NCBI GenBank assembly: GCA_945863875.1
Contig: CAMBBS010000028.1
Location: 1-57,474 of the forward strand
Reading direction: 5' to 3'
Origin: Desulfopila aestuarii DSM 18488
GTDB taxonomy: Bacteria; Desulfobacterota; Desulfobulbia; Desulfobulbales; Desulfocapsaceae
Length of the DNA: 57,474 nucleotides
Shown: positions 1 to 57,474 of the stretch, one piece after another
Layout: each line of letters starts with the position of its first letter
Numbering within the stretch: the stretch's first letter is position 1
Program-made: the position numbers and the translations under genes
The notes under the pieces: generated by a model
Told to the model about the DNA's origin: nothing
What the model saw: the letters and a program-made list of their open reading frames with translations, nothing else
The model's database searches: none

Positions 1-609
1 CTTGAACTGAAAGCGCAAATAGAAGGAGGAAAAACCGAGTTCACGGAATCAGCGCAAAAGAAAACAGACAAGTATCTGACCTGTTCCAGAAAGGGGCGTG
101 GGGGGCAGCTGAAGGTGGGATTCAACGACAAAGCCATTACCGAAGCAAAGAAGTACTTTGGCTATTTCGCCCTTGTTAGCAATCAGGCCATGGACACATT
201 TACAGCACTTGAGAATTATCGGCTGCGTGAAAAAATCGAAGAACTCTTCGCCGTGCAAAAAGGGAGGCTCGACGGTGCCAGGCCGCGCACATGGTACCCG
301 GACAATCTGCGTGGAAGACAATTCACACAATTTATCTCGCTGGGCTATCATTGTTTCTTGACGAAAAAAATAAAGCAAGTGCAAGCCAAGCTCGGAAAGA
401 GAGAACCCGGAAAAACCGAATCACTCATCAAGCTCGAAAAGAAACTGGAAAACTGGCTTGCGCAACGCTCTCTCGCTCAGATCCTGGATTGGTTCGACTG
501 CATTGAAACCACAAAGGTACAGACTGCCATGGGCAGTTATCGATGGTCCACCGAATCAGTGGCCAGAGACAGACTGTTCTTGGAGTGCTTGGGAGTAGAC
601 ACCAAATAG
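1..609 (+). mobile_element. IS4-type transposase, C-terminal part (5' end outside window)
   Basis: The reading frame is open from base 1 to the stop at 607-609, so the window begins inside the gene. The visible 202 residues carry YRLREKIEELF, which fits the Y-(2)-R-(3)-E-(6)-K signature of the last catalytic segment of IS4-superfamily DDE transposases. It is followed by a Lys/Arg-rich tail typical of the IS1634-like branch. The catalytic Glu of the DDE triad is therefore present, while the two Asp residues lie upstream of the window. The part seen has no frameshift or internal stop. The neighbour on the right is a damaged lipoprotein gene, consistent with an insertion hot spot. Family assignment is from the motif only; the terminal inverted repeat could not be identified. 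Confidence 0.8.
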
Positions 610-617
610 TGTGCGCT

Positions 618-1000
618 TTATCCGACTTTCAGGTTAATCTCAGCGATAAAGGCATTGGACGACAGGATGGCGGCATTCATCTCGCGAACAAGGATATCGA
701 TTTCCCCTTTGAGATCGGCAAATTCAAACTGCAGAGGGCCAATCGCCTGGGCTTTGAGATTAGGCTTTAAGAACAAGACATTATCGCGAAAAATTTTCAG
801 GACCGCTGCCATGGTCGTCTCTGCCCGATGCATACTGGCGAGCATTTCCTTATATCTCTTCTGCGTCACTTTCAGCTTTTCCGCCCTGGACCGGCGAAGC
901 TCTTTGTTCTGGTACTCTTTAAGCTCCTGCTCCCATTCGTCAAAGAGGTCTCGCATTATGAACAACCGCTGGAAAAAAGCAGGACAAAAGCCAGCATCAA
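618..1000 (-). pseudogene. DUF2959-type lipoprotein gene with internal deletion
   Basis: The open frame 618-965 matches the C-terminal half of DUF2959 lipoproteins: LFDEWEQELKEYQN, then a helical segment with NLKAQAIGPLQFEF and a final Ala/Glu-rich helix. A full-length member has a lipoprotein signal, about 100 residues of coiled coil, then this part. Here a typical lipobox signal (starting at the ATG at 997, ending FSSGCS) sits directly upstream in a different frame and stops at 956-958, right where the C-terminal half begins. I infer that the middle coiled coil was deleted and the two halves were left out of frame. A short protein starting at 965 could still be made, but it would lack an export signal. 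Confidence 0.6.
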
Positions 1001-1160
1001 TATCCCGAGATATTTATTTTTTCTGTTCTTATTTTGGCCATTCCGCCTTCCCTCCTGTTTGTTTAATAACACGATTTCTCATTGAAATAACTTTTGTGTC
1101 CTGTACCATACCCATAAGCATCTCTTCCTGCAAAACTCTTGTTCCCTCTTTACAATTCCG

Positions 1161-1373
1161 ATGCAAATGATGACCGAAAAAAAGCCATCCACCCCGAAAA
1201 AACCCACCCCCTGCCCCGGCTGCGGCGGCTCCGGCCAGACCTCTTTCTTTGGCGGCGCCAGCAGGTTCATGCTCACCTGGGAAGACTGTCCGGACTGCTG
1301 CGGCACCGGCATAGTACTTGACGAGACCGAAACCGAGCAGCAGGATCCCAGGGCAAAAATAGCAAAACCATGA
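1161..1373 (+). CDS. Small zinc-finger protein (DnaJ-like CxxCxGxG motifs)
   Basis: A 70-residue protein with two cysteine knuckles, CPGCGGSG and CPDCCGTG, about 25 residues apart. This spacing resembles the CxxCxGxG zinc centre of DnaJ and of small 'molecular chaperone DnaJ' stand-alone proteins. There is no J domain, signal peptide or membrane segment. Three closely spaced ATGs (1161, 1167, 1170) are possible starts and no clear Shine-Dalgarno picks one. The stop overlaps the ybaK start by four bases (ATGA at 1370), so the two are translationally coupled. Function unknown; zinc binding is inferred from the four-cysteine pattern. Confidence 0.7.
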   Translation: MQMMTEKKPSTPKKPTPCPGCGGSGQTSFFGGASRFMLTWEDCPDCCGTGIVLDETETEQQDPRAKIAKP

Positions 1374-1837
1374 CCCCAGCCATCAACGCAGCCAAAAAAA
1401 GGAAAATCACCTACAAGGTCCACCAGTACAGCCATGATCCCGCCCATGAATCCTACGGTAAAGAGGCTGCGGAAAAACTTGGTGTTGCTGCGGAAAGGGT
1501 CTATAAAACCCTGGTAGTCCAGCTTGATGACGGCAAACTGGCCGTAGCGGTCATCCCGGTATCGTCGATGCTCGGCATGAAACATATCGCCAAAGCGACG
1601 GGAGCCAAAAAAGCGGCAATGGCCGACAAGGACGTCGTTGAAAGGACGACCGGCTACGTTCTTGGCGGAGTCAGCCCGCTCGGGCAGAAAAAAAGGTTGT
1701 TGACGGTGATTGACCGCTCGGCCAAGGATTTTCCGACTATCTTTGTCAGCGCCGGACGCCGCGGACTGGACATAGAGCTCAAACCCGCCGACCTTGCCGC
1801 ACTGACGACGGCGACTTTTGCCGAAATCCGTCAGTAG
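1370..1837 (+). CDS. ybaK: Cys-tRNA(Pro)/Cys-tRNA(Cys) deacylase YbaK
   Basis: A 155-residue protein of the YbaK/EbsC trans-editing family, which hydrolyses Cys-tRNA(Pro) formed by mischarging of prolyl-tRNA synthetase. The family hallmarks are visible: an N-terminal TPAINAAKK segment, the conserved lysine in RVYKTLVV, DKDVVERTTGYVLGGVSPLG as the substrate loop, and the C-terminal GRRGLDIELKPADL. Length is normal for the family. It is coupled to the small zinc-finger gene by a 4-base overlap. The downstream 270 bases separate it from the hybrid kinase. Confidence 0.9.
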   Translation: MTPAINAAKKRKITYKVHQYSHDPAHESYGKEAAEKLGVAAERVYKTLVVQLDDGKLAVAVIPVSSMLGMKHIAKATGAKKAAMADKDVVERTTGYVLGGVSPLGQKKRLLTVIDRSAKDFPTIFVSAGRRGLDIELKPADLAALTTATFAEIRQ

Positions 1838-1925
1838 CAGAGGCTTCCATGCGGCTATCGGCAATACAGGGTCGAGAGGGCACTGCACATATCCTCATCG
1901 ATGCAATCCTGCAGAAATACTCCTG

Positions 1926-1990
1926 TTATTACAATATGGTAATAAAATTCTTTACTGGACTCCTGCGGTTTTTTATGTGACAATATCACA
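1926..1990. promoter_or_regulatory. Two palindromes upstream of the hybrid kinase, possible operators
   Basis: The intergenic stretch 1838-2111 holds a perfect inverted repeat TTATTAC-N6-GTAATAA at 1926-1945. It also holds TGTGA-N5-TCACA at 1976-1990. The second resembles a CRP/FNR-family half-site pair, but the spacer is one base shorter than the usual six. Both lie within 190 bases of the kinase start, a sensible place for operators. No regulator can be named from the sequence. Confidence 0.3.
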
Positions 1991-2111
1991 AAATTTCGCG
2001 ACTTTTCAAACAACGCTCTCCCCGGTGCATCTTCTCGGAGAAAAGTTTGTTCGCAGCACGTTCTCCCCTCAATAATTGCCGGAAAAGCTCAGTTACCTGG
2101 AAAATGGGATT

Positions 2112-5100
2112 ATGAAAGACAAGCAGACGAAAAACGACAACACGGCCGACGAGATCTGGGCGCTCACCTTTGATGCCATCGACGATATCGTCACCATCCA
2201 GGATGAAAGCTTACATATCGTCAGGGCAAATGAGGCCGCGCACCGTTTTTTTCAAGCAGGCGATGGCAAGCTTATCGGCCAGTCCTGTCATGAACTCTTT
2301 GCCGACAATGCCGAGCCCTGCCCAAACTGTCCCCTGCTGACCACCCTCACCAATGGCCACAAACATTCAGCCAAGATCCAGTTTGTCAATCTAGGTAAAG
2401 CCTTCAACGTCACTTCTTCCATCATACCTGCGGATCAGCTGGGTATAAGGTATCTCGTCCATGTTGCCCGTGACATCACCGGACACATACAGGCGGAAAC
2501 TGCTCTCAAAGAAAGTGAGGAATGTTTTACCAGGGCCTTTGAATCGAACCCCGCGCCGATGATTATTTCCGATATCCGGTCCGGTCTTTTTATAGACATT
2601 AATCGGCAATGGGCGGAAATGACCGGCTATACCCGAGAGGAACTCATCGGTCACACCTCACTGGAAATCAATATCTGGCAGGACCCGGCGGAGCGAGACC
2701 GCATGATATCCGCATTTGCCGAGAAAGGATCAATCAAGGAATTCCCCGTAGCCCTAAAAACCAAAACAGGTGAGATCAGATCGACACTGTGGTCAGCGGA
2801 AAAAATCACCCTCGGCGGGGAAGGGGCGATGCTGTCGCTCATCTACGATTTCACCGACTGGCAAAACGCCAAAAAAGCCTTGCGGGAAAGTGAACAGAAA
2901 TTTATTGCCGCCTTTGATGCGAGCCCGGATGCGGTCAATATCAATCGTCTTGAGGACGGCCTGTACGTCAACATTAACCACGGTTTTACCACCCTGACTG
3001 GCTTTACCGCGGAAGATGTCCAGGGCAGAAGCTCGCTGGATATCAACATCTGGGCCGAGCCCGCCGATAGGCAACGATTAGTCAAAAGCCTCGCGGAAAA
3101 AGGCTATTGCGAAAACCTCGAAGCAAAATTTCGCAAAAAAGACGGCAGCCTGACTACAGCACTCATGTCTGCCCGGGTGGTCTCAATCAACAACATTGCC
3201 CATATCATCTCCATAACCCGTGACATCAGCGAGCTACGACGGATTGAGCAGACAATTACAGACCAGCAATTGCTCTTTGAAACCATGTTCAACGCCATTC
3301 GCGATGGCGTGGTTATCACCGACACCGAACGTCGCATGCATCTCATCAACCGAGGCATGGAAGCCACCTTCGGCTACCTGCCGGGAGACCTGCACGGACA
3401 AACCACGGCAATGCTCTATGCCGATGCGGACAAGTACCGGCTGGCCGGCAAGAAGGTTTTCAACAAGACAGCGAACCCACAGGAACAGTTCTATGTCACT
3501 GCCTACAGACACAAATCGGGCCGAGAATTCCCCGGTGAGACCTTCGGCAGCAAACTGTATGATCGAAACAACAAATGGATCGGCAATCTCGGCATCATGC
3601 GGGATATATCCGAGCGTCTCCAGGGCGAGGCTGAACGTGATCGTCTGATCGCCGCCGTCGAAAACACCAGTGAAACAGTTGTCATCACCGACCTCCTGGG
3701 CCGGATACAGTACGTTAACCCGGCCTTTGAGACCGCCACCGGCTACAGCAGGGAAGAGGCGCTCGGACAAAATCCACGCATCCTGAAAAGCGGCGAACAG
3801 GATGAACATTTCTATGCAGATCTCTGGCAAACTATTTCCAGTGGCCGAACCTTTACCGGTCGCATCGTCAACCGACGCAAAGACGATAGCCTGTACACGG
3901 AAGAAGCGACCATCTCCCCGATTCATGGGCCTGACGGCCAGATAGTCAATTATGTAGCCGTGAAACGTGATATCAGTGCCCAGATAGCGCTGGAAAAACA
4001 ACTGCAGCAAGCCCAGAAAATGGAAGCGGTGGGCCGCCTTACCGGCGGCGTGGCCCACGACTTCAATAACATCCTCGGGGTAATTATCGGCTACACACAA
4101 ATGGCCCTGAATCAGGTCCCCGCTACGGATAGGCTGCACGGCGACCTGGAAAAAATTCTCGATGCCGCCGGACGGTCCGCTGATATCGTGCGCCAGCTAC
4201 TGGCCTTTTCCCGTCAGCAGATCATTTCCCCCAAGGTGCTTGACCTGAACAATTCTGTCGAAAAAATGCTACGCATTCTCCGCCGTCTTATCGGCGAAGA
4301 TATCGACCTGGCCTGGCGGCCCCGCCAAGGCCTGCCGCCGATCAAGATGGATCCGGCGCAAATCGATCAGATCCTGGCAAATCTCTGTGTCAACGCCAGG
4401 GATGCCATCAAGGAGACGGGCAAGGTAACCATTGAAACCGGAATGGCGGTATTTGATGCGCAGTACTGTGCTGACCATGTCGGCTTTCTCCCCGGGGAAT
4501 TTGTCCAGCTGGCAATAAGTGATGACGGTTGCGGCATCGACAAGGACAACCTGCAGCAGATTTTCGAACCATTTTTCACCACCAAGGAACTGGGCCGCGG
4601 CACCGGGCTCGGTTTATCGACCGTTTATGGCATTATAAAACAAAACCAGGGTTTTATTAACGTATACAGCGAAATGGACAACGGCACGACCATCAAAATA
4701 TATTTGCCGGCTTGGCCCGATGAAATAGTCCATTCCCCCGAGGTAGCGGCAACCATAATCGGTACGGCACACCATGAAACCATCCTGCTGGTGGAGGATG
4801 ACCCGACACTCTTAGAAATGACCTGTCGGATGCTGGAAACACTTGGCTACAATGTTCTCACGGCGCATGCACCTGAGGCGGCCATTGCCCTCGCAGATAG
4901 GCATAACGCTGCTATCGACCTGCTTCTCACCGATGTCGTCATGCCGCAGATGAACGGCAAACAGCTGGCCGACTTGATGCAATCCCGCTATCCGTCGATT
5001 AAACGATTGTTCATGTCCGGTTATACGGCAAACGTTATTGCCCACAGAGGTGTTCTGGATAAAGATATCCATTTTATTCAAAAACCCTTTTCTCGAAGGG

Positions 5101-5147
5101 ATCTGGCCGTAAAAGTACGTGAGGTGATTGAAAGAAGAATGGGGTAA
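2112..5147 (+). CDS. Hybrid sensor histidine kinase with five PAS domains and a receiver
   Basis: A 1011-residue soluble hybrid kinase. Five PAS-type sensor modules follow one another (roughly residues 10-125, 130-255, 260-380, 385-510, 515-640). The first carries a CxxC-like AEPCPNCPL insert that could hold a metal or respond to redox. Then come the HisKA helix with phosphoacceptor His about residue 649 (GGVAHDFNN), the HATPase_c domain (NARDAI, DDGCGI, GRGTGLGLS) and a C-terminal receiver with phosphoacceptor Asp about residue 941 (LLTDVVMP). No membrane segment is visible, so it senses a cytoplasmic signal. Other in-frame starts include TTG at 2076; ATG 2112 is preferred because a purine-rich stretch precedes it. 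No output regulator gene is adjacent; the partner is unknown. Confidence 0.88.
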   Translation: MKDKQTKNDNTADEIWALTFDAIDDIVTIQDESLHIVRANEAAHRFFQAGDGKLIGQSCHELFADNAEPCPNCPLLTTLTNGHKHSAKIQFVNLGKAFNVTSSIIPADQLGIRYLVHVARDITGHIQAETALKESEECFTRAFESNPAPMIISDIRSGLFIDINRQWAEMTGYTREELIGHTSLEINIWQDPAERDRMISAFAEKGSIKEFPVALKTKTGEIRSTLWSAEKITLGGEGAMLSLIYDFTDWQNAKKALRESEQKFIAAFDASPDAVNINRLEDGLYVNINHGFTTLTGFTAEDVQGRSSLDINIWAEPADRQRLVKSLAEKGYCENLEAKFRKKDGSLTTALMSARVVSINNIAHIISITRDISELRRIEQTITDQQLLFETMFNAIRDGVVITDTERRMHLINRGMEATFGYLPGDLHGQTTAMLYADADKYRLAGKKVFNKTANPQEQFYVTAYRHKSGREFPGETFGSKLYDRNNKWIGNLGIMRDISERLQGEAERDRLIAAVENTSETVVITDLLGRIQYVNPAFETATGYSREEALGQNPRILKSGEQDEHFYADLWQTISSGRTFTGRIVNRRKDDSLYTEEATISPIHGPDGQIVNYVAVKRDISAQIALEKQLQQAQKMEAVGRLTGGVAHDFNNILGVIIGYTQMALNQVPATDRLHGDLEKILDAAGRSADIVRQLLAFSRQQIISPKVLDLNNSVEKMLRILRRLIGEDIDLAWRPRQGLPPIKMDPAQIDQILANLCVNARDAIKETGKVTIETGMAVFDAQYCADHVGFLPGEFVQLAISDDGCGIDKDNLQQIFEPFFTTKELGRGTGLGLSTVYGIIKQNQGFINVYSEMDNGTTIKIYLPAWPDEIVHSPEVAATIIGTAHHETILLVEDDPTLLEMTCRMLETLGYNVLTAHAPEAAIALADRHNAAIDLLLTDVVMPQMNGKQLADLMQSRYPSIKRLFMSGYTANVIAHRGVLDKDIHFIQKPFSRRDLAVKVREVIERRMG

Positions 5148-5186
5148 TGACACGCTGTCACTCGGTACGCTGGAAAGTCTGTCTGT

Positions 5187-5224
5187 AACCGCCGCTCGGA
5201 GTAATCCGACCGGCGGTTTTTTTT
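5187..5224 (+). terminator. Rho-independent terminator after the hybrid kinase
   Basis: ACCGCCG pairs with CGGCGGT, with an inner TCGGA/TCCGA stem around a GTAA tetraloop. A run of eight T residues follows directly. It lies about 40 bases after the kinase stop. Confidence 0.9.
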
Positions 5225-5393
5225 CTTGCGGCGTGCTCTCCATTTAATTGACGTATTCTGTACAGCAATGTATAGAACAGCTCATCGTTATACATCCTTA
5301 CCAAAAACGCGCCATATCCTTCAGGTCGGGGCTACAAGGCGTAAGGCGTTGTCAAAAAATAACATGGCCGGAAGAATGCTCGGAACGCCATAA

Positions 5394-5444
5394 GGATCCG
5401 TAACGAAATGGATATAAATGGCCGGGTTATTTCGTAACGGCTCC
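5394..5444. repeat. Imperfect inverted repeat, probable end hairpin of the IS200/IS605 remnant
   Basis: Arms at 5394-5409 and 5429-5444 pair over most of 16 positions, including ACGAAAT/ATTTCGT. The structure stands eight bases past the tnpA remnant stop. IS200/IS605 elements have subterminal hairpins recognised by TnpA in just this place, so I read it as one end of the element. The stretch 5225-5393 holds nothing recognisable. Confidence 0.45.
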
Positions 5445-5451
5445 TAAGCTG

Positions 5452-5705
5452 TTACTCCGGTGTCTGTTGCTGGATAATGGAGATCGGCGCAGTGCCGCAG
5501 GAAGGTGCAAAGTAGCTCGGACTCCACAGAACATCTTTGTCATACCTTTCGGCTATCCCGGGATAACGCTTCCCGGAGTGTTTCGATAGCTTTTCCGTCC
5601 AACACTTTTTCCGGTATCTTGTTACAAAGACCAGATGGATCTGCTTATTTGAAACGCCATGTCTAATGGTTCGAATCTCGTTGTTTTTCTCGATAGACCA
5701 ATGTA
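5452..5705 (-). pseudogene. tnpA: IS200/IS605-type TnpA (HUH transposase) remnant, internally deleted
   Basis: The reverse strand reads without a stop through the family N-terminus (IRHGVSNKQIHLVFVTRYRKK) and then straight into the C-terminus (RYPGIAERYDKDVLWSPSYFAPSCGTAPISII). The stop is at 5452-5454. A complete TnpA has about 130-150 residues with the HUH metal-binding histidines and catalytic Tyr between these parts; only about 75 residues remain and the middle is missing. No ATG is present at the expected start, where TGG occurs instead. The protein cannot be catalytic. It is divergent from the tnpB remnant, the normal arrangement in IS605-like elements. Confidence 0.7.
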
Positions 5706-5716
5706 TAATTTATCTT

Positions 5717-6133
5717 ATGAAGTTTCTTGACAAGGCTCTCAGGGAGGCGTTCGATAAAAAGTATCCGCAGCGGTTTCCCCGGTTCAAGAAAAAAGGCCAG
5801 GGCCTCGATTCCTTTCGATACCCGCAAGGTTTCAAGCTGGATGGGGATCGGCAACAAGCGAGGCACCAGGTAAGATGGTCCGGGCCAAGTCCCGGTTGAA
5901 CAGCTCCCTCCTCTCTGACCAGGGATGGTTCGAGTTTCGCAGGCAACCTGAGTACGAGCTGGCCTGGAATGGCGGTTGGCGCCACACCTAGCAAAAGGGC
6001 GGGACATGCCCGGTTCGCCTGTGCAGTGAGTGGTGCCGCCATGCCGCCAGCAGCAGCAGGAATCCACCAAAGCAAATGTCTGCTCATGCGCAGGTGCTGG
6101 TGGAATCCTCGGTCTTCAGGCCGGGGAGAATCT
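5717..6133 (+). pseudogene. tnpB: TnpB (IS605 OrfB) remnant with deletions and frameshifts
   Basis: From ATG 5717 the N-terminal TnpB core is readable (RFPRFKKKGQGLDSFRYPQGF) up to about 5850. The next recognisable part, KMVRAKSRLN followed by DQGWFEFRRQPEYELAWNGG (5874-5970), belongs near the C-terminal RuvC/zinc-finger region. It lies in another frame, so the RuvC-I and RuvC-II segments are gone. After a stop near 5990 the last family piece (AGHARFACAVSGAAMPP) appears in yet another frame. The nuclease is dead. Together with the tnpA remnant this marks an element that decayed by internal deletion rather than by point mutation alone. Confidence 0.75.
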
Positions 6134-6135
6134 CA
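6045..6135 (+). ncRNA. Omega-RNA-like 3' end of the decayed TnpB element
   Basis: At 6107-6126 CCTCGGTC pairs with GGCCGGGG (with G-U pairs) around a TTCA loop, the characteristic hairpin near the right end of IS605-type elements and of the TnpB guide RNA. Just upstream CCACCA (6064-6069) can pair with TGGTGG (near 6098-6103), giving an outer scaffold stem. In active elements the guide begins right after the element end, here about 6135. Whether it is transcribed is unknown; the identification rests on position and fold. Confidence 0.4.
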
Positions 6136-6149
6136 TACGAGGCGAAAGT

Positions 6150-6800
6150 ATGGAAAATTGCTGGGCATCAAAGAAGCAGCCGCATTTTTAAATGTCTCGA
6201 AGATGTCGCTGCAGCGCTGGACCATTGCCGGTAAGCTGAAATGCTGCCGGTTGGGTGGAAAAATGAGCGAAGATTTACCATGCTGGATCTGGAAAACTTT
6301 TTACGGGCAAATGAGCAGAAAATCCCGCCTGTACCGCCTCCACCTCCTGTACCCTTTGTACCTCTTGTACCATTAGGCATCGGTGACACCACCGTAAAGG
6401 ATGCTCCGCATATAGCCAATTTCTATGAAGATGTTGACGAGAGTATCAAGATGGGCGTGCGTTTTGTCAGCCAGGGCCTGGCCGGTGGCGAAGCGATACT
6501 CATTGTCTCCCAGATATAGGTTTCCGGCTTCTCGGCGATATGATCTGGGCCATGGAAAAGGGATGGAGTCTGGACGAAAACCACCGTCTCGAAGAAAACA
6601 GTAATCACGCCTTAAGCACAAAAAAGAAGCTCTTCCTCTGCCAGTACGATTTGCACCGCTTCGGGGCGGATGGCGCCATGATGGCCTTCGATACCCACAG
6701 CCTGACCGTCTACCGTGGCTAAGTGCAACCGAGTCCCTATTTTCAAGGGGCAGCCCTGTGAAGGGACGATAACGGACCAGTCCACTTATCTTAAGACAGC
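6150..6800 (+). pseudogene. HTH-MEDS (DcmR-like) regulator, frameshifted
   Basis: Starting at ATG 6150, a helix-turn-helix of the excisionase/MerR type is visible (LGIKEAAAFLNVSKMSLQRW) once a one-base slip near 6156 is corrected. A second slip near 6262 leads to ERRFTMLDLENFLRANEQ and a proline-rich linker. After it comes a MEDS-type sensory domain: HIANFYEDVDESIKMGVRFVS, then, after a stop at 6517-6519, WAMEKGWSL and FLCQYDLHRFGADGAMMAFD. MEDS domains occur in DcmR and related regulators of one-carbon and redox metabolism. At least three lesions make this a pseudogene. It begins 15 bases past the IS605 remnant, so the insertion may have cut it from its promoter. Confidence 0.65.
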
Positions 6801-7668
6801 GACGGCCCGGGAAGATGCAATTTTCACACGTCCCATGTCCCATAAATGCAGAGAGCAATATCAGTTGGCATGGCTGGTTGCAGTCTCACTCCAGACAAAC
6901 GTATGGGGATCAAAGCCATGGTCGAGAGTCGGCTTGACAATCTGAAAACAGGGTGAAACATCAAAGTCCCTGGGGGTAGCGGATACGGTGCAACTCCTTG
7001 CAGCAGGCGACACAGGACGGGTCTGCAGACGGCTGCACGACAATTTCCGGCTAGATCGGATATTTTATCGATTGAAAGGCCTGGGCAATTAGAGAAGAAC
7101 AGACGGCCTGGGTTGGATCCGCACTGCCAAGAAACGGCATGCGTCTTCTGAAACGCACTGGAACCTGCGGTGTCGGTAAGAGATATCTGGCTAGACCAAC
7201 TATATTTCGCAGATCATATTTGTAGCCCAGCCGTGCAGCGACATAGCCGACAAAAAGGGCGGCATGGGACCAGCTGGACTGGGTCGAATGCTGTTAGCCA
7301 GCTTCTCGGGTGTGCTGAGGGCAATCCGGGTCGCGCCTTGCGTGGTTTAGCAAGATAATGCGCCCGTCCCGCACCGGATTTTAGAAGTATTCTCATGAGA
7401 GAAAATTTTTTGATAGACGTTTCGATCAGCCACTCAAACGCCTCAGGAGTGGCGCAAGAATTGCAAAAAAATGGGTGAGGCCGACAGGTGATCGTCATCA
7501 TCCCCTCTTTAGTGCAACATCGCCATCTTCATAAAATCGTGAAAGTCGGCTTGCAAGATGGCTCTGAAAAAGTTTGTAAGGAACCATCCGACCATCACGA
7601 CAATGCAAGTAACGGATACCTTCAGGCACTTGTCAAAGTGATGAAACCTTATCATCCAGAGAGATATT
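6801..7668. other. Degenerate stretch without an intact gene
   Basis: I read all six frames here and found only short frames with frequent stops and no recognisable domain. The flanks (IS605 remnant and HTH-MEDS pseudogene on the left) suggest it is further decayed coding sequence. It ends at the Shine-Dalgarno region of the VTT-reductase fusion gene (AGAGA just before ATG 7669). Confidence 0.6.
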
Positions 7669-9819
7669 ATGAAGAAATATTTGATCATCGGCCTGCTCGT
7701 CGTTGTGGTGGTTGCCTATTGGTTTTTCGATATAGATCGCTATCTGAGTCTGGAAGGAATCAAGGCGGCCCAGGCCCAGCTGCACAGCTGGCGTAGTGGC
7801 TCGCCGCTGCTGGCCGGCCTGAGCTTTTTCGTGCTCTATATTGCGGTTACCGCCCTGTCTCTGCCCGGGGCTGCGGTGCTTACCCTGGCGGGAGGCGCGT
7901 TCTTTGGTCTTTTTTGGGGTCTGGTGATTATTTCCTTTGCCTCAACCATCGGCGCCACCCTGGCTTTTCTCGTAGCCCGCTTCATCCTGCGCGACAGTGT
8001 GCAAAGTCGTTTTGGCGATAGACTGCAGACCATTAATAAAGGCATGGAGAAGGAAGGGGCCTTCTATCTCTTCACCCTGCGTCTTGTACCCATTTTTCCG
8101 TTCTTTCTTATCAATCTGTTGATGGGCTTAACCCCCATTTCCACCCAAACCTTCTACTGGGTCAGCCAGGTCGGCATGCTGGCCGGCACCATCGTCTATG
8201 TCAATGCCGGGACGCAATTGGCCCAGATTGACCGTCTCAGCGGTATCTTGTCACCCGGTCTGATGATATCCTTTGCCGTTTTAGGGCTGTTCCCGCTCCT
8301 CGGCAAAAAAATCGTCGGGTGGCTGAAAAATCGCCAGGTCTATGCCAAATGGTCCAGACCGGCCACATTCGACCGAAACCTCATCGTCATCGGCGGGGGG
8401 GCGGCAGGACTGGTCAGTGCCTACATCAGCGCCGCCGTCAAGGCCAAGGTCACCCTCATTGAAGCGGGAAAAATGGGCGGCGACTGCCTCAACTACGGTT
8501 GCCTGCCAAGCAAGGCCTTGATCAAAAGCGCCAAAATTGCCCATCATATTCGTCACGGCGATGACTACGGCCTTGAGGCCGGCGAACCGAGCTTTTCATT
8601 TCGCAAGGTGATGGCCAGGGTGCATCGGGTGATCGCCACCGTGCAACCCCACGACAGCATCGAACGCTACACCAGCCTCGGCGTCGAGGTTCTTGCCGGC
8701 TACGCCAGGCTGGTCGATCCCTGGACCGTCGAAGTGTCCCTCAATGATGGCGGCAGCAGACGGTTAACCTCTCGGGCCATCGTCATTGCCGCCGGGGCCC
8801 GACCGTTTGTCCCGCCCCTGCCGGGGCTCGATGATGTCGGCTATCTGACCAGCGACACGCTGTGGAGTACCTTTGCCGATCTCGATGCGGCCCCCCGCCG
8901 CCTGGTTGTCCTCGGAGGCGGGCCGATCGGCTGCGAACTGTCCCAGGCCTATGCCCGGCTGGGTTCCGAGGTGTGGCAGATAGAGATGGCTGCCAGAATT
9001 CTTATTCGGGAAGACGTAGAGGTCTCGGCGGTGGCCGAGGCATCCCTGGCCCAGGACGGGGTCCATGTCCTGACCGGTCATAAGGCGCTGCGCTGCGAAA
9101 AAGTCGGCGAGGGAAAGTTCATCATCGCCCTGCACGAAGGCCGGGAAATCCGTCTCGAGTTTGACGCCCTCATCTGCGCCGTCGGCCGCTCCGCCAGGCT
9201 GCAGGGCTACGGTTTAGAGGAGCTGGGCATCCCCACCGAACGTACCGTCATGGCCAACGAATATCTGCAGACCCTGTACCCCAATATTTTTGCCGCGGGC
9301 GACGTCGCCGGCCCCTATCAGTTCACCCACACCGCCGCCCACCAGGCATGGTATGCCACGGTCAATGCACTGTTCGGGGAATTCAAAAAATTCAGGGTGG
9401 ACTATTCGGTTATTCCCTGGACGACCTTCATCGACCCCGAGGTGGCCAGGGTAGGACTGAATGAACAGGAAGCACGGGAACGCAATATTGCCGTCGAAGT
9501 GACTCGCTACGGTATTGACGACCTTGATCGAGCCATTGCCGACAGTGCCGCCCATGGTTTTGTCAAAGTGCTCACCGTGCCCGGCAAAGACCGCATCCTT
9601 GGCGTGACCATCGTCGGCGAACATGGCGGCGATCTCCTGGCGGAATTCGTCCTGGCCATGAAGCACGGTCTCGGCCTCAACAAAATCCTGTCGACCATCC
9701 ACACCTATCCGACACTGTCCGAGGCCAATAAGTATGCAGCAGGCGAATGGAAGCGCGCCCATGCCCCGCACAGGCTACTGGCCTGGCTGGAAAAATACCA
9801 CAACTGGAAAAGGAGATAG
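7669..9819 (+). CDS. VTT-domain membrane protein fused to FAD disulfide oxidoreductase
   Basis: A 716-residue fusion. Residues about 1-225 form a TVP38/TMEM64 (VTT/DedA-like) membrane domain with five or six hydrophobic helices and the family motif FTLRLVPIFPFFLINLLMG. Residues from about 236 form a class-I pyridine-nucleotide disulfide reductase. This part has the FAD-binding GGGAAGL, the redox-active pair GGDCLNYGCLPSK (Cys273, Cys278), an NAD(P)-binding GGGPIGCELSQ, ATG-like GRSARL, FAAGDVAG, and a dimerisation domain ending HTYPTLSEANK. The His-Pro catalytic dyad of dihydrolipoamide dehydrogenase is replaced by Tyr-Pro, as in MerA-like relatives. The probable role is membrane-linked thiol or quinone redox chemistry; the substrate is unknown. 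Three bases separate it from the DUF547 gene. Confidence 0.85.
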   Translation: MKKYLIIGLLVVVVVAYWFFDIDRYLSLEGIKAAQAQLHSWRSGSPLLAGLSFFVLYIAVTALSLPGAAVLTLAGGAFFGLFWGLVIISFASTIGATLAFLVARFILRDSVQSRFGDRLQTINKGMEKEGAFYLFTLRLVPIFPFFLINLLMGLTPISTQTFYWVSQVGMLAGTIVYVNAGTQLAQIDRLSGILSPGLMISFAVLGLFPLLGKKIVGWLKNRQVYAKWSRPATFDRNLIVIGGGAAGLVSAYISAAVKAKVTLIEAGKMGGDCLNYGCLPSKALIKSAKIAHHIRHGDDYGLEAGEPSFSFRKVMARVHRVIATVQPHDSIERYTSLGVEVLAGYARLVDPWTVEVSLNDGGSRRLTSRAIVIAAGARPFVPPLPGLDDVGYLTSDTLWSTFADLDAAPRRLVVLGGGPIGCELSQAYARLGSEVWQIEMAARILIREDVEVSAVAEASLAQDGVHVLTGHKALRCEKVGEGKFIIALHEGREIRLEFDALICAVGRSARLQGYGLEELGIPTERTVMANEYLQTLYPNIFAAGDVAGPYQFTHTAAHQAWYATVNALFGEFKKFRVDYSVIPWTTFIDPEVARVGLNEQEARERNIAVEVTRYGIDDLDRAIADSAAHGFVKVLTVPGKDRILGVTIVGEHGGDLLAEFVLAMKHGLGLNKILSTIHTYPTLSEANKYAAGEWKRAHAPHRLLAWLEKYHNWKRR

Positions 9820-9822
9820 CTC

Positions 9823-10620
9823 ATGTTGCGTTACATAGTACTCATTTTTGTTCTGACGATGGGAGCAGGGTCTGCCCATGCCACCGCCTTTGATCATAGC
9901 CCGTGGGATGGTTTGCTGCAAAAAAACGTCGTCGTCCATGACGGCGGAAAAGCAACCACCGTCGATTACCAGGCGATGGCCACGGAGCGGACGATCTTAA
10001 CCGGTTATCTCGGGCAGCTCGCACAGGTCAGCCGGACACAATTTGACTCCTGGCCCAGGGACGAGCAGCTGGCCTTTTTAATCAACGCCTATAACGCCTG
10101 GACAGTTGAATTGATTCTCACCAGGTATCCCGAGCTGCAGTCGATCAGGGACGCGGGTTCCCTGTTCCAGTCCACCTGGCAGAAAAAGTTTCTTTTTCTG
10201 CTCGGGGAAAAGCGTTCCCTCGACGACCTTGAGCACGGCCTCATCCGCGGGTCCGGGCGGTACAACGACCCGAGAATACACTTTGCCGTCAACTGTGCCA
10301 GCATCGGCTGTCCCGCCCTGAAAAACCAGGCCTACCGGGCGGAGATCTTGGACGAACAGCTGGAGGAAGCTACCGTACTGTTCCTCTCGGACAGGACGAG
10401 AAACAGGCCGGCTAATGGCAGGCTGCAGGTTTCCAGTATTTTCAAATGGTACCGGGAAGACTTTGCCGCCGGCTGGCGCGGTGCCAGAAGCCTGCCGCAG
10501 TTTCTCGCTCTCTACAAGGATAGCCTGGGACTGAGCGAAACCGAGTCTTACGAACTTGCCGCCGGCGATCTGGCCATTGTCTTTCTTGACTACGACTGGC
10601 GGCTTAATGCAGCGGATTGA
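9823..10620 (+). CDS. DUF547 exported protein
   Basis: A 265-residue protein with a Sec signal peptide (about residues 1-20, cleavage after AHA) and one DUF547 domain. Conserved features are FLINAYNAWTV, the RIHFAVNCASIGCPAL segment with two invariant cysteines, and SSIFKWYREDF. DUF547 has a papain-like fold prediction, but its reaction is not established. It follows the VTT-reductase gene after three bases with an AAAGGAGA ribosome binding site inside the upstream gene, so the two form an operon. Pairing of a DUF547 protein with a VTT/disulfide reductase suggests a shared envelope redox function (inference). Confidence 0.85.
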   Translation: MLRYIVLIFVLTMGAGSAHATAFDHSPWDGLLQKNVVVHDGGKATTVDYQAMATERTILTGYLGQLAQVSRTQFDSWPRDEQLAFLINAYNAWTVELILTRYPELQSIRDAGSLFQSTWQKKFLFLLGEKRSLDDLEHGLIRGSGRYNDPRIHFAVNCASIGCPALKNQAYRAEILDEQLEEATVLFLSDRTRNRPANGRLQVSSIFKWYREDFAAGWRGARSLPQFLALYKDSLGLSETESYELAAGDLAIVFLDYDWRLNAAD

Positions 10621-10667
10621 CAGGAAGAGAAAGCAAAACCTGTCGCTTCCTTCAGGTTCTACCGGAC

Positions 10668-10702
10668 AAAAAAAGGTGCACCCTGGCGGGTGCACCTTTT
10701 TT
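10668..10702. terminator. Bidirectional terminator between the DUF547 and cytochrome genes
   Basis: AGGTGCACCC pairs perfectly with GGGTGCACCT around a TGGC loop. It is flanked by seven A on the left and six T on the right, so it can stop transcription from both converging genes. Confidence 0.92.
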
Positions 10703-10721
10703 CCTTCTGGACATCAAGATA

Positions 10722-12761
10722 TTATGAAAAAGTATGGCAGCTTACACAGTCCAGGCCCTTATCGATATGTTTTTTGTGTCCCTCACTTTTCCACGATTTA
10801 TTACCATGGCAGCTGCTGCACAGAACATTCTGAGCCTTGATCAGACCAGTCGGCTCCGAGGTGTGACAGCTGGCGCAGGAAATATCATCTTGCCGATGGC
10901 TCTGATGCATGCTTTCCCACTGCATACTCTTCCGCTCATGACAAAGGGTACATGAACTGACTGCTGCCGGAACGGTGTGGTATCCGAGAGCATCAAAAGG
11001 CACCATTCCCGTCCCATCAGGGGTCGAGCCTGAGCTATTATGGCACTCCACACAGGAAGGCGCTTTTTCTTTTGGATCAACCCCGTGGGTGATGAGCATC
11101 TCGGCATCCGCCTCAACAATCGAATACGACCCGCCCATGCCCTGCTCTTCCATGCTTTTTTGCACAGCCACATCGAAATCGCCGGTCATAAACATCCACA
11201 TGATGACAGGCGGGATGATCTGGCCGGTGGTCTCTTGCCAGGGCATGGATGAATAATGTCTTTTGATTGGTACGATGACCGATTTTCCGTCAAAAGGTCG
11301 GCCGTTCGCCTTGGCCATATGCACAACACCACTTTCATCCGGAGTGATTGTTTCGCCGATATTGTAGACAGAGGAGGTTCCATCAAACCAGACATATTCC
11401 GGTTTGACGTTGGCGGCCTTCACTTCCTCGCCGACAAAGCCGCCCTGACCGGAACAAAACGCTGGGTTCCAGACGGGATTACTCCAGTCTCTGGACATTT
11501 CCGTCGCGCCGCCCTTGGCATACTCGCGGATATGGCAAACCTGACAGCTGACCTGCCCTTGGGCATGCCTGTTCAGGGTTGCACTGGAATGCGGTGCGTC
11601 ATTGTGACAGGATTGACAGGTCGGTCCCTCAGCCTCGGTCTGACGCAGATCGATACCGCGTCCGCCGATCTTGTGATTGAGGGCCGAGTGACAGTCAACA
11701 CAGGAAAGGTTGGCTCCATCCTTGGCCAGATGGACATCCTGGGCAACAGTCGCATTGGCGGAATTGAGACCCATATCCCCCCGTTTGACCCAATCCCCGC
11801 CGCCGGCTGTGGCATGACAACGCAAACAGGAAGTGTTGGTCGGCATATGCACCGTTCTGGCTATATTGACCATGGTGGTACCGGCCGGCATTTTCGCAAA
11901 ATCAGGGATAGTGGTGTAATTGCCCTGGGCATCTTCCTTGCCGAAAACATAGGTTTTCACTTTTCCAAGATAATCGGTAACGGTGACAGGGTTAGCCTCA
12001 TCGGCAACAAATTTTCTCTGATAGGTGTCATTATGACACATTAAACAGTCGACATCCTCTGGTTGCGGAGAATCCGGAGCATTACCATCAGCCCGGACAT
12101 GGCAGGAAAAGCAGGCCCCTTTTGACGACATGGCATAAGTGCAGAAGGTATTGATGCCACCGACCCCTTTTCCCAGCTCTTCACCGTTCGTATTTGTCAA
12201 ATCGGGCGTCGGACCGGACCACTGCATGTGCAGGCTGTCAAGCATCTCCGCCGCTTCATTCTGATGGCATACGATGCAGGTTGCCGGACCATCGTAGGCC
12301 GTTATGGTATTGTGGGCAGAAATTGGACCATCTTTGTAGACGACCGGCGGTTCTTCAGCTGGCGGTGGATCTATTGCCAAAGCCTCGGCAACAGTAAACC
12401 GGGCTTCCTTTCGCACTGTTTCCTTCCTGTCCTTGATTTCGCATTTGTAATTCCACTCCCCGGAAGGACTGTCAGCAGGAATGACATAATCGTAATTTGA
12501 AATACGACCATCAATGCGCATGTTTTTCTTTTCCTGCACCTTTTCTCTTGCAGCATCGATTATCGTGATCTGTGCCGAAATTAATGGAAGTCTCCAATCC
12601 CCGCCGGCGGCGCATTGGAACTGTACACTTTCACCAGGTACGGCTCCCGCCGCAGTTGTTGACATCTTGATGTATCGCCGCTGATCTCCATCTCGATCAT
12701 CAGCGTAGCTCATTCCATTCATCAAGAGTGCGACACTCAATGCAATGACGATTTGTTTCAT
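10722..12761 (-). CDS. Twelve-haem c-type cytochrome, OTR-like
   Basis: A 679-residue exported protein with a Sec signal (residues about 1-19) and twelve CxxCH haem-binding motifs, from CIVCH to the near-terminal CVSCH. The central part (CLMCHNDTY, CLRCHATAGGGDWVKRGDMG, DVHLAKDGANLSCVDCH) strongly recalls octahaem tetrathionate reductase (OTR) proteins, including the glycine-rich GGGGD segment after a haem. About 80 residues before the first haem form a possible beta-sandwich domain. It is periplasmic or surface electron transfer, perhaps reduction of sulfur or nitrogen oxyanions. Start ATG 12761 has a GGAGG site; the frame could extend to 12851 but that would overlap the sigma-54 promoter. 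No maturation gene is nearby. Confidence 0.88.
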   Translation of the reverse strand: MKQIVIALSVALLMNGMSYADDRDGDQRRYIKMSTTAAGAVPGESVQFQCAAGGDWRLPLISAQITIIDAAREKVQEKKNMRIDGRISNYDYVIPADSPSGEWNYKCEIKDRKETVRKEARFTVAEALAIDPPPAEEPPVVYKDGPISAHNTITAYDGPATCIVCHQNEAAEMLDSLHMQWSGPTPDLTNTNGEELGKGVGGINTFCTYAMSSKGACFSCHVRADGNAPDSPQPEDVDCLMCHNDTYQRKFVADEANPVTVTDYLGKVKTYVFGKEDAQGNYTTIPDFAKMPAGTTMVNIARTVHMPTNTSCLRCHATAGGGDWVKRGDMGLNSANATVAQDVHLAKDGANLSCVDCHSALNHKIGGRGIDLRQTEAEGPTCQSCHNDAPHSSATLNRHAQGQVSCQVCHIREYAKGGATEMSRDWSNPVWNPAFCSGQGGFVGEEVKAANVKPEYVWFDGTSSVYNIGETITPDESGVVHMAKANGRPFDGKSVIVPIKRHYSSMPWQETTGQIIPPVIMWMFMTGDFDVAVQKSMEEQGMGGSYSIVEADAEMLITHGVDPKEKAPSCVECHNSSGSTPDGTGMVPFDALGYHTVPAAVSSCTLCHERKSMQWESMHQSHRQDDISCASCHTSEPTGLIKAQNVLCSSCHGNKSWKSEGHKKHIDKGLDCVSCHTFS

Positions 12762-12832
12762 AACCCCCTCCAGGGCTTCATGGTAATAAAGACCACTCTT
12801 CCTCACTCGACCAAAACCATAGACCTTGCCAC

Positions 12833-12848
12833 TGCAAAGGAAGTGCCA
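12833..12848 (-). promoter_or_regulatory. Sigma-54 (-24/-12) promoter of the 12-haem cytochrome
   Basis: On the minus strand the sequence is TGGCAC-N5-TTGCA, a full match to the RpoN consensus with correct GG-to-GC spacing. Transcription would start about 12 bases downstream, giving a leader of roughly 60 bases to ATG 12761. A NifA-type activator is encoded at 50326-51879 but nothing in the sequence ties it to this site. Confidence 0.75.
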
Positions 12849-13314
12849 CATTGTAGATACGCAACACCCAGATTATTTAATACCACATAGAAGTATCTGG
12901 CACAGAACACCCCGATGGCTATATTCAGAGGGATACAGGTCTTCAAAAGGAGTTGAGAAAATTTATTATTTTTTCCATCACACTCTGGAGGAAAACACGA
13001 CTTTACGAACAGGGATATAGCGTTTTAGTAATTCGTTAAAAGGTATTGTAATGATCGGCAACAATAGAGTAATTCAACAACAGCTTGTTTATCCAACAGA
13101 TTACTGGCCAGAGGCCTAATCACAATCTTTTCCGTGACGGCTAAAGAACTCACGGCCTGCCGTTAGTCTGCCTTTCCCGCCGACTACAGACCTTGGGAAA
13201 CCAAATTATGCACACAACCGGCTGACTGAACAAAAATTTGCGCACACTTGCCGACGATTTACAGCATAAAAAATACTCTTGAGGATTCTGCACTTTTGAA
13301 AATGCGACAAGGAA
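12849..13314. other. Intergenic region upstream of the cytochrome
   Basis: This 466-base gap separates the cytochrome promoter from the 3' end of the transglycosylase gene. It should hold upstream activator sites for the sigma-54 promoter. I saw no clear palindrome, coding frame or RNA motif that I could name. Confidence 0.5.
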
Positions 13315-14562
13315 CTACCGTTTGCGCAAAGCATCAAGGAGTTGCTGCGATGGAACACCGTCTTCGGTGAGTTCAGCCTGGATCTGAAACTGCCTGATCG
13401 CCTCCTTGGTGCCGTCGCCAAGATGCCCATCGATTGCCCCGGAGTAGAAGCCCTGCTGCTGCAGTCGTTCCTGCAACTCGAGCTTGTCTTCAATACCGAG
13501 CGAACCGGCCGGTCTTGGCCAGGGATGGACCAGCCCCCCCCCCCCCGCCAGACGATCGGCAAGGAGGCCGACGGCAAGGGCATAAGAATCGGAATTGTTG
13601 TAGCGCTTTATGACGTAGAAATTTTTCATCATCAAAAAGGCCGGGCCTTCCGGTCCGGCAAGGATTTTCAGTACGGCACTGTCTTCCGGCGACGGATAGG
13701 CCTTGCCGCCGACTCTCTTAAAACCAAGTTTATGCCACTCAGCCAGGGTTTTCGTCTGTTCCTGCCGCCCTGCTCCGGATGCGGGAAGAATGACTTCGTA
13801 TCCCCAGGTTTTGCCGGTTCGCCAGCCGTTTTTATGTAACAGGTTGGCGGCGGTGGCCAGGGCATCGGGGATGGAATTCCAGATATCGCGCCGGCCATTA
13901 CCATCCATATCGACGCCGTAGGCCAGATAACTGGTGGGAATAAATTGCGTATGGCCCATGGCCCCGGCCCAGGAACCGGTCAGCTGCTCTTTTTGGATAT
14001 CCCCGGCCTGAAGAATTTTCAGTGCGGCAAACAGCTGGGTGCGGGCAAATTTTTGCCTTTTCGGGTCGCCATAGGCAAGGGTGGCCAGAGCGCGGGGAAC
14101 ATAATGCAGCCGTTCTGGCTTGTCGAAGATGGCGCCGTAATTCGATTCCATCGACCAGATGGCCAGCAGCACCGACTGCTCGACGCCGAATTTTTGTTCA
14201 ACATCAGCAAGTGTCCGGGCATAATATTTACCCATTTTCTCGCCCTTGCCCAAAGACAGTCGATTTATCCGGGCATCGAGATAATCCCAGATCTCGGTGG
14301 TGAACTCCGGCTGATAATTTGCTTTTTCAAGGACTCCCGCATCCACCTCAGTCACGCCGGTAAAAGCCGTTTCCCAGGTGATTCTGCTTATCCCCTCTTG
14401 CTTTGCCTCAGGATACAAGCCGTCAATCCACCGGGAAAATTCGGTGTCGGCAGCTGCCATGGCCGCCCCACCCATTATTCCGCAGAACATAAATAACAAG
14501 AGAAAAAACAGCGCAAATTTCGACATCAAGTTCAATATAAATTTCGACAATATCTTCTGCAC
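13315..14562 (-). CDS. MltB-family lytic murein transglycosylase with peptidoglycan-binding domain
   Basis: A 415-residue envelope enzyme that cleaves glycan strands to 1,6-anhydro-muropeptides. An N-terminal hydrophobic signal (about residues 14-38, ending AMAAAD) precedes an SLT_2 domain with the catalytic Glu in IWSMESNYG (residue 139) and the family signature GHTQFIPTSYLAYGVDMDGNGRRDIW. The C-terminal 60 residues form a PG_binding_1 domain (LQERLQQQGFYSGAIDGHLGDGTKEAI). The signal lacks a clear lipobox, unlike E. coli MltB. A run of 13 C (G on the coding strand, 13534-13546) encodes the Gly stretch between the two domains; a one-base slip would remove the binding domain. Residue 13 (Met) is an alternative start. 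Confidence 0.9.
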   Translation of the reverse strand: MQKILSKFILNLMSKFALFFLLLFMFCGIMGGAAMAAADTEFSRWIDGLYPEAKQEGISRITWETAFTGVTEVDAGVLEKANYQPEFTTEIWDYLDARINRLSLGKGEKMGKYYARTLADVEQKFGVEQSVLLAIWSMESNYGAIFDKPERLHYVPRALATLAYGDPKRQKFARTQLFAALKILQAGDIQKEQLTGSWAGAMGHTQFIPTSYLAYGVDMDGNGRRDIWNSIPDALATAANLLHKNGWRTGKTWGYEVILPASGAGRQEQTKTLAEWHKLGFKRVGGKAYPSPEDSAVLKILAGPEGPAFLMMKNFYVIKRYNNSDSYALAVGLLADRLAGGGGLVHPWPRPAGSLGIEDKLELQERLQQQGFYSGAIDGHLGDGTKEAIRQFQIQAELTEDGVPSQQLLDALRKR

Positions 14563-14661
14563 ATCAACCCCTCAGATACTTTCAACTTACAGGCACAAAT
14601 CTCGGCAATAGCCGCAAACCCTGCTCTTGCCAAAATGCTTCTTTTCGAATACCCTTTTCCC

Positions 14662-15120
14662 ATGGATATACTGCCCCCTCTGTTTACCAGCCCCAGCCTG
14701 CCCCTGCTTTTTCTCCTCAGTTTTCTGGCGGCAACCGTTCTGCCGATCGGTTCCGAGTGGCTTCTTATTGTAATGGTTTTGCAAAATTTTTCCACCCAGG
14801 ATGTTGTTGTCACCGCCACCCTGGGCAACTATCTGGGCGCCTGCACTACCTATCTGCTTGGCACACTGGGCGCCCACTGGTTCATCCGAACCATCCTCCG
14901 CATTAATGAAGGTCAGCTGGAGCGAGCCGAGAAAATATATACGACCTATGGCATCTGGTCCCTGCTGCTCAGCTGGCTGCCGGTGATCGGTGATCCGCTC
15001 TGCCTGCTGGCCGGTATCTTCCGGATCAGCTTTCTACGTTTTTCCCTGCTTGTTTTTGTTGGCAAATTTTTTCGATATGCTATTCTTGCGCTTCTCGCAA
15101 CGCAGAGCTCAGGAGGGTAA
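14662..15120 (+). CDS. YqaA-family membrane protein (VTT/DedA superfamily)
   Basis: A 152-residue membrane protein with four to five hydrophobic helices. LSFLAATVLPIGSEW, a GNYLGACTTYLLG helix and LLSWLPVIGDPLCLLAGIFRIS match the YqaA branch of the VTT superfamily. Members have been linked to membrane lipid homeostasis, but YqaA itself has no proven function. ATG 14662 gives the family's usual N-terminus; an upstream in-frame ATG at 14635 adds nine residues. Neither has a good ribosome binding site. The next gene follows after six bases and is probably co-transcribed. Confidence 0.82.
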   Translation: MDILPPLFTSPSLPLLFLLSFLAATVLPIGSEWLLIVMVLQNFSTQDVVVTATLGNYLGACTTYLLGTLGAHWFIRTILRINEGQLERAEKIYTTYGIWSLLLSWLPVIGDPLCLLAGIFRISFLRFSLLVFVGKFFRYAILALLATQSSGG

Positions 15121-15126
15121 GCGACC

Positions 15127-15840
15127 ATGAAACAGCAGATTTTACGCACCATATACGACATCTTCGACCGGTGGAACATTGAGCCGGGGGTGGCCTGCCG
15201 GAAGGGGTGCAGCTATTGCTGCACGCAGAACGTCACCATCACCGCCCTGGAAGGAGAATCAATTCTCCGTTTTATCGTCGCTACAGGCATGTCTGGCTGG
15301 CTGGCGGAAAAACTCGCCTGTCCGCCAAGCCATCAGCCACCGAAGATGACCACCAATGATTTTGCCTCGGCCTGCCTTGAAGGAAGAGAGGTTGATCCGG
15401 GTGACCAGCAGAACCTGTCGATCTGCCCGTTTCTTGAAAACAATCTCTGTCGCATCTATGCAGTCCGACCCTTCGGCTGCCGCCTGTTCATCTCGATGCG
15501 GACCTGCTCCGCCCTGCACCCCGCGCAAATATCCGATGAATACTTTGAAGCCGCCACGGCGGTGAGCCAGCTCCTCGAACATCTTGGACAAAAAGAATAC
15601 TGGGGCAACATGCTCGATGTGCTCCCGGCCCTTCTCGACATACGTGAATTCGAGGAAATAGCCGACCGGCTCAACTCAACCCTGAGCATGCAGGCACGTC
15701 TGCAGACCCTGACCGCCAGACCATTACCCGGATTTCTCCTCAGCGAGGAACACGTGGAGAAGGTTGCCCCCTTGCTGCAGAAAATCTTCGACACGGAGAT
15801 CAACGGCAAACGGGTGGAAGATGTCCTGAACGGACAATGA
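15127..15840 (+). CDS. YkgJ-type CxxCC cysteine-cluster protein
   Basis: A 237-residue cytoplasmic protein. CRKGCSYCCTQNV near residue 30, CPFLENNLCRIYAVRPFGCRLF near residue 105 and a further Cys form the YkgJ (formerly UPF0153) cysteine pattern, thought to bind zinc or an iron-sulfur centre. The 100-residue C-terminal helical part has no recognised domain. A GGAGGG ribosome binding site lies inside the end of the YqaA gene. A second protein of the same family is at 23830-24474. Function unknown. Confidence 0.8.
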   Translation: MKQQILRTIYDIFDRWNIEPGVACRKGCSYCCTQNVTITALEGESILRFIVATGMSGWLAEKLACPPSHQPPKMTTNDFASACLEGREVDPGDQQNLSICPFLENNLCRIYAVRPFGCRLFISMRTCSALHPAQISDEYFEAATAVSQLLEHLGQKEYWGNMLDVLPALLDIREFEEIADRLNSTLSMQARLQTLTARPLPGFLLSEEHVEKVAPLLQKIFDTEINGKRVEDVLNGQ

Positions 15841-15882
15841 ATCTCCACCCTGCTACCCGATACCCAGCTTTGCCGACCGGTC

Positions 15883-16935
15883 CTACTGAAATGACGGCAG
15901 AAATTCTCCGTACCCCTTCGCCTTGAGCTCCTCGACGGGAATAAAGTTCAGCGATGCCGAATTAACACAATAGCGCAATCCAGTTGGGGCCGGACCGTCA
16001 TCAAACACATGGCCGAGATGGGAATCCCCGGCGGCACTGCGCACCTCGGTCCGGACCATGAATAATTTCACATCTTTTTTCTCTACCACATTCGCCGCGA
16101 CCAGGGGCCGGGTAAAACTCGGCCAGCCGGTTCCCGAATCAAATTTATCGAGGGAACTAAACAGTGGTTCCCCGGAGACGATGTCTACATAGATGCCAGC
16201 CCGCTTGTTGCTATTATACTCATTTTCAAAGGGCGGCTCCGTACCGTCTTTCTGCGTCACCTGATATTGCATCGGGGTTAATTGTGCACGTAACTGTTCC
16301 TCCGAAGGCTTGACGAACTGTATCTTTTGCGGCTGGTCTTTCCAGGTTCTCTCAAGAAAACCCGCCCTGCCCGAACCTACCTTGTAGGCCTCATAATGAA
16401 AGAGATTTTTCTTGTAATAGTCCTGATGGTATTCCTCTGCCGGATAAAAGGGCTGCGCCGGTCGGAGAGCGGTGGCTATCGGCTTGGTGAAAACGCCTGA
16501 TGCTTGCAATTCCGCACGGGATTGTTCAGCGATCTTTTTTTCCTCATCATCATTGTAGAAAATGACCGTTTTATAATGATCGCCACGATCGGCAAACTGG
16601 CCGCCCGGATCAGTCGGATCGACATAGCGCCAGAAGGTGTCGAGCAACTCCTTATAGGAAATTTTCTCCGGGTCATAGACGACCCGGACGGATTCGATAT
16701 GGCCCGTCTGCCCACTGGATACCTGTTCATAGGTGGGATTTTCTTCCTCTCCCCCGCTGTATCCGGCCATCACCTCAACCACCCCCTCGAGTTGTTCAAA
16801 GGGCGGCTCCATGCACCAGAAACAGCCTCCGCCCAATATGGCGGTTTTGTGCGTCGAGGCTGCCTGTTTGTCATTACTTGCAAAAGCAGTCGTCGCCAGG
16901 GCAAACAACGCCGCCACGATTAAAATATATTGCAT
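15883..16935 (-). CDS. msrAB: Bifunctional periplasmic methionine sulfoxide reductase MsrA-MsrB
   Basis: A 350-residue fusion that reduces both S- and R-methionine sulfoxide. A Sec signal (residues 1-19) exports it. The MsrA domain has GGCFWCMEP (catalytic Cys38). The MsrB domain has [20 protein letters not shown] and the catalytic Cys in RYCVNSASL. The two CxxC zinc motifs of many MsrB proteins are absent, so this is the zinc-free form. The start ATG 16935 is chosen because GGAGGA precedes it; an upstream ATG at 16947 would include that ribosome binding site in the coding sequence. It protects envelope proteins from oxidative damage. Confidence 0.92.
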
Positions 16936-17072
16936 ACATTCCTCCATTTTATTTCAATTGCTTATCGGTACACACACTCATCTAACACCATAGGCACGAG
17001 CAGCATGACTATCAAGATACCCTCTCTTTCCGCGTCAACCCCCCATGACACCTTGAAAATTCCACTCCCGGC

Positions 17073-17139
17073 CCAACCCTTGTTTTTTCCTTGGCCGGGG
17101 AAGTTTTCTGTTTCAAAAAAAGGGTTGGATTGCTATAGT
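17073..17139 (+). promoter_or_regulatory. Inverted repeat and extended -10 upstream of pyrG
   Basis: CCAACCCTT (17073-17081) pairs with AAGGGTTGG (17120-17128), and the inner T6/A6 tracts extend the stem. Eight bases further an extended -10 (TGCTATAGT, 17131-17139) is seen. If used, it would start transcription at or next to ATG 17147, a leaderless message. Both the fold and the promoter are predictions by eye. Confidence 0.35.
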
Positions 17140-17146
17140 GGCCACC

Positions 17147-18820
17147 ATGAAAAAGCCAAATAATACCAAACGAACCAAGTTTATTTTTGTTACCGGCGGC
17201 GTTCTCTCCTCCCTCGGGAAAGGACTGGCTTCGGCGGCGATCGGGGCACTGCTCGAAAGTCGAGGATTGACGGTAACCTTCCAGAAGCTCGACCCCTACA
17301 TCAACGTCGATCCCGGCACCATGAACCCTTTTCAGCACGGCGAAGTGTACGTCACCGACGACGGCGCCGAGACGGATCTGGATATGGGCCACTATGAGCG
17401 CTATACCAGTGCGGTCATGGCCCAGAAAAACAATTACACCTCGGGGCGTATTTACTATTCCGTTATCACCAAAGAACGGCGTGGGGAATATCTCGGCGGC
17501 ACGGTGCAGGTAATTCCGCATATCACCGACGAAATCAAGGCCGCGGTACGCCAGCTCGACGGCAGTGTCGATGTGGCCATCATCGAAATCGGCGGCACCG
17601 TCGGTGACATTGAAGGGTTGCCGTTTATCGAAGCCATCCGTCAACTTCGCGGCGATCTGGGCAGAGAGTACACCCTTTTCATCCACTTGACCCTGGTACC
17701 GTATATCAAATCCGCCGGCGAGGTAAAAACCAAACCGACGCAGCATTCGGTGCGCGAACTGCGAGCCGACGGCATCCAGCCGGATATCCTCCTCTGCCGG
17801 ACCGAAGTGCCCCTTGATGACAGTCTGAAGGCGAAGATTGCCCTGTTTTGCAATGTCCCCCAGGATGCGGTTATCACCGCCATCGATGTCGACACCATTT
17901 ATGAACTCCCGCTGCATCTGCACCGGGAAGGGCTGGACACGAAGATTCTTGAGCTGCTGAACATCTGGACCGGGCAGCCGAATATCAAGCCATGGGAAGA
18001 TCTGGTGCATAATATCCAGAACCCGCGCAACGAAGTGACCATTGCCATCACCGGCAAGTATGTCGATCTAACGGAATCATATAAAAGTCTCCACGAAGCG
18101 CTGGTGCATGGCGGCCTGGCCAACGGCACCAAGGTCAATCTGGAGTATATCAGCGCCGAATGCCTGGAATCAAAAAACGTGGCCAGTCTGCTTGACGGCT
18201 GCGACGGCATTCTCGTTCCCGGCGGGTTCGGCAAGCGGGGCGTTGAAGGAAAGATTAAGGCCATCAACTATGCCCGCAAGAACAAGATCCCATTTTTCGG
18301 CATCTGTCTCGGCATGCAACTGGCGGTGGTTGAATTCTCACGAGATGTCCTGGGCCTGTCCATGGCCAATTCCACCGAGCTCGACGAAGACACCCCGGAT
18401 CCGGTCATTTATCTGATCAAGGAGTGGTTTGATTACCGTGCCAACAAGATACAGACACGGAACGAAGGGTCAGACCTCGGCGGCACCCTGCGCCTCGGCG
18501 CCTACCCCTGTGTTCTCAAAGAAGATACCAATGCCGCCCGGGCTTACGCCAAGGATGAAATATCCGAGCGGCATCGGCACCGATTTGAATTCAACAATGC
18601 CTACCGGAAACAACTGGAAGAAAACGGTCTGATCATCTCCGGAACGTCACCGGACAACAATCTGGTTGAAATTGTTGAACTCGCCGATCACCCCTGGTTC
18701 CTCGGCTGTCAGTTTCATCCGGAATTCAAATCAAAACCGATGAAACCGCATCCGCTGTTCAGGGATTTTATCAGTGCGGCCCTTGCGCACAAGAAAAGAG
18801 GCCAGAACAAGGATGTCTGA
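17147..18820 (+). CDS. pyrG: CTP synthase
   Basis: A 557-residue enzyme that aminates UTP to CTP with glutamine. The N-terminal synthetase domain shows [16 protein letters not shown] and the allosteric/substrate region [21 protein letters not shown]. The C-terminal class-I glutaminase domain has its nucleophile in [13 protein letters not shown] (Cys387) and the catalytic FHPEF motif near the C-terminus. Length is normal. ATG 17147 is used; GTG 17138 is in frame but overlaps the putative -10. Its last eight bases overlap kdsA, starting the pyrG-kdsA-kdsC-lptC operon. The link makes sense because CMP-KDO synthesis needs CTP. Confidence 0.96.
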
Positions 18821-19649
18821 TATTTCCGTTGCCATCGGCAGCCCCTCCGGCACGCCCCTTATCGTCGGTACCGGGCAGCCGTTGTTGCTCATCGGCGGCC
18901 CCTGTGCCCTCGAATCCGAGGAGTTGGCCAGAACAGTCGCCGGCAGGATGCAGGAGATCTGTGACCGGCTGGGAATCTTTTACGTATTCAAGGCCTCTTT
19001 TGATAAAGCCAACCGGACCTCGCTGGAGTCTTATCGCGGCCCCGGCCTGGAAGCAGGCCTGGCAACTCTCGCCAAAATCCGCCGGGAAATCGGCGTCCCG
19101 GTCATCTCCGATATCCATGATGTCAGCCAGGTTGCCGCAGCCGCCGAAGTACTCGATATTCTCCAAATTCCCGCTTTTCTCTGCCGCCAGACCGACCTGC
19201 TCACCGCCGCCGCCAAAACCGGCAAACCGGTCAACGTGAAAAAAGGGCAGTTTGTCTCACCCTGGGATATGGAAAATGCGGTGAATAAAATGCGCGGCGT
19301 CGGCGGCAAAAAAATTATGCTCGTTGAACGCGGCGCCAGCTTTGGCTACAACAACCTGGTCGTTGACATGCGCTCTCTGCCGGTCATGCGCTCCTTTGGC
19401 TGCCCGGTGATCTTTGACGCCACCCATTCGGTGCAGCTCCCCGGCGGCGCCGGCGGTTTTTCCAGCGGCCAGCGGGAATTTATAGCCACCCTGAGCAGGG
19501 CTGCGGTGGCCGCCGGAATTGATGGGCTTTTCATGGAAATACACCCCAACCCGGACCAGGCCCTTTGCGACGGGCCGAACTCCATTCCCCTTGATAAGGT
19601 TGAAGAATTACTGGTGCAACTGATCAGGGTGCGGAATGCAGTTACCTGA
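18813..19649 (+). CDS. kdsA: 3-deoxy-8-phosphooctulonate (KDO-8-P) synthase
   Basis: A 278-residue aldolase that joins phosphoenolpyruvate to arabinose 5-phosphate, the first step of KDO for lipopolysaccharide. Conserved parts are [22 protein letters not shown] (family motif for the KDO8P branch rather than DAHP synthase), [36 protein letters not shown] and [16 protein letters not shown] 18813 is chosen because it gives the usual N-terminus and lies inside the last codons of pyrG; an upstream frame start at 18774 would add 13 residues inside pyrG. The kdsC gene begins two bases after the stop. Confidence 0.95.
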
Positions 19650-19651
19650 AT

Positions 19652-20290
19652 ATGTCTGACCAGTGCTCGACCTCCCCCACCGCCTATCCCTCCGACTGCG
19701 AGCTTCTCGAAGGATATCGCACCAGGGCCCGGGAGCGGGACAACCGGGCAGACGACCCGCAGCGAAAACTCGCCCTGGAAAAGGCACGGGACGTACTACT
19801 GCTGCTTCTTGATGTCGACGGTGTCCTCACCGACGGCAACCTCCTCTATTCCGGGAACGGTGAAGAGAGCAAGGCCTTTAACACCCAGGATGGCTTTGGC
19901 CTGCGCCTTCTCAGGGAGGCGGGCGTTGCAGTGGGTGTCATCACCGCCAGAACATCAGAGGTTGTCGCCAGGCGCGCCAACGAGCTGAAAATCGGCCATA
20001 TCTATCAGGGCGTCGGCAATAAAAACGAGGCCTTCAAGGATGTAATGCGGGTCACCGGCCTGAAGCCCTATCAGATTGCCTATATGGGCGACGACTGGCT
20101 CGATCTGGTCCTGCTGCAGCAGGTTGGGCTTGCCATTGTCCCCGCCAATGGCGCACGGGAAGTAAAAGAGATCGCCCATTTTATCACCGAACGATCCGGC
20201 GGTGCCGGAGCTGTTCGTGACGCCTGCGACCTGATCATCGAGGGCAAAAATCTGCTGATGGAACTGCTGCAAAAATACAAAAATCGATGA
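19652..20290 (+). CDS. kdsC: KDO-8-phosphate phosphatase
   Basis: A 212-residue HAD-superfamily phosphatase that releases KDO from KDO 8-phosphate. The nucleophile motif is LDVDGVLTDG; GVITARTSEVV and YMGDDWLDL are motifs II and IV. It has no cap domain, as expected for the tetrameric C0 type. Relative to usual family members there are about 35 extra polar residues at the N-terminus; no other in-frame ATG, GTG or TTG would shorten it cleanly. It starts two bases after kdsA and overlaps lptC by four bases. Confidence 0.93.
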   Translation: MSDQCSTSPTAYPSDCELLEGYRTRARERDNRADDPQRKLALEKARDVLLLLLDVDGVLTDGNLLYSGNGEESKAFNTQDGFGLRLLREAGVAVGVITARTSEVVARRANELKIGHIYQGVGNKNEAFKDVMRVTGLKPYQIAYMGDDWLDLVLLQQVGLAIVPANGAREVKEIAHFITERSGGAGAVRDACDLIIEGKNLLMELLQKYKNR

Positions 20291-20865
20291 AATTCCACCG
20301 CAATATCATCTGGCTCGTCCCCCTGTGCATCATCATCACCTATCCTCTCTGGTCTATACCGGTCGGCAATTTCCTCAGCCCCAGGGGCAGTTTCGATCCG
20401 GCACCGAAAAAGGAAAAAGCCGAAGGCCATGATTTCAACATGGATAAGGTGAAAATCCTACAGAATCAGCAAGGTCAGAAAACGGCAGTCATACGCGCCC
20501 AGAGAGCTCGCACCGGCGAGGATCCCAACCTGCTTATCATGGAACTGGTCAGCGCTGATCTCTTCGATGCAGCAGGGAATATCACTACCGTCCTCGCCAA
20601 TACCGGCCAATACAGTACCGCCAGCAAAATGCTCACCTTGAGCGGAGATGTGGTTATCAACAAGACCGTCGACAAACAATTTCTCTATACCGACCTGCTC
20701 CTCTACAACAGCGACCAGCGCACCGTCAATTGTCCAGGAAAAACCCGGCTGGAGGCGGAGCAGGCGCAGATCGATGGCGGCAGCCTGCATTATGACATTA
20801 AAAGTCAAACCTATGTCATTGACAAAGGCGTCACCTGCATCATCGACGGCTTTATCAAGCCATAA
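20287..20865 (+). CDS. lptC: LPS export periplasmic protein LptC
   Basis: A 192-residue bitopic inner-membrane protein of the LptB2FGC-A machine that passes lipopolysaccharide across the periplasm. It has one N-terminal membrane helix (about residues 7-28) and a beta-jellyroll. GDVVINKTVDKQFLYTDLLLYN fits the typical LptC C-terminal repeat. The ATGA overlap couples it to kdsC. Normally lptA and lptB follow, but here the next gene is trmO on the opposite strand, overlapping the lptC end by 11 bases. LptA and LptB must be encoded elsewhere. Confidence 0.88.
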   Translation: MKFHRNIIWLVPLCIIITYPLWSIPVGNFLSPRGSFDPAPKKEKAEGHDFNMDKVKILQNQQGQKTAVIRAQRARTGEDPNLLIMELVSADLFDAAGNITTVLANTGQYSTASKMLTLSGDVVINKTVDKQFLYTDLLLYNSDQRTVNCPGKTRLEAEQAQIDGGSLHYDIKSQTYVIDKGVTCIIDGFIKP

Positions 20866-21571
20866 CCTCGCTACAGCTCGCAACATAAAAGCAGTCATCC
20901 TTGACCTGCCAGCGGATATTGACATTCCAGAGCAGCATCCCGAAATCACTTCTGTTTTTTTTCTGGCTGGCCGGCCGCGGATCCTGGCCGATTATCTCTT
21001 CTGCCAGCCTCTGGATGTTTCTTCCGGTTTTTTGTAAATAATCGGCGCAGAAAAGCTCGGCACTTTCACCGAAAACTACCGCCACCGCAGGGTTTTCTCC
21101 GTGCGCATAGCCGCAGGTGGCCGACTGAATGCTATCACTGTAGGGGATATACGGCTTTATGTCGAACACCGGCGTCCGATCAAGAAAATCGACCCCGGAG
21201 AGTTCGAGAAAAAGTTTTCCCTTTTCATAGACAATAGCCTCGAGCCGGACTGCGGAGAGGCCGAGATGATTCGGTCGATGTGGACTGCGACTTGCAAAAA
21301 CCCCCACCCTCTTCTGCCCGCCGAGCCAGGGTGGTCGTACGGTCGGCTTCCACCCCTCGGCGACCGTCTGGTGAAATAAAAAATGCACCCAGAGATGCGA
21401 AAACTGCTCCAGGCCGCGGACCATCTCTTCTCTGTTGCAGGGCGGCAGCATCTCCAGACGGGCGGTTGCCGAGACCACCATCCCCGGCTGCCGGGGAATG
21501 CCGAATTTCTCGGTAAAGCAGGAGTGGATCATGCCGATCGGCGTAATAGGTACATCCTCCTGAAAAATCAT
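20855..21571 (-). CDS. trmO: tRNA (N6-threonylcarbamoyladenosine-37)-N6-methyltransferase TrmO
   Basis: A 238-residue protein of the TsaA/YaeB (UPF0066) family, which methylates t6A37 of tRNA-Thr using S-adenosylmethionine. PIGMIHSCFTEKFGIPRQPG, LEQFSHLWVHFLFH, VGVFASRSPHRPNHLGLSAVRL and DIKPYIPYSDS are the family signatures. ATG 21571 follows a GGGATGG site and gives the standard N-terminus; an in-frame start at 21622 would add 17 mostly basic residues. It converges on lptC with an 11-base overlap and no room for a terminator between them. Confidence 0.9.
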   Translation of the reverse strand: MIFQEDVPITPIGMIHSCFTEKFGIPRQPGMVVSATARLEMLPPCNREEMVRGLEQFSHLWVHFLFHQTVAEGWKPTVRPPWLGGQKRVGVFASRSPHRPNHLGLSAVRLEAIVYEKGKLFLELSGVDFLDRTPVFDIKPYIPYSDSIQSATCGYAHGENPAVAVVFGESAELFCADYLQKTGRNIQRLAEEIIGQDPRPASQKKNRSDFGMLLWNVNIRWQVKDDCFYVASCSEVMA

Positions 21572-21671
21572 TTTTTTTCCATCCCTTCCCTTTCTTCGTT
21601 CAAGTTTTCCTCTCTCGCACATCTCACACGACGCCAGTATCGGTGAATATTTATTTTACAGCAAGAAGTTC

Positions 21672-21700
21672 TTGACATGCTCCGGCGGTTTCGGTACAGT
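21672..21700 (+). promoter_or_regulatory. Sigma-70-type promoter upstream of the YchF-like gene
   Basis: TTGACA (21672-21677), a 17-base spacer and TACAGT (21695-21700). It is the only strong candidate before the YchF-like gene and would give a leader of about 455 bases. Confidence 0.6.
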
Positions 21701-22162
21701 AACACAAAGATCCGGTTCGTGTTACTTTTCTTTCCTCTGCACATATGCCTGCGCGGAGCGCAGTTTTCGCCACAACGACACAAGGAGAACCAAAAAAACT
21801 CCCTATTAAGGAAAAGGCTCAGAAAGTATCTGCGTCTCTTTGCTGGAGTTTCTGGTCAGACCCTTTCATCAAAGGAGAGCCTCCAGGGTAAAGGTCAGAG
21901 TTGCTGCTTGCATGAACGACTGTTGCCGCCATATCCAACTGTCTTGCCGCAGGAACTCTGGCCCTTACCCTGGCGTTTTGTTCTGTGCCGCTCTCCCGGT
22001 TCAAGCCGAACCACCCCTTTATTTTTCCTGAAAACCGATTTCCTGCCGCTTACCGGGGTTATCGAATTATTTCCCCGCTATTATCTTGCCGATTACCGCT
22101 ATCCTGTGGTATTTGTCCAGCAATCAGTTTCACACTATCTTACAGAAAGGATACATTCGACG
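21701..22162 (+). other. Long untranslated leader before the YchF-like gene
   Basis: No start codon with a ribosome binding site leads into a plausible protein here. The frame that joins the YchF-like gene at 22163 is rich in Arg, Pro and Leu without domain features, so I treat it as leader. No named riboswitch or tRNA-like fold was recognised. Confidence 0.4.
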
Positions 22163-23233
22163 ATGAAGGTTGGAATCATAGGCCTGCCGCAAACAGGCAA
22201 AAAGACCCTTTTCCAGGTATTGACCGGCAGCGAACTGAGAGAGCAGACCGGTCCCGCAAAACCAATTCCCGGCACCGCCGAAATACGCGATCCGCGTTTT
22301 GATCGCCTGGTGGCCATGTACCGTCCCAACAAAGAGGCCAGGGCGCGGATAGACCTGGTTCTCCTGCCGAAAATGGAACAGGAAAATATCGCCAAGGGGG
22401 ATATCTTTCAGGAGATCGCCGATGTCGATGCCCTGTGCCATGTCATTCGGGCCTTTCAAGACGACTCGATATACCACGCGGAAGGATCCGTCGATGCCAT
22501 ACGCGATGCAGAGATGGTCAACAATGAGCTGATCATGCACGACCAGATCTTTGTCGAAAAACGTATTGCCCGCATCGAAACCGCCCTGAAAAAGATCAAG
22601 GACGATAAGCAGGCAGTGGAGCTCGAACTGATGCGCAAGCTGCTGATACATCTTGAAGAGGAGAAACCGCTTCGCCTGATGGAATTCAGCGAGGAAGAAG
22701 AGTTGCTCATCCGCAGTTACCCCCTTATTACCCGAAAGGAATTGATCCTCGCCTTCAATGTCTCGGAAGAGCAAGTAGGCGACACGACACTCCTCGAGAA
22801 AACGGCTGAGCAGTGCAGACAACACAAGATTGAGGCGATGCTTGTTTCCGCCCAGGTCGAGTCGGAGATTGTCCTCCTCGATTCGCAGGAAGAAAAAGAC
22901 GAATTCCTGCAGGATTTAGGCATAGCCGAGCCGGCCCTCGGTATCATGACCGGCCTGTGCCTGAAGGCCCTTGGCCTTATTTCTTTTTTTACCGTTGGTA
23001 AGGATGAGGTCAGACAATGGCTGGTTCGCCGGGATTCCCCCGCTCCTGTCGCCGCCGGGGTTATCCATTCTGATCTGCAACGCGGATTTATCCGGGCCGA
23101 GGTGATGAAATACGACGAACTGATGGATTACGGCGGTGAGGCGGAACTGAAAAAAGCCGGCAAGATGTATCTGCAGGGCAAAGACTATATTGTCACCGAC
23201 GGCGATATTTTAAACATTCGGTTTAAGGTATAA
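22163..23233 (+). CDS. YchF-like nucleotide-binding protein with TGS domain, divergent
   Basis: A 356-residue relative of the universal ATPase YchF (OLA1). The P-loop is GLPQTGKKTLFQ (family: GxPNVGKSTLF), a coiled coil follows about residues 130-165, and the C-terminus is a clear TGS domain (FTVGKDEVRQWLV ... KDYIVTDGDILNIRFKV). The switch-II region differs: where YchF has DxAGLVKGA, this protein reads DLVLLPKMEQ, so the DxxG motif is missing. The NxxE nucleotide-specificity site is replaced by FNVSEEQ. It is probably a paralogue with altered or lost hydrolysis. ATG 22163 follows GAAAGGA. Length is near that of YchF (about 363). Confidence 0.8.
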   Translation: MKVGIIGLPQTGKKTLFQVLTGSELREQTGPAKPIPGTAEIRDPRFDRLVAMYRPNKEARARIDLVLLPKMEQENIAKGDIFQEIADVDALCHVIRAFQDDSIYHAEGSVDAIRDAEMVNNELIMHDQIFVEKRIARIETALKKIKDDKQAVELELMRKLLIHLEEEKPLRLMEFSEEEELLIRSYPLITRKELILAFNVSEEQVGDTTLLEKTAEQCRQHKIEAMLVSAQVESEIVLLDSQEEKDEFLQDLGIAEPALGIMTGLCLKALGLISFFTVGKDEVRQWLVRRDSPAPVAAGVIHSDLQRGFIRAEVMKYDELMDYGGEAELKKAGKMYLQGKDYIVTDGDILNIRFKV

Positions 23234-23246
23234 TAACCAGCATATT

Positions 23247-23265
23247 GCCGCTGAGAAACAGCGGC
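23247..23265 (+). terminator. Weak hairpin between converging genes
   Basis: GCCGCTG pairs with CAGCGGC around an AGAAA loop in the 58-base gap between the YchF-like gene and the thioesterase gene. The T run (TTTTT) is 23 bases further on, so termination is uncertain. Confidence 0.3.
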
Positions 23266-23291
23266 CCCTGCATCAGGGTTGATGGCTCTTT

Positions 23292-23798
23292 TTACAGCTC
23301 GACAAACTCCGGATCGTCCGGCCGCTCAACGACCAGCCACTCCTCGCCCTGGTGATCAAAGTCGGCAATTTTGTCAATATCCATTTTGAGATACCGTCCC
23401 TTGCCCGCCACCGCAACACGCCCGTCGGCAAGGAGAATCTCTCCTTCTCCCTGAAAGGAGCGCGTGCTCTCCGAGACAATTCGAGCGAGAACTCGTATCT
23501 CCCCGTCGATCGGCACGGGTTTTCTCAGTTTCATGGAAAAATCGACGGTCACCCCCCAGATGTTATCAGCATGGGTCAACATAATCGCCCGCCCGATGGT
23601 TTCATCCAGGATGGTCGCGGCAATACCGCCGTGCAAACGCCCCGGATACCCCTGGTGCTCATCCGCCGGCTGGAAAATCGCCAGCAGTTGCCCATCTTCA
23701 AGCTCATAAAAGCTGCTTTTCAACCCGAAACGGTTGTGCAGCCCGCAGACAAAACACATCTTCGAATTAGGCTGCTTATGGCGGACCTTCACACGCAT
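23292..23798 (-). CDS. PaaI-type hotdog thioesterase
   Basis: A 168-residue hotdog-fold protein. MCFVCGLHNRFGLK at the N-terminus, GYPGRLHGGIAATILDETIGRA (the PaaI HGG motif and Asp/Glu catalytic region) and VDFSMKLRKPVP place it in the PaaI/acyl-CoA thioesterase group. The substrate is not known. ATG 23798 is chosen for its AAGGAGA site; an in-frame start at 23870 adds a basic extension. It is the last gene of the minus-strand set FabH-like, AMMECR1, CxxCC protein, thioesterase, which suggests a role in acyl-chain turnover (inference). Confidence 0.82.
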   Translation of the reverse strand: MRVKVRHKQPNSKMCFVCGLHNRFGLKSSFYELEDGQLLAIFQPADEHQGYPGRLHGGIAATILDETIGRAIMLTHADNIWGVTVDFSMKLRKPVPIDGEIRVLARIVSESTRSFQGEGEILLADGRVAVAGKGRYLKMDIDKIADFDHQGEEWLVVERPDDPEFVEL

Positions 23799-23829
23799 GG
23801 ACCTTATCTCCTTCTGAGATTGCACTCTC

Positions 23830-24474
23830 TCATTTTTTCTCCGGTGACGCACCGGTCTTTTTTTCACCATACGGTCGGGGGAGAGCCGGCGGCCCCTGCA
23901 CCAGCATCTCGGCGATGGTCATCTTGACCCTGGGCAACAGATGACGTTTATTGTCTAAAAGTTCGTTTTCCAGCAGGGCCAGTCTTGTTAGGAGAGGTGT
24001 CCTTGCTACATGGGGGGACTGTTCATTGAGGCTCTCGAACATCTCCTGGCAGCGAAAACAACCGGGAAAACATAAGGTTTGGCCATCTGGCCGGGTCATG
24101 GTCGCCGGAACACCGTGGGTACGGCAGACCAGCAGACGATGTTCATAGACAACACAAAGTCCGTCCTTATTGAGCGGACACATGACCTGCGGGCGCCGAC
24201 CGGCCGCCAGTTCCTCGGTACACTGGGCAAGATAGGCCTTGGCCCGGGCAATGAGCTGCTGCTGTCGCTCTGAAACAAGCTGACTTATGCCCCGCCAGAG
24301 GTATGCCCATTCCGTGTAGGTGTGGTGGAGAAAATGAGAGTCACAGCAGTTATCGGGGCACCCACTGCAGGAAAAATCCAGGGCCCCGGCCACCCGAGCG
24401 TACTCCTGCTGGAGCTTTTCGTAGATATCTTCGAGCTCTCGTAACTGTTGTTCTGAAAGAACCACCTCTCTCAC
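23830..24474 (-). CDS. Cysteine-cluster protein (YkgJ-like)
   Basis: A 214-residue protein with many cysteines: CSGCPDNCCDSHF near residue 36, CPLNKDGLCVVYEHRLLVCRTHG near residue 100 and CFPGCFRCQEMF near residue 135. The pattern is that of YkgJ-like zinc- or iron-chelating proteins, with an additional CxxxCxxC group. It starts inside the end of the AMMECR1 gene (4-base overlap). The last 30 residues are Pro/Lys-rich and disordered. Compare the second family member at 15127-15840. Confidence 0.78.
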   Translation of the reverse strand: MREVVLSEQQLRELEDIYEKLQQEYARVAGALDFSCSGCPDNCCDSHFLHHTYTEWAYLWRGISQLVSERQQQLIARAKAYLAQCTEELAAGRRPQVMCPLNKDGLCVVYEHRLLVCRTHGVPATMTRPDGQTLCFPGCFRCQEMFESLNEQSPHVARTPLLTRLALLENELLDNKRHLLPRVKMTIAEMLVQGPPALPRPYGEKKTGASPEKK

Positions 24475-25049
24475 TTTCTTTCCTCCGCAAAATCCTGCAC
24501 CTGGTAGGTATGGATTTCGAGTCTTCCCCGCCGCCAGCCATCTTGCGATAGTCCAGCTTTCACACAGAGATGGCCGAGAAACTGCTCGGGGCTGGGAAGC
24601 TGTTGCCAGACCTGGGGCAAAAAAGTGGCACTCCTTGTACCTTCGCGCAAAATAACCCCATCAATGCCAGGACACAGTTTTGCCGCAAGATCCCCAGCAT
24701 CCTTGTATTCTAAAGGTTTCGGCTGGGACAGTATCGAGACGTCGAGCTGTACTGCCGGCAACTCCTCCAGGGTAAGAGGCAAAAAACGATGATCATAAAA
24801 GGCCGCATTGATGCTATTCTGCACCACGCTGTCCCAGAGCGGATCAACCGGTTCAAGAGTACCGATACAGCCGCGCAGTTTACCGGCTATTTTCAGCGTG
24901 ACAAAGGTGGCCGCTTTCGCCGAAAAAACAGCATCGTCCGGTTTGTCCGGCAGGGTTCCCTGGTTGAGCTTTTGCTCAAGAACTTTTCTTGCCAGCTTGA
25001 GCAGTATCTGCCCTTGTCCGTTGGTTACCATGTCGGCCATAATTACCAT
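24471..25049 (-). CDS. AMMECR1-domain protein (AmmeMemoRadiSam system protein A)
   Basis: A 192-residue stand-alone AMMECR1 domain with the core signature LRGCIGTLEPVDPLW and FLPLTLEELPAVQLDVSIL, then LRQGTRSATFLPQVWQQLP-like sequence (here LREGTRSATFLPQVWQQLP). In many anaerobes this domain sits beside a MEMO domain and a radical-SAM protein; neither is adjacent here. The biochemical role is not established. Its start overlaps the FabH-like gene end by seven bases and its stop overlaps the next gene by four, so it is part of the same transcript. Confidence 0.88.
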   Translation of the reverse strand: MVIMADMVTNGQGQILLKLARKVLEQKLNQGTLPDKPDDAVFSAKAATFVTLKIAGKLRGCIGTLEPVDPLWDSVVQNSINAAFYDHRFLPLTLEELPAVQLDVSILSQPKPLEYKDAGDLAAKLCPGIDGVILREGTRSATFLPQVWQQLPSPEQFLGHLCVKAGLSQDGWRRGRLEIHTYQVQDFAEERK

Positions 25050-26080
25050 TCAACTCCCAACATCAAACAGTTTATGCCGCTGCCGATGCCCAGCAGCGCG
25101 CCCTTTTGCCCCGGTAGAAAAGCCCCCTGCTCCATAGCCATGGCCATGGTTATCGGTGCCGACACGGAACCGACATTGCCAAGCGTTGCCAGGGTCTCGA
25201 AATTTTTTTCCGGCTGCAGTTCCAAACGCTCAAAGAGTAGTTTGGCGTGGGCCGAACCTACCTGGTGGCAGAAAAACTGGTCTATGTCGTCGGCCCGCCA
25301 GCCGGCTTTGGCCGAAAACCTGTTCCAGGTCATCTGGGCGGTGTCGACCCCCCGGTGCAATAATTCTTCCGAGTTGGTCGCCATAAGAATTGAGTCTGCC
25401 CCCTTGCGGCCGCCATGACAAAGGTCGGAATGTTCGGTATTCGCCTGCCAGGCCCCATGGACCAGCCGTGGCCGGTCTTCGCTGTTTTTTACGCGTCGCA
25501 TATACAAGGCGACCGAACCGGAGCCGATGGTCAGCGAGGCAAAAGCCGGTTTTATGCTTTTTCGGCTCAGCGTCGTATCCTCGAGCAGAGCAAGCAGGGT
25601 CGACTCCAATAACTCTTCCGCCGTCTCTCCGGAGACGATAAGCCCGTTTTCAACCTGCCCCAGCTCGATCATATTGGCCAGCATCACCATCCCGTCGAGA
25701 AAGCCGAGACAGGCATTGGAAATATCAAAAATCAGGGCGGAAGACGAGAGACCTAGTTTGTCATGCACAAACGAGGCGGTCGCCGGTTCCATCATATCCC
25801 GCGATACGGAGGTAAAAATAAGACAGTCAATAGCTTTTGCATCGACGCCTGCCGTGTCAATCACCCTCTTTCCAGCCAGGCTGCCGGCCTCACTGGGCCT
25901 TGTCCCTTGGGGCCAGAGGCGCCGTTGCCGGATACCGCTCATCAACTCCAGCCTGCCGGGCGGCAGCCGCAGTCGCTCATAAACAGGGGATAAGCGGGTT
26001 TCAATATCCGCGGAGGAGAGTACCCTTGGCGGCAGTTCGTAGCCGAAGGTGTCAAGACAGACATGGGAAAAATGTATCAT
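25043..26080 (-). CDS. FabH-like 3-oxoacyl-ACP synthase III (thiolase fold)
   Basis: A 345-residue condensing enzyme. The catalytic triad is present: Cys124 in SNACLGF, His272 in FCHQVGS and Asn302 in LGNVGSVSAP. The N-terminal third is typical of KAS III with YERLRLPPGRLELMSGI. It is not followed by fabD or fabG, so it probably makes a special acyl product rather than serving the main fatty-acid cycle (inference). The gene lies 98 bases after the hybrid kinase on the same strand. Confidence 0.85.
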   Translation of the reverse strand: MIHFSHVCLDTFGYELPPRVLSSADIETRLSPVYERLRLPPGRLELMSGIRQRRLWPQGTRPSEAGSLAGKRVIDTAGVDAKAIDCLIFTSVSRDMMEPATASFVHDKLGLSSSALIFDISNACLGFLDGMVMLANMIELGQVENGLIVSGETAEELLESTLLALLEDTTLSRKSIKPAFASLTIGSGSVALYMRRVKNSEDRPRLVHGAWQANTEHSDLCHGGRKGADSILMATNSEELLHRGVDTAQMTWNRFSAKAGWRADDIDQFFCHQVGSAHAKLLFERLELQPEKNFETLATLGNVGSVSAPITMAMAMEQGAFLPGQKGALLGIGSGINCLMLGVEW

Positions 26081-26178
26081 AAATCTATGTTATAAATTCT
26101 ATTTGACAGAAAAAGGTGTGGAACAAGAAACGATCTGCCGGAAACCACATCTTGCCGGCAGATCCGCAGTGTCTCGTT

Positions 26179-27879
26179 CTATCCGACCGGTGCAAAAACT
26201 TCCAACTGCTGCAGGATGCTGTCTTTGGTCACCGGCCTTGGTATATACCCATCAAAGCCCAGTCCCTGCAGTTCGCCATGGTCGAGCTCCCGGCCTATGC
26301 CAAAGATCTGGGTCCGTTGTCCGGAGTACTCCTCGAGCTGGCGGATTATTCTTGCCCCCTCGGCTCCCTCGAGCTGCGGTGCCGAGAGGTCGAAAACAAT
26401 CAGGTCAAAATGAGAAAGCGACGCCTCGTACATTGCCGCGCGTCGGGTTTCAGCGATGGTGACCTGCCAGCCTGCCTCGACCAGGGTACGCACAAAAATA
26501 CCCTGACTCACCGGATCTCCGTCCACCACCAGCGCCCGACGTGTCAAAAACCGTGCGAGGACACTGATCAAGGCATTTCTCTGCACCGGCTTGGGCAGGT
26601 AATCATCCATACCGACCTGCAGACATTTTTCCCGGTCGCCGGACATAGCCAAGGCAGTAAGAGCGATAATACTCATGTGACCACCCTGTTTGCGCTCGTG
26701 TTTTCTGATACGCCTGGTCGCCTCCAATCCATCGACATCATCCATCTGGACGTCCATCAGAACCAGCTGATATGCCCCGCTACACGCCTCCGCTACAGCA
26801 TCCCGGCCATTGGTGACCGAGGTTACCTCCACGCCAAGCTGTTTGAGAATCGCCTCGATGAGCACCCGGTTGATATATTCATCCTCGGCGAGAAGAACCT
26901 TGGCGCCCCGCAGGGCATAGGCGACTTCCTCTTCAATACCTTCCAGGGTAACATTGGTTTTTTCCTCAAGACCGCCAAGATCGGCGACCTCCTTAAACGG
27001 AAGGGTAAACCGGAACGTTGTCCCCTCGGGACTACTTTCCACATACATTTCTCCACCCATAAGCCTCACCAGCTGGGAACTGACGGTCAACCCCAATCCT
27101 GTTGTCCCGACGGAGAGCGGCAGGGCAAGCTGCGTTGTGGCTTTTTGCTTGAAATAATGTTTGATGAGTTTGAGTTTATCCGGGGCGATACCGCAGCCGG
27201 TGTCACGAATGGTGCATTGCAACAGAACATTATTGCTCGTGTCGTAACCAACATTATCGATGTTGATGAAAATCCCGCCGCGCGTCGTGAATTTTATTGC
27301 ATTATCGGCCAGATTGGTAACAATCTGCACCAGTCGGGAAGAATCGCCATGCACATTCGCCGGAACATCCGGGGCTATGGTGCAGTCCAGCTGGAGATCT
27401 TTATTTTCGGCGGATTGGCGCAGGACATAAAGGTCGTGATCAAGGCTCTCCTTGAGATTAAAGTCTTCCGGATCAAGCTCCAGTTCCCCTGTCTCTATCC
27501 TGGAAAAATCCAGGATTTCATTGACGACAACCAGTAAACGATCAACGGAGGCGCCGACCATTTCCAGATACTGCCGCTGTTCGGCAGACAGATCCGTTTC
27601 CAGAACGAGCTCGGTCATTCCGACAATTCCGTTCATAGATGAGCGGATTTCGTGACTGACATTTTCCAAAAAGACACTTTTGGCGCGACTGGAAAGCTCC
27701 GCCCGGACAAGATCGACTTCACAGGCATTCTGTTCCGCCTGCCCAGGGCCCGCGCCGTTACTGCCAAGAATCGCCTGCAAGGCCCTTTTCTTCAGCAGTT
27801 TGTTCGTCTGTTTTTCTTTTACCAGTTGCGCTTTAAGGTCATTTATCTGTTTTTGCAGTTTTTCAATTTCCGCCACCAT
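26179..27879 (-). CDS. Hybrid histidine kinase with two receivers
   Basis: A 566-residue cytoplasmic kinase. Residues 1-40 form a coiled coil in place of a sensor. HisKA has His76 (SHEIRSSMNG), HATPase_c follows (NLADNAIKF, RDTGCGI, TGLGLTV), then a full receiver (LVLMDVQMDDVDG) and a second, divergent receiver at the C-terminus with FDLSAPQLEG in place of the usual DxxMPxMDG. Start ATG 27879 has a GGAGGG site; the in-frame ATG at 27903 lies just before that site. No membrane helix and no PAS/GAF are seen, so the signal must come through a partner. It may be co-transcribed with the FabH-like gene. Confidence 0.86.
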   Translation of the reverse strand: MVAEIEKLQKQINDLKAQLVKEKQTNKLLKKRALQAILGSNGAGPGQAEQNACEVDLVRAELSSRAKSVFLENVSHEIRSSMNGIVGMTELVLETDLSAEQRQYLEMVGASVDRLLVVVNEILDFSRIETGELELDPEDFNLKESLDHDLYVLRQSAENKDLQLDCTIAPDVPANVHGDSSRLVQIVTNLADNAIKFTTRGGIFINIDNVGYDTSNNVLLQCTIRDTGCGIAPDKLKLIKHYFKQKATTQLALPLSVGTTGLGLTVSSQLVRLMGGEMYVESSPEGTTFRFTLPFKEVADLGGLEEKTNVTLEGIEEEVAYALRGAKVLLAEDEYINRVLIEAILKQLGVEVTSVTNGRDAVAEACSGAYQLVLMDVQMDDVDGLEATRRIRKHERKQGGHMSIIALTALAMSGDREKCLQVGMDDYLPKPVQRNALISVLARFLTRRALVVDGDPVSQGIFVRTLVEAGWQVTIAETRRAAMYEASLSHFDLIVFDLSAPQLEGAEGARIIRQLEEYSGQRTQIFGIGRELDHGELQGLGFDGYIPRPVTKDSILQQLEVFAPVG

Positions 27880-28069
27880 TCCCCCTCCGGTTGGTGTTTT
27901 CATACCCGCGTTTGTCCTTGCTCAGTGTCTCTCTTCTTCCCTTGCATTTTTCAATTCCACCACAGCAACCAACGGCACAGGCGCCGGTCGGCTGATCTTT
28001 GCGTATTGTACAGCCAATAGCCGATATTTGCACTACTGTGATAATGATTGTGTTGAGAGAAGCCCATGC

Positions 28070-30244
28070 CTATCGCCACGGCCCCCCTTCCGGCCATTTA
28101 TTACCCTGCTTTGTCTGCGCGGTTCTTCTCATTTCCCAGCAACTGTGGATCTTTTCATTCCTGGAAAAATCAAAGGGAACGGACTCGGCAGAAATATCTT
28201 TGATAGCATAGCGCGTCGCCAGGTTCTCCTCCAGTTTAAAACGTCGGAAGTTCGTTGAGAAAAGCAGCAGACCATCCGGTTCAAGATGCGCCATGGCCAG
28301 GTCAATCAACCGTGCATGATCTTTCTGGATATCAAAAACCCGCTGGTCTTTTTTCGTGTTGGAAAAAGTCGGGGGATCGATAAAGATCAGATCAAAGGCC
28401 GTGCTGCATTCTTCGAGCCACTGTAAACAATCAGCTTTTTCAAACTTGTTACGAAATTCCGTCAGCCCGTTGAGGGCGAGGTTCATTTTTGCCCAGTGCA
28501 GATAGGTCGCCGAAAGATCAACCGTTGTTGTACCTGCCGCACCACCCATCGCCGCATGGACCGTCGCCGTCCCGGTATAGCCATACAGGTTTAAAAATCT
28601 TTTTCCCCTCGCTTCCCGGTATATTTTCTGGCGAATCGGTCGATGATCGAGAAAAAGTCCGGTATCGAGATAATCGGTGAAATTTACCAGAAAAGAGCAC
28701 TCACCCTCCCGAACCTCATACATTTTGCCGGTATTGCTCTTCTTTTCATACTGCTTTCGGCCTTTCTGACGCTCCCTCGATTTTATAAAAACTCGATTCG
28801 ACCGAACCCCAAGGATATCTTTGACATTTTTCACCGCGGCGACCATCCTTGAGGTGGCCAGCTGCGGATCAATGGTTTTCGGCGGGGCATATTCATGCAT
28901 GTGCACCCATTTGCCAAACAGATCGATACTGAGGTTGAAATCCGGCAGATCCCGATCATAAATCCTGAAACAGGATATATCTTCTCGTTCCGCCCATTTA
29001 AGCGTTTTTTTAAGATTTTTTCGCAACCTGTTGCCAAACTCCCCCTCTGGTTCCTCGCTGCTTCGCTCCAATGGGGTCCACTTGAAAACACTCTCTGCCT
29101 CGGTAACCGACCCGGTTAGCAGTCTGCAGGGGATTGAACCATTATATAATCTGTGCTTATCATCCCAGGCGAGGGTAAAACTGTCGGTCAAGGTCGGATT
29201 GGAGATAAACACCGCGACTTTCCAGCCAAAGAACCTCTCCTTTACAATACGGCCAAAGGCCCTGTACAGCCGGCTCACCTGTTCCGTCTCGGAAAGTCTT
29301 TCCCCGTACGGCAGATTCGACAACAACACCCCTTTTTTATCCGGAGAACGAAGCGTGGCCAGCTCCGCCTGTTTTATCTGAATCTGCTCGGTAAGGCCGG
29401 CCTTCTCAATATTTTTTCGCGCGGCACTTACCGCAACAGGATCACAGTCGTAGCCGATTATCAACGGCCAGTCCTTTTCCAACCCCCTCTCCTCTCGCCC
29501 CAAGGCCTCTTCGACCAGACTGTTCCAGAGCGTCACGTCATGCCCCGCCCAGCCGAAAAAACCAAAATGACTGCGCGACAGCCCCGGTGCAGAGTCGCCA
29601 AACATCAGCGCGGCCTCGATCAAGAGGGTGCCGGTACCGCACATGGGATCGATCAATGTCGGGGTATCTGTCAACCAGCCACTCAAGGCAACGATTGCGG
29701 CACCAAGGGTTTCCTTAAGCGGCGCCTTGACCGCCGCCGCCCTGTACCCCCGCCGGTGCAGGCTTTCCCCGGATAAATCAATGGCAAGGGTCGCGGTTTT
29801 TCCATCCACATGCAGATGAACCTGTACATCAGGCCTGGTTGTCTCAACCGACGGACGTTTGCCGGTCCTGTTTCTAAAATTGTCAACCAGACCATCCTTG
29901 ACCTTCAGGGCGGCATAGCGACTGTGGGTGATCGGCGACTCTCCGGAAAGTGTGCAGCTGACCGCAAAACTTGTCTCGTCCAAGAGATGGTCTTGCCAAT
30001 CCAGCGCTAGACACTGCAGGTACACCGTCTCTTCATCGACAACGGGAAACCGGGCCAGCTGCAAAAAGACACGCGAGGCAAAACGGGACCACAGACAGCA
30101 GCGATAGCCGGACTCCAGCGGCCCTCTCCAGGTAACCACACCGTTAGCACAGACGACATCCTGCCCGCCGAACGACAACACTTCTTCTTCCACCAAGCTC
30201 TCCAGCCCACCGGCACAGCTGGCTATCAGTACATACGTATCCAT
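28070..30244 (-). CDS. rlmL: Bifunctional 23S rRNA methyltransferase RlmKL
   Basis: A 724-residue protein combining the N-terminal RlmL part (THUMP about residues 55-160, then a Rossmann methyltransferase with DPMCGTGTLLIEAA and LLSNLPYGERL) with the C-terminal RlmK part (FLDHRPIRQ, FLNLYGYTGTATVHAA, FIDPPTFSN). In E. coli these modify G2445 (N2) and G2069 (N7). The catalytic NPPY-type motif reads NLPY here, as in some RlmL. Length matches the family (about 700). It stands alone, with 190 bases to the kinase gene. Confidence 0.93.
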   Translation of the reverse strand: MDTYVLIASCAGGLESLVEEEVLSFGGQDVVCANGVVTWRGPLESGYRCCLWSRFASRVFLQLARFPVVDEETVYLQCLALDWQDHLLDETSFAVSCTLSGESPITHSRYAALKVKDGLVDNFRNRTGKRPSVETTRPDVQVHLHVDGKTATLAIDLSGESLHRRGYRAAAVKAPLKETLGAAIVALSGWLTDTPTLIDPMCGTGTLLIEAALMFGDSAPGLSRSHFGFFGWAGHDVTLWNSLVEEALGREERGLEKDWPLIIGYDCDPVAVSAARKNIEKAGLTEQIQIKQAELATLRSPDKKGVLLSNLPYGERLSETEQVSRLYRAFGRIVKERFFGWKVAVFISNPTLTDSFTLAWDDKHRLYNGSIPCRLLTGSVTEAESVFKWTPLERSSEEPEGEFGNRLRKNLKKTLKWAEREDISCFRIYDRDLPDFNLSIDLFGKWVHMHEYAPPKTIDPQLATSRMVAAVKNVKDILGVRSNRVFIKSRERQKGRKQYEKKSNTGKMYEVREGECSFLVNFTDYLDTGLFLDHRPIRQKIYREARGKRFLNLYGYTGTATVHAAMGGAAGTTTVDLSATYLHWAKMNLALNGLTEFRNKFEKADCLQWLEECSTAFDLIFIDPPTFSNTKKDQRVFDIQKDHARLIDLAMAHLEPDGLLLFSTNFRRFKLEENLATRYAIKDISAESVPFDFSRNEKIHSCWEMRRTAQTKQGNKWPEGGPWR

Positions 30245-30307
30245 TGTCGCTCAATCATCCCCTGCCTCCCCAAAAAACCGGGTTGCCTGTTCATTTTTTG
30301 TGTCTTT

Positions 30308-30351
30308 ATCGATTAAAGAGAAAGGTCGCCCCTTTTTCCTTTTTAATCGAT
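30308..30351. repeat. Long perfect dyad between rlmKL and pal
   Basis: ATCGATTAAA (30308-30317) and TTTAATCGAT (30342-30351) are exact reverse complements, with an inner AAAGG/CCTTT pairing. No T run follows on either side, so it is not a simple terminator. It lies between two divergent genes and could be an operator or a cruciform. Confidence 0.5.
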
Positions 30352-30410
30352 TACCATTATAGCATCAGCCGGGCAACAGGAAACGATTAATGTTTACCTG
30401 ACAATTTTTC

Positions 30411-30438
30411 TTGACCTCTCTTGCAATACGACTAAAGT
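30411..30438 (+). promoter_or_regulatory. Promoter of pal
   Basis: TTGACC (30411-30416), a 16-base spacer and TAAAGT (30433-30438), about 105 bases before the pal start. Confidence 0.55.
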
Positions 30439-30542
30439 AGAGAGTTATTTCGGTGGATCTGTTCTTCACCGCAACCTACCCTTGTTTTTTTACAAATTAT
30501 TTAACCCGGTAAACGGGACTCTTTTCACCACAGGAGTATTTT

Positions 30543-31154
30543 ATGAAAAAAAGGCTCAGTAGAACTCTTGCTCTTTCAGCTCTTCTCGGGTCATTGGTTC
30601 TTTTTGGTGCCGGCTGCGGCAAAAAAACCGTTATACCACCAGACGGTTCAACAGGATCTGAAATGCCCGGAGGAAAAGACATCAGCTATCCCCAGGCAGA
30701 AGGCGGCTATTCTGAAGAGGGCCTGCCCAAGGAAGGACGTCTGGATGATGCAGCAGGCGCGGGATTAATGTCCGCAGCTGACCAGCAGTCCGATGAATAC
30801 AAGAGAATACATGGGAGAAGCTCCGAGAATCTCTATCCCATCTACTTTGACTTTGACCAGGCCGGCGTTAGTCCCGGTATGACGGAGGTCCTCATCCGTA
30901 ATGCCGAATATCTCCAGACAACTCCCGGGACCATGGTAACCATTGAGGGTAATTCCGATGAAAGGGGAACCAACGAATACAACCTCGCCCTCGGCGAGAG
31001 AAGAGCGATCAATTCCCGGCAGTATCTCATCAGCCTCGGTATTGCCGGAGACAGGATGCGCACCCTGTCCTACGGTGAAGAAAGACCTTTGTTTTTGGGG
31101 CAGGACGAGGATGCCTACAGCATGAACAGAAGGGTTGATTTTGTCGTACAGTAA
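30543..31154 (+). CDS. pal: Peptidoglycan-associated lipoprotein Pal
   Basis: A 203-residue outer-membrane lipoprotein that tethers the membrane to peptidoglycan as part of the Tol-Pal system. The signal ends with the lipobox FGAGC (lipidated Cys25). A Gly/Pro/Glu-rich linker of about 70 residues follows, then the OmpA-like domain with YFDFDQAGV and GNSDERGTNEYNLALGERRA, the diaminopimelate-binding site. The linker is longer than in E. coli Pal (173 residues total). Tol genes are not in the window. ATG 30543 follows AGGAG at 30532-30536. Confidence 0.92.
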   Translation: MKKRLSRTLALSALLGSLVLFGAGCGKKTVIPPDGSTGSEMPGGKDISYPQAEGGYSEEGLPKEGRLDDAAGAGLMSAADQQSDEYKRIHGRSSENLYPIYFDFDQAGVSPGMTEVLIRNAEYLQTTPGTMVTIEGNSDERGTNEYNLALGERRAINSRQYLISLGIAGDRMRTLSYGEERPLFLGQDEDAYSMNRRVDFVVQ

Positions 31155-31162
31155 AGTCGTTT

Positions 31163-31196
31163 GATGCGGTACCGTCTCTCCTGTCGGTGCCGCATC
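31163..31196 (+). terminator. Hairpin at the pal / cmk convergence
   Basis: GATGCGGTACCG pairs with CGGTGCCGCATC (one G-U) around a ten-base loop, then a T-rich stretch follows. The right arm overlaps the last codon of cmk, so it may work in both directions. Confidence 0.6.
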
Positions 31197-31890
31197 ATCT
31201 CTCTTTGTTCTTTTTACTGTCGATTACCCTGAGTATCTCGCTGACCACCTGCGGAATAGTTCTCTCCGTCGTCTCAATCAACACAGCGTCTTCTGCCCTT
31301 TTTAAAGGGGCTATCGCGCGCTGACTATCATTGAGGTCACGTTCAAGAGTCATCTTCAGGATCTCGTTAAAATCCGCAGCAACACTTCTTGCCTGCAGCT
31401 GCAGAACACGCCTTTTCGCCCTCTCTTCGGGCCGGGCATCAAGAAAAAACTTGAACGCGGCCTTTGGAAAAACGACAGTGCCGGTGTCACGCCCCTCGGC
31501 GACAATACCACCTCTCTCGCCGTAACCTCGCTGAATTTCGGTCAATATCCGCCGAACGACCGGGAGCGCCGACACCCTGGACGCGACCATGGCCATTTCA
31601 GCTGTGCGGATGGCCATGGTGACATCTTCGCCGTTGAGGAAAACCCGCACATCACTCTCCTCATCCACCGCCGGAAATAATTGCAGTTCCACATCGGCCA
31701 GTTTTTCAGCAATGGCCTCCGTCTCCTCGAGAGCAATTCCCTGCTGCAGAAAATACCAGCCGACCGCACGGTACATGGCCCCGGTATCAAGGTAGGTAAA
31801 ACCAATGGCAGCGGCGACCTTCCTGCTCACGGTCGATTTCCCAACCCCGGAGGGGCCGTCAATGGTGACGATATTCTGCAGCTCAGACAT
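31195..31890 (-). CDS. cmk: Cytidylate kinase
   Basis: A 231-residue NMP kinase that phosphorylates CMP and dCMP. P-loop DGPSGVGKSTVSR, CMP-binding LDTGAMYRAVGW and GRDTGTVVFPKA with the LID region DARPEERAKRR are standard. ATG 31890 overlaps the last eight bases of hisC (ATGTCTGA), the same arrangement as at pyrG-kdsA. An upstream frame start at 31956 would lie inside hisC and is discarded. Length is normal. Confidence 0.94.
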   Translation of the reverse strand: MSELQNIVTIDGPSGVGKSTVSRKVAAAIGFTYLDTGAMYRAVGWYFLQQGIALEETEAIAEKLADVELQLFPAVDEESDVRVFLNGEDVTMAIRTAEMAMVASRVSALPVVRRILTEIQRGYGERGGIVAEGRDTGTVVFPKAAFKFFLDARPEERAKRRVLQLQARSVAADFNEILKMTLERDLNDSQRAIAPLKRAEDAVLIETTERTIPQVVSEILRVIDSKKNKER

Positions 31891-32995
31891 AACCCAGTTC
31901 GCCGAGGCAATCCGCCAAGCTTTTGACAAAGCGTTTATTTTCCTCTTCCGTGCCAAAGGTTACCCGAATAAAATTGGTAAAGCCGTAGGCGCTCATGGAG
32001 CGGACAATCACCCCTTTGTACAGCATGGCCTGATAAAGCTTGTCCGCATTCCCCTGCACATCAATTAGAAAAAAATTTGTCTCGGTTGGGTAACTCGTGC
32101 AACCGAGTTTATCGACCTCCCGGCTCAGATAGGCACGAGCCTTTGCCGTTCGGTCCAGTGTAAGCTGATAGTATTCTTCATCCTCTAGTGCCGCCAAAGC
32201 GCCCACCTGGGCCATCTGATTGATATTGAACGGCTGACGCACCTTGTGCAGACATTCGGCAATCTCCCTGGCCATCATGCCATACCCAACCCGCAGGCCG
32301 GACAAGCCATATGCCTTGGAAAAAGTTCGTAAAAAAACAACCGGGCAACGTCCTTCCACGTTTCTAATAAGGGAATAGAAATCCACCTGCAGCTTTTTAT
32401 CCATGAAATCGACATACGCTTCATCGAGGACAACAATCACAGACTCCGGGAAGTCGCTGAGAAACCGGTAGAGCTCCACCGGCGGGATGGCCGTGCCGGT
32501 AGGATTGTTCGGATTATCGATAAAAAGAAGCCGGGTTTTTTCCGACACCAGTTTTTTGATGCCCGCAAGATCGTGACGCATGTCCAGCAACGGCACCACG
32601 TGGTTTATGCCGCCTCTCACCTGGACGATTTTCTGGTACATGAGAAAAGACGGGTGACTGGTGATGACCTCGTCCCCTTCCTGCACAAAGGCCTTGACCA
32701 GAAACTCGATAATCTCATTGGATCCATTGCCCATGACAATTTCGCCCGGTGCAATACCCAATTTTTCGGCAAGGGCCTGGACCAGATAATAACACGACCC
32801 GTCTGGATACCTGTGCAGTTGCGACAGTTCGGCTCGCAGGGCCCGTATCACCTTCGGCGACGGCCCCCAGGGGTTCTCGTTCGAGGCCAGTTTGATGGAG
32901 TCGGTTATGCCGTACTCGCGTTCCAGTTCATCGAGAGGTTTGCCGGGAGGATAGGGGGTTATTGTTGCGATATTCTCAGGAATTCTAATTTTCAA
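31883..32995 (-). CDS. hisC: Histidinol-phosphate aminotransferase
   Basis: A 370-residue fold-type I PLP enzyme of histidine synthesis. The PLP lysine is in FSKAYGLSGLRVGYG. SNENPWGPSPKV, GNGSNEIIEF and DNPNNPTGT are the family signatures. Start codon is TTG (32993-32995, minus strand), with a GGTGAT before it; no better upstream start exists. It lies 48 bases after gatA and overlaps cmk. No other his genes are near, so it may be regulated apart from the main histidine operon. Confidence 0.92.
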   Translation of the reverse strand: MKIRIPENIATITPYPPGKPLDELEREYGITDSIKLASNENPWGPSPKVIRALRAELSQLHRYPDGSCYYLVQALAEKLGIAPGEIVMGNGSNEIIEFLVKAFVQEGDEVITSHPSFLMYQKIVQVRGGINHVVPLLDMRHDLAGIKKLVSEKTRLLFIDNPNNPTGTAIPPVELYRFLSDFPESVIVVLDEAYVDFMDKKLQVDFYSLIRNVEGRCPVVFLRTFSKAYGLSGLRVGYGMMAREIAECLHKVRQPFNINQMAQVGALAALEDEEYYQLTLDRTAKARAYLSREVDKLGCTSYPTETNFFLIDVQGNADKLYQAMLYKGVIVRSMSAYGFTNFIRVTFGTEEENKRFVKSLADCLGELGYV

Positions 32996-33043
32996 AGGAT
33001 CACCGTGAAACGAAATTTATCTCTTAAAGAACAAGGAGCCGCA

Positions 33044-34501
33044 TTATATATCCAATTTTCTTTGCTCAAGCCCCAGTCCCTGCTCGAGATTAAAACCGGT
33101 TTTCAACAGCTTTTCTTCCTGAAAGTGCGCTGCCTGTAGCTGCACGCCGACCGGCAAACCCTCCGTCGTAAAACCGCCGGGCACCGACATTCCGGGAATC
33201 CCGGCAAGATTGGCCGAGATAGTCAGTATGTCGGACAGATACACGGCAAGCGGGTCCTCGGTGTTCTCGCCCATTTTCCAGGCAGGGGTCGGGGTTACAG
33301 GAGAGATGAGCACGTCACAGGATTGAAACGTTGTTTTGAAATCATTGAGAATCAAGGTTCGCACCTGAGATGCTTTTTTGTAATAGGCGTCGTAGTACCC
33401 GGAGGACAAGGCGTAGGTGCCGATAAGGATGCGCCGCTTCACCTCCGCACCAAAGCCTTTCGAGCGTGTTTGTTTATACATATCAAGAAGGGTATCAGCC
33501 TCCATGTCGCGATAGCCGTACAGGACGCCATCATACCTGGCCAGATTGGAACTTGCCTCCGACGGGGCTATCAGATAGTACACCGCGACGCAGTATTCGG
33601 TGTGCGGCAGGGAAACATCAACAATACGTGCCCCTTTTTTTCTGAGCACTTCGATGCTGTTGCGGATTATGTTCTGCACTTCGACATCAAGACCCTCGGT
33701 AAAATACTCCAGGGGAACGCCGACGGTCAAGCCCTCGAGTCCCTCGGTCAGAGACAAAGAAAAAGCAGGAACATCTTGTTTCACCGAGGTGGAATCCATC
33801 TCATCATACCCGCAGATAACATTCATCATCAGGGCGCAATCCTCGACCGTTCGACACAGGGGGCCGACCTGATCAAGAGAAGAGGCAAAGGCAGTCAGGC
33901 CGTATCTCGACACCCTGCCGTAGGTCGGTTTCATGCCGACGATGCCGCAGAGCGATGCCGGCTGACGGATTGAACCGCCGGTATCGGAGCCGAGGGACCC
34001 CGGACACTCGCAGGAGGCGACGGAAACAGCCGATCCGCCGGAGGATCCACCGGCAACATAGCCCTTCTTCCAGGGATTTCTCGGCACCCCAAAGGCACAG
34101 CTCTCCGACGTCGACCCCATGGCAAATTCGTCCATGGTTGTCTTACCGAGAATAACCGCCCCGGCTTCCTTTATTTTTTGCACCACAGTGGCATCGTATG
34201 GCGGGATATAGTTCTCAAGTATCTTAGAGCCGCAGGTGGTCCGGCATCCCTTGGTAGAGAGGAGATCTTTCACCGACAGAGGTATACCGCACAACCTGCC
34301 TCCCTGCCCGGCCTTTCTCTGCCGGTCGGCGTTTTCCGCCTGAAAGAGAGCCCCCTGCCGATCGACACTGATAAAGGCCCTCACGTCCTTGTCCACGGCA
34401 TCTATCCTGTCCAGACAGCTTTGCGTGAGTTCAACGGCGGAAAGCTCACCGGTGTCCATTTTTTTCAGCGCCTGACTAATGGTCAACTCGTACGGATTCA
34501 T
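33044..34501 (-). CDS. gatA: Asp/Glu-tRNA amidotransferase subunit A
   Basis: A 485-residue amidase that supplies ammonia to GatB for Gln-tRNA(Gln) or Asn-tRNA(Asn) formation. The amidase signature Ser-cisSer-Lys triad region is seen (GKTTMDEFAMGSTSE, then GGSSGGSAVSVAS, GSDTGGSIRQPASLCG). ATG 34501 is the family start with TGAGG upstream; a GTG at 34567 in the same frame adds 22 residues. GatC is encoded 119 bases upstream; gatB is not in the window. Confidence 0.95.
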   Translation of the reverse strand: MNPYELTISQALKKMDTGELSAVELTQSCLDRIDAVDKDVRAFISVDRQGALFQAENADRQRKAGQGGRLCGIPLSVKDLLSTKGCRTTCGSKILENYIPPYDATVVQKIKEAGAVILGKTTMDEFAMGSTSESCAFGVPRNPWKKGYVAGGSSGGSAVSVASCECPGSLGSDTGGSIRQPASLCGIVGMKPTYGRVSRYGLTAFASSLDQVGPLCRTVEDCALMMNVICGYDEMDSTSVKQDVPAFSLSLTEGLEGLTVGVPLEYFTEGLDVEVQNIIRNSIEVLRKKGARIVDVSLPHTEYCVAVYYLIAPSEASSNLARYDGVLYGYRDMEADTLLDMYKQTRSKGFGAEVKRRILIGTYALSSGYYDAYYKKASQVRTLILNDFKTTFQSCDVLISPVTPTPAWKMGENTEDPLAVYLSDILTISANLAGIPGMSVPGGFTTEGLPVGVQLQAAHFQEEKLLKTGFNLEQGLGLEQRKLDI

Positions 34502-34620
34502 TGAAACCTCAAAAAAGCGGACAGTCGCCCGTCCAGCTCGGTATGCGAAACATTTCCCTACAACCACCCCTGAGACGGGCGGTGTTTTTCACCAGGCCCA
34601 AGGGTAGCATAGATATTTTG

Positions 34621-34905
34621 TTAAATAATCTTAGGCACCAGGAACGTTACCCCGTTGTGCTGCGGACCGTTTGCCAGCGCCTCGACCTGGGACAAGGATT
34701 CTTTTTCCACGTCCTCACGAAAAGCGTTGCTGACCGGGAAAACATGGGTTGTGGCTGCAACCTGACTGGTATCCAGCTCGTCCAGTTTTGCCACGTAGGA
34801 CAAAAGATTGTCCAATTGACCGGTCATTTTCTCCAGTTCTTCTTCCGTCAGGGTGAGTCTGGCCAAATGGGCGACATGTTCAACTTCTTTTTTGCTTATT
34901 TTCAT
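34621..34905 (-). CDS. gatC: Asp/Glu-tRNA amidotransferase subunit C
   Basis: A 94-residue subunit that stabilises GatA. The signature VEHVAHLARLTLTEEELE at the N-terminus and a C-terminal REDVEKESLSQVEALANGP segment are standard for GatC. It precedes gatA on the same strand and follows the HD-GYP regulator by 25 bases. Confidence 0.92.
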   Translation of the reverse strand: MKISKKEVEHVAHLARLTLTEEELEKMTGQLDNLLSYVAKLDELDTSQVAATTHVFPVSNAFREDVEKESLSQVEALANGPQHNGVTFLVPKII

Positions 34906-34930
34906 CGGCCTGCTGTATGTATGGTTGTTG

Positions 34931-36037
34931 CTATTGGTTTTTTAGATAAACATTTTCCAGGTGCTCCTGGGTAAAGACACCTTTGGTTGGAATAAAATTG
35001 ACAATGCTTCGTGCAAAGAACTCAACAATATCCGGGTCAAACTGCGTCCGGCCACACCTGTACAGTTCTTCCACCGCCTCGTTCTGACTCAGGTTTTTCC
35101 GATAATTCCGCTTGGACGTCATGGCATCATAACTGTCGACAACAATAAGGATTTTAGTCAGATCATCCAGTTGATCGCCGGTCAGCCCATCAGGATACCC
35201 TTTCCCGTCCATTCTCTCGTGGTGATGTCGGATGATAAACTGTTCCCTTTCCATAAAACCTAACGGCTGGATAATATTTGCCCCGACACTGGGGTGCTTG
35301 CGGATCAAAACCCACTCTTCCTCGGTGAGTTTGCCGGGTTTCTGGATACAGGAAAGGTCGATGACCAGTTTACCTATATCATGAAACTGAGCTGCTCTGC
35401 GCAGCACGAGTATCTCTCCCTCCGGAAGACCCATGGCCATGCCAAGCATCAGTGCATATTCCGTTACCCGCATGGTGTGGCCAGCTGTATAGTAGTCCTT
35501 TTCCTCCATGGCATTCTGCAGGCTGGTCATCAGCTGAACGGTAGCTTTTTCCAGACTGTTACTGTAGCTGAGTAACAGTTTGTTCTGTTCTTCAAGCTGA
35601 ATGGCCTTCAGTTGAATATCATCCTCGAGGGCCGCCTTATAGTGCCGTTCCTGCAGGACATATCTTCTCTTCTCGATGGCCCGGCGAATCTTGACATTAA
35701 AAATATCCAGATCCTCAATGGGTTTGGTGAGAAAATCATAGGCACCGAGATTGATTGCCTTGACCGCATAGTCCATCGAACCGGCTCCGGTGAGAAAAAG
35801 AACCGGAATGTCATAATTAAGTTCGTTCAGCTCATCCATGGTTGTAAATCCATCCATGTCGGGCATATTAATATCGAGGATGATGACATCATAGCTATCG
35901 TCAACCATGTCAACCACCTCTTTGCCACCGGAAGCGGTAAATACATGATGTCCGAACATTTCCAGTATCTTGGATACCGTTGTCCGGACCATGGCATCAT
36001 CGTCTGCGACAAGTATCTTGGTCGGTCCTTTTCTCAA
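34931..36037 (-). CDS. Response regulator with HD-GYP c-di-GMP phosphodiesterase output
   Basis: A 368-residue RpfG-type protein. The receiver has the DDD acidic pocket and phosphoacceptor Asp55 (ILDINMPDMDG), a coiled linker follows (residues 130-175), then an HD-GYP domain with FHDIGKLV, HHERMDGKGYPDGL and DSYDAMTSKRNYR. The HD and GYP motifs are intact, so it should hydrolyse c-di-GMP when phosphorylated. Start codon TTG 36037 with GGAG 13 bases upstream. It lies between the HDAC-like gene and gatC in a same-strand series; no cognate kinase is adjacent. Confidence 0.9.
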   Translation of the reverse strand: MRKGPTKILVADDDAMVRTTVSKILEMFGHHVFTASGGKEVVDMVDDSYDVIILDINMPDMDGFTTMDELNELNYDIPVLFLTGAGSMDYAVKAINLGAYDFLTKPIEDLDIFNVKIRRAIEKRRYVLQERHYKAALEDDIQLKAIQLEEQNKLLLSYSNSLEKATVQLMTSLQNAMEEKDYYTAGHTMRVTEYALMLGMAMGLPEGEILVLRRAAQFHDIGKLVIDLSCIQKPGKLTEEEWVLIRKHPSVGANIIQPLGFMEREQFIIRHHHERMDGKGYPDGLTGDQLDDLTKILIVVDSYDAMTSKRNYRKNLSQNEAVEELYRCGRTQFDPDIVEFFARSIVNFIPTKGVFTQEHLENVYLKNQ

Positions 36038-36082
36038 ATTTTTTTCTCCGCATCCCCTAAAAAATCAGGGTGGTGATCGAGT

Positions 36083-37147
36083 CTACATTTTCCAGTAATT
36101 TTTTGCAACGTCCCTCACCCGCTCAATGGCCGGATGAATACTCCGTTCACTTCTTAACCTCTGTTCGGTTGCCTCGTCAAGAAAGGTCGGAAAAGGCGTA
36201 TCGAGTTGTGCACCGGCCAGCTCTCCCAGCACCGCAAAAACCCCCTCCCGCAACCCGCTTAAACTGTACCCCCCTTCAAGAGAAAAAAGAACCCTCCCTT
36301 CAGAGAATTCTTCAGCCACCCGAACCAGGGCCCTTGCCATGTAAGCAAAGCCTTGTGCGGTGAGACGCATTGAACTTATACCGTCGCCGTGATAGCCATC
36401 AAAACCTGCTGAAACGAGGATGAGTTGCGGCTGATACTGACAGGCAACCGGGACGATCAGTGTATTAAAGATATTGGCGTACTCGACATCGCCCTGGCCT
36501 CCGGGAAGGGGAATATTTATTGTATAACCATCACCCCTGCCGACGCCAGTATCATGCAGATTACCGGTTCCCGGATAAAGCGGCGACTGATGGAGAGATA
36601 TATACAATACTTTGTCCGTATCATAAAAACTGTTTTGCGTCCCATTGCCATGGTGCACGTCCCAGTCAACGATGAGTATTCTTTCTATCCCGAGTCGTTC
36701 TATCGCATGATGGGCCGCAAGGGCTATATTATTAAACAGGCAAAACCCAGTGGACCGGTCTTTTTCCGCGTGGTGTCCGGGTGGTCTGACCAGGGCAAAA
36801 CCATTATCAATTTTATCTTGGAAAAGGAGATCAATCCCGGTAACAAGGGCACCTGCGGCAAGACAGGCCGCGGCATAACTCTTCGGCGAAGTAAAGGTGT
36901 CTTCATCGAGCACGGAATAGATTTGTCCTTTTGTCGCTGCGACCCTGTCAAGCAGCGACGATGAATGATTGAGCAGGAGTGTCTCCCTTGAGGCCTCTGC
37001 AAAGGCAGGTTCCACAAAAAGATTTTTTTGCGGTAAGGTATCAAACAGAGAATAAAGCGTCAGGAGCCTCTCGGGAGAGTCGGGCTGATCAAAACCCGGA
37101 TCATGTTCAACAAAAAGATTGTCTCGAAACAGAGCTGTCTTTTTCAT
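36083..37147 (-). CDS. Histone deacetylase-family hydrolase (AcuC/acetylpolyamine type)
   Basis: A 354-residue zinc hydrolase of the arginase-deacetylase fold. PPGHHAEKDRSTGFCLFNNIALAA, DWDVHHGNGTQ (metal-binding D-x-H) and SAGFDGYHGD are the catalytic motifs, and SLEGGYSL near the C-terminus is also present. Bacterial members deacetylate polyamines or acetyl-CoA synthetase; the substrate cannot be told here. It heads the minus-strand set that includes the HD-GYP regulator, gatC, gatA, hisC and cmk. Confidence 0.88.
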   Translation of the reverse strand: MKKTALFRDNLFVEHDPGFDQPDSPERLLTLYSLFDTLPQKNLFVEPAFAEASRETLLLNHSSSLLDRVAATKGQIYSVLDEDTFTSPKSYAAACLAAGALVTGIDLLFQDKIDNGFALVRPPGHHAEKDRSTGFCLFNNIALAAHHAIERLGIERILIVDWDVHHGNGTQNSFYDTDKVLYISLHQSPLYPGTGNLHDTGVGRGDGYTINIPLPGGQGDVEYANIFNTLIVPVACQYQPQLILVSAGFDGYHGDGISSMRLTAQGFAYMARALVRVAEEFSEGRVLFSLEGGYSLSGLREGVFAVLGELAGAQLDTPFPTFLDEATEQRLRSERSIHPAIERVRDVAKNYWKM

Positions 37148-37379
37148 CAGTTATTCATCAGTCGTCTTGTCACGCCGTCACAGAAAAAGGGGGTTCCATC
37201 CGTTTCTTTTTGCACGGTTCTCCCCTCTTTTCTGCTCCTTTAGCAGGATTTTATACTCCGCAAACGAAAATCAGAATTAAGTATACCTCAATTTTTTTCA
37301 TAAAAACAAACAGCAACGTCATATAAACCCGGAAAATCAAAAAATATACCTCCTCGGATCTGTAAACGTTTACCTGAAA

Positions 37380-37417
37380 ACAAAAACGCAATTTCATGGA
37401 CTTGAAATTGCGTTTTT
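37380..37417 (-). terminator. Terminator of yedE
   Basis: AAAAACGCAATTTCA (37382-37396) and TGAAATTGCGTTTTT (37403-37417) are exact reverse complements with a six-base loop. On the minus strand the T run follows, 23 bases after the yedE stop. The remaining gap 37148-37379 has nothing recognisable. Confidence 0.9.
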
Positions 37418-37440
37418 AGAACCAGCTAACAAGAATTTTA

Positions 37441-38685
37441 TTACATCGGCACTATCAGTTTGTTCGTTTCCTCGTTCCAGGTAACAATCAAATACCAGGC
37501 GACCATTGTGCCGCCTATAATCAAGAGCGTCGGGCCATACCCCAAGACTTCCGGCATATATACATAGGAGCCGAGAACACCGTCGGCCTCAAACTCCTGG
37601 TCTTGAAACCAGGCGGTCATGATTGATGAAGTTATGGCGAAAAAAGGGACGACCATCATCAGTTTTACCTGCCCTTCTCCAACACGCCAGAGCGTTCCGG
37701 AGCCGCAACCACCGGCAAACATCGCCCCGAGACCGAAAATGAAACCACCGACCACACCGCCCCAGCCAAAAGTGCCTCGTACATAGTGGGCGGCGGCCAG
37801 AACCGCCTCCCCTTCCGCCCGAACCGGAACGGCATACTTGAGCACTGCCGCACCAATAGCAACAATAAAAATAGATAACATGACTGATTTTGCCAGGGTG
37901 CAGTCGCCGGTCATATGCGGCTCACGAAACCCCTGCACCATGCACCAGCGTCCACGTTGCATGGTGTAACCGAGGCAGGCGGCAAGAACAACAACCCCGC
38001 TGAGAGAGGCTATGTAGTCACTGTCCTCATTTCCAGCATAGGAATACGAGGCAATGATTATGCCTAAAATCCCAAGAACGCCGAGTCCGTATATAACGGT
38101 TGGTGGAAAGGTGACCGTTTTCGAACCACTGTCTCCCCAGGTAATATGTTCCATCTCCAGGTAGAGCAGTTTTAATCCGAGGATGACGCCGAAAACAAGT
38201 CCGATCATCATGGTAAATCCGTTCGCGGCAAGGTTGCCTACGGCATTATAAAAACCACCAACATTACAGCCGCCTGCCAGCGTGGCTCCTATCCCCATGA
38301 GCACACCGGCGATAACAGCCTTGACCATTTCCCGGTAGGGAGGGACTCTTAGGGCAAAATCTTTGCCAAGACAAGCGGATATAAATGCACCAACAACGAA
38401 TCCTATACCTATAACCGAACCGGAATTTACAAAAATAGAATCAGGTGCTGCTTCGTAATACTGGAAAACACCGGCTTCGCTACCGAACAGGCTGGCAACA
38501 CCATACATGATCCAGTCACCCCAGTTGCGGATAGCGCCAACAGCACCCCATGGTCTCCACCACGCCATCATCATTACCGAAAAAAAAGCGACAATAACGC
38601 CGGTTACATAAGGATTCCATTCTTTTTCACACAACAAACCGTATAGTTCTCTCGCCTTGTTTTTTAAAACAGACTCTTCACTCAT
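37441..38685 (-). CDS. yedE: YeeE/YedE-family sulfur transporter
   Basis: A 414-residue inner-membrane protein with about ten hydrophobic helices, of the family that includes the thiosulfate importer TsuA. Conserved cysteines thought to pass sulfur through the pore are present: GGCNVGG (Cys140), RGRWCMVQG (Cys248) and GGCGSGTLW (Cys327). The family has two-fold pseudo-symmetry, seen here as the two GGC motifs. It is divergent from tusA across a 400-base region. A yedE-tusA-dsrE set with two small genes has been reported (as the YTD cluster) in genomes of sulfur-disproportionating bacteria. Probable role: uptake of thiosulfate, sulfide or polysulfide sulfur. ATG 38685 has GGGAGA upstream. Confidence 0.9.
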   Translation of the reverse strand: MSEESVLKNKARELYGLLCEKEWNPYVTGVIVAFFSVMMMAWWRPWGAVGAIRNWGDWIMYGVASLFGSEAGVFQYYEAAPDSIFVNSGSVIGIGFVVGAFISACLGKDFALRVPPYREMVKAVIAGVLMGIGATLAGGCNVGGFYNAVGNLAANGFTMMIGLVFGVILGLKLLYLEMEHITWGDSGSKTVTFPPTVIYGLGVLGILGIIIASYSYAGNEDSDYIASLSGVVVLAACLGYTMQRGRWCMVQGFREPHMTGDCTLAKSVMLSIFIVAIGAAVLKYAVPVRAEGEAVLAAAHYVRGTFGWGGVVGGFIFGLGAMFAGGCGSGTLWRVGEGQVKLMMVVPFFAITSSIMTAWFQDQEFEADGVLGSYVYMPEVLGYGPTLLIIGGTMVAWYLIVTWNEETNKLIVPM

Positions 38686-38742
38686 AGTCTCCCTCTCCCC
38701 GTTAAATAATCTTAAGTTGAAACGCTGAATTGAAAAATTAAA

Positions 38743-38771
38743 TTTCTACACAGCCCTTGTTTTTTTGTCAA
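38743..38771 (-). promoter_or_regulatory. Promoter of yedE
   Basis: On the minus strand TTGACA (38771-38766), a 17-base spacer and TAGAAA (38748-38743), about 58 bases before the yedE start. Confidence 0.6.
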
Positions 38772-38867
38772 GACCAACCGCGTAAACCGCCGCCACAATG
38801 CATACTTTGTAGCGTTTTTTGTTTTTCTTTTCTTTTCCGTTGGTTATAATGTGAATATCTTCGCTTC

Positions 38868-38896
38868 TTGACAGAAAGACGTTGCTACGGTATAGG
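38868..38896 (+). promoter_or_regulatory. Promoter of the tusA operon
   Basis: TTGACA (38868-38873), a 17-base spacer and TATAGG (38891-38896). Transcription would begin near 38903, leaving a leader of about 183 bases to ATG 39086. Confidence 0.65.
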
Positions 38897-38940
38897 ACAG
38901 TATTAAGTCATCCCCGGTTAAAAGAAAATAATCCAAGATA

Positions 38941-39002
38941 AGTACCTTAGGTTCAGGATAATTTTTTGCAAAAAAACAAAAATTTATCCTGTTTTAGGTA
39001 CT
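38941..39002 (+). promoter_or_regulatory. Large inverted repeat in the tusA leader
   Basis: Two nested perfect pairings: AGTACCT (38941-38947) with AGGTACT (38996-39002), and CAGGATAA (38954-38961) with TTATCCTG (38984-38991). Inner T and A tracts extend the stem. No T run follows, so it is not a terminator. It could be an RNA control element or an operator for both divergent genes. Confidence 0.6.
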
Positions 39003-39085
39003 AAATAAATGTTACACAAAAGAGAGTTTATAATTGGCGCTGCTGCGTCAACTAAATACTTAATTTTATATTGAGGAGAACAACA

Positions 39086-39343
39086 ATGAGTGATTTAAAA
39101 GTAGTTGCCGATGACGTTAAGCCCAAAACTGTCCTCGATGCCAAAGGACTGAGTTGCCCCATGCCTCTTCTTCGCACCAAAAAAGAAATGGGAAAACTGG
39201 CCGCAGGTGAGATCCTTCAGGTAGACGGTACCGACCCAGGCTCACGAAATGACATTCCCGGTTGGTGTGAACGTTCAGGACATGAATATCTTGGTGAAAA
39301 AGAAGGTTCCGGTTTTATCAGCTTTTTCATAAAAAAAGGTTGA
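39086..39343 (+). CDS. tusA: TusA-type sulfurtransferase
   Basis: An 85-residue sulfur-carrier protein. The signature LDAKGLSCPMPLLRTKKEM carries Cys24 of the CPxP motif, which holds a persulfide. GEILQVDGTDPGSRNDIPGWC is the standard second half. ATG 39086 is chosen for the GAGGAG site at 39073-39078. In this cluster it likely takes sulfur imported by YedE and hands it to the DsrE-type proteins rather than serving tRNA thiolation (inference from context). Confidence 0.92.
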   Translation: MSDLKVVADDVKPKTVLDAKGLSCPMPLLRTKKEMGKLAAGEILQVDGTDPGSRNDIPGWCERSGHEYLGEKEGSGFISFFIKKG

Positions 39344-39400
39344 TTTCTACTCTATGTTGAGTCCCCTTTTTTATCCAGCGACTCAACAACATACGTATCT

Positions 39401-39450
39401 ACTGTAAGTGCGAACAGTTGTCCTGATTGTTCGTACTTACAGTCTTTTTT
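39401..39450 (+). terminator. Intercistronic terminator or attenuator between tusA and dsrE
   Basis: ACTGTAAGTGCGAACA pairs with TGTTCGTACTTACAGT over 16 positions (one mismatch) and is followed by six T. It lies inside the operon, 53 bases before dsrE, so it may limit read-through and keep TusA in excess. Confidence 0.75.
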
Positions 39451-39502
39451 ATTTGACTCACATTTAGATAAATAGCCACCATTATTTTTGGAGGAAGTTA
39501 AC

Positions 39503-39817
39503 ATGGCAAAGAGTTTAGGCATCTTTGTATCTTCACCTGACAGCCTGCAGCACGTCATAGGTATTACCAAGGCTGCTAAGGCCAAGGGCTCGAAAGTTAA
39601 AATATTTTTCACATGGAAAGCGACAACTCTGTCAAAAGATCCCGCTTTCCCGGGGCTTTGCGAATTAGCGGATGATGTTTCCATTTGTGTTGACAGCTAC
39701 CAGAAACAGGGTTTTTCCGTTGATGATGTTCCTGCCGGTCTTACCCCTAAAAAAATGGCGACGCAAGCTCAACATGGTATTATGATCGAAGATTATGACT
39801 GTTATCTGAGTCTGTAA
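39503..39817 (+). CDS. dsrE: DsrE-family protein
   Basis: A 104-residue DsrE/DsrF-fold protein (KSLGIFVSSPDSLQHVIGITKAAK at the N-terminus). Cysteines are at 53 (GLCELAD), 62 (SICVDS) and near 100 (DYDCYL); Cys62 or the last one could be the active persulfide site. ATG 39503 follows GGAGGAAG; the upstream TTG 39488 would include that site. It probably accepts sulfur from TusA. Members of the family act in sulfur relay to DsrAB/DsrC or in cluster-specific sulfur mobilisation. Confidence 0.85.
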   Translation: MAKSLGIFVSSPDSLQHVIGITKAAKAKGSKVKIFFTWKATTLSKDPAFPGLCELADDVSICVDSYQKQGFSVDDVPAGLTPKKMATQAQHGIMIEDYDCYLSL

Positions 39818-39829
39818 GGAGATATTGCT

Positions 39830-40132
39830 ATGGAATATAAAAAAGTTTGTTTGATGTACAGACACAAGGATTACGCGATTGATGGTATCCGCTCTGCCCT
39901 TGGTCTTGCCGTTGAGAATATGTACGCCTATGGCGTTGTTATGGATACGGAAATACCAAAACTTGATGAATTGACTCAGGAAAGCATCGAGATGCTGCGT
40001 GATATGGAAGGAGAAGTCTATTCCACAGTGCCGGCCAATGTGGAAACAAACGGTTTTGAGCCCCTGACCATCGAAGAACTTGGTGAGAAATTACGCGAAA
40101 TGACCCATATCATTCCTTACGGCATAAAATAA
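39830..40132 (+). CDS. DsrF/TusC-like small protein of the sulfur cluster
   Basis: A 100-residue protein. The N-terminal KKVCLMYRHKDYAIDGIRSALGLAVENMYAYGVVMD resembles the TusC/DsrF start (a beta strand, then an 'S/A-AEGLRAALGLA' helix), and Cys7 is its only cysteine. The C-terminal half is acidic with no known motif. It starts 12 bases after dsrE with a GGAGATATT ribosome binding site. I read it as one of the two so-called hypothetical proteins of the YTD cluster; the DsrF-like assignment is by eye. Confidence 0.75.
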   Translation: MEYKKVCLMYRHKDYAIDGIRSALGLAVENMYAYGVVMDTEIPKLDELTQESIEMLRDMEGEVYSTVPANVETNGFEPLTIEELGEKLREMTHIIPYGIK

Positions 40133-40151
40133 CTTTCCAGGAGTCTCTTCC

Positions 40152-40325
40152 ATGAAAATATTAAATATATATAAATCCGAGCCGGATGAAACAGTTAAAA
40201 AGCTGGTGGAAATAGTCACCCGTGATCGAGAAACCGACACGTTTAATCTCAATACCGAAAATCCGGATTACGATGCACTTGTCGACAAAATTTTTACCGC
40301 TGATCAGACTATCTGCTGGTGGTAA
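40152..40325 (+). CDS. 57-residue protein ending CWW, possible DsrH/TusB-like partner
   Basis: A short frame with ATG 40152 and AGGAG 15 bases upstream (40139-40143), 19 bases after the previous gene and ending 21 bases before the operon terminator. The N-terminus MKILNIYKSEPDETVKKLVE resembles the start of DsrH/TusB (LHxxxKSP pattern). The only cysteine is the third-last residue (TICWW), and a Cys or Trp at the very end is also seen in DsrH/TusB. If right, the cluster encodes a full D-F-H triad with a shrunken H subunit. Its translation, spacing and conserved ends support a real gene; the function is inferred. Confidence 0.65.
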   Translation: MKILNIYKSEPDETVKKLVEIVTRDRETDTFNLNTENPDYDALVDKIFTADQTICWW

Positions 40326-40346
40326 ACGAAAAATATTTTCTTCTTT

Positions 40347-40387
40347 AAAAATCCGAATGAACTCTTGGGTTCATCCGGATTTTTTTA
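40347..40387. terminator. Bidirectional terminator after the sulfur cluster
   Basis: AAAAATCCGAATGAAC pairs with GGTTCATCCGGATTTTT (one mismatch) around TCTTG, with A and T runs on both sides. It also contains the last codons of the converging hydrolase gene. Confidence 0.9.
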
Positions 40388-41492
40388 TGAGAAACTGCAT
40401 GATCAAATCATGAAGAAGCGGCCGCAAATTTTTTATCGGTACAGTCGCTTCACCGCAGACAACCCTGTTCGTAAGCAGGACAATACCTATTCCTCTTTGC
40501 AGGTCGATCCAGAAAGAAGTCCCGGTAAAACCCAGGTGGCCGATCGTCATCTCCGAAAAATAGTGCCCACTGCTTGATGTCCCGGCGGTGGGCGTGTCAA
40601 AACCGAAAAAACAGAAACCTTTTTTTTCAGTTAATCGTTTTTTTATCTCTTCAGTAGAGAAAGAGGGGTGGTTATATTCTCCCCGAAACTGCAGAGCGAT
40701 CATCTCGCAGAAAGACAACAGTGCATCAGAATTGCCAAAAAGTCCCGCATGACCGGCCACTCCCCCCAAAGCCCGACAATTATCGTCGTGGACCAACCCT
40801 GAAAGCCTTTTTTTTGACCATTCACACACACCTGTGCCAGCGTATACCTTTAGCGCAGATTCTTGCTTCCCGGGGAAAAACAAGCCTTTTTCAAGGCCAA
40901 TGCGTGGAAGCGGCTGGAGTATCTTTTTTTTCCAATATTCATCAAGTGAATCTCCCGATATTTTTTCAATTATTCTACCGAGAAGAATAAAACCAAGGTC
41001 ACTGTACAGGTGCGCCATACCAGGATCAAACACGAGTTTTTCCGCCAAAATCCAGGCGATGAGTATCTCCATTCTTTTATTGTCGGGATATTTTACAAGT
41101 TCTCTGTAATAAGGCCGGTGCGCCGGTAATCCGGAAGAATGGGTCAACAGATGCAAAATTGTTATTTTGCTCTTATCAACAGGCACCGTTGGAAGAAATT
41201 TATCCAATGTGTCTGCAACACCTATTTTCTTTTCTTCCATGACAGCCAGCAGACAAAGAGAGGTGACCAGAGGTTTTGTGAGGGAGGCCAGATCAAAAAC
41301 AGTATCCTGGTTAACGGGAAAGCAGTCATTATCTCCTTCTGCAAAACCATAATTAAATATATCTCTTTCCCTCCCCTGCTCATTATTTATAAAGAAGCCT
41401 ACGGAACATGCTGTAAAAACATGGTTTTTCATTGCTTTTCCGAGCAGCTTGTCTATATTTTTTTTCAAAAGAGATGGTTCCCTCTTTTCCAT
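40371..41492 (-). CDS. Serine hydrolase of the class-C beta-lactamase/EstB family
   Basis: A 373-residue protein with SLTK (Ser70, Lys73; SxxK), the YxN-type motif as YSDLG (Tyr-Ser-Asp instead of Tyr-x-Asn) and HLGFTG in place of the KTG box. This is the pattern of esterases and penicillin-binding-like enzymes such as EstB, AmpH or DD-peptidases rather than a true beta-lactamase. No signal peptide is seen, so it may be cytoplasmic. It stands beside the putative origin where many genomes have dnaA. Confidence 0.85.
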   Translation of the reverse strand: MEKREPSLLKKNIDKLLGKAMKNHVFTACSVGFFINNEQGRERDIFNYGFAEGDNDCFPVNQDTVFDLASLTKPLVTSLCLLAVMEEKKIGVADTLDKFLPTVPVDKSKITILHLLTHSSGLPAHRPYYRELVKYPDNKRMEILIAWILAEKLVFDPGMAHLYSDLGFILLGRIIEKISGDSLDEYWKKKILQPLPRIGLEKGLFFPGKQESALKVYAGTGVCEWSKKRLSGLVHDDNCRALGGVAGHAGLFGNSDALLSFCEMIALQFRGEYNHPSFSTEEIKKRLTEKKGFCFFGFDTPTAGTSSSGHYFSEMTIGHLGFTGTSFWIDLQRGIGIVLLTNRVVCGEATVPIKNLRPLLHDLIMQFLIKKSG

Positions 41493-41529
41493 GGGTTCTT
41501 TTTATTATTCTATTGAAATTTTTACCTAT

Positions 41530-41850
41530 TTTTACTAGATTAGAGACGCGCTGAAGATAAAACATATCTGTGTAATTTCGTGAAAATTTGATGTTCGTGT
41601 CAGACAGATAAAATCACTTTTAAACACAGTTATCAACACCCGTTACACAGCATTTTGTTAAAAAAATATGGATACGTTGTTTACAACACTGTTCATAACT
41701 TTTTATCAACAGAAACAAAGAATTTTCACAACCCTCATTGTTTAAAATAAATAACAAAATATCATCATATTATAACCAATTTCCACATATCAACCTGCAT
41801 AATAATAATAAAAAAGATAAATATACTAAGGGTATGTCAAAAGGAGTTCT
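41530..41850. other. Candidate chromosomal origin region (oriC) upstream of dnaN
   Basis: An AT-rich 360-base gap with several DnaA-box-like nonamers. TTATCAACA occurs twice exactly (41630-41638 and 41703-41711), and CACA-containing variants lie near 41570, 41643, 41724 and 41782. The T/A-rich stretch 41740-41825 could be the unwinding element. dnaN, gyrB and gyrA follow and parAB-parS lie 12-13 kb downstream, so the context supports an origin. The boxes differ from the TTATCCACA consensus by one base, hence only moderate confidence. Confidence 0.5.
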
Positions 41851-41853
41851 TTA

Positions 41854-42984
41854 ATGGCACTAAACTGCACAGTAAGTAAAAATGATTTGCTTGAAGGTTT
41901 GAACAGCCTGCAGAATATAACCAATAAAAAAGGTACGTTGGCTATTTTATCAAACGTATTGATAAACAATGTTCCTGGCGGACTGAACATCACCGGCACA
42001 GACATGGAGGTAGGACTACGGCTTTTTGTCCGCGCTGAAATTCATGGTGAAGGTTCTTTAACACTGCCGGCTAAGAAGATTTTTGAGATAGTGAGGGAAT
42101 CAGGTTCAGAAACAATTAGCATTCAAGAAACCGAAAACAGCTGGGTCATCATCAAGGCCGGGCTCAGCACCTACAATCTAGCCGGCCTGGCCAGTGATGA
42201 GTTTCCTGAATTCCCTGAATACGAATTAGACACCTTTTTCTCCTTTAAAAGTTATATTTTTCTCGAACTTATAGAAAAAGTTATATATTCCATAGCCAGT
42301 GAGCAGGAGAATATTTATTCACTCACCTGCGTTCTCTTTGAAAAAGAAAAAATTGACGGAACCTACGCCCTTAGAATGGTTTCTTCTGACGGCCACCGTC
42401 TTTCCATCATGCAGAAAGAGGTGGACACGGATCTTGATCAACTCCATCTCAACGACGTCACCCTCATCCCAAAGAAGGGCATTCAGGAATGGAAAAAATT
42501 CTGTGAAGGAAGAGATACTGTTGAAGTTTCTTTTGAACCAAAACAGGTTGTGCTGCGAGATGGTCAGGCGGTTATGGTCATTCGACTCAAGCATGGAGAA
42601 TTTCCAAAATACTCCGCCATTATCGAAGCTATCTCTCTGACGAACTGCTTAAAAATAAACAGGATCCCTTTTCTGGAATCTCTGAAGAGAATAAATCTGT
42701 TCACCGAGGATATATATCATACTATCCAGTTGAATATCGATTTCAACAAGATGATTCTCTCCTCGCAAAATGCCGATCTCGGCAACGCCAAAGACGAACA
42801 GAGCATAACCTATAGCGGTGAACCGCTGACTCTCGGCTTTAACTGCCGATATTTCATTGAAACCCTGCAGGTTATGGAGTGCGAGACCGTAGAAGCATAC
42901 ATAAACTCAAACAGCAGTCCATGTCTTATGAGGTCGAAAACAGATAAGGGCTTTATAAGCATCATCATGCCGATGCAGTTATAA
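41854..42984 (+). CDS. dnaN: DNA polymerase III sliding clamp (beta subunit)
   Basis: A 376-residue clamp with three similar domains. LAILSNVLIN, FSFKSYIFLELIEKVIYSIA, VSSDGHRLSI and the C-terminal SPCLMRSKTDKGFISIIMPMQL are standard clamp motifs, the last being the partner-binding C-terminus. ATG 41854 follows AAAGGAG. gyrB begins 39 bases downstream. The usual upstream dnaA and downstream recF are both absent. Confidence 0.95.
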   Translation: MALNCTVSKNDLLEGLNSLQNITNKKGTLAILSNVLINNVPGGLNITGTDMEVGLRLFVRAEIHGEGSLTLPAKKIFEIVRESGSETISIQETENSWVIIKAGLSTYNLAGLASDEFPEFPEYELDTFFSFKSYIFLELIEKVIYSIASEQENIYSLTCVLFEKEKIDGTYALRMVSSDGHRLSIMQKEVDTDLDQLHLNDVTLIPKKGIQEWKKFCEGRDTVEVSFEPKQVVLRDGQAVMVIRLKHGEFPKYSAIIEAISLTNCLKINRIPFLESLKRINLFTEDIYHTIQLNIDFNKMILSSQNADLGNAKDEQSITYSGEPLTLGFNCRYFIETLQVMECETVEAYINSNSSPCLMRSKTDKGFISIIMPMQL

Positions 42985-45438
<2,454 letters not shown>

Positions 45439-45502
45439 TACTGATAGACGAGAAAAGCGCCCTCTCTTAAACGAAGTTAATTAAAAAAGCAGATATTCTC
45501 TT

Positions 45503-48040
45503 ATGAGCACAGATACTGAAAAAAGCAGTGAGCAGTTTCCGGTCATTTCCATAGAAAAAGAATTGCAGAAATCCTATCTCGAATATGCCATGAGTGTCAT
45601 TGTCGGCCGAGCCTTGCCGGATGTTCGTGATGGATTAAAACCTGTACATAGAAGAGCCCTTTTTGCTATGCGAGAACTGGGCGTGCACTACAATCGTCCC
45701 TACGTTAAATCAGCGAGAATTGTCGGTGATGTTATCGGTAAATATCACCCGCACGGCGATACTGCCGCTTACGATACTATTGTCCGTATGGCACAGAATT
45801 TTTCTTTGCGTTATCCACTCGTTGACGGTCAGGGCAACTTTGGCTCGATGGACGGCGATTCCCCCGCGGCCATGCGTTATACCGAGGCGAGAATGACCAG
45901 GATTGATCGAGAAATTGTCAATGATTTGGATAAAGATACCGTAGACTGGGTACCAAACTACGACAACTCCCTCAACGAGCCATCGGTCATGCCGAGCAAG
46001 ATACCAAATTTGTTGATAAATGGTTCTTCAGGTATAGCCGTAGGCATGGCGACAAATATTCCACCGCACAACATTACCGAGGTGGTCGACGCATTAATAA
46101 GCATGATCGATGATCCAAACCTCACCGTCCATCAGATAATGTCCATCATCACCGGCCCTGATTTTCCCACAGGCGGTCAGATATGTGGCAGAGCCGGGAT
46201 AAGAGAGGCCTATGAAACAGGGAGAGGCATCCTTGTTATTCGGGCCTTGACCCATATAGAAAAGATTAAAGAGGGCAAAAGAGAAGCAATAATTATTACG
46301 GAAATACCTTACCAGGTCAATAAGGCATCGCTTGTTGAAAAAATAGCTGAATTGGTCAAGGACAAGAAGATCAGCTCCATTTCCGAGGTAAGGGATGAAT
46401 CCGACCGGCACGGTCTTCGGGTTGTTATCGAACTGAAAAAAGATGAAATTTCTGAAATAGTCATCAATCAGCTTTACACCATGACCCAGATGCAGAAGTC
46501 ATTTGGTATTATTTTGCTGGCAATCGTCAATAACAAACCGGAAATACTCAATCTAAAACAAATCCTCGAGCATTTTATCGTGCATCGAAAGGTGGTAATA
46601 TATCGAAGAACGGCCTTTGAACTGAGAAAAGCGGAAGAAAAAGCCCATATTCTTGAAGGTCTTAAAATAGCTCTGGATAATCTAGACGATGTCGTCGCTC
46701 TCATCCGGGCGTCTAAAACTCCTCAGGAAGCAAAAGACGAGCTGATCCGGCGATACGAACTCAGTGAAATCCAGGCGCAGACCATTCTCGATATGAGATT
46801 GCAGAGATTGACCGGGCTGGAGCGAGAGAAAATCGTTCGTGATTACGAAGAAATAATGTCGGAAATTGAAAAACTCAAAGCAATCCTCGGTGATGAAACG
46901 CTGGTTATGACCATCATTAAGGATGAATTCAATGAGCTCAAAGAACAGTACGGCGATGACCGTCGAACAGAAATAATAGATGCAACGGATGAAATTCTGC
47001 CCGAAGACATGATCGCACCGGAAGATATGGCTGTCACAGTGACGCATTCCGGTTATATAAAAAGGAATCCAGTCTCTCTCTACCGGTCACAAAACAGAGG
47101 GGGCAAAGGTGTAACGGCCGTTAAGAATATTGAGGAAGATTTCGTTTCTGACCTGTATGTTGCCTCGACCCTTGATATTTTCCTGTTTTTTACTAATCAA
47201 GGCAAGGTGTTCTGGCGAAAAGTGTATCAATTGCCGCTAGCCGGCAGGACCGCTCGAGGAAAGGCAATCGTCAACCTGCTCAACCTGGCGGCGGACGAAA
47301 AAATTGCCGCTATTCTCCCCATCGTCAGCTTTGATGATGAATCAAATAATAAAACCATCCTTATGGTCACGAAATCCGGCCGTATTAAAAAGACCAGCCT
47401 GCAGGAGTTCAGTCGGCCTCTGCGTAAAGGAAAAAGGGCGTTAACGATTAACGAAGGTGATGAAATCATAGCAGCTCATGTCCTTAATGGCGATGACACC
47501 ATCCTGCTGGTTACCAAAAAAGGCATGTGTATACATTTTGAAGAGACGGATATACGGACCATGGGCCGGACTGCCGCCGGCGTAAAAGGTATCAGTCTCG
47601 GCGCCGACGATGAGGTTGTCAGTGCTATTGTTATTGATTCCAATAATTCAATACTTATTGCTACGGAAAATGGCTTTGGAAAAAGAAGCCCCATAGAGGA
47701 ATATCGCCTGCAAAAACGCGGCGGCAAGGGAGTACGTGGCATTAAGAGAAGTTTGAGAAACGGCGATGTCATTGCCGCAAAACAGGTTGATGACGAGGAA
47801 GAGGTCATTCTTATCGCTGATTCCGGCAAAATGATTCGAATGGACTTGAGCGCCATCAGGGTGATTGGCAGAAGTACTCAAGGGGTGAAACTGATTAATC
47901 TTGATGAAAATGAAAGGGTGGTCAGTATGGATAGTCTGGCCAAAGATACCAGTGAAGATGAAGATGCAACCTTTGACGATGCAAGCGGCCAGGTAATAGA
48001 ACAAAGTTCTGATGAAGAACCAGGTACCGATGAAGAGTAA
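45503..48040 (+). CDS. gyrA: DNA gyrase subunit A
   Basis: An 845-residue breakage-reunion subunit. The catalytic Tyr is residue 126 in [10 protein letters not shown]. The quinolone-resistance region reads [15 protein letters not shown] with Thr87 in place of the common Ser. The GyrA-box wraps DNA ([11 protein letters not shown] near residue 530, with related [10 protein letters not shown] further on), so this is gyrase and not topoisomerase IV. The acidic C-terminal tail is expected. It ends 11 bases into gpsA. Confidence 0.97.
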
Positions 48041-49049
48041 CCCCAAAATAGCCATAATTGGCGCAGGATCCTGGGGGACTGCGCTGGCAATACTGCTCGC
48101 TGGGAAAAAGTATCCTGTCTATTTGTGGGGCCATCAACGTGATCATGTCAATAGCCTGATACGTGACCTGGAAAACAGAAAATATCTGCCTGGTTCTCTT
48201 TTCCCGTCAAATTTACAGCCAATAAACGATCTCAAGACGGCGGTGGAGGGTGCCCCCTATATCGTTATGGCGGTACCATCACATTCGTATCGCCAGGTTT
48301 TTATTGAAATGCTGCCTTTTCTTGCCTTTAACTGCAGAATTATTTCCGCAGTTAAAGGCATAGAGAATGCGACACTCAAGACGATGACCCAGGTTATGGC
48401 GGAAATATTATTCGAACATGGACTGTCTGATAAAAATATTGAATTAGGCGTTATTTCGGGACCCTCTTTTGCCAAAGAAGTTGCTAAAAAAGTACCGACG
48501 GCGGTCACTATCGGCTTTTCGTATTTATCTACGGCAAAAGAAGTGCAACAACTCTTCGGTACGGAGTTTTTCCGGGTCTACGCCAGCAGCGATGTCCTAG
48601 GACTGGAGATAAGCGCCGCGCTGAAAAATATCATTGCCATTGCCACAGGGGTGTGTGATGGACTGGGTTATGGGCTCAATACCCGGGCTGCCTTGATAAC
48701 CCGTGGCCTGGCTGAGATACAGCGGCTGGGCATCGCGCTGCACGCTGATCCGGCCACCTTTTCCGGATTAAGCGGCCTTGGCGATCTGATACTCACCTGT
48801 ACCGGTGACCTGAGCAGAAACAGGATGGTGGGTTTAAAACTTGGTGCCGGTAAAACTCTGGAGGAGATAAAGGGTGAAATGAGCATGGTAGCCGAAGGGA
48901 TAAAGACCACAAGATCGGTTTATGATCTGGCGCGGAAGATGAAAATTGACATGCCCATACTTGAACAGGTCTATAACATAATTTATCGTGGAAAAGATTG
49001 TTCAGAGGCGGTCAGAGATCTGCTTACAAGGGAATTGAAAGTCGAATAA
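48030..49049 (+). CDS. gpsA: NAD(P)-dependent glycerol-3-phosphate dehydrogenase
   Basis: A 339-residue enzyme making glycerol 3-phosphate for phospholipid synthesis. Rossmann motif [68 protein letters not shown] and the domain [21 protein letters not shown] are all present. ATG 48030 lies inside the end of gyrA (overlap 11 bases); an in-frame ATG at 48012 adds six residues and cannot be excluded. It is coupled to gyrA and ends 21 bases before the converging rdgB. Confidence 0.95.
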
Positions 49050-49070
49050 GCTCCACCTCTTTATTCTCTG

Positions 49071-49748
49071 CTACATCTCGTCCGACCAGTCTCTGTCGGC
49101 ATATTCCCCGTGGTCCGGTTTTGGTGGTTTCTCTTCAAGTAATCGTTGTTCCAGCCATTTCTTTATCATTTTCACTTCTTTTTTTACTTCAGCCAGAGCC
49201 TTGCCCCGATGGCTTACCCGCATTTTTTCCTCAAGGGACAGCTCGGCGAAGGTTTTGCCTAATTCCCCAAAATAAAAGAGAGGATCGTAACCAAAACCGT
49301 TTTCTCCCCTTTTTTCATCGATAATGACCCCGTCGCATCTTCCTTCATAGGTCAGAGCAGGACCGGATGGCACGGCGATAGAGAGGACGCACTGGAAGTG
49401 GGCACGTCGGTCATCGACACCCTGCAGGGCGGTGAGGAGTTTATTGCAGTTTTCATTGTCAGTGGCCTTTTCGCCGGCATAACGGGCTGAATAGACACCA
49501 GGTGCACCGTTCAATGCTTCAACGACCAGACCTGAATCGTCGGCTATCGCTGGGAGACCCAGGACCTTAGCCGTATGAAGGGCCTTCTTGTAGGCATTCT
49601 CATCAAAGGTTGCACCGTCTTCTCTTGCCTCGGGTGTCGGTCCAAAATCTTCGAGAGAACGAACCTCGATGTGAAGGTCCTTAAATACTTCACGAAATTC
49701 GCGCAGCTTGTTTTTGTTGCGTGTTGCTATAACCAGAATAGAAAGCAT
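49071..49748 (-). CDS. rdgB: XTP/dITP diphosphatase (HAM1/RdgB)
   Basis: A 225-residue house-cleaning pyrophosphatase that removes ITP, XTP and dITP. ATRNKNKLREF, DGATFDENAYKKA, PAIADDSGLVVEALNGAPGVYSARYAG and ENGFGYDPLFY are the family motifs. About 25 charged residues extend the C-terminus beyond the usual length (about 200). It follows queH by 29 bases on the same strand. Confidence 0.94.
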   Translation of the reverse strand: MLSILVIATRNKNKLREFREVFKDLHIEVRSLEDFGPTPEAREDGATFDENAYKKALHTAKVLGLPAIADDSGLVVEALNGAPGVYSARYAGEKATDNENCNKLLTALQGVDDRRAHFQCVLSIAVPSGPALTYEGRCDGVIIDEKRGENGFGYDPLFYFGELGKTFAELSLEEKMRVSHRGKALAEVKKEVKMIKKWLEQRLLEEKPPKPDHGEYADRDWSDEM

Positions 49749-49777
49749 GAGATTTACCTTTACGAATAATGAGAAAC

Positions 49778-50320
49778 TTATTTTTTACGAAGACTTTTGT
49801 CATATCGCTCCTGTTCACTGTAGACACAGCCGCAATAGGGCTGACGATACATCCCTAGTTCTTTTGAAACATCAATACCGTGCTGCCAGCCTGTCCGGAA
49901 ATCTTCATAATAAAAAGGGATGCGGTATTTTGTCGACAGATCCTCGCATAAGGAGATCAAATCTGCATGGCGCTGATACCGACTATAGAGCAGTGTGGTT
50001 GAAAAAGCGTCGAACGCCATGGACGTGGCTACAGCAACCGTCTTTTCCAGGCGCATATGATAGCAGATATGACACCGATCAGCTTCATGAAAGGCTACCT
50101 CACGAACGAATTCGGTCAGGCCATAGTGCGGGTCAACGACGAGAGGCAGTTTTGTCTGCCTGGCGTAGTCCTCCAGGGTAGAAAGTCTTTCTTTGAATTC
50201 CTTGAAGGGGTGAATATTGGGATTGAAAAAATGACCGGTCACGTCCATCCCTCTTTCTCGAAGGACCGAAAGGGGGTAAATTGTGCAGGGTCCACAGCAG
50301 ACGTGTAAAAGTACCTTCAT
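49778..50320 (-). CDS. queH: Epoxyqueuosine reductase QueH
   Basis: A 180-residue DUF208 protein, the QueG-independent enzyme that reduces epoxyqueuosine to queuosine in tRNA. Cys motifs that bind the iron-sulfur cluster and a second metal are complete: HVCCGPC at the N-terminus, DRCHICYHMRL in the middle and YCGCVYSEQER near the C-terminus. It begins five bases after the activator gene and is followed by rdgB. No queA or tgt gene is near, nor did I see a preQ1 riboswitch. Confidence 0.93.
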   Translation of the reverse strand: MKVLLHVCCGPCTIYPLSVLRERGMDVTGHFFNPNIHPFKEFKERLSTLEDYARQTKLPLVVDPHYGLTEFVREVAFHEADRCHICYHMRLEKTVAVATSMAFDAFSTTLLYSRYQRHADLISLCEDLSTKYRIPFYYEDFRTGWQHGIDVSKELGMYRQPYCGCVYSEQERYDKSLRKK

Positions 50321-50325
50321 AAGAG

Positions 50326-51879
50326 TCAGATTTTATAATTTCTTGGATCAATATTATATTGGTGAATTTTATAATTGATAATACGAAGACTGGTATCCAG
50401 ATCCTTTGCCGCTCTTGTCTGGTTACCATTATTTCTTTTCAGTCCTTCAACTATCAGCTCTTTTTCAAAATTTTCAACCGCTACGGATAAGGAATAGGGA
50501 TTTTCTCTCTTGGAAGATTCGGCAGTCTGTAGTGTCGGTGGTAGATGAATGCCTTTTATGGTGTCTTCGTCGCAGATAATCACCGCCCGCTCTATGCAGT
50601 TCTGCAGCTCACGGACATTACCGGGCCAGTGGTACTGAATGAGCATATCAATGGCCGAGGTGGATATTCTTCTGATATTTTTACTGTTTTCCCGGGCATA
50701 TTTTTCAAGAAAAAATTCAGCTATAAGCAGAATATCCGTTCGGCGTTCACGAAGTGGGGGCATATAGACTGGAAAAACATTGAGACGATAATAGAGATCT
50801 TCCCGAAAAATTTTCTCGGATACCGCCGTCTCCAGATCCCGGTTGGTCGCGGCAACAAGACGGACATCACAGGTAAGCAGTTTAGTCGATCCCAGACGTT
50901 GAAAGGTTCTTTCCTGAACAACGTTGAGGAGTTTGACTTGTACTGAGTTGCTTATTTCACCTATTTCGTCGAGAAAGAGAGTGCCCCCTTCCGCCTGTTC
51001 AAATCGGCCAATCTTTCTGTCGGTTGCGCCGGTAAAGGCGCCTTTTTCATGACCAAAAAGCTCGGACTCGAGCAAGGTCTCGGGAAGAGCCGAGCAGTTG
51101 ACGACAACAAAGGGTTTGGCCTTTCTTTTTCCATTATAATGCAGAGCCTTGGCAACCAGCGTTTTTCCCGTGCCCGATTCACCGCGAAGAAGCACGGTCG
51201 CATTCGAATCAACAACCCGGTGGATCATTTGGTAGACATCCTGCATTCTGCTTGAGTTACCGATTATGTCATTAATTTTGTTTTTCTCCGAAAGCTCTCT
51301 TTTTAGTTTTAAATTTTCCGTATAGAGCTCTTCCGTCTCTCTGTTCACCTTCTGAATACGCACTACGGTCTGGGCTATTATACTTGAAAGAACAGTCAAA
51401 TATTGTAGATCAGTGTTGGCCTGCTCCCCTATCCCATCTTCATAAAACCTGTCTATGCTCAGGGTTCCGATAACATTTTGACCATCTTTTATAGGGACGC
51501 ACAAAAATGATCTTTTTTGCTCGGTTATGTTACCTCTGGCGCGGGTTCTATTGAGAAAGAGAGGTTCTTCGGAAATTTGCGGCACGATGATAGGTTCACC
51601 GGTAGAAACAACTCGACCGGTGATTCCTTCACCAATCTTGTATTTTCCTCTCTTTCTTCCTTCGGCCGTCAAACCATGGGCAACCTCGATTTCGAGTTTA
51701 CCGGTACTTGGATTGACAATGGTGACCGTGCCGTTCTCCATGTGCCGCATCTCCGAGAGAATATGCATCGTTTTCTCAAGGCAATCCCGCAACTCAAGGG
51801 AAGAGGCAAGTTGTTTGGTGATTTCGTAAAGAGCAGTTAGGTCCTCTAACTGTTTGCAAATGTCATTTTTAGCAGGCAT
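50326..51879 (-). CDS. NifA-type sigma-54-dependent activator with GAF domain
   Basis: A 517-residue transcription factor. N-terminal GAF sensor (residues about 20-180, [22 protein letters not shown]), then an AAA+ core with Walker A GESGTGKT, the sigma-54 contact loop GAFTGA, Walker [11 protein letters not shown] and the arginine finger region [10 protein letters not shown] Fis-type HTH ([23 protein letters not shown]) ends it. It shares the NifA domain order and end but no nif genes are present. Start ATG 51879 is preferred; upstream in-frame starts to 51939 have no better site. The sigma-54 cytochrome promoter at 12833 is a possible but unproven target. Confidence 0.87.
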
Positions 51880-52055
51880 ATCAATAGAGAAAATGTGTAA
51901 AGAGGGGTTTTTTCCACCAGATTTCCCGTATAGTAACAAAACTTCACGGCTTTATCGAATGTTTATTACAAAAATGTGAAAGTTTTCATTGAATAAAATA
52001 AATTCGAGTCCATCCTGTTGACATATTTTAGTTCAAATGGTACATAGTGCTCCAC

Positions 52056-52141
52056 GGAGGAATGGCCGAGTGGTTTAAGGCGGCGGTCTTGAAAACCGTT
52101 GTACGAAAGTACCGTGGGTTCGAATCCTACTTCCTCCGCCA
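52056..52141 (+). tRNA. tRNA-Ser (UGA)
   Basis: Acceptor GGAGGAA pairs with TTCCTCC, followed by G and encoded CCA. The anticodon loop is CTTGAAA with anticodon TGA; the long variable arm (TTGTACGAAAGTACCG) is a class-II serine type; the T loop is GTTCGAATC. Confidence 0.97.
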
Positions 52142-52159
52142 AGAGACACTTTGTTGTGC

Positions 52160-52251
<92 letters not shown>

Positions 52252-52264
52252 AAACAGAAAAAAA

Positions 52265-52305
52265 GGGGCGCTTATGTGATATATACATAAGCGCCCCTTT
52301 TTTTT
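52265..52305. terminator. Bidirectional terminator after the tRNA pair
   Basis: GGGGCGCTTATGT pairs exactly with ACATAAGCGCCCC around a short AT loop. Eight T follow on the right and seven A precede it. It also serves the converging SH3 gene. Confidence 0.95.
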
Positions 52306-52330
52306 GGTTGCAGTTGTATGGCGGCCTCTT

Positions 52331-52822
52331 TCAGTATCCCCAGAGAAAACTTGAGTTTATCCAGCCCTTCAGTCCCGACTCGTGCTGCACTTCAACCCAA
52401 TCGTCCTGAACCTGTACGGTCTTAAAAACCACACCATAGCAGGCCTTGCCGACTATTTTATTTTTGGAGCCAGGCTCCTTTCTTATGTTTATTTTTTCCT
52501 CTGTGTTTTTGTTGGCCTTAATGATCATGTGTGGATCGCCGGTCAAGAATGATTTATGTACCCATCCGGTGTCTTTTTCAAAATCTTTAACCTTTACCCA
52601 GTTTTTGTTGCGCTCGACTATCTCCACAGGAAAACCCGCACCGTATTCCCCAGTAACACTATAGTTTTTTCCGGGGCCGGATCTCAGGTTTACTTTGTCA
52701 GCCGTTATGCTGAGCATTTCAGCCTGAAGAGAACCGGTAGCGAATATAATCAAAAAAATAGAGAAAAAGAAATATTTTGACCATGGGCTATGCCGCCGGA
52801 ATAGGATGTCCGCACTTTTCAT
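52331..52822 (-). CDS. Exported protein with two bacterial SH3 domains
   Basis: A 163-residue protein with a hydrophobic export segment (about residues 15-35, ending SLQAE) and two SH3_3-type domains. The first has NLRSGPGKNYSVTGEYGAGF, the second INIRKEPGSKNKIVGKACYG with final GLKGWINSSFLWGY. Such proteins bind cell-wall material or act as targeting modules; no catalytic part is present. ATG 52822 is chosen; a GTG at 52837 is in frame. Function in this place, beside parB, is unknown. Confidence 0.82.
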   Translation of the reverse strand: MKSADILFRRHSPWSKYFFFSIFLIIFATGSLQAEMLSITADKVNLRSGPGKNYSVTGEYGAGFPVEIVERNKNWVKVKDFEKDTGWVHKSFLTGDPHMIIKANKNTEEKINIRKEPGSKNKIVGKACYGVVFKTVQVQDDWVEVQHESGLKGWINSSFLWGY

Positions 52823-52878
52823 TGGATACACGTTCACTTTATTTATCTTGATTGAGGAAACAGCAGCGTGTCGAAAAA

Positions 52879-53742
52879 TTAAGTTTCATTCAGCAACAGC
52901 TCGGTGACACGGTCAAGATCATCAAGGGAGTAATATTCAATTTCGATCCTACCCCTACTGCCATTTTCCGTGATATAAACCTTTGAGTTTAAACGATTTG
53001 TTAACTGAGTAACCAGAGATTTTTTATAAGAAGGGGGGATTTCTTCAGACGCTGGTTTTCCCGCAATTTTTCCGGGAGGCTTGGTGAACGACACTTTCTT
53101 GACAATCTTTTCTGCTTGTCTGACAGAAAGACCGTTTTTAATGATCAGGTTCCTGATTTCCTGTAATTTTAACGGATCATCAACTAATTTCACCAAAGCA
53201 CGGCCATGCCCTTCGGAAAGCAAACCGTTTGTTATGTCCTGTCGGACTATGTCAGGAAGTTTTAGTAATCTCAACATGTTAGTGACTGTAGATCGTTGTT
53301 TGCCAACCCTTTTGGCCGTTTCTTCCTGGGTATAGCCAAATTTTTCGATAAGTTTTTTATAAGCCTCCGCTTCTTCGATGGCGTTGAGATCAGTCCGCTG
53401 TACATTCTCGATGAGAGCAAGTTCAAGTAAACTGTCTTCGTTTTCAATATCGACGAGGATAACCGGCACCTGTGTTAGTCCGGCAAGCTTGGAAGCCCTG
53501 AGCCTTCTTTCGCCGGCGACAAGTTCAAAATTATTATTTGGACCGGATGTGACGATTAACGGCTGGATGACTCCCCTTTCACGTATTGAATCGGATAGTT
53601 CCTGAAGATCATCGGCATTAAAGTTTGTTCGTGGCTGGTATTTGTTCGGGATAATTCTGTTAATGTTACACTCGAAGTAAGTTTCCCGTTCTTCTTCAAA
53701 AAGTAATCCGACCCCTTGGCCTAGCCCTGTTTTTTTACTCAT
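52879..53742 (-). CDS. parB: Chromosome partitioning protein ParB
   Basis: A 287-residue centromere-binding CTPase. The N-terminal CTP domain has IIPNKYQPRTNFN, ALIENVQRTDLNAIEEA and GERRLRASKLAGL (the conserved GERRxRA motif). The HTH that reads parS is YTQEETAKRVGKQRSTVTNMLRLL. A C-terminal dimerisation domain ends it. It overlaps parA by eight bases; a perfect parS site lies 1 kb away at 54699. Confidence 0.95.
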   Translation of the reverse strand: MSKKTGLGQGVGLLFEEERETYFECNINRIIPNKYQPRTNFNADDLQELSDSIRERGVIQPLIVTSGPNNNFELVAGERRLRASKLAGLTQVPVILVDIENEDSLLELALIENVQRTDLNAIEEAEAYKKLIEKFGYTQEETAKRVGKQRSTVTNMLRLLKLPDIVRQDITNGLLSEGHGRALVKLVDDPLKLQEIRNLIIKNGLSVRQAEKIVKKVSFTKPPGKIAGKPASEEIPPSYKKSLVTQLTNRLNSKVYITENGSRGRIEIEYYSLDDLDRVTELLLNET

Positions 53743-54523
53743 CTTGATATTTCCTTTGATTGGTCAGGAACTCTTTTGCAAGATTCATGTAAGCGACCGC
53801 ACCGGTGGATTGTTTGTCATAGTCGATAATCGTTTGACCATGACTTGGACATTCGCTGAGCCTGACGTTCCTGGGGATGACCGTTTTAAACAGTTGATCT
53901 TTAAAGTGGTTTTCTATTTCCGCGGCGACCTGATGGGTGAGCCTGTTTCTCTTGTCAAACATGGTTAAGACCAAGCCTTCAACGTACAACGTTTTGTTGT
54001 AAGATTTTTTTACTGAACGGATAGTGTTGACCAGTTGGGCGAGGCCCTCCATGGCGAAATACTCACACTGCATGGGGATCAGTACTGAATTGGCCGAGGT
54101 TAAGGCGTTTATGGTTAAAAGGCCAAGTGACGGCGGACAGTCTATTACTATATAGTCGTACGACGACAGCAAGGGTTCCAGCAGGGTTTTCAGTCTGGTT
54201 TCCCGACTGGTCATATTTATCATTTCAATCTCTGCGGCAACAAGGTCAATACTTGACGGCAGTATATCGAGATTGGTGACTCCGCTCTTGCGCAGAACCT
54301 CTGCGCAGGAATACCCTCCAGAGTATGCATGGTAAAGGTGTATGCGGACTTTTTTCATGTTTACTCCGACGCCGCTGGATGCGTTCCCTTGTGGGTCAGA
54401 GTCGACAAGAAGAATTTTCTTTCTTTTTTGTGCAAGGGCGGCGGAGAGGTTGATCGCGGTGGTAGTCTTTCCAACACCGCCTTTTTGATTCGCAACGGCA
54501 ATTATTTTCGCAGAGAGATCCAT
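53735..54523 (-). CDS. parA: Chromosome partitioning ATPase ParA (Soj)
   Basis: A 262-residue deviant Walker ATPase that moves ParB-parS complexes. The P-loop NQKGGVGKTTTAIN, LLVDSDPQGN and YIVIDCPPSLGLLT are complete. A short N-terminus without a DNA-binding HTH shows the chromosomal Soj type rather than the plasmid P1 type. parA and parB form one transcript from the right. Confidence 0.95.
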   Translation of the reverse strand: MDLSAKIIAVANQKGGVGKTTTAINLSAALAQKRKKILLVDSDPQGNASSGVGVNMKKVRIHLYHAYSGGYSCAEVLRKSGVTNLDILPSSIDLVAAEIEMINMTSRETRLKTLLEPLLSSYDYIVIDCPPSLGLLTINALTSANSVLIPMQCEYFAMEGLAQLVNTIRSVKKSYNKTLYVEGLVLTMFDKRNRLTHQVAAEIENHFKDQLFKTVIPRNVRLSECPSHGQTIIDYDKQSTGAVAYMNLAKEFLTNQRKYQDE

Positions 54524-54698
54524 CTTAGTCCTTCAAGAAAAAGTTTTATTAGAGACAAACTAAACGTTTCCATTAAAAATATCTCGATAAATTTTCATTT
54601 TTGAGGGAATTTTCTTCCTTTTTCTCCGGACACACACATGCTGCTTGCATTTTTAGGAAAAAAGAATTTAGGTTTTGCTGGCGCTTGAATTCTTTTAG

Positions 54699-54714
54699 TG
54701 TTTCACGTGAAACA
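54699..54714. other. parS centromere site
   Basis: TGTTTCACGTGAAACA, a perfect match to the conserved 16-base palindromic parS consensus. It lies between the divergent parA and nadB starts, 20 bases before the nadB start. No second perfect site was seen in the window. Confidence 0.95.
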
Positions 54715-54734
54715 TTCTTCTTGGGAGAGGAACG

Positions 54735-56300
54735 ATGAAATCGGATTTTTTAGTTGTTGGGAGCGGCATTGCTGGTTTGTCGTTTGCTCTGAAGGCCTCG
54801 AGGTTGGGGTCAGTGAATGTTATCACGAAAAAAGAAGAGGTTGATACTGCTACAAACCTTGCCCAAGGCGGCATTGCCGCAGTTCTTGGCTCCGAAGATA
54901 GTTTTGAGGAGCATATCCGGGACACCCTGCAGGCAGGCGCAGGTCTGTGTAATGAAAATGTGGTGCGCATGGTGGTGGAGAATGGTCCGGCAAGAGTGAA
55001 AGAGCTTGTCGACCTGGGTGTTGCTTTTGTTAAAGAAAAGGATGGGAGGTTGAGCCTGGGAAGAGAAGGTGGGCATTCAAAAAGAAGAGTTGCCCACGCT
55101 TATGATCTGACGGGGAAAGAGATTGAGAGGGCATTGGTTGAGAGTGTTGGTAAGGTGAAAACAATAGCACTCTATGAAAACCATATGTGCTTGGATTTGA
55201 TAACTACAGATGTAACAGGTGCCGAAGGAGGCTCTGGTCAAAAAAAATGTCTTGGGGCGTATGTTATCGACGAGGATGGCGAGGTAAAGTCGTTTTTGGC
55301 AAAGGTGGTGGTGTTGTGCACGGGAGGGGCCGGAAAAGTGTATCTTTATACGAGTAATCCGGATATTGCCACAGGTGACGGGGTTGCTGTGGCGTGTCGT
55401 GCGGGGGCCCACATCGACAATATGGAGTTTGTCCAGTTTCACCCAACCTGCTTGTATCATCACCAGGCGAAAAACTTCCTTATTTCAGAGGCTGTACGTG
55501 GGGAGGGCGCCCTGCTCTTAAATAAAGAGAACGAAAGGTTTATGAAAAGATACGAGCCGGAAAAAATGGAGTTAGCCACCCGAGACAAGGTTGCCAGGGC
55601 GATTGACACTGAAATGAAGAAAACAGGTTGTGATTGCGTGTATCTGGACATAAGCCACAAAAAAAGGGAGTTTCTTCAAGAAAGATTTCCAACTATTTAT
55701 AAAAAGTGTCTGTCACTCGGTATCGATATATCTCAACAGCCAATTCCCGTCGTTCCTGCCGCGCATTATTTGTGTGGGGGTGTAACTACTGATATCCACG
55801 GTAGAACAACAATTGAAAACCTTTTCGCCTTGGGGGAGACATCCTGTACCGGATTACATGGAGCGAATAGACTGGCGAGCAATAGTCTACTTGAGGCAGT
55901 GGTTTTTGCAGAGAATGTTTTCAGGTATTGTGAAAAGAAATGGGATTCTTTGCGAAAAGAACAGACCGTACAGGTGGTTGAATATCCCAAAAACATAAAA
56001 GAGCAGATTGACGAGGAAATACTGATTAATCACAATTGGGATATTATTAGAAGAGTAATGTGGAATTATGTCGGAATTGTCAGAAAGGAATCCCGCTTGC
56101 TGGTTGCCAGACAGAGAATATCCGAGGTGAGAAAAGAGATTGATGAGATCATCACCAGATATAAGATAACACCCAATATGCTGGAGCTGAGAAACATTTC
56201 TCTCGTTGCTTCTCTTATCATTGATGCCTCTCTGAAAAGAAAAGAATCGAAAGGGTTGCATTATATTATTGATTACCCGGCGGTTGCTGATAACGAGTGA
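54735..56300 (+). CDS. nadB: L-aspartate oxidase
   Basis: A 521-residue FAD enzyme, the first step of de novo NAD synthesis (aspartate to iminoaspartate). GSGIAGLSFALKAS, LAQGGIAAVL, GREGGHSKRRVAH, the active-site FVQFHPTCLY, SEAVRGEGALL and GETSCTGLHGANRLASNSLLEAVVFA are all present. An anaerobe would use fumarate as electron acceptor. ATG 54735 has GAGAGGAACG upstream, just past parS, so ParB binding may affect it. nadA and nadC are not in the window. Confidence 0.95.
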   Translation: MKSDFLVVGSGIAGLSFALKASRLGSVNVITKKEEVDTATNLAQGGIAAVLGSEDSFEEHIRDTLQAGAGLCNENVVRMVVENGPARVKELVDLGVAFVKEKDGRLSLGREGGHSKRRVAHAYDLTGKEIERALVESVGKVKTIALYENHMCLDLITTDVTGAEGGSGQKKCLGAYVIDEDGEVKSFLAKVVVLCTGGAGKVYLYTSNPDIATGDGVAVACRAGAHIDNMEFVQFHPTCLYHHQAKNFLISEAVRGEGALLLNKENERFMKRYEPEKMELATRDKVARAIDTEMKKTGCDCVYLDISHKKREFLQERFPTIYKKCLSLGIDISQQPIPVVPAAHYLCGGVTTDIHGRTTIENLFALGETSCTGLHGANRLASNSLLEAVVFAENVFRYCEKKWDSLRKEQTVQVVEYPKNIKEQIDEEILINHNWDIIRRVMWNYVGIVRKESRLLVARQRISEVRKEIDEIITRYKITPNMLELRNISLVASLIIDASLKRKESKGLHYIIDYPAVADNE

Positions 56301-56412
56301 GTTTAATTCAACAGAAAACAGAGTCCATAACTGTCAACTTTTACGGTTTCTGAGCGCTTTATCAATATTTCTATCGATGACCAGTTACCAGATATTGTCT
56401 TAAAAAAACAAC

Positions 56413-57474
56413 ATGAAGAAAATCACTAAAATTCTTATCGTGGATGACGAACCGGAGAATGTTCTGGTTATGCAGGCGATATTAAGTTTTCATCCTCAAT
56501 ATAACAGCAAGGGGGCCCATTCCGGCGATGAAGCTCTGAATATTTTGAAGACCTATTTTCCGGATATTATTTTGCTTGATGTCGTGATGCCTCGTCTCAA
56601 TGGGTATGAGGTGTGCCGGCTAATACGAGAGCAGCATAAACACAAGTTTTCCAAAATTATCATGGTTTCAGGCATGTCCACGGTCGACGATAGACTGAAA
56701 GGGTATGATTCCGGAGCGGATGACTATTTGACGAAACCATATGTTGAGGGTGAGTTGCTTGCTAAGCTTGAGGTCTATTCCAAGCTCAACAGGATGGAAG
56801 AACTAGATACTTTGAAAACAACAGCATTGAATATTCTAAGTCACGAAACAAGAACACCACTTAATGGTATAATTTTAGGGAGCGAACTCCTTGGTGAAAT
56901 AGACGGCCTTCCTGAAAAGGCCAAAGCATACATATCATTGGTGCGAGAGTCAGGGTTGAAGATTCAGGATTTGGTGGAAAAGATAACCAGATATTATTCC
57001 GTTAAGGATGGGCTAGAAAAAAAATTGTCGACGAAACGACTTGACCTGGTAATTGGCAGTATAATCAATGAGTTAGTTTCTGCTGACGCACACGGAGTGA
57101 TGGTAAACTGTGACTGTGATGAAACCATTGAGTTCGTGGCGGACTGGAGCCTTTTGAAGGAGTCGCTTTTCTATGTGATTGACAATGCGTACAAAAACTC
57201 CAATGAGAAGGGTTTTGTGACAATTAATTGCTGGAATGATAATACTGACGTTCATATTCAGGTAAGTAATCAGGGACCCGGTATTGAACCGTCTCTGGCC
57301 GAGAGGGTGTTTGATGGACTGTTTATCCCCGATCTTCTCCACCACAGGCAGGGAACTGGATTAAGTCTGGCTATAGCAAAAGAAATTATTGAAGAGCATG
57401 GTGGACGAATATCGTGCAGTAATCTGGACAATCGGGGCATACTCTATGAAATCGCCCTAAAGAAGGTAATTAAG
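56413..57474 (+). CDS. Response regulator-histidine kinase fusion (truncated by window end)
   Basis: Starting at ATG 56413 the frame is open to the last base, 354 residues so far. An N-terminal receiver (ILIVDDEPENV, phosphoacceptor Asp56 in IILLDVVMPRLNG, Lys at DYLTKP) is joined to a HisKA domain with His144 (ILSHETRTPLNG) and a HATPase_c domain (NAYKNSNEKG, NQGPGIEPS, GTGLSLAIAKEI). The order receiver first, kinase second is typical of cytoplasmic relay kinases. The G1/G2 boxes are intact, and the frame continues past the HATPase core, so the stop is just outside or another domain follows. No ribosome binding site is evident. Confidence 0.85.
   Translation, partial: MKKITKILIVDDEPENVLVMQAILSFHPQYNSKGAHSGDEALNILKTYFPDIILLDVVMPRLNGYEVCRLIREQHKHKFSKIIMVSGMSTVDDRLKGYDSGADDYLTKPYVEGELLAKLEVYSKLNRMEELDTLKTTALNILSHETRTPLNGIILGSELLGEIDGLPEKAKAYISLVRESGLKIQDLVEKITRYYSVKDGLEKKLSTKRLDLVIGSIINELVSADAHGVMVNCDCDETIEFVADWSLLKESLFYVIDNAYKNSNEKGFVTINCWNDNTDVHIQVSNQGPGIEPSLAERVFDGLFIPDLLHHRQGTGLSLAIAKEIIEEHGGRISCSNLDNRGILYEIALKKVIK

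Follow-up and report, generated by a model that had tools for sequence, protein, structure and literature searches.

Does the yedE-tusA-dsrE gene cluster of Desulfopila aestuarii DSM 18488 mark this organism as a sulfur disproportionator, and what does it do with sulfur? The window, i.e. the whole stretch of 57,474 nucleotides that was analyzed (contig CAMBBS010000028.1 of assembly GCA_945863875.1), carries at 37441-40325 an ordinary copy of the YTD cluster (yedE-tusA-dsrEFH type II), with all five genes open and complete (Table 1). This assignment is based on the following: 1) yedE, tusA and a dsrE-like gene adjoin conserved hypothetical genes, of which such clusters have two or three; and 2) dsrE, dsrF and dsrH are syntenic here, as is the same trio in relatives. 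The YTD make-up claimed in the first-pass annotation is therefore borne out by the five genes and by the recurrence of close relatives at other loci, where those of the small proteins DsrE, DsrF and DsrH are found together. The description of the carrier genes as a tight operon holds for dsrE-dsrF-dsrH, which are separated by gaps of 12 nt and 19 nt, but not for tusA, which lies 159 nt before dsrE with a terminator-like hairpin in between.

Table 1. Genes and predicted regulatory features of the YTD cluster, in coordinates of the window.
Feature	Position	Strand	Details
yedE/yeeE-type sulfur transporter (YTD "Y")	37441-38685	-	414 aa; Pfam Sulf_transp 1.2e-48
Promoter-like element for yedE	38743-38771	-	-35 TTGACA 38771-38766; 17 nt spacer; -10-like TAGAAA 38748-38743
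Promoter-like element for tusA	38868-38896	+	-35 TTGACA 38868-38873; 17 nt spacer; -10-like TATAGG 38891-38896
tusA, sulfur carrier	39086-39343	+	85 aa; Pfam TusA 1.4e-23; Cys24
Terminator-like hairpin, tusA-dsrE gap	39401-39443	+	then CTTTTTTATT; found by scan
dsrE type II	39503-39817	+	104 aa; candidate sulfur-binding Cys62
dsrF type II (Chp of YTD)	39830-40132	+	100 aa; synteny and conservation, 81 aligned sequences
dsrH type II (Chp of YTD)	40152-40325	+	57 aa; C-terminus CWW here, C/S-W-W across relatives
Hairpin and T-run 3' of dsrH	40347-40384	+	by eye, 14/15 pairs

Both the cluster type and its sulfur relay are already known. According to a 2026 paper on a cable bacterium (PMC13293266), the dsrE-like gene and the two "hypotheticals" of YTD form a single transferase in vitro, DsrEFH type II, which in the same setting passes sulfane sulfur from TusA towards DsrC; PMC13047784 names the complex DsrEFH-like and describes it as structurally analogous rather than orthologous to DsrEFH. 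By analogy, the copy studied here may act like its cable-bacterial homologue. YedE would bring sulfane sulfur or thiosulfate-type sulfur across the membrane; TusA would take the incoming sulfur as a persulfide on Cys24; within a DsrEFH heterotrimer, DsrE would accept it on Cys62 and hand it to DsrC; and DsrC would feed DsrAB, probably in the oxidative direction, either in sulfur oxidation as such or as the oxidative half of a disproportionation. We consider it very probable that yedE-tusA-dsrEFH type II as a whole imports sulfur and relays it from TusA through DsrE to DsrC, because gene content and order equal those of the YTD cluster that PMC13293266 assigns to DsrEFH type II, and because of the conserved cysteines of DsrE and TusA, the match to the DsrE fold and the presence of dsrA, dsrC and aprA in the genome. 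The movement of sulfur by persulfide carriers, proposed at first sight of this locus, is thereby well supported.

The residues expected to carry sulfur are strongly conserved. TusA Cys24 is found in 78 of 78 aligned sequences and DsrE Cys62 in 79 of 79 aligned near relatives, while all 39 distant DsrE matches have a cysteine within this motif as judged by eye (40 places were fetched of 77 found by the DsrF profile, one being without a DsrE match). The sulfur-binding residue of Electronema DsrE is Cys67 (PMC13293266), of which Cys62 is the likely counterpart. As a single sequence the window DsrE matches no Pfam family at E<=1; among 28 aligned family members, 16 match Pfam DsrE at this threshold (best 3.7e-05). 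Its predicted structure (pLDDT 89) has the DsrE/TusD fold, like that of Allochromatium vinosum DsrE (2hy5_A, Z 12.1, rmsd 1.9 over 99 residues), the best ten rows of the fold comparison having Z 10.6-12.5 and the next 7.4. The model is as near to E. coli TusD (2d1p_A, Z 12.3), and the genome encodes a DsrC/TusE family protein, as would be expected if the cluster were a TusBCD-like relay for tRNA 2-thiouridine. We nonetheless hold this to be extremely improbable: the cluster is linked to a membrane sulfur transporter, reductive dsrAB co-occurs in 73.9% of carrier genomes (PMC13293266), and the DsrF profile matches in just 73 of 395 genomes of the phylum (single absences may be assembly gaps), so that dsrF is no general housekeeping gene.

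DsrF and DsrH are less easily placed by similarity. The single sequences of DsrE, DsrF and DsrH return nothing over curated Pfam or NCBIfam cut-offs, and sequence-profile searches of the PDB with their alignments give no convincing match (best E 0.19, 0.2 and 0.4, respectively). The DsrH model is confident (pLDDT 93.8) and has a beta-alpha-beta-alpha-beta arrangement; its fold comparison peaks at Z 5.3 (HypX), with no DsrH chain among the best 50 rows listed. The want of a clear DsrH match and of credible PDB profile hits speaks against the relay reading, as does the view taken of the complex in PMC13047784. Across 81 aligned DsrH sequences the C-terminus is conserved at W56 (80/81) and W57 (79/81), whereas position 55 is Cys in 67, Ser in 13 and a gap in one. 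Cys55 is the sole cysteine of the window protein, which has no equivalent of the Cys20 of type I DsrH.

The transporter has its cysteines in the motifs QRGRWC, FAGGCGSG and LAGGCNVG, all three of which align with the solved TsuA structure 6leo (phmmer 5.6e-16). This distant homology, and the fact that YedE and TusA families are common to both kinds of system, would also suit selenium or assimilatory thiosulfate uptake by a YedE/YedF or TsuA/TsuB pair to which the small genes would be accessory. Every relevant score is nevertheless under its NCBIfam cut-off: YedE reaches 115.1 against 645 bits and 93.7 against 400 bits for TsuA and 100.1 against 350 bits for selenium YedE, and the cluster scores with the YedF models are both short (35.6 against 79 and 27.8 against 110 bits). 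Such uptake is thus a very improbable role for the cluster.

Two systems, this cluster and MOLY, have been put forward as markers of disproportionation, and YTD has now also been proposed to mark sulfate reducers that oxidize sulfur. Its presence here had been taken to suggest that the organism disproportionates sulfur compounds, which we find unsupported. The strongest form of this idea, a disproportionation module proper that enables growth on S0, thiosulfate or sulfite, overlaps with the relay, which may serve the oxidative half. In Desulfolithobacter dissulfuricans all five proteins are more abundant under thiosulfate disproportionation, YedE still being <0.1% (PMC9751629), and PMC13047784 supports a disproportionation role for the complex. 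In the survey by Novak et al., every S0 disproportionator has YTD; so do certain strains for which the evidence speaks against disproportionation of any kind, and the authors state that YTD alone cannot serve as a marker (PMC12998232). The record for named isolates is similarly divided: Desulforhopalus singaporensis, a near one that carries the cluster, is listed for sulfite disproportionation (PMC12998232, Table 1); Desulforhopalus vacuolatus is reported to be incapable of disproportionation (PMC8170396, for physiology only); and Desulfosediminicola flagellatus, which has the full cluster, is reported not to have grown autotrophically by disproportionating thiosulfate (PMC8497536). According to PMC13293266, whose authors regard the cluster as a sulfur-oxidation module, the three genes are carried by just 25 of 63 cultured disproportionators and by many sulfate reducers unable to disproportionate; in print the cluster is therefore no marker of disproportionation, and published surveys go most of the way towards the refutation envisaged in the first-pass annotation, a cluster equally common in organisms unable to disproportionate. 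We judge a dedicated disproportionation module to be rather unlikely, and the presence of the cluster on its own says little about disproportionation in this organism. Seeing that the copy is ordinary and its mere presence of little weight on this point guards against over-reading the cluster.

Genes with which a sulfur relay could connect are found elsewhere in the genome. These include dsrA (577 bits, over cut-off) with a weaker match directly 3' of it, presumably dsrB, as well as dsrC, aprA and a sat-like gene that narrowly misses its cut-off (315.3 against 322.95 bits). TorD-linked molybdopterin genes occur at three places (C44, C7 and C8), and by make-up alone the C7 triad of PhsA-like, TorD and FeS proteins fits MOLY (MolyA, MolyB and a TorD-type MolyC). 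None of the MOLY candidates reaches the NCBIfam cut-off for ArrA, PhsA or formate dehydrogenase. Orthologues of the C7 triad at 71-89% are found in 7 of the 12 named genomes searched, two of these seven close orthologues holding one in-frame TAA, and the S0 disproportionator D. glycolicus gives no match at 1e-50.

We further considered how the cluster is arranged for expression. The first-pass annotation had seen in the divergent pump a means of separate control, and two conserved promoter-like elements are present between yedE and tusA; the layout itself is the rule of the lineage and no exception, since yedE is divergent in 68 of 71 near-relative loci with a yedE match (window counted). Among more distant loci fetched with a yedE match, 26 of 29 have it co-directional. 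Counted over the near-relative divergent intergenic regions, the yedE-side -35 (TGTCAA on the + strand) is exact in 66 of 68 (shuffles mean 9.2, max 16), the tusA-side TTGACA in 57 of 68 (mean 9.5, max 18), and both together in 55 of 68 (mean 1.2, max 5). These counts cover the -35 only, the -10-like hexamers having been picked by eye, and a consensus promoter scan listed neither element. The yedE-side element is also visible in the intergenic alignment. From their sequence and conservation, the two divergent TTGACA elements may act as promoters for yedE and tusA.

The hairpin between tusA and dsrE has 19 pairs and a predicted energy of -26.0 kcal/mol (RNAfold), followed by a T-run. Among 8 distinct relatives 16 of the 19 pairs are changed on both sides, a value reached by 0 of 500 shuffles. 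A hairpin with T-run at -10 kcal/mol or better is present in this gap at 38 of 78 near loci, and any hairpin of that stability at 52 of 78; other co-directional gaps at the same loci have such stems in 15 of 79. Rare in more distant gaps (2/31) and missing in many near ones, the hairpin can be no more than a feature of the lineage. A simple reading in which the cell makes more TusA than DsrEFH was entertained and seems weakened by published expression in two other species: in Electronema aureum dsrEFH is highest and tusA (named yeeD) next, and in Desulfurivibrio alkaliphilus dsrEFH and tusA are nearly equal (PMC13047784). A motif that might mask the Shine-Dalgarno sequence 5' of dsrE (CCA...TGGAGG) is kept in the genus alignment, but was dropped as it occurs at just 16 of 79 loci. 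The hairpin downstream of dsrH, which the terminator scan did not list, is likely the end of the transcript; stems of terminator type at -10 kcal/mol or better lie within 160 nt 3' of dsrH at 42 of 75 loci. At gathering thresholds Rfam yields only two tRNAs in the whole window, hence no curated RNA family at the cluster.

The chromosomal place of the cluster is also recurrent. DsrF relatives are found in 67 of 93 genomes of the family, and the cluster adjoins dnaN/gyrB at 42 of 62 loci. Within the genus it is found in 9 of 15 genomes; in three of the six others dnaN lies at a contig start or close to it, in the remaining three it is not found, and in one of the six the 560 bases upstream of dnaN do not encode the neighboring gene of the window. 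Single-genome absences may be assembly gaps and not real loss. Orientation, promoters, the tusA-dsrE hairpin and the dnaN/gyrB place receive no mention in the text of PMC13293266 (figures, which show gene order, aside), and no published treatment of the regulation of the cluster is evident among the matches listed from open-licence PMC texts. Relative to the text of that paper, the divergent TTGACA pair, the covarying hairpin and the dnaN/gyrB address, each with a putative function, are new here. We tentatively suggest, at somewhat less than even confidence, that in Desulfobulbales an ancestral co-directional operon was rewired, often at a fixed dnaN-gyrB-gyrA address: yedE would have been flipped under its own promoter and a covarying hairpin selected between tusA and dsrE, setting import, carrier and relay complex at three separate levels. 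The co-directional order is taken as ancestral from its distribution, and the hairpin could act through partial termination, or through RNA processing and protection of the tusA 3' end. Promoter-like elements, covarying hairpin and dnaN-gyrB place offer handles on when the relay is switched on, and this timing bears on the choice between oxidation and disproportionation.

Among known systems, the published YTD/DsrEFH type II has in common with the window the five genes, the DsrE cysteine, the order tusA-dsrE-dsrF-dsrH and the accompanying dsrA, dsrC and aprA, with no difference in make-up seen in the text of PMC13293266. Spirochaeta thermophila TsuA/YeeE (6leo) resembles YedE in its Sulf_transp family and three Cys motifs, but its halves align to YedE in swapped order and YedE is far under the TsuA cut-offs. 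E. coli TusBCD is alike in the DsrE fold (of TusD) and differs from the window cluster in neighbors and in the limited distribution of the latter. With A. vinosum DsrEFH type I (2hy5) the cluster shares the DsrE fold and the three-subunit set, whereas none of the window proteins DsrE, DsrF and DsrH reaches a Pfam cut-off and the Cys20 reported as essential in type I DsrH has no counterpart in the type II-like DsrH (PMC13047784).

All five genes that the first-pass annotation assigned to the cluster are intact and at the positions it gave, with 400 nt separating yedE from tusA. The proteins of dsrE, dsrF and the 57-aa gene are well conserved despite the absence of curated matches, and the gene set for the most part reappears across the 80 named loci fetched with the DsrF protein (the best 80 of 118).

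Genes of the yedE-tusA-dsrEFH cluster in the window
Gene	Position	Direction (strand)	Family evidence
yedE	38685 to 37441	leftward (-)	strong Pfam match
tusA	39086-39343	rightward (+)	strong Pfam match
dsrE	39503-39817	rightward (+)	no single-sequence family match over cut-off
dsrF	39830-40132	rightward (+)	no single-sequence family match over cut-off
57-aa gene ending CWW (dsrH)	40152-40325	rightward (+)	no single-sequence family match over cut-off

Tests on the window proteins agree with the published DsrEFH-type models, as presented in the available portions of the 2026 explanation of the YTD cluster by Plum-Jensen et al. (PMC13293266) and of a second group's work that arrived at a DsrEFH-like model (PMC13047784). 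Cys62 of DsrE is invariant (79/79 aligned sequences), and by eye each of the 39 distant DsrE matches, a set drawn from 40 of 77 phylum places, has a cysteine within this motif; Cys53 is without counterpart in many of these distant sequences, e.g. L141 and L143. The predicted DsrE model (pLDDT 89) retrieved ten PDB rows at Z 10.6-12.5, the next row scoring 7.4, and the top rows include 2d1p_A (TusD, Z 12.3), 2hy5_A (DsrE, Z 12.1) and 1jx7_A (YchN, Z 12.0). The DsrH model is confident, yet PDB fold comparison gave no clear match. In 13/81 sequences the C-terminal cysteine of the CWW end is replaced by serine, which makes a catalytic role for it unlikely.

The most likely function is a sulfur relay from YedE through TusA, DsrEFH and DsrC to DsrAB. 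Judging from homology, sulfane sulfur would enter via YedE; TusA would take it up and hand it to DsrEFH, which would pass it on to DsrC for delivery to DsrAB, this last step again by homology. The middle steps have been demonstrated by others in a cable bacterium, according to the text available (PMC13293266). The genome comprises 4.69 Mb in 93 contigs (98.5% complete) and carries dsrA, dsrC and aprA, with dsrB presumably adjoining dsrA, and a sat-like gene scores slightly below its cut-off. Among the best matches listed, the nearest named DsrF relative is Desulforhopalus sp. GLR1684 (94%), followed at 92% by Desulfopila sp. IMCC35006 and Desulforhopalus singaporensis, among others; this similarity places the organism in or near Desulforhopalus, Desulfocapsaceae. 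A second YeeE/YedE-type transporter is encoded by two half-size genes (L115 4989-6106; C15:61003-62057 in the organism's own genome), near an XRE-type-looking regulator gene (by eye) and with no adjoining TusA noticed at this locus.

The presence of the cluster had been read as a hint of sulfur disproportionation, which it does not by itself indicate. In the portions available, Plum-Jensen et al. find the three genes in 25/63 cultured disproportionators and in many carriers unable to disproportionate (PMC13293266); Novak et al. report YTD in all S0 disproportionators and also in some strains with contrary evidence (PMC12998232). Their lists, as far as available, include D. glycolicus for S0 alone (L069) and D. 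singaporensis for sulfite (L105). Desulfosediminicola flagellatus (L057) has the whole cluster, and the accessible text reports no autotrophic growth by thiosulfate disproportionation (PMC8497536). On phenotype alone, Desulforhopalus vacuolatus is described as incapable of disproportionation (PMC8170396). Regarding MOLY, the other proposed marker cluster, TorD-type genes lie at five places in the genome (one in two pieces), three with an adjoining molybdopterin subunit. The contig 7 candidate combines PhsA-like and FeS subunits, and its next gene is, by eye, unlike a membrane anchor; orthologues (71-89% identity) occur in 7/12 named genomes searched, but in D. glycolicus nothing matched at 1e-50. 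The stretches L129 (C54) and L126 (C23) resemble each other: both carry a TorD-type match, membrane genes of similar kind and, judged by eye, a TetR-like gene; the C23 membrane gene is weakly DsrP-like, and the TorD frame at C54 holds one TGA.

Downstream of the cluster lies dnaN-gyrB-gyrA (41854-48040). Of 62 named loci that extend 3 kb or further downstream, 42 have dnaN or gyrB following the cluster in the same direction and 20 do not, and at least one of gatA, an HD-GYP gene and a deacetylase gene lies upstream in 35 of 59 with enough sequence; inheritance in place is thus likely in relatives sharing this address. Six genus genomes are without the cluster: three have dnaN at contig position 3, 19 or 560 (G057, G059, G060; L190-L192) and three gave no dnaN match, so its absence there may reflect an assembly edge. 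In a close relative (L035 1-4656), dsrEFH precedes dnaN with no tusA or yedE match in 3.8 kb upstream, and G056, with the same DsrF coordinates, has yedE on a separate contig, representing either rearrangement or misassembly.

Orientation and tusA-dsrE gaps were counted in 77 named loci plus the window (78, of which 7 have no yedE match), leaving out L035, L094 and L111, which had no usable tusA or dsrE match. The divergence of yedE noted in the first-pass annotation is real, but it is a lineage rule: yedE is divergent in 68/71 loci with yedE (window included), versus co-directional in 26/29 distant yedE-bearing loci found by DsrF profile, the three divergent ones belonging to the same order. 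In three loci (L101, L104, L110) yedE points the same way as tusA, at a distance of only 76-77 nt; most of the distant loci fetched from the phylum share this orientation. Exact TTGACA elements point towards tusA in 57/68 divergent regions (100 rounds of dinucleotide shuffles: mean 9.5, max 18), towards yedE in 66/68 (mean 9.2, max 16) and both ways in 55/68 (mean 1.2, max 5). A general consensus scan of this region in the window listed 2 promoter-like sites, fewer than in shuffles (5.6) and including neither element; the case for these two putative promoter elements rests on conservation. We found no discussion of layout or control in the available portions of the published YTD text.

A terminator-like stem (-10 kcal/mol or better) occupies 38/78 tusA-dsrE gaps (20 shuffles: mean 1.45, max 4). 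With crude gene calls, comparison sets gave 42/75 after dsrH, 15/79 in 60-200 nt gaps between other co-directional genes, 3/77 before tusA and 0/37 between dsrF and dsrH; the hairpin is rare in distant loci (2/31). Across the window and nine near relatives (8 distinct rows), 16/19 pairs changed on both sides. Covariation scored 0.434 versus 0.228 in shuffles (0/500 as high), with structure taken from the window and shuffles ignoring relatedness, and fell to 0.165 or less when partners were slid; two of the eight rows, L039 and L047, have no stem by eye. A second inverted repeat is visible at 39355-39388 (TGTTGAGTC ... GACTCAACA), between tusA and the main hairpin. The hairpin may let fewer transcripts run on into dsrEFH; alternatively, it may protect the 3' end of tusA or take part in its processing. 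Expression of dsrEFH at or above tusA in two relatives (PMC13047784, portions available) argues against strong termination in those two, and in E. aureum tusA and dsrEFH were observed as one operon, according to the accessible text (PMC13293266).

YedE shows distant homology to TsuA, whose structure is solved, and the three Cys motifs all align between the two. The cluster as a whole is a complete, unexceptional example of a known system that has recently been explained, to which its regulatory layout is a modest addition.
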